Assembly: GCF_000002865.3 (NCBI RefSeq)
Contig: NW_001865052.1
Location: forward strand, 604,543-626,395
Direction: 5' to 3'
Length of the DNA stretch: 21,853 nt
DNA from: Monosiga brevicollis MX1
Lineage: Eukaryota; Opisthokonta; Choanoflagellata; Craspedida; Salpingoecidae
Shown here: piece after piece, positions 1-21,853 of the stretch
Position numbering within the stretch: the stretch's first letter is position 1
Layout: each line of letters starts with the position of its first letter
Translations under genes and position numbers: made by a program
The notes under the pieces: generated by a model
What the model saw: only the letters and a program-made list of their open reading frames with translations
Told to the model about the DNA's origin: nothing
The model's database searches: none

Positions 1-11
1 GTGTCTCTTTA

Positions 12-76
<65 letters not shown>
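1..76. repeat. (CT)n microsatellite
   Basis: A nearly pure CT dinucleotide run from about base 15 to 66, with interrupted CT/TTC flanks. On the minus strand it reads (GA)n. It lies at the window edge beyond the 3' end of the tentative minus-strand gene. Nothing suggests that it is coding. Confidence 0.95.
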
Positions 77-205
77 TCTCAATAGCACCGTCGCGGTTGT
101 GGTGGCGGGCATTTGTGGAAGAATCGAGTCTTTTTCATGCCTTTTGAACGATGTGGTGATGATCGTCCCACGATTGTCATTAGGGCGTTTGATCCCCGGC
201 CACCA

Positions 206-987
206 TCATTCCCATGCATCATCGTAATAACGGACACAACCAGACAGGTCAGAAATCTTGTCCCACCCGATGCGCCGACTGCGGCAGTGTGGGATCAGCC
301 ATTCGGGGATGTGTGTTGGTGTCGTTGCTGATCTCCTCCCTATTGACGTGATGTCAAGCCGGCCATCCAGCCACTCTGCGACCGCTGCAGCCGCCGCCGC
401 CCGCCCCGCACCCGCCCAGAATTCTTCGGCCTGACCTAAACTTTTACACAATATCTCCTGAATAAAGGCCGCATGCATTGGAGTTTAGGGTAGGGTGGTG
501 GTGATCACTGCGCCAGACACCTGGCCACCTCGTGGAACAGTAGCTGTATAGGCTTAGGAGCGAGTGAGACAAGATCGTACCTGCAGCTCCTCGTCGCCAC
601 AATCTGTGTCCCGAGACGTGGTGTGACTACTCGTCGCGTCCTTTGCAGATGAAAACGAGCGTGATGATGACATCAAGTGCGAGGCTGCGTGCCCGCTCAT
701 GCCAATTTGTTCGTGAAAGGCCCATGAATCAGATCCTGTGCTTTTCTGGAAGGTGACCGCCTGCGCTGCCAACTCTTGAGTCGGATGCCGGTGGGGCGGT
801 GGGAAGATGCTGGTTCCCGGGTGATTGGTCTGGCTGACTGCCCTTTTGGCCGGCGGTGAGATGGAACCCCCGAGAAGCGTTTTTCCCTAAGGAGCTGTCA
901 AAAATCGATTTATTCCACGTAACCTATGGTGGTGCATTGCTTATGTGTGTGACATTATTCTCATCGGCTGACCGCATTGTCTGACAT
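206..987 (-). CDS. Tentative three-exon gene of unknown function (about 190 aa)
   Basis: Proposed exons on the minus strand are 987-973, 886-581 and 457-206, all phase 0, ending in TGA. Exon 1 encodes only MSDNA, with A at -3 of the ATG, before a GTCAGC donor. Exon 2 is open for 102 codons between a CCTTAG acceptor and a CTGCAG/GTACGA donor. Exon 3 follows a TTTATTCAG acceptor. The protein is Ser/Thr/His/Pro-rich in the middle (residues about 15-105). It then has a short Ala-rich, helix-prone stretch after an EILCKSLGQAEEFW segment. I recognise no domain. The last 40 residues look less protein-like, so the third exon may splice onward past the window edge. It sits head to head with the VPS9 gene, 212 bp apart. 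The splice signals and matching phases are the only support, and it could be a chance assembly. Confidence 0.35.
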
Positions 988-1007
988 TTTCCTTTTCTTC
1001 TGACAAT
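979..1007. promoter_or_regulatory. TGTCAGAC-type motif in divergent promoter
   Basis: GTCTGACA lies at 979-986 (TGTCAGAC on minus) and a related TTCTGACAAT at 998-1007, in a T-rich stretch upstream of the VPS9 gene. The minus copy overlaps the proposed ATG of the divergent gene. The same octamer recurs at 10081-10134 and 15625-15632, also between divergent genes. A role as a transcription-factor or core-promoter element is inference. Confidence 0.4.
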
Positions 1008-1199
1008 GCAGGGGGCGGTGGTGGCATGAACAGCTGTTGTGGCGGAAGCAGTTTTTTTCAGGTTTCTTTTCCTTTGCACGTCCAAGTGATCGTTGCCGCT
1101 CCCCTGGCTCGGTCCTGATGTGCGCTCAGGCCTGCGCACGCGCTCGAGTGCCAGAATAACCCAGGATCTGGACAAACGAGGTGTAGGAATAGGCTGACC

Positions 1200-3337
1200 A
1201 TGTCGGCCAGCGGGGCCGTGGATCACTTGGATCCGGAGCTCAACGGAGTCTTGCGCTCGCTATTTCGTGACAAGGTGCTATGGCAGCGCGTCCAGGATCT
1301 CCAGCTCTTGGTGGCGTGCCCTTCCATTGACGCCCTGGCCGGCGTACAGGTCACGCCAGTCATGGTCCGCCAGCACATTCTTCAACCATCTCAGGTCAAG
1401 CCAGGTCAGCGTTCAGCCACCGCGCATGTCAATGTTTCGGCTCGCTTTGCCGCACAAACGCTAACCCTGGCCAGCTCGTAGGCGTCTACCAGTGCTTTGC
1501 GGGCGGTGCAGGCGTCGAGCTGACGGTAGCTGGTGGAAAGGTGTGTGTTCTTTGCACCCTGTCTCGGGTTGACTCGCTATTGAGAACCTGTGGCCCAACG
1601 ACCACTTGAAGCCTCCGTTGAATCTCATGCCAAGCCTCGGGCGCGGGCGCGGGCGCGGGCATTCTTTTTTTTTTTTTTTTGCAGATTGCGCCGGTCCAGG
1701 CAACCCAGGAACGAGCCGAGTGGTTTGCCCAGATTATCTCGGAAGAAAAGTATCATTGCGATAACGGCATCGGAGTCGTCCGTCTCATCTGCATTGATCG
1801 CATCCTGGGCCAGGCCCAGACGGTAGGCCCAGATCGATCCCCGCGCTCTGACGTTTTGTTTGGTTTGTTGTTGTGTTCTTGCCCCAACGCTGATCCAGGT
1901 TTTGCTTTGCACCCCTTGGGCAATGGCCGATGTGTGGAAATTCTCAGGTTCATGCCGAGGCCATTCCCGATTACACAATCGGCCACGAGTGGCTGGCCTG
2001 GATTCAGGGCAGCATGCCCGCTGATCAGATTATGGAAATTCAAAAGGACTGCAACGAATTCAACTCGGCCTACGTCATTGGCACGCAAGTATCACCAATG
2101 GGCTGCGCTTAAAAGGGCCGGCGGGCTGTGCTGTCTTGGCTCATCTGGCTGCAGCATCCACCTGAGCTCATCTTGACCCTCTGCTCATTGGTATCATCAC
2201 GCAGAGGTTATTTGTCTTACGTTGTGGACAAGATTGAAATGATGGTGGAGGAGGCGGCCGAATCGATTGACGAGCATTCCTCGGCATTGCAGGCGCTCCC
2301 CATGCACGACCAATTGCGCCGAGATATCGCCTGCCGGTGCGAATAGATTGCCGTCATCCACCAGCAACCGCCACCATCTCGCGCGCTCTGTGTCGCCGAG
2401 ATTAACGCGATGATGCCATGCACCAGACTCACTGCTCCACCGTGGCTCCCACAGACAAGCCGCCGAGGAACTGATCATGATCAACGTGTATCCGTAGGTG
2501 TCGCCCGTGTTGGCGGTGAAGGGGGCTGCAGATTGGGGCGCCCGTGCACTCATCTACTCTTTGGCCATGCCCGTGTTTGTGCTGGTTTTGGGGGACGTGA
2601 ATAGAAAGGTATTTGCAGCACTTGTGAAGGAAACGCAAGGGGCGTGTGATGCACTGGCCGCAGCGCTACGCACACATGCCGGGACAAGCCTCGCAGATGT
2701 TGGGGCAGACCCGTCCCTCCAGCTGGACTTGACGCAAGCGGCCAGCGAGTTGCGGGGCATGTGTACGGCCAGCTCAGCGCTGGAGAAACATCGCTATCTG
2801 CGGTCGACATTGGACCTGATTGCGTGTGCGTCGACGGCCATTACAGCAGACGACCTGATTCCGCTACTCAGCTTGGTCATGATCAAGTGCGGGGATTCGA
2901 CGTTACCAGCTCAGCGTCTCTTTCTGGAGCGTTTCGACGTGACTGGGGCCTTTAAGGAGCAGGAGGGGGTGTTTTCGAGCGAGCAGCAGTACCGACTGAC
3001 AACCCTGATTGCAGCGCTGGAATACCTGAGCAACCCCAATTATCCGGAGAGCGCCGATCCCGTCGAGGCCGAGGCCGAGGCCGGGAGCCTGGGAGGCAGC
3101 AGCCATGGCACGGGCTCGAGTCTGGGGCCGGCCAGCGGGAGTCACTCGCACAACACGAGCTGGGAACAAGCCTCAACGGTGGAGACGAGCGAACGAGCAC
3201 AGCGTCAGCGTGAGGAGGAGCGCCAACGGCGAGAGGCCGAGGCCGCTGGCCAGGTGTACCTCAAGCCCGTGGACCGGCGCGTCTCAGACAGTGATGTGGG
3301 CCCCCTTCTGGCCCGCATCAGCAAACTGGGCATGTAA
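1200..3337 (+). CDS. VPS9-domain Rab guanine-nucleotide exchange factor, VARP/ANKRD27-like
   Basis: Seven exons: 1200-1394, 1475-1540, 1685-1822, 1948-2084, 2205-2336, 2455-2493, 2605-3337; 479 aa. VPS9 domains activate Rab5/Rab21-family GTPases on endosomes. The VPS9 core is about residues 224-379: helix AEELIMINVYPKVFAAL (residues 227-243, across exons 6 and 7), then ADDLIPLLSLV (Asp318/Asp319, the expected catalytic acid) and YRLTTLIAALEYL (Tyr365, the expected catalytic Tyr). Residues 1-220 follow the order of the human VARP N-terminus, including a region like its ILFEE...FSILCIAHPL stretch. No ankyrin repeats follow. Instead there is a Gly/Ser-rich linker (about 385-425), a charged coiled-coil-like RQREEERQRREAEA segment and a short tail. 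Intron 4 appears to use a GC donor (GCAAGT, 2085). An alternative is the GT at 2089 with an acceptor at 2232, which is also in phase and drops eight residues. The VPS9 call is strong; the VARP kinship is moderate. Confidence 0.85.
1637..1680 (+). repeat. GCGGGC tandem repeat plus poly-T in intron 2
   Basis: A short (GCGGGC)n run followed by about 16 T residues forms the end of VPS9-gene intron 2, directly before its GCAG acceptor at 1681-1684. The poly-T is the polypyrimidine tract. Confidence 0.8.
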
Positions 3338-4110
3338 GCCAGCCAGGTTTCATAGTGACTTGTAGATTGATCAGCTTTTTGTTTTTTTTTATCTTGAGCT
3401 TGTTTTTTTTGTTTTTTGTTTTTTGTCTCCATCTTCCGTCTTCCAATTATAATCTACATCCCCCTCTTTCTTCATCATGTTTTGATTTGAAGCGGGGGTT
3501 TTCTCAAGACCAAGTGGAGTGCCTTGACCATTCTTTGAAGGCAGCCTTGTCGATCTCGGTGGTCATGGAGACTGCCACGCTTGCCTTGTTTGCTCGGCAC
3601 ACAACATCAAAAGGGGAACAAAGGGGGGCGCCGGTTTTTTTGGGGAAACGGCGGTTGGGGCACGTCCACATGCACTGCTTCGTTTGTTGCTGATCTGGAA
3701 CGGCGCGCACGATGCCCCCAAACCAAAGCCATCAAGGTTGTCCGCGTCAACATCCCGAGGTGAAATTCAAAGTGTGAGGCTTGTAAGCTGCTTCACGTTG
3801 CCCGAGTGCCTCTTGGTGTGGCACCCAAGATTTAGCTCCTTGACGAGCCAAACCGATGTCGAGGTTCGCCAAGGGCCAAACTTAGGTTAAGCTTGTGATT
3901 ACAACATGCCGAATCATGTGTTGCAATCCAACTCGCACAACACACAGAGCTCAAGGCGTGCGCTTCTTTGGATTCCATACTGGAACCTAATCACATCAAT
4001 GTTTATGCAGTCATTTTGACACTTGGTGCTGTTTCTCACCGCCTGTCATACGTGGTTCCATTGCGACATATTCGATAGTTGTCGCGGCCTTCTGGAGGTT
4101 TATTGCAGTC

Positions 4111-4143
4111 GTATGACATGCCAATGCAAGAGGCATGTCATAC
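4111..4143. other. Perfect 12-bp inverted repeat with 9-nt loop
   Basis: GTATGACATGCC (4111-4122) and GGCATGTCATAC (4132-4143) are exact reverse complements separated by AATGCAAGA. The transcript of either strand could fold into a 12-bp hairpin. No gene is adjacent, and the function is unknown. Confidence 0.85.
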
Positions 4144-4866
4144 TACCCCGCTTCGAGAAGTTCGTGAGCAAGTTCGAGCGGACGCACATGTAAGCCGACC
4201 TGTTGGCGACGGCGCCGGACCCACGCAGGAATTTAGGGGATGGGTGTAAGGTATTGCGAGTGCTGACACAAGAATTCTCCTGCATTGGTGCTTCGCGACG
4301 GTTCCCTTCAACGCGACGAGTAGGCCTGCGTGCGGTGGGTTGGGACACACCACCCACGCGTGGACCCTTTGGGTTTCAGGACTGGCTTCCGGAGTGGTTG
4401 GCCCTTCTCTGGTTTCCGCTCCTGAATGTTGATGTACCTCTGACTACACCTTTGTTTTATAGCGTAGACCAGATGGAACGACAAAGCATTCTCTGGCTTG
4501 CCGCTTGCTCCCGCACGACTCTCTGCTCCAAAGTGATCGCATTCTCCCCTTTTTTCAAACGGCCGTTACGTCTCTTCAACCGTTATTCCTCACACCCTCA
4601 ACCCCACACCCCACACACAGACACATGGCTACCTGCCAACAACCAAACCAAACGCCACACGTGAACACCATCACCCCCACACCCCCAAATCCCCCCTATA
4701 CTCCCCATGGCCCATTGCCGTTGAAGTTACACCTTGTTGAAGAACCGCGAAACAACGTGTGTGCGTGTGTGCGTGTGTGCGGTGTGCGTGTGTGTGTGTG
4801 CGACTTTTCGCTGTGCACAATTCCATGTGTGTGTGTCCTCTCGCTTTTTGCGCCTTTTTTTGTTTA

Positions 4867-4870
<4 letters not shown>

Positions 4871-4952
<82 letters not shown>

Positions 4953-5017
4953 TCGGCTCCATCACACATTGCCACCACCAGCTCTGCACGCTCTCGCTCT
5001 CTCTCTCTCTCTCTCTT
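4871..5017. repeat. (CT)40 microsatellite and second CT run
   Basis: A pure (CT)40 tract spans 4871-4950, followed by a second, interrupted CT run at about 4991-5017. Both lie upstream of the LARP1-like start codon. Long open frames through this stretch encode only Leu/Ser repeats and are artefacts of the dinucleotide. Confidence 0.95.
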
Positions 5018-5313
5018 TCTGTTTCAACATTTTCGGTCTCGTGTGTGTGTGTCTTGCGGCTGCGGGCTATTTCTTGGGTGCCTTGGTCATTTCTGCTGCT
5101 GCTGCTGCTGCTGTTGCTGTTTTGGCTGTTGGTTGGTGGGTGTGTGCGGGAGTAAGAGTATGCTATTGGTGCATCGGCGCTGCAAGCCTTGCTAGCGCCG
5201 TGTGCCCGCTCCTCTCCTTCCAAGGCTCCACCTTGGCCAGCTCCCCCCGACGTTCCACTCGGATCATTTCCCTCGGCTGGTGCCGCTCATCATCTCAGCG
5301 CGACCTGCCCACC

Positions 5314-7746
5314 ATGCGGCCGCACGCCAACGCTCGATTAAAAGATGCGCACTTTCCGGCCTGGTTACAACCGCCGGCGGCGACCGCCAACCTCGCCGAC
5401 ATGATTGGCACCCCCCACACAGGTATGCCCTCCGCCCGGTGCGCCTCGTGGAGCACGTCCCTTGTTTAACCTCATCCTGGTGCATCCTTCATCACCCCCA
5501 ATAGGCATGATGGTCGCCACCTCGTCTGGACAGAGCCCGTATGGTTTTACCGAGCAAGACCTTGAAGGCACATTGTCAGGAACAGACAACAATGGCGATG
5601 ACGATGACGATGGCTTTCGCGATGCCTCCTCCCTCACTCGCGATGTCACCTCCAAGCCCTCGCTATCGCATACACCCCGAGCCCAAGACGTTGATGACAT
5701 GTGGCTTGCACCCCAACATAAGACCGATCTGACTCGGCCCGCCCTTCGGTCGGCCCTGCGCTCCAGCCGACGCACCGCCAATGGCAATGCTAGCCCAAGC
5801 ACTTCGTCGTCAAAGCCTTCCCGCTCCGTCCGCATCTGCGAACAAACCACCCCCACCCCCGCTGGCCCCAGCCGCCGCTCGGCCCGGGCTCCCCTCAAGA
5901 GCCCCGCTACTCCCAAAGACCTCAGTGACAACATGGGCGTCTTTCAGTTTGACGAAGATTTGGTCAGTCGGCTTGCATCCATCCCCGCCCGGTCCCGGCT
6001 GGTTGATCTGCTTGTCTTTTCCCTTTCTTCTTCTGTCCCGCTCGCTTCGCTCACCGCCGAGCCGCCCGCCATCCGCCATTTGCTTTGCATGCGCGCCAAC
6101 AGGACATGGACGATGCCCTCGAACATGCCACTGCCGAGCTCGGCTTGGATGAAGCTGACGACGTCCGCGATCACGAACTTCGCCACCTCATTGTCCTGCT
6201 CGAGCAAGGCCACGCCGTACGTCCCCTGCCCGGCCTTTCGGCCCTCGACCCACACCTTTTTGGCACCCTGGCACGTCCACAACAACGACAATGGGGACAC
6301 GCTCACGCCTCGCGCCTTGCCCTTGCTTTTCCCCGCACTTGCCTTGTGCCCGCAGACCCCGACCTCGCCCACCACCACCGACCCCACGGCGCGCGCCGAG
6401 GCATCATCTGTGCCCCTCACAGCGCTCGCCGACGCAGCCGATGATGTCGACTTTATCGGCCACACACTGCTCATCGACCCCGAAGCTAGCAGCACTCGTC
6501 GCGGCATTAACCGTCGCTCCTCCCCCCTTCATCTGCCCCAGAGCCACCACCACCGTGGCTCTCCCTCGGCTCATTCCCCCGAAGCCGCCTCCCGCTCAAC
6601 TTGGTCTCATGGCTCCTGGAAGGTAGGAGGCTCCTTGCTCCATTTCCCACCCCCACCACCATCCCTCCTGGCTTGCTTCTGCAGTCGTCTCACGCTAAAA
6701 CTGGCTCGCTTCCCCCCCTCCCCCCCGTCATCTACCCCGTTTTTGCTCGTTTAGGGCACACCGGCAAAGCATCGCGCCGTCACAACAGCTGCTCGCCAGC
6801 ATCGGTCTGGCAGCTTTGGTGGTGCCCGAAGCACGCCCGCCAACAACAGCCTGGGCGGTGGCTTTGTCATGCTTCCCTCCCAGCAATCAACTAGCCTCGG
6901 GCTGGACGCCGCCTGCGAGGAAACGACCGACCTGGCCATTGGTTGGATCATGCCCGACCATCCCACCGTCAAGCCACGTGGCAGCTCCATCAACCTGGGC
7001 ACGCCGGGTCCCCAACTCCTGACCCGTAGCAGCAGCACCCATGCCTCGGTCACTGCCAGCCTCCACCGTCGTCAATCTGCTGGCCTTGTCGAACAAGACT
7101 ACCATGCCTTTCGCTCCCGGTACGGCACATGCGTCATTTGTCGCCTGAAAGCATCTCGGTTGTAACTGACGTTCGAATCTTTGCCGCTCGCATAGCTGCC
7201 TGAACCAACGGACGCGGTCCAAGCCCGGCTGTGCCCCTGACATGCTCTTGTTGTACCAGTTTTGGTGCGCGTTTTTGCAGAAGCATTTCAATCGGTATGG
7301 CCGGCCACATGTTGTCTTAGTCCTCGCATGCGTCACTCGATCCCTCACTTGCTCGATCACTTTGCTTCGACAGTACCATGTATCAAGAGTTTCGCACAGT
7401 GGTCCTCGAGGACGCGGCCCGCTGCTCTGCGACAGCGAGTAGTGATGCCGCCAAGCAGCGCGTGCAACAGGGCCTTGACCTGCTCTGGACTTTTTACTTT
7501 CATGCACTCGAAGCGCGCTTCCGTCCCTGGCTCTATCGAGCCTTTGAGGAAGCCTGTTTGGAGTGTGAGCAGGGTTTTGCCCGCCTGCGCGAACTCGTCC
7601 TGACTCTAAAGGATCAAAACGTGGACGTGGACGTGACTCCCGAGATCCAATCGCGACTGGACAAGGCTGCATTTTGCAACCCAACGCCCCTCTCCTCTCC
7701 CGCGGCCTCTTCTCCAGCCTCCAGTGAGCGAGTCAGCTTTTTTTGA
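5314..7746 (+). CDS. LARP1-family protein with DM15 region but no La module
   Basis: Seven exons: 5314-5422, 5505-5962, 6103-6216, 6356-6622, 6755-7119, 7196-7294, 7374-7746; 594 aa. The start ATG has a strong context (CCCACCATGC). Human LARP1 binds capped 5'TOP mRNAs through its C-terminal DM15 region and RNA through a La motif. Here residues about 1-400 are low-complexity and Ser/Pro/Arg-rich, with short matches to LARP1 spacers: an acidic QFDEDL (about 187-192) and IGWIMPDHPTVKPRG, parallel to human VGWVM before DM15. DM15 occupies about residues 428-560: YHAFRSRCLNQR, LLYQFWCAFLQKHFN, MYQEFR, then GLDLLWTFYFHALEARF and a third, weaker repeat. No La motif or RRM is encoded. By ungapped comparison, the human cap-contact residues Arg840, Arg879, Tyr883 and Tyr922 are Gln, Thr, His and Asp, while Glu886 is kept. 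Family membership is strong; cap binding is doubtful. Confidence 0.85.
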
Positions 7747-8120
7747 AACCGTACTGTTTGCTACAGATCTTGCTCCTCTATCCCCGTATTCTTTTCATGT
7801 TTTCGCTCTTTATTTCCCCTTGATGTTGTTCCTTGTCCCGGCGAGAGTGCGAGTGCCTCGTTTATGGTGCAATGCTTCCCGCCTTCTCTCCGCTTTGGCT
7901 GTGCCAAACCTGATCTGTTTCTCCCATCTCCACCAGACCTCTTGTATACAATGCTTTATGGCAACCAGAGTTTGGTTTTGCCTTTTATAACCTAGTACAC
8001 CTTCCTGACGCCTTATGAGTCTTTTCTGTACCGCCATTGCTATTTGCATGCCGCCTGTGGCGGAATGGTTGCTGATATCCTTTAACTTCAATTGAAAGAA
8101 AAACTTGAAAAATAATTTTT
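7747..8120. other. Convergent intergenic spacer (3' UTRs)
   Basis: About 370 bp between the stop of the LARP1-like gene and the stop of the minus-strand glycoside hydrolase. It is T-rich and has no convincing ORF. It should contain both 3' UTRs. No AATAAA for the plus-strand gene was seen. Confidence 0.6.
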
Positions 8121-8125
8121 TTATT
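8120..8125 (-). terminator. AATAAA poly(A) signal overlapping the stop codon
   Basis: The last codons of the glycoside hydrolase read GTG AAA TAA AAA on the minus strand, so an AATAAA hexamer is built from the stop codon and its neighbours. If used, it would give an extremely short 3' UTR. Use is inferred only. Confidence 0.35.
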
Positions 8126-10036
8126 TCACAGGTACGACACGCTTGCCCCCGGGCTCGGGCAGATTCGAGTCGAGTATCATGGCCACAGGCTCGCCCGTCA
8201 CAGCGTAAGTCAACCAACCGCTTTTGTCCGCGCAGGACTGATTGGCCACGAGGTTGGGGACGTGAGGTAACGGTGTCGTTGTGTTGGACTTGATGAGCGG
8301 CATGACCGAGTAGCAGGCTCGCGGGTGCTGGGTGGGCACTTGAATCGTGACGGGCTGTCCAAACGTGTTGGAATAATTGGTATCCACGTTCCAGATCACA
8401 AAGCGACTGCTGTTGTCAAATGACAGGGCTCGGCCTCCAGTTGATGGCCAGTCTGGTGCATCAAGCGTTGCCTGGCCAAAGAGATGCAACAGACTCTGGG
8501 CAGCGCGGTAGGCAGGCTTGGGTGAAAAATTAGATCGCACGACGCCAAAGCGGCATTCCTTGTTGGTCGCATCGTCGCAGTCGTCCACCCAATCATACCA
8601 GTTAGCCAATTGAACCTAACTCAGCAATACGGGGTAGCAATGGCCGCCCACAACAACGCGTGTGACTGTCAGCACGGAGAGCCCTGGGGACTCGAGGTGG
8701 TACGGTACAGTTTTTGGATTTCACGCGCGGTTACTCTGCCACTCCAGTGAAAAGCAGGCACAGCAGGCTTTTGCTTTCTCACCTTGGCCGAGAGCATCGT
8801 CAGCCATTGGCGCACGAGGTAAGAAGCTTGAATGGTTTCATCCACATCGACGGTGCTATAACCCCACTCGCCGCTGAGAACGTCGCAGACAGGCTTGGTC
8901 TGCCCGCCGTGCTGGGCAATGAGCGTTCGAACAAAGGCCACCGAGTGTGACGACTCGTCCAGATCATTGACGGACTCGGGGACACCTGGGCGATAAAAGT
9001 GGACGGTAATAAAGTCGAAGAGTTCCACGATGCCACTGTTCATGATATTTTCAAGCCAAGGCACCGACAAGGCACCACCAAAGGCCAATGCAGGCCCCAC
9101 CAGCGCCAGGTGGCGGGTGACCGGATCGGCCTTGACAGTGTCGGCCACAATCTTGGCAAAGTTGTAATAGTCAATGTATCCATCGCCGTTCATGGCAAGA
9201 TTGGGCTCGTTCGTGACCTCCCAGTAGTCGCGTGTGCGATTCCCATAACGTCGCATGGCTGCTGCTAACATGCTGGCAAATGCCTGACATGCAAAGCAGG
9301 GCGAGTGAAGAATAGCAATGTTGAATGTCATTCAGATCGCCAACAAAAAAAGAAAAGTCATTCCCTTTCCCCCCCGACAAGAGTACCATATATGGTCGGC
9401 ATACATGTTGCGCTGAATGTAGTAAGAGCACCAGGCAGGCGCGTGAAACCCAGAAGTGTGAAACGTACCTGTTGGCCCTCTGTGCTGTTGGGCAGTTTGC
9501 CGCCGGGATAGAGATGGTTTTGTGGGTGTGCACACCACAGTACGCGCACTTGAGCCGTCTCTGCAAGATTGACAAGGTGGTCGTAAAAGTTCCAGTTGTA
9601 GATTCCTAAAGCCAGGGTGCTTTAGCCGAAACCCAGGTGCGCGGTACTGGAAGCCGACGGCCCAGGGGTGTGATGATACGAGGCGCTGCACACCTTTCTG
9701 CAGCTCGACCTTGTCCCAATTGAAGGCTGTGCGCATGCTCTTCACGCCCAGCGCTGTAAAGGCGGCCCATTCAGCTGCATTATCCAGTATCAATCAGCGC
9801 GTGGCATCATGAAAATGGCGTTGACCTGCCAACCACCGAGCGAGGAGCAACAGTTTGCTCCTTTTTCCCCCCAACGCTGCAACCACATGGCACTGACTTT
9901 CATTTGGAAGGGCCTGGTGCATACCCCAATGAGTGTTGACTGCGGCCATGTCCTGCAATACCAGGCCCCTGACGGTACCAGCCATGCACGTCGTCGCCAC
10001 GACCCATGCCAGCGTCACGCCAACGCAACCCCCCAT
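8121..10036 (-). CDS. Secreted clan GH-A glycoside hydrolase (GH5/GH39-like)
   Basis: Five exons on minus: 10036-9898, 9774-9694, 9605-9469, 9283-8783, 8615-8121; 450 aa. It begins with a hydrophobic signal-peptide-like stretch (residues about 1-24, MGGCVGVTLAWVVATTCMA). A TIM-barrel hydrolase follows: RTAFNWDKVE, KGIYNWNFYDHLV, then WEVTNEPN with the likely acid/base Glu145, FDFITVHFYRP, SGEWGYST with the likely nucleophile Glu258, and WYDWVDDC...FGVVRSNFSPKPAY at the C-terminal side of the barrel. This motif order is that of secreted beta-glycanases or beta-glycosidases; the substrate is not evident. The intron 1 donor at 9897 (GTCAGT) gives the family's usual spacing. An alternative donor at 9924 is also in phase but nine residues shorter. 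The start is the first ATG that gives a signal peptide; a TTG lies four codons upstream. The TAA stop overlaps an AATAAA. The gene is divergent from INTS11. Confidence 0.85.
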
Positions 10037-10080
10037 CAGCGCGATCAAAATTCCAAAACATCAACAAGACCATGCTCATT

Positions 10081-10134
10081 TGTCAGACGTTTTCTAACGC
10101 CGAAAAGTCTGACATTCCGTTGTCAGACTTTTCT
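10081..10134. promoter_or_regulatory. Triple TGTCAGAC motif in GH/INTS11 divergent promoter
   Basis: Three copies occur within 54 bp: TGTCAGACGTTTTC at 10081, GAAAAGTCTGACA (reverse orientation, about 10102-10114) and TTGTCAGACTTTTCT at 10120-10134. They lie between the glycoside hydrolase start (10036) and the INTS11 start (10291). The mixed orientation suits a bidirectional promoter. The binding factor is unknown. Confidence 0.55.
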
Positions 10135-10290
10135 AGGCTTATGGGGCAAAGTGTAAGAAATGATGCATTTCCGTACTGTGCACTCGCGTTGAAGAGAGAG
10201 AGCGCGACGAGAGAGCGACGAGCGACAGCTGACGACGCGCGAACAGTGCGAGGCGGGAGGGGGGTGGCGGGTGAACACTGACCACCGGCC

Positions 10291-12483
10291 ATGCCGCTGT
10301 TGTTTGCATCGGATGATATACGGGTCGTGCCATTGGGGGCCGGACAGGATGTGGGGCGTTCCTGCGTTTTGGTGACCATGGGGGGTCGGACAATTATGTT
10401 TGACTGCGGCATGCACATGGGCTACAACGATGCGCGGCGTTTTCCCGACTTTACGCAAGTGGCGCAAGGCCCGCTGACGGATCACATTGACTTGGCCATC
10501 ATTACCCACTTCCACCTTGACCACTGCGGCGCCTTGCCCTACTTTACAGAGCAGGTGGGCTACGATGGTCCCCTGTACATGACCATGCCCACGCGCGCCA
10601 TTGCCCAGGTCCTGCTGGAAGATTATCGCAAGATTGCCGTCTCTCGGCAGGGAGAGAAAAACTTTTTCACCCGCGACGACATCAAGACGTGTCTCAACAA
10701 GGCCACCACCATCGACCTTCACCAGACAGTTGTCATTGACCAGGACTTTGAGATCAAGGCCTACTACGCGGGCCACGTTCTTGGGGCCGCCATGTTTTAT
10801 GTTCGCGTCGGCAATCAGAGCGTGGTCTACACGGGCGACTACAACATGAGCCCGGATCGGCACCTTGGTGCCGCCTGGATCGACCGCTGTGAACCAGACG
10901 TCATCATTTCAGAGTCCACTTATGCCACCACCATTCGCGACAGCCGCCGCGCCCGCGAGCACGACTTGCTCACCAAGATTACCCAGTGTGTACAGCGGGG
11001 CGGCAAGGTCCTGCTTCCCGTCTTTGCCCTTGGCCGCGCGCAAGAGCTGTGCATTCTGCTCGAGACCCATTGGCAACGCACGGGCATGCGAGTACCCATC
11101 TACTTCTCCACGGGTCTAACAGCCCGTGCCAACGAATATTACAAGCTCTTCATTACCTGGACCAACCAGAAGCTCAAGGAAACCTTTGTGGAACGCAACC
11201 TTTTCGACTTTCAGCACGTTCAGCCCTTTGACCGCAGCTACCTCGAGCATGCTGGGCCTCAGGTGCTGTTTGCAACCCCGGGCATGCTGCATGCTGGCAC
11301 ATCGCTCTTGGCCTTTACCCACTGGTGCGAGGACCCACGCAACATGGTCATTCTGCCCGGTTACTGCACGGCGGGCACTGTCGGCGCCAAAATCATTGCC
11401 GGCATTCGCGAACTCGACATTGAGGGCCGCCACTACACTGTACGCATGGACGTCGAATACCTCTCTTTTTCTGCCCACGCCGATGCCAAGGGCATCATGC
11501 AACTCGTCTCCCAATCGGGCGCAAAGCAGGTGGTGCTCGTACACGGCGAGCAACAAAAAATGGCCTTTTTGGCTGGCCGCATCCAGCAGGAGCTTGGCTT
11601 GCCCTGCCACTTTCCCCCCAACGGTCACTGCCTCACGCTTTCCACCAACAACCCCGTCCCAATCCTGGTCTCCGATGCCTTCCTCCCCGTGGCCAAGGAC
11701 GAAGTCGCAAAGGCCGAGCCCAGCTTTTCCCCCGCGCCGGGACCCAAGGCAGAACTGCTGGCGGAGGATGTCGAGACGAAGCCCAACCCATCACACCTGC
11801 TGGCAACTCCAAGCAAGCCGCCTATGGCTCTGGACGGCCATCTTGGGCTAGGTGCTGCTCCTGTGCCCATTGAAGGTGTGCTGGTGCGCCAGAGCAATGG
11901 TAAACTGCGCCTGGTCACCTTCTCCGAGGCGCAGCGCGATCACAATCTGCAACCACACGAGATCAAGACTGTATGCGTGATTGCACTACCTAGCGGGGCC
12001 TCCACCAGCTTGGTACATCGCCATATCCTCCAGCGCAGCCAGGCAGCAGGTTTGGCCGTGCTCGACTCGGGGCCAACAACCCTCAAGGTTGGCTTGGTGG
12101 ACGTTTCTATCGAGCCCAATGAGGTGCGGCTGGCCTACAAGAGTGGCAGCGGCGTGCGAGATGCGGCCCGTCTTCAGGACATTGTTGGCAGTCTGCCTGA
12201 CATGGCCGAGGCCTCGCGTGACTCATTGTCCAAGCCCCGTCAAACGCCTTTGGCAGCGGCTGAGGCCAGTACAGCAGAGAGTCGGCCGCCCATGGACACT
12301 GAGGATGACGATGAGGACGATGTCAATGATGACGACGACGAGGAGGAGGAGGAGGATAGTGACGATGGCAGCGGTGATGATACAGAGGAAGAGGAGGCTG
12401 ATGACCATGACCAGAGCGACAATGACGACGACGACGACGACGACGACTCAAGCGACCGTCTCAGCAGCAGTCAAGACGAATAG
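10291..12483 (+). CDS. INTS11: Integrator complex subunit 11 (CPSF73-like RNA endonuclease)
   Basis: A single uninterrupted exon encoding 730 aa. INTS11 is the zinc-dependent endonuclease of the nuclear Integrator complex and cleaves snRNA 3' ends and nascent mRNAs. The metallo-beta-lactamase motifs are intact: HFHLDHCG (His73, His75, Asp77, His78), GHVLGAAMF (His162), YTGDYN (Asp183), SESTYATT (Glu208), then the beta-CASP region, [10 protein letters not shown] (His396) and LVHGEQQKM (His418). Identity with human INTS11 is very high over residues 10-470. Residues about 555-650 match the C-terminal domain expected to pair with INTS9. The protein is about 130 residues longer than the human one, mainly through a linker (about 460-550) and a roughly 60-residue Asp/Glu tail built on a (GAC)n-rich stretch. 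The ATG at 10291 gives the conserved N-terminus. It is intronless, unlike most neighbours. Confidence 0.97.
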
Positions 12484-13134
12484 ACGCTTCTATAGGCTGA
12501 TCAAACCTCGACGATGGTTCGAACCGTTTTTGTTCTCTTCTTGTCATCGCATGGTTCACATTGAACCCCTCGTCTTGTGCTGCTGTCTGCTGGCCTTTGC
12601 ATGCCGTGCGTGCCTGCCGTCCTCGTCCATGTACAACCTAGTGCCTTATCTTTTTATCTTTCACAATCTAATCGACGACCAGAAAATCAAACATGTTAGC
12701 GTCATCTCCGTTCAGACGTGCTGGAGCATGACAAAACATACTTTAACAAAACACCTGAATTTCACCTGCATAGTTCAGCACGACCATTCCTGAGAGTCAT
12801 CCATCCCGTGTTATTGATTGAGAATAAAAGCTACGCAGGACATTTGGGGATAGCCAAGCCAAAACCAGTTTCAGCACAATAAAGTACATGTAATTCCAAA
12901 CGAATTGCTCGAGCCTGGCTCAGTTTGTAGATTGACGATGGCTGCTCTGACCGACATTTGTTCATATTCACGATTGACAATCGGAGCCTGGATGCGCGCC
13001 CTCTGGGTTGTCGGCAATAGATGCGCTGGACAGGGACACCCTGTAAACGGAGCCTTTTCATTTCATGTTCGATGAATGATTTTTAAAAAATTAATTGCAA
13101 AGCAGTTCAACTAGGCGAATAGATATGAGGCTCC
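12484..13134. other. Convergent spacer with INTS11 3' UTR
   Basis: 650 bp between the INTS11 stop and the stop of the minus-strand acyltransferase gene. It is AT-richer than its surroundings. AATAAA hexamers lie at 12823-12828 and 12878-12883 on plus. Small open frames on both strands show no recognisable features. Confidence 0.6.
12823..12883 (+). terminator. Two AATAAA poly(A) signals for INTS11
   Basis: AATAAA occurs at 12823-12828 and again at 12878-12883, about 340 and 395 bases after the INTS11 stop. No other plus-strand gene precedes them, so they most likely belong to INTS11. Which one is used cannot be told. Confidence 0.5.
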
Positions 13135-14853
13135 TCAATTGTGCGTTGGGTGCAGGGCAAAGGTGCTGAGCTGGCCCGGAAGGCCGTGTTGAATTAGGAA
13201 AGTACTTTGCAAGCGAAGTGCCGACGCATCTGCCAACGACACCTCAGCGAGCTCAGCTGAGATCCTGGGGGCGAGTGCCGTCGCGGCCACACTCGACACG
13301 TCGACGGTGGTATACCCCACGACGGCACCCGAGGCAGGTAACAACACCAGTCCACCCGCGGCAAGCTTCGCCCCAGGTGCTAAAATCAAGCGCTGGGTGG
13401 TGTGCCGCTCGGCATAGGGCGCCAAATAGACGGTCACACTCAATTGGAGCTGCAATCGCGGAGTAGATAAGCTGGGTGCTGCTGCGTGGGTTAAGCTGGC
13501 GATGCACTGGCAACGCCATAGCTGGAGGAGAGCTGAGAGAAAAGCTGGCTGCTCTACCGAATCCACAGAAACATTGGGGGCTGCAAGCAAGTCGGTGTCG
13601 TTGCCTAGACGGAGCTGGCGGTTTTGGGCAGTGGTGGAAAGGGCAACGCTCTGAACATGGGTGCGCACAGAAGGTAGGACCCCGGCGTACAACAATCGGG
13701 TGCACCAGTGGAGCCCGGGCCTTTGAACCAAGTCGATACAGACGGGAAGGGCCAGATCGGGGCGCACGCGCTGGACCAGCTTGTGCAGCATGGGCTGTGA
13801 GCCTACCTCAAGCACACGTGCCCCAGAGGGCAAATGCTGTAGCATGCTGTGAAAGGTGACGGGGCGTGACAGGCACGCCAAGAGGAATGCCGGACTAAAC
13901 TCGGCAAAGCTGCCAGGCACCGTAGTGATCCAGGTGACGGCGAGCTTCGGCGATCCAGGGAGCCATCGATCCAAGCTGGCGCGCACACTTTCGAGAAAGC
14001 AAAGATTTGCAGCTGTTGCCTCTGGATCATCATGTGTATCCTCAGTCATGTGGAGAGCGGTTTGGGCCGACTGCACCCGCTGCGTGCGGATCTGCAGAGC
14101 TGCCAGCTCAGCTTCTAAGCCTGTCAGCGCGCCCGCTTGAACCGCCATTCGATTCAGTGCCACGGTCACGTTGCAAGGTCCGTTGATGCAGGCCACGGTC
14201 GCGCCCAGGGGCAGTAGCGGCTCCACCTGGTTACAGGGTGCAGTGACGGCCAGCATGGCGCCGGGGCGAGTGCGAGCCCAGTCACCCATGTGCCAGGCCA
14301 GACGAGCAACGAGCGGGGGAGGCAGGCAAAGGGCATGGGCGGCACAGAGCAGCTCACCCAGACTATGGCCACAGCAGGGAGCCTGATCAAGGCCCAGCTC
14401 ATGCAAAACGGCTGTCAAGCCCAACTGCAACACCACGGAGGCCACAAAAAGGGCGCGCGCGTCGGCATGTAGCTCCGCCGACGCACTCTCACTTGTCAAA
14501 AGATAGGGCAAATCAAACGGAAAGCCGTCCAAACCCTGTTGGCAAGCGTGCACGGTGGCCTGGAACACGGGCTCGCGCCACATATGAACATCCACCAAAG
14601 TCCACCGAGAGCCCAGTCCGGGAAATAAAAGCCATGGCAGCGTCTGCCCAACAGCCGGATCGGACGGGTTGGTCTGGATGACATGGGCAATTCCGTCGTC
14701 CTCAGCCAGCCAAGTGGTGCCTGGCGTGGGGTCGCTTGGCAGTGAGATGGCTCGGCGCAACCCCCATGCATTGTCAGGATCACAGGCAAGGGTCGTGGCA
14801 AGGTGAGCTCGATCGGTGGGAGACTCTGCGGCCAATCGCCAGAGGGGAAGACG
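13135..14853 (-). CDS. FAS/PKS-type acyltransferase without ketosynthase; 5' end unresolved
   Basis: The frame is open on minus from 14922 to the TGA at 13137-13135. I place an acceptor at 14853 (CTGGCAG), giving 573 codons. Counting from the TTG at 14835: a linker like the KS-AT linker of animal fatty acid synthase (1-65); FPGLGSRW (71-78, for the family's PGxGSQW); GHSLGE with nucleophile Ser158; INGPCNVTV; ALHM with catalytic His262 (family AFHS); VTFHSMLQHLPSGARVLEVG. This covers a whole AT domain. The later part (about 410-530) is unassigned; a hotdog-like fold resembling half of a dehydratase is possible. The Arg that binds malonyl-CoA (Arg606 in mammalian FAS) is absent: AYWRGQ in FAS aligns with AWHMGD. 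No upstream in-frame ATG exists, so a 5' exon is needed. One candidate is 15420-15289 (44 codons, CAG/GTGCGC donor). No ketosynthase was found. Such domains load acyl groups from CoA onto carrier proteins. Confidence 0.75.
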   Translation of the reverse strand, partial: RLPLWRLAAESPTDRAHLATTLACDPDNAWGLRRAISLPSDPTPGTTWLAEDDGIAHVIQTNPSDPAVGQTLPWLLFPGLGSRWTLVDVHMWREPVFQATVHACQQGLDGFPFDLPYLLTSESASAELHADARALFVASVVLQLGLTAVLHELGLDQAPCCGHSLGELLCAAHALCLPPPLVARLAWHMGDWARTRPGAMLAVTAPCNQVEPLLPLGATVACINGPCNVTVALNRMAVQAGALTGLEAELAALQIRTQRVQSAQTALHMTEDTHDDPEATAANLCFLESVRASLDRWLPGSPKLAVTWITTVPGSFAEFSPAFLLACLSRPVTFHSMLQHLPSGARVLEVGSQPMLHKLVQRVRPDLALPVCIDLVQRPGLHWCTRLLYAGVLPSVRTHVQSVALSTTAQNRQLRLGNDTDLLAAPNVSVDSVEQPAFLSALLQLWRCQCIASLTHAAAPSLSTPRLQLQLSVTVYLAPYAERHTTQRLILAPGAKLAAGGLVLLPASGAVVGYTTVDVSSVAATALAPRISAELAEVSLADASALRLQSTFLIQHGLPGQLSTFALHPTHN

Positions 14854-15594
14854 CTGCCAGATCGCTAAGGATGAGTCGGTAAGACTGGTTGTGAGGGTAT
14901 TTCGAGCGTAGTCATCGAGTTGTTACGCAGAGGAAAAAAAATGAAGAAAACGACATTGAACGCTGCCAAACAAGTCCATGCATTCTAGCGTCCAAACTAA
15001 CAAGGTGGCGGGGGGCTGGTGGGGGCGGAAGGGGTGTCCTCGAAGGCAAAGGAAAAGTGAAGGCGCCGATCGGTGGCGGCGCGCGTCTTGGATTTATCAG
15101 ACCCATCCGGGTTGCCAGACGTCGACATTGGGAGCTCAAACCCAGGAGTTTGTGCTGGTGGCCCGGGGGATGCAGGTTCGGAGCTGGCAACCGGGTGCAT
15201 GGGGCGGGCTGTAGAAACAGGCATGGTGGCGAGCAACAAGAAGGAGAAAGTGCCATGTCTGGGGCAGATGCAGCGATGATGCGCGCACCTGGGGCCCTTG
15301 AAGCAGGTTTCTCACGTCTTTCGTGCTGGAGGATGAGGCTGCACCGCCACGCGCCGCACATGCGATTTGGGTGAACAAAGGATTGTGGTGCACTTGCTTT
15401 TCCAACCCTTCCAAAGGCATTCAGCTGCGAGGTTGTCATGATTTTGCATTGGGCATCATGTCTCCAGCAGCGAAAGAAGAGAGATGCCACTTCAAGGGGC
15501 AAGGAGGGGGTGGTGGGGCGGGGGAGGGTAGCGTCCATCTGGGTCGGTCACCAACGTCTTGATGCCATCTGTTGTGAGTCCGTCGCGGCTCCAT
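14854..15594. other. Spacer that may hold 5' exons of a minus-strand gene
   Basis: Several good minus-strand splice donors occur here: GTGCGC after CCCCAG at 15288, and GTGAGA after GAAAGAC nearby. A TTTCTACAG acceptor lies at about 15210. An ATG at 15420 opens a 44-codon phase-0 exon ending at 15289. These could form the 5' end of the acyltransferase gene or a separate small gene. No domain is recognisable and more than one joining is possible, so I make no firm call. Confidence 0.3.
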
Positions 15595-15612
15595 CGCGCT
15601 TGCGCAAGCGCG
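15595..15612. other. Perfect 18-bp GC-rich palindrome
   Basis: CGCGCTTGCGCAAGCGCG is its own reverse complement. Its core TTGCGCAA equals the consensus half-site pair of C/EBP-type bZIP factors. It lies 12 bp from a TGTCAGAC motif in the divergent space before the old-yellow-enzyme gene. A regulatory role is inference. Confidence 0.6.
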
Positions 15613-15623
15613 CTCGATATTTT

Positions 15624-15636
15624 TTGTCAGACTTTT
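15624..15636 (+). promoter_or_regulatory. TTGTCAGACTTTT motif
   Basis: The sequence is identical over 13 bases to the copy at 10120-10132 in the GH/INTS11 promoter. It lies between the minus-strand acyltransferase region and the plus-strand old-yellow-enzyme gene. Confidence 0.45.
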
Positions 15637-15644
15637 GATTTGCA

Positions 15645-15720
15645 TGTGTGTGTGTGTGTGTGGAATGACGAGATTCGATCATTGTGATGCTGTTTGACAC
15701 ATTGTCATCATCATCATCAT

Positions 15721-15793
<73 letters not shown>

Positions 15794-15924
15794 CGAGAAG
15801 ACGTTCAAAGAGGGACAACAACGTGAACATTCATCCATCCTTAGGTGTGACATATGGGTATGACATCGGGAAAGCACCTGCCACGATGTAGGATGCTACT
15901 TGGGACACCAAAAGGAGGCACAAC

Positions 15925-15972
<48 letters not shown>
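15645..15972. repeat. (TG)9, (CA)33 and (TG)23 microsatellites
   Basis: (TG)9 lies at 15645-15662, a short (ATC)n run at about 15705-15721, (CA)33 at 15727-15792 and (TG)23 at 15927-15972. The (CA) and (TG) tracts are mutually complementary and about 134 bp apart, so they form an inverted pair. Open frames through them encode only His/Thr or Cys/Val repeats. Confidence 0.95.
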
Positions 15973-15975
<3 letters not shown>

Positions 15976-16185
15976 CTGCTGCATGAACGGAGCCGTTGGT
16001 GAGGGGGGGTGGGGACACGAGGAGAATTGACCACTGGATAGAGGAGATGGTTGTGGTTACTCGTCTGGGATTCGGCTCATTTTACAGCTCAAGCCCGGCC
16101 TTGAATTTGCAAGACCATTGTTCGTGCTCGGACCCACCGCTGCTAGTGCATTACCCGAAGCGCGCGTCTACCAGTCACCAGCACC

Positions 16186-17730
16186 ATGCCCGCCGTCGGT
16201 GCTCCGTACGCGGCGCTGCTGTCCAGTCTCAAGGTGGGAGACTTGACACTCAAAAACCGCATTATTATGTCCGCCATGACGCGTGCTCGCTCCATCAACA
16301 ACGTTCCCAACGACATGAACCGGGCCTACTACGAGCAACGAGCTGGCGCCGGCCTTATCATTACAGAGGGCGTCCCGATTGACAAGCGGGTAAGTCTTCC
16401 CATCCCCTCCTTGTGGGTGTCTTGACTCAGCTGTCTGCCCTGTTCCATTTGACTGCTTCCTCCTTTAACGCCTAACACGATCCACCATCCCTTTGTCCAA
16501 TCACACCAGGGTTCTGCTTGGACAGACGTGCCCGGAATCTACACGGAAGAGATGGCCGAGGGCTGGAAGCGAGTAACAGACGGCGTCCATGCCAAGGGCG
16601 GCTTGATCTTTGCCCAACTGTGGCACATGGGTCGCCAAGCACACAGCTCGTTTTTTGATGGCAAGCTACCCGTTGGCCCATCCCCCTTGAAGATTGAGTC
16701 ACCCAAGGGCGTCCCCAACGCGGACGGCGAGTTTGTGCCGTATGAGGTTCCCCACGCGCTTACCGTGGACGAAATCCAAGAAATTGTACAGGTATGCTTT
16801 CCCTATCCATTCAGACAGACGCCTACACGCTCAGCGAGCCAAACCAGGGTCTTGAGCTGGCTGCCTGTTTTGCTTCTCCCATGCTTCTTCTGTTCATGCC
16901 TGCCTTTTACCACCTCGCCACCTCGCTGCCGCTGCACAGCAATACAAACAGGCTGCCCTGCTGGCCAAGGCGGCCGGCTTTGACGGCATCGAGATGCATG
17001 GTGCGTGGTCGGCTTTTCTCAGTTGCTTGGCTCTCCTCGATGCTTCTTCTCTTACCTGCCAAATCTTCGCGCTCACTCCGACTCCATTGTTCTACCTCCT
17101 TTGCTCACGATAGCGGCCAATGGATATTTGGTGGATCAGTTTCTGCAGTCGTGCTCCAACCAGCGCACAGATGAGTATGGTGGTAGCATCGAGAACCGTT
17201 ATCGCTTCTTGGATCAGTTGATGGACGTGGCCCTGGAAGCCTTCCCCAAGGAGCGCGTCGGCGTGCGCATCAGCCCCAATACCAACTTTGGTGGTTCGGG
17301 CTCCCCCGACTTTCGTGAAACGTTCACTTATGTCGCCGAGCAGGTCGGCAAGCGGGAAGTGGCGTACCTGCAGGTCCTGGATGGTCTGGCTTTTGGATTT
17401 CATGAACTGGGTGAGCCGATGACCCTGGACGAGTTCCGGCCTCTGGTGTCAGAGAAGACAAAGATCTTTGGCAACGTCGGCTACACACCCGAGTCGGGTG
17501 AGGAGGCGATCACATCTGGTGTCGCGGATGCCATTACCTATGGACGTTACTTTTTGAGCAACCCCGATTTTCCTGAGCGTCTGGCCAACAACTGGCCGCT
17601 CAATGAGCCCCCGGAGCATGCAGCCTGGTTTACGCCTGATCTGCCCAACCGCGAAAAGTATTCCACGTCCTGGGGCTACACAGAGTACCTACCCTATCCC
17701 GAGGAGGCCAAGCAAGCAGCTTCAGCGTGA
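16186..17730 (+). CDS. Old yellow enzyme family NAD(P)H:flavin (FMN) oxidoreductase
   Basis: Four exons: 16186-16389, 16510-16791, 16940-17000, 17114-17730; 387 aa, normal for the family. These cytosolic FMN enzymes reduce activated C=C bonds of enones (12-oxophytodienoate reductase, OYE1, bacterial NemA). Features in order: LKNRIIMSAMTRARS at the FMN site; IFAQLWHMGRQAH; FDGIEMHAANGYLVDQFLQS with the substrate-binding His182 and Asn185 and the proton-donor Tyr187 (spacing as His191/Asn194/Tyr196 in yeast OYE1); RTDEYGGSIENRYRFL; GVRISP; IFGNVGYTPE; AITYGRYFLSNPDF. The introns are phase 0, 0 and 1 with clean GT-AG ends. The start ATG (CAGCACCATGCCC) has a good context. The natural substrate cannot be told. 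Confidence 0.95.
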
Positions 17731-18260
<530 letters not shown>

Positions 18261-18979
18261 CTACTCGGTACGCAGGATGATGTGGATGCCCGAATCTGTA
18301 TCGACTAGGTCTGAGAGCTCACCCACTTTGAGGGCGAACCTAAGAGAGGAGGGCAAAATGTCGGCCAGCACCTGATCAGATTCATAAACATCGACTCGGC
18401 CGATCGGTGTTGGAGCGCAAGCACATGACACATGACAGAAAAACCATCCACGTACGCTGCCTTTTCAAACGCCTCTGCATTGGCGGGGAAGCATGGTGAT
18501 GCAAGACAAGTGGTGTGAGAGCCGGGTGTCATCACATCCGTTGCTGTCGGCGAAGAAGACTACCCAGGGTGCACCGACCAACGTACTTTGCATTTGGCCA
18601 CGGCCAAAGGCACCGAGGTCACCGCCCCGCTTTGCGCTGCTGCAATCACTTTCCGTCTCGGCGATTTTGGCAAAATCAGCTCCCTGCGCAATGGCTTCTC
18701 GGTGGCCTGGGTATTCAATAACACAAAAACAGATCAGAAGCGTGGGTGCCAAGAACAACACACGGTGTCGAGTCTTCGGCTGTCAGCTCAAACAGTTGCG
18801 AACGGTTGGGCATCCATATAGAGCGCGCAGGCACGCACGCTTGATGATTTCGATGGCTTCAGCCTTAGTGCGGGTGATGGTATTTTGTCGCCAGGAAGAG
18901 GGTCGGCGAGAATCGCGATGCTTGGCTAGGATGTGCGATGCGCGCACTTTGCTCGGACCACTGGACTGATGGACCGAGA

Positions 18980-19010
<31 letters not shown>

Positions 19011-19440
19011 AAGCCAGTCAGGCCAAATGTGTGCCTGACAGCTGCAGGAAGGAGCAGCTTTGGGCCGTGTGCACATGATGATGTACCTGTGCAGTTGATC
19101 CTTTGCTTGAAGCCGCTGCTGTGGGCCGCTCCCACACGGATTCCTGCGTTGCTGTATTAAAGTAGTAGCTACAAAGTATCAAACCGCCAGGATCGAAATG
19201 CGACAAGTGACTGACAGGTACACGGAGGCATGACTAGGCGTTGCAAAACTACTCACTATTTCCCGGGCTTGGACTTGCTTTCTTTTTGAATCCAGCCCGC
19301 GGGCAGCTGAGTGTCAACCTCGCCTGCAGACCAGTGCGAAGTTGTGAGATGGCCAGGTGCAGTCGGGCCATGTGCAGTCCCGCCAAGCAACCAGCGGCCG
19401 GCTGACGTTTTTCCCGCTTGGACGCGCCTTCATCCGCCAT
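18261..19440 (-). CDS. PIN1: Peptidyl-prolyl cis-trans isomerase PIN1 (WW plus parvulin domains)
   Basis: Seven exons on minus: 19440-19407, 19323-19257, 19168-19087, 18965-18839, 18706-18587, 18474-18456, 18339-18261; 175 aa (human 163). PIN1 isomerises phospho-Ser/Thr-Pro bonds in nuclear and cytosolic regulators. The WW domain is residues 18-49 (LPAGWIQ...YYYFN...VWERP, Trp22 and Trp46). The parvulin domain is about 67-175: [11 protein letters not shown] (His72, Lys76), SRRPSSWR (phosphate-binding Arg81/Arg82), [22 protein letters not shown] (Cys125), [13 protein letters not shown] (Ser166, His169). All catalytic and phosphate-binding residues are present. Introns break every domain, so no single frame shows the gene. 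Exon 6 is a 19-nt microexon. Intron 3 has a (CT)n-T10 tract before its acceptor. The ATG gives MADEG, like the animal MADEE start. Confidence 0.97.
18979..19010. repeat. A10 plus (GA)11, polypyrimidine tract of PIN1 intron 3
   Basis: On plus the sequence is ten A residues (18979-18988) followed by (GA)11. On the coding minus strand this reads (CT)11 then T10, ending 13 bases before the exon 4 acceptor. The microsatellite therefore seems to serve as the polypyrimidine tract. Confidence 0.85.
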
Positions 19441-20694
19441 GATTGTTTGGTTCAAGCCTGCCGCTGTCAACGAGATGAGTGAGGCACCTCCCAAGTGCCA
19501 GCGCGTCGTGCCGAGTGCGAGCAGACACGAGAGAGAGCGCGCGCTAGAGAGAGAGAGAGAGCAGGGCTCGCGCATTTTCAATCATCTCACTGATTTCGCC
19601 AGCTGGGTTGAGGCTGAGATTGGAGTATGGTCACTGAGTTCGTAAAGTGCCTTTGAAGTCGGCTCGCACACGTGCTTCGAGAGCAACGTTGTTGGATGGG
19701 AAGAGATTCAGTCATCGGCCTGGTCATCATCAGAGATGATTTTTATGGATGGGCTAGCTACAAGGCAAAAACAAACCAATTTAAGAGATCTGGTCTAGCA
19801 AGCGCACAAGGACAGAGAAGGTGCTCTTCGTCTACAAATGTAAGACAACAAAGGCTCATCGCCCAAGACGAGCACAACTTTGAATTATTCTAGAGCGATT
19901 TTTATCGCAGTTGTTATTGTGTCCTAGGTTAGTCGGTCAAGGTGCGATCCGAGGAGAGAGAGAGAGAGAGAGAAACGTGAGAAGACGACGAGACGGGGGC
20001 AAAAGGGCAGCGCTGCTGGTACTGGTGGGCACACGCGTGTCTGTTGGGCATCTGGCCGGGTCCTTGGCTTGGATGATGGTCTTCGGGGCTCATCAACATG
20101 GTCAAGGTGGTGCACTTGAGTTTCCCAATGGGACCAATGGGTTCTCATGAGCAATGCTCGTGGTCCGCCCCTTGCCGTTTTGTGTGCACCACATGGCCAA
20201 ACGCGCGCCTTGCACCGGGCCGTCGTGCCTGGTGCTTGCGGTCCATGTCCAGCCAATGATGCCCTCTGCCATTTCCTTGGGGCCTTTGGAAACTTGTCTG
20301 GAGGGGGTTTCAGTTTAAGGGCACGTTTGAGGGAACAGAAACTTGTCATGCCAGCCGACCCCAAGGACTCTTGTGCATGATCGACTTGCGGTCTCTTGTG
20401 TCGATGCTAGCGTCAGCACAGCTGGCGCCTGGCTTTGCATTTGTCGGCAGTTGACCTGGTAGAATGATCAGTTGACCAGTATCACTCATTCTTGCTGCCC
20501 GTGCCTTCCTTCTTCTTTCCCTCCCGTTCCTCTGTCGGATTGGACTTCGTTTGTAGACACAACTGCGCATTCGTGGCTCACGGCTCAAGGGTTCTTAATC
20601 CCTTCTTTCTCGCTGACTCGACCCTTTTTGGGGTTTTTTCTTGACATTGCATTCTTCGTTCTGATTTCCTCAGCGTGTTCACACCATCATCATC
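19441..20694. other. Divergent spacer between PIN1 and eIF4E
   Basis: 1.25 kb with short GA runs (19544-19561, 19955-19973). Open frames of 75-146 codons occur on both strands (for example 19924-20364 minus), but they have no recognisable domain and no supporting splice pattern. The sequence just before the eIF4E ATG, with CTGATTTCCTCAG ending near 20673, looks like a 3' splice site, so a 5' UTR intron is possible. No TGTCAGAC motif was seen. Confidence 0.5.
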
Positions 20695-21853
20695 ATGGCA
20701 GCGGCACCTTCCGAGGTTTGTCCTCATCCGTGCCCATGCACAAGACTCGAGTGCACCCTTAAGCCCCTGTGTCGACGTGTTGGATCCTCACATGACTCGG
20801 GTCTCGTCTCAGGCTGGGCCCGACAAGCATCCTCTGCAGGATGAGTGGACCCTCTGGCACGATGATACCTCCAAGGTCCGCGATGGCGATTGGAAGAGCA
20901 ACATCAAGAAGGTGGGTTGGTGTTCTTCGCTGCATGCTTGGCCGTCGTGACGTTTGTTTAGCTCCGCTCGCAAGAGTGTGGCGGCGGTGGGCTGACTGAC
21001 AGTGGGTTGTGGGCACATAGGTGTGCACCGTCAACTCGGTTGAGGAGTTCTGGCGCCTGTTCAACAACATCAAGAGCTTTGAAACCTTGGTCAAGGGCTC
21101 CAACTACCATCTTTTCAAGGTTGTTGCGCGTGCGTGTTTGGTGTCGGCGTTGTTTGAAGCATACTTTTGCTGTGCAGCCGCGTCCTTTTGCAAGTCTGTG
21201 TCATCTTCTGACCGGGCGTATATCATCTTGCTCACGCTTGTGGCTCGACTCCATCAACAGAAAAACATTGAGCCTTCCTGGGAAGACAAGGCCAACGCCA
21301 ATGGTGGCGCATTCAACATGCAATGCGAGGGCGAGCGCTTTCGCCCTCACGATCTGTGGCTGAGGACGGTACGCTTGATTGCATGTCCTTCGAGCGAAGC
21401 GTCTTTGCGGGCGAGCCAGTGTCCTGGTTTGCGCCACAATTTATGCTGTGGCTACTGCCCCTTCATTTTCATACTGCCTGTTTGTAGATGCTGTCTGTCA
21501 TTGGTAACCAGTATGGCGAGGACGGCAAGTACATTTGCGGCGTTTCGGCCAAGGCCAAGAGGCGTGGAGAGCGCCTCGAAATGTGGCTCAACCACTGTGA
21601 TATGGATGATGAGATTGCCAAGCGCATTGGGTGCGTTTCTTCTTCGTCTTGCCTTGACCTCCGGCCTTTGATGGGTGATATATGAGCCGCGTCGCACTTG
21701 CGTGCATGCCATCGACTCACGATGCTTTCCCTATCTTTTGGGTGCGGTTTGGCAGCAAGCGATGGAAGGAATTGGTCGAGTCGACTCAGATGATACAGTT
21801 CAAGGTGAGCATGACCGTCCCAATTCTAGTCTGCAACCCCCCCCCCCCCCCAA
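20695..21853 (+). CDS. EIF4E: Translation initiation factor eIF4E (cap-binding protein), 3' end outside window
   Basis: Exons: 20695-20715, 20813-20911, 21021-21119, 21261-21368, 21488-21630, 21756-21804, then a GTGAGC donor; the gene runs off the window after about 173 residues. eIF4E binds the m7G cap of mRNA and recruits eIF4G. The N-terminal tail is very short (MAAAPSEAGPDK) before HPLQDEWTLW. Cap-stacking Trp34 (DGDWKSN) and Trp80 with Glu81 (EPSWEDK) match human Trp56, Trp102 and Glu103. Trp51 (EEFWRLFNNI) matches human Trp73 at the eIF4G face, and Trp142 matches Trp166. The cap-phosphate basic residues become Lys/Arg/Arg in an ungapped match. Human Trp113 is Phe here (NGGAF). The Trp at both positions of the EWTLW motif fits class I eIF4E better than 4EHP. 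Introns 1-4 are phase 0. Confidence 0.95.
21837..21851 (+). repeat. Poly-C (C15) in eIF4E intron 6
   Basis: Fifteen C residues lie almost at the window edge, inside the intron that follows eIF4E exon 6. A homopolymer of this length may be length-variable or mark an assembly break. Confidence 0.8.

Follow-up and report, generated by a model that had tools for sequence, protein, structure and literature searches.

A divergent LARP1 paralogue with a predicted cap-blind DM15 region and no detected La motif in Monosiga brevicollis

Introduction

What could a LARP1-type protein do after losing most of the residues with which its human counterpart holds the mRNA cap? This question is raised by a gene located at positions 5314–7746 of the forward strand in a 21,853-nt stretch of contig NW_001865052.1 of Monosiga brevicollis MX1 (positions 604,543 to 626,395), which is here called the window. 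The initial annotation of this stretch described a LARP1-family gene that starts without a La motif and encodes a DM15 region in which most cap contacts are replaced, in an organism near the base of animals. The last point holds, as the species is a choanoflagellate. Six PDZ domains of the genome, out of 30 retrieved, were compared with the PDB: one agrees with 6x1n (mbDLG-3, where mb stands for M. brevicollis) in 102/102 residues, and another with 6x1p (mbDLG) in all but the last three of 72 aligned residues. Below, the predicted protein is compared with human LARP1 and with a second LARP1 encoded on another contig (C52) of the same assembly, which is referred to as the companion LARP1.

Results and Discussion

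Gene model and coding evidence

The gene was modeled by hand from its splice sites as seven exons, which encode 594 amino acids without an internal stop codon. All six introns are of the GT–AG type and intact. The features of the model are as follows:

5314..5422, + strand: putative exon 1, with the start ATG, residues 1–36 and part of residue 37; in frame, GT–AG
5505..5962, + strand: exon 2, the Ser/Arg/acidic-rich N-terminal part; GT–AG, open frame, positive codon log-odds
5942..5959, + strand: FQFDED in exon 2, resembling the LARP1 FxFDEE box (FQFDEE in the companion LARP1); suggestive only
6103..6216, + strand: exon 3, of which residues 208–226 (6157–6213) resemble the segment DMEMDRVVIFVQ of the companion LARP1
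6356..6622, + strand: exon 4; GT–AG, positive codon log-odds
6755..7119, + strand: exon 5, with the IGWIM motif (6938–6952), Ser394 (6986–6988) and the beginning of DM15
7196..7294, + strand: exon 6, DM15 repeat A, with Gln at the place of R840 (7257–7259), Ala at F844 (7269–7271) and Gln at R847 (7278–7280), as aligned by MAFFT
7374..7746, + strand: exon 7, the remainder of DM15 repeat A, a 12-residue insertion, repeat B, a degenerate repeat C and the stop codon

A codon-usage score trained on the companion LARP1 and two other open reading frames of the window supported the chosen frame in exons 2–7 (0.05 to 0.41), while the introns scored at most 0.04 in every frame. The two alternative frames of the exons contain 9 and 23 stops. 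Exon 1 was not favored by this score (–0.15), which leaves the start at 5314 unproven, so that this start is putative and the ATG in exon 2 could be used as an alternative. The ATG at 5314 had been described as having a strong Kozak context; it does have A at –3, but it has C at +4 and stands in the exon without codon-usage support.

The C-terminal part of the protein is of LARP1 type

The only Pfam match of the predicted protein is LARP1_HEAT (PF21071), which scores 78.9 bits (E 5.6e-22) where the cut-off is 27. In phmmer searches of the PDB its C-terminal part matched five different LARP1 sequences, with E values from 2.3e-19 to 1.1e-17. The human DM15 structure 4zc4, the sequence of which is also that of entries 5c0v, 5v4r, 5v7c and 5v87, was matched to the protein with E 6e-18. 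The alignment with full-length human LARP1 starts upstream of DM15, at the sequence GWIM (GWVM in human), and continues into DM15. These data agree with the proposed membership in the LARP1 family. The order and spacing of DM15, which had also been called LARP1-type, were found as described for repeats A and B. They depart from it in the 12-residue insertion between these repeats and in a 5-residue gap before repeat C, seen in the MAFFT alignment; the Pfam match, which covers residues 423–538 of the protein and positions 8–112 of the 149-position profile, leaves the degenerate repeat C outside. A M. brevicollis sequence is included in the LARP1 DM15 alignment of Lahr et al. 2015 (PMC4652764).

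No La motif was found in the gene or upstream of it

The same Pfam scan, which detected DM15, found no La motif in the protein. To the 5′ side, the gene is preceded by the following region:

3338..5313, no strand: spacer ahead of the gene, in which GT and TC microsatellites occur and no sequence encoding a La motif was found

An open reading frame with a VPS9 domain (2567–3337, + strand, E 5.9e-12), perhaps the end of a gene for a Rab5 exchange factor, ends directly ahead of this spacer. A search of the whole assembly (39.5 Mb, 57 contigs) for La motifs, performed exon by exon so that an intron-split motif could be missed, gave five exon hits. They are located on contig C22, in two genes of C52 and, as a weak match, on C42, while C43, the contig of the window, has none. 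When the La domain of the companion LARP1 was used in tblastn, the best match in the 15 kb upstream of the gene had an E of only 1.1, and the best match within the window (E 0.30) was at 21.7 kb on the opposite strand, while two other La genes were recovered at E 0.011 and 0.034. Hence, the earlier statement that no La motif is visible in the gene or in the 2 kb before it extends to a longer upstream region. The search for PAM2 gave no Pfam match in the protein up to E 1, which is a weak test, as the companion LARP1 itself reaches only 0.22, below the cut-off.

These results bear on whether the gene is a piece of a longer LARP1 gene, the La exons of which were missed or mis-assembled. The poorly supported exon 1 and the limit of the exon-wise searches would be compatible with such a fragment, but the VPS9 reading frame upstream ends at 3337, the contig is without a La hit, and the best upstream tblastn match is poorer than those of the recovered La genes, which makes this explanation highly improbable. 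La exons overlooked upstream were rejected on the latter two grounds.

The genome also encodes a LARP1 with La motif and DM15

The search of the assembly with the LARP1_HEAT profile gave four exon hits, three of which belong to one gene on C52 and one to the gene in the window. The C52 gene, modeled by hand with exons between 200552 and 196424 on the minus strand, encodes the companion LARP1, a protein of 1006 amino acids with a La motif and DM15. Its La match was above the cut-off when scored by exon (41.1 bits) and just under the cut-off of 37.1 in the scan of the spliced protein (35.8 bits). The presence of this LARP1 elsewhere in the genome indicates that the gene in the window is a paralogue and that the organism retains a LARP1 of the cap-reading type. 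The possibility that the window contains the only LARP1 of the species was thus rejected. On sequence grounds we regard the gene as a divergent LARP1 paralogue.

Two introns in the DM15 region, which are those bounding exon 6, interrupt the same codon in the same phase (phase 2) in both M. brevicollis genes. These common positions fit a duplication at the DNA level, although ancient introns may have been inherited by both genes. In a five-way alignment the DM15 of the window protein was 32% identical to that of human, 34% to that of fly and 29% to that of the companion LARP1, and so is about equally distant from each, while the companion and human regions were 49% identical; the pairwise alignment of the two M. 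brevicollis regions gave 36%. Only four DM15 residues are common to the two M. brevicollis proteins alone, and nine to the window, human and fly proteins alone. The similar distances, compared with the identity of the companion and human regions, suggest that the duplication is old or that the window copy has evolved fast. No relatives of the gene were found in viral contigs or in contigs of prokaryote genomes. A genome search with the protein encoded by exon 7 returned only exon 7 itself, and was insensitive, missing the known C52 gene too.

The companion LARP1 contains two stretches that resemble the PAM2 consensus. They are MTPSAQAFVP before the La motif and KLSPLAKSFVPG after it, of which only the second matches the Pfam PAM2 profile, below the cut-off.

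Seven of eight cap-pocket contacts are replaced

In human DM15 the contacts comprise R840, R879 and H800, all three assigned to the backbone, the stacking residues Y922, Y883 and F844, E886 and S882 at the guanosine, and R847 and R879 at C1 (Lahr et al. 2017, PMC5419741). The DM15 regions of human, zebrafish, fly, the companion LARP1 and the window protein were aligned using MAFFT, with human numbering anchored on R840 as the Arg of FRFW, after which all eight contact letters match. The eight contacts scored (R840, F844, R847, R879, S882, Y883, E886 and Y922) do not vary among human, fly and the companion LARP1; H797 and H800 were left out of the count, as they are not conserved even in the companion. 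Those encoded by exon 7 correspond to the following codons:

7489–7491, + strand: Thr at the place of R879
7498–7500, + strand: Phe at the place of S882
7501–7503, + strand: His at the place of Y883
7510–7512, + strand: Glu at the place of E886
7603–7605, + strand: position of Y922, Thr by MAFFT and Asp by phmmer

The companion LARP1 keeps all eight contacts, while the window protein keeps only Glu886 (1/8), the letters in the MAFFT alignment being Q840, A844, Q847, T879, F882, H883, E886 and T922. The replacements of Arg840 by Gln, Arg879 by Thr and Tyr883 by His, as well as the retention of Glu886, are the same as those previously read from a hand alignment, and three further contacts are changed, namely F844 to Ala, R847 to Gln and S882 to Phe. 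The earlier assignment of Asp to Tyr922 depends on the alignment: Asp was obtained by phmmer against human, but the position is a gap against zebrafish and Thr by MAFFT, and in no case is it Tyr. In repeats A and B the window protein keeps 1/7 contacts, compared with 23/36 other invariant positions (p 0.022, in a small sample), and in the whole DM15 1/8 compared with 26/56, which is not significant (Fisher one-sided p 0.07). The net charge of the aligned region is –1 in the window protein, while it is +6 in human, zebrafish and the companion LARP1 and +4 in fly.

Single mutations of E886, Y922 and Y883 were reported to weaken the binding of capped TOP RNA 380-, 124- and more than 950-fold, respectively (PMC5419741). 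From these weakened mutants it is a strong inference that the window protein no longer reads caps. Some RNA binding may nevertheless persist, since DM15 regions from human, fish and fly in which R840 and Y883 were both mutated were reported to retain an appreciable affinity for one TOP RNA, which they bound 600- to 3500-fold more weakly (PMC11349179). One could go further and suppose that the region binds a different RNA, either uncapped, with another first base, or through other surfaces, with His883, Phe882 and Glu886 forming an altered pocket. The kept Glu886, the adjoining aromatic Phe882 and His883, which could stack on a base, and the residual binding of the double mutants are consistent with this explanation, but the fall of the domain charge from +6 to –1 and the loss of all three arginines that grip phosphates or bases (840, 847 and 879) make it rather unlikely.

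The hydrophobic pattern of DM15 is retained

Among the positions of repeats A and B at which human, fly and the companion LARP1 all have a hydrophobic residue, 32/35 are also hydrophobic in the window protein, while the mean of shuffled sequences was 17.7; for the whole DM15 the count was 40/47. Gapped positions were excluded, and none of 20,000 shuffles scored as high. This suggests that the region is probably folded into HEAT-like repeats, and the retention of the core pattern together with the loss of contacts argues that constraint persists on the helical core and is gone at the ligand site. A long-dead pseudogene was rejected because of the open frame, the codon usage, the GT–AG introns and the hydrophobic pattern.

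A milder form of decay, in which a relaxed LARP1 duplicate drifts without function and is still unbroken, would account for the loss of the La module, most cap contacts and repeat C, and for the nearly equal distances of the DM15 region from its human, fly and companion counterparts. Set against this are the 594 open codons alongside the stops in the other frames, the good codon usage of exons 2–7, the six intact introns and the 32/35 hydrophobic positions; an unconstrained sequence so diverged would be expected to be broken. Decay is for these reasons decidedly unlikely.

A Ser770-like site and motifs of the middle region

The alignment to full-length human LARP1 placed Ser394 of the window protein in register with human Ser770, the number of which takes into account that the human LARP1 forms of 1096 and 1019 residues are offset by 77 residues. 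Ser770 is reported to be an Akt/S6K site (PMC5484620). The match may have arisen by chance, and since the companion LARP1 has Asp instead of Ser at this place in our alignment to human, conservation of a kinase switch is not established. The human LDID loop, for which Lahr et al. proposed the description TOS-like (PMC4652764), corresponds to VDVT in the window protein in both the phmmer and MAFFT alignments, so that the TOS-like pattern is partly kept there; the companion LARP1 does not show it.

A profile of the LARP1 middle region built from human and the companion scored 1.8 bits against the window protein, which was beaten by shuffles and is not significant. The middle region had no significant match to LARP1 where the 40S-binding region (human 660–724) was compared, and nothing relevant was found for it in the PDB. 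Single motifs of this region, which were picked after the alignment was seen, gave the following results. For the helix motif in exon 3, 97/5000 shuffles scored as high with the companion version and 193/5000 with the human version. For the FDEE-type motif, 101/5000 shuffles equaled the companion score, while the human motif was equaled by 316/5000 and had its best place elsewhere. The GW motif was equaled by 417/5000 shuffles in its companion form, GWVL, and by 219/5000 in its human form, GWVM. The similarity of the FDEE-like and DHELRHLIV-like motifs to LARP1 is suggestive only.

Proposed function and comparison with known LARP1 proteins

We estimate a probability of about 0.48 that the gene is coding and that its product is a LARP1 paralogue, blind to the cap and probably folded, which would act as a protein-binding scaffold or competitor. 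In this mechanism the DM15 region would still fold as HEAT-like repeats, the clamping of m7G would be lost with the absence of Tyr883 and Tyr922, and the first nucleotide would not be ordered in the absence of Arg840, Arg847, Arg879 and Phe844. As these contacts are missing, the protein would not be expected to hook mRNA 5′ ends, and as no La motif or PAM2 was found in it, it would probably not hold the tail side of mRNA either. It would serve as a HEAT-like scaffold, a cap-blind "pseudo-LARP1", which shares the proteins bound by LARP1 or competes for them, and which kinases may control through the segment ahead of DM15.

As to the partners, human LARP1 was reported to be bound by RAPTOR chiefly in its C-terminal part, with R840 being required (PMC8034618); the Gln at this position weakens the simple version in which the window protein is a TORC1 decoy. 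The same consideration applies to a more specific form of the scaffold explanation, in which the protein would be a dominant-negative LARP1 that takes partners such as TORC1 or Akt/S6K without binding TOP mRNAs, so that LARP1 would be released or left unphosphorylated. The alignment of the GW(I/V)M–Ser770 segment with human and the C-terminal location of RAPTOR binding point toward it, and the VDVT loop is a weak hint in the same direction. However, besides the R840 requirement, the TOS role of this loop is a proposal, and its pattern is retained only in part here and not in the companion LARP1, which is also without Ser at the Ser770 place; the dominant-negative form is clearly unlikely. A broader speculation, which we consider unlikely, is that of a "pseudo-cap-binding" LARP1. 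Such a paralogue would have lost the La module and the tyrosines that clamp the cap, but would retain the DM15 scaffold, perhaps together with a segment acting as a kinase switch, and would regulate the true LARP1 or TORC1 signaling by protein competition. Pseudokinases that regulate kinases provide an analogy for such a protein, which would add a further level of control to the TOP-mRNA switch in the group that is sister to animals.

The scaffold explanation can be placed beside known LARP1 proteins. Human LARP1 and the companion LARP1 (G000:C52:200552-196424) resemble the window protein in having GW(V/I)M followed by DM15 in their C-terminal parts. The window protein differs from both in having no La motif found and no PAM2 match, in the loss of 7/8 contacts, in the insertion between repeats A and B, in the degenerate repeat C and in the change of charge from +6 to –1. 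A C-terminal fragment of human LARP1 (669–1019) likewise has DM15 without the La module, but its pocket is present, and it was reported to repress TOP mRNAs even with mTORC1 active (PMC8034618). Ascomycete LARP1 proteins are similar to the window protein in their degenerate DM15, with weakened A and B repeats and the conserved C box absent; these proteins are, however, described as LARP1s (PMC4652764), while the window protein has no La motif found and coexists with a canonical LARP1. Among the literature matches listed, with titles and the beginnings of abstracts, none names a DM15 protein lacking La, although one may have been mentioned earlier.

If a coding gene has indeed kept the fold pattern and dropped the contacts in the presence of a normal LARP1, then DM15 repeats can serve beyond cap reading. 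The gene would also provide a natural separation of functions, by which LARP1 partners that bind the scaffold could be told apart from those that bind the RNA pocket.

Other features of the window

At 10291–12483 (+ strand) a single open reading frame encodes a 730-amino-acid protein with metallo-beta-lactamase, beta-CASP and RMMBL domains and a long acidic Asp/Glu tail, which from its domain order we take to be of the CPSF73 or Integrator-11 type. The sequence at 13138–14583 (– strand) encodes an acyl transferase domain (PF00698, E 3.3e-9) of the kind present in synthases of fatty acids or polyketides, and a gene for an NADH:flavin oxidoreductase (Oxidored_FMN), in at least two pieces, lies at 16552–17730 (+ strand). 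At 8669–9328 (– strand) the GH5 cellulase family is matched weakly, below the cut-off, and this stretch may belong to a gene for a glycoside hydrolase. Long dinucleotide arrays with 97–100% matches are present at 4870–4950 (TC), 15721–15792 (CA) and 17934–18057 (CA).
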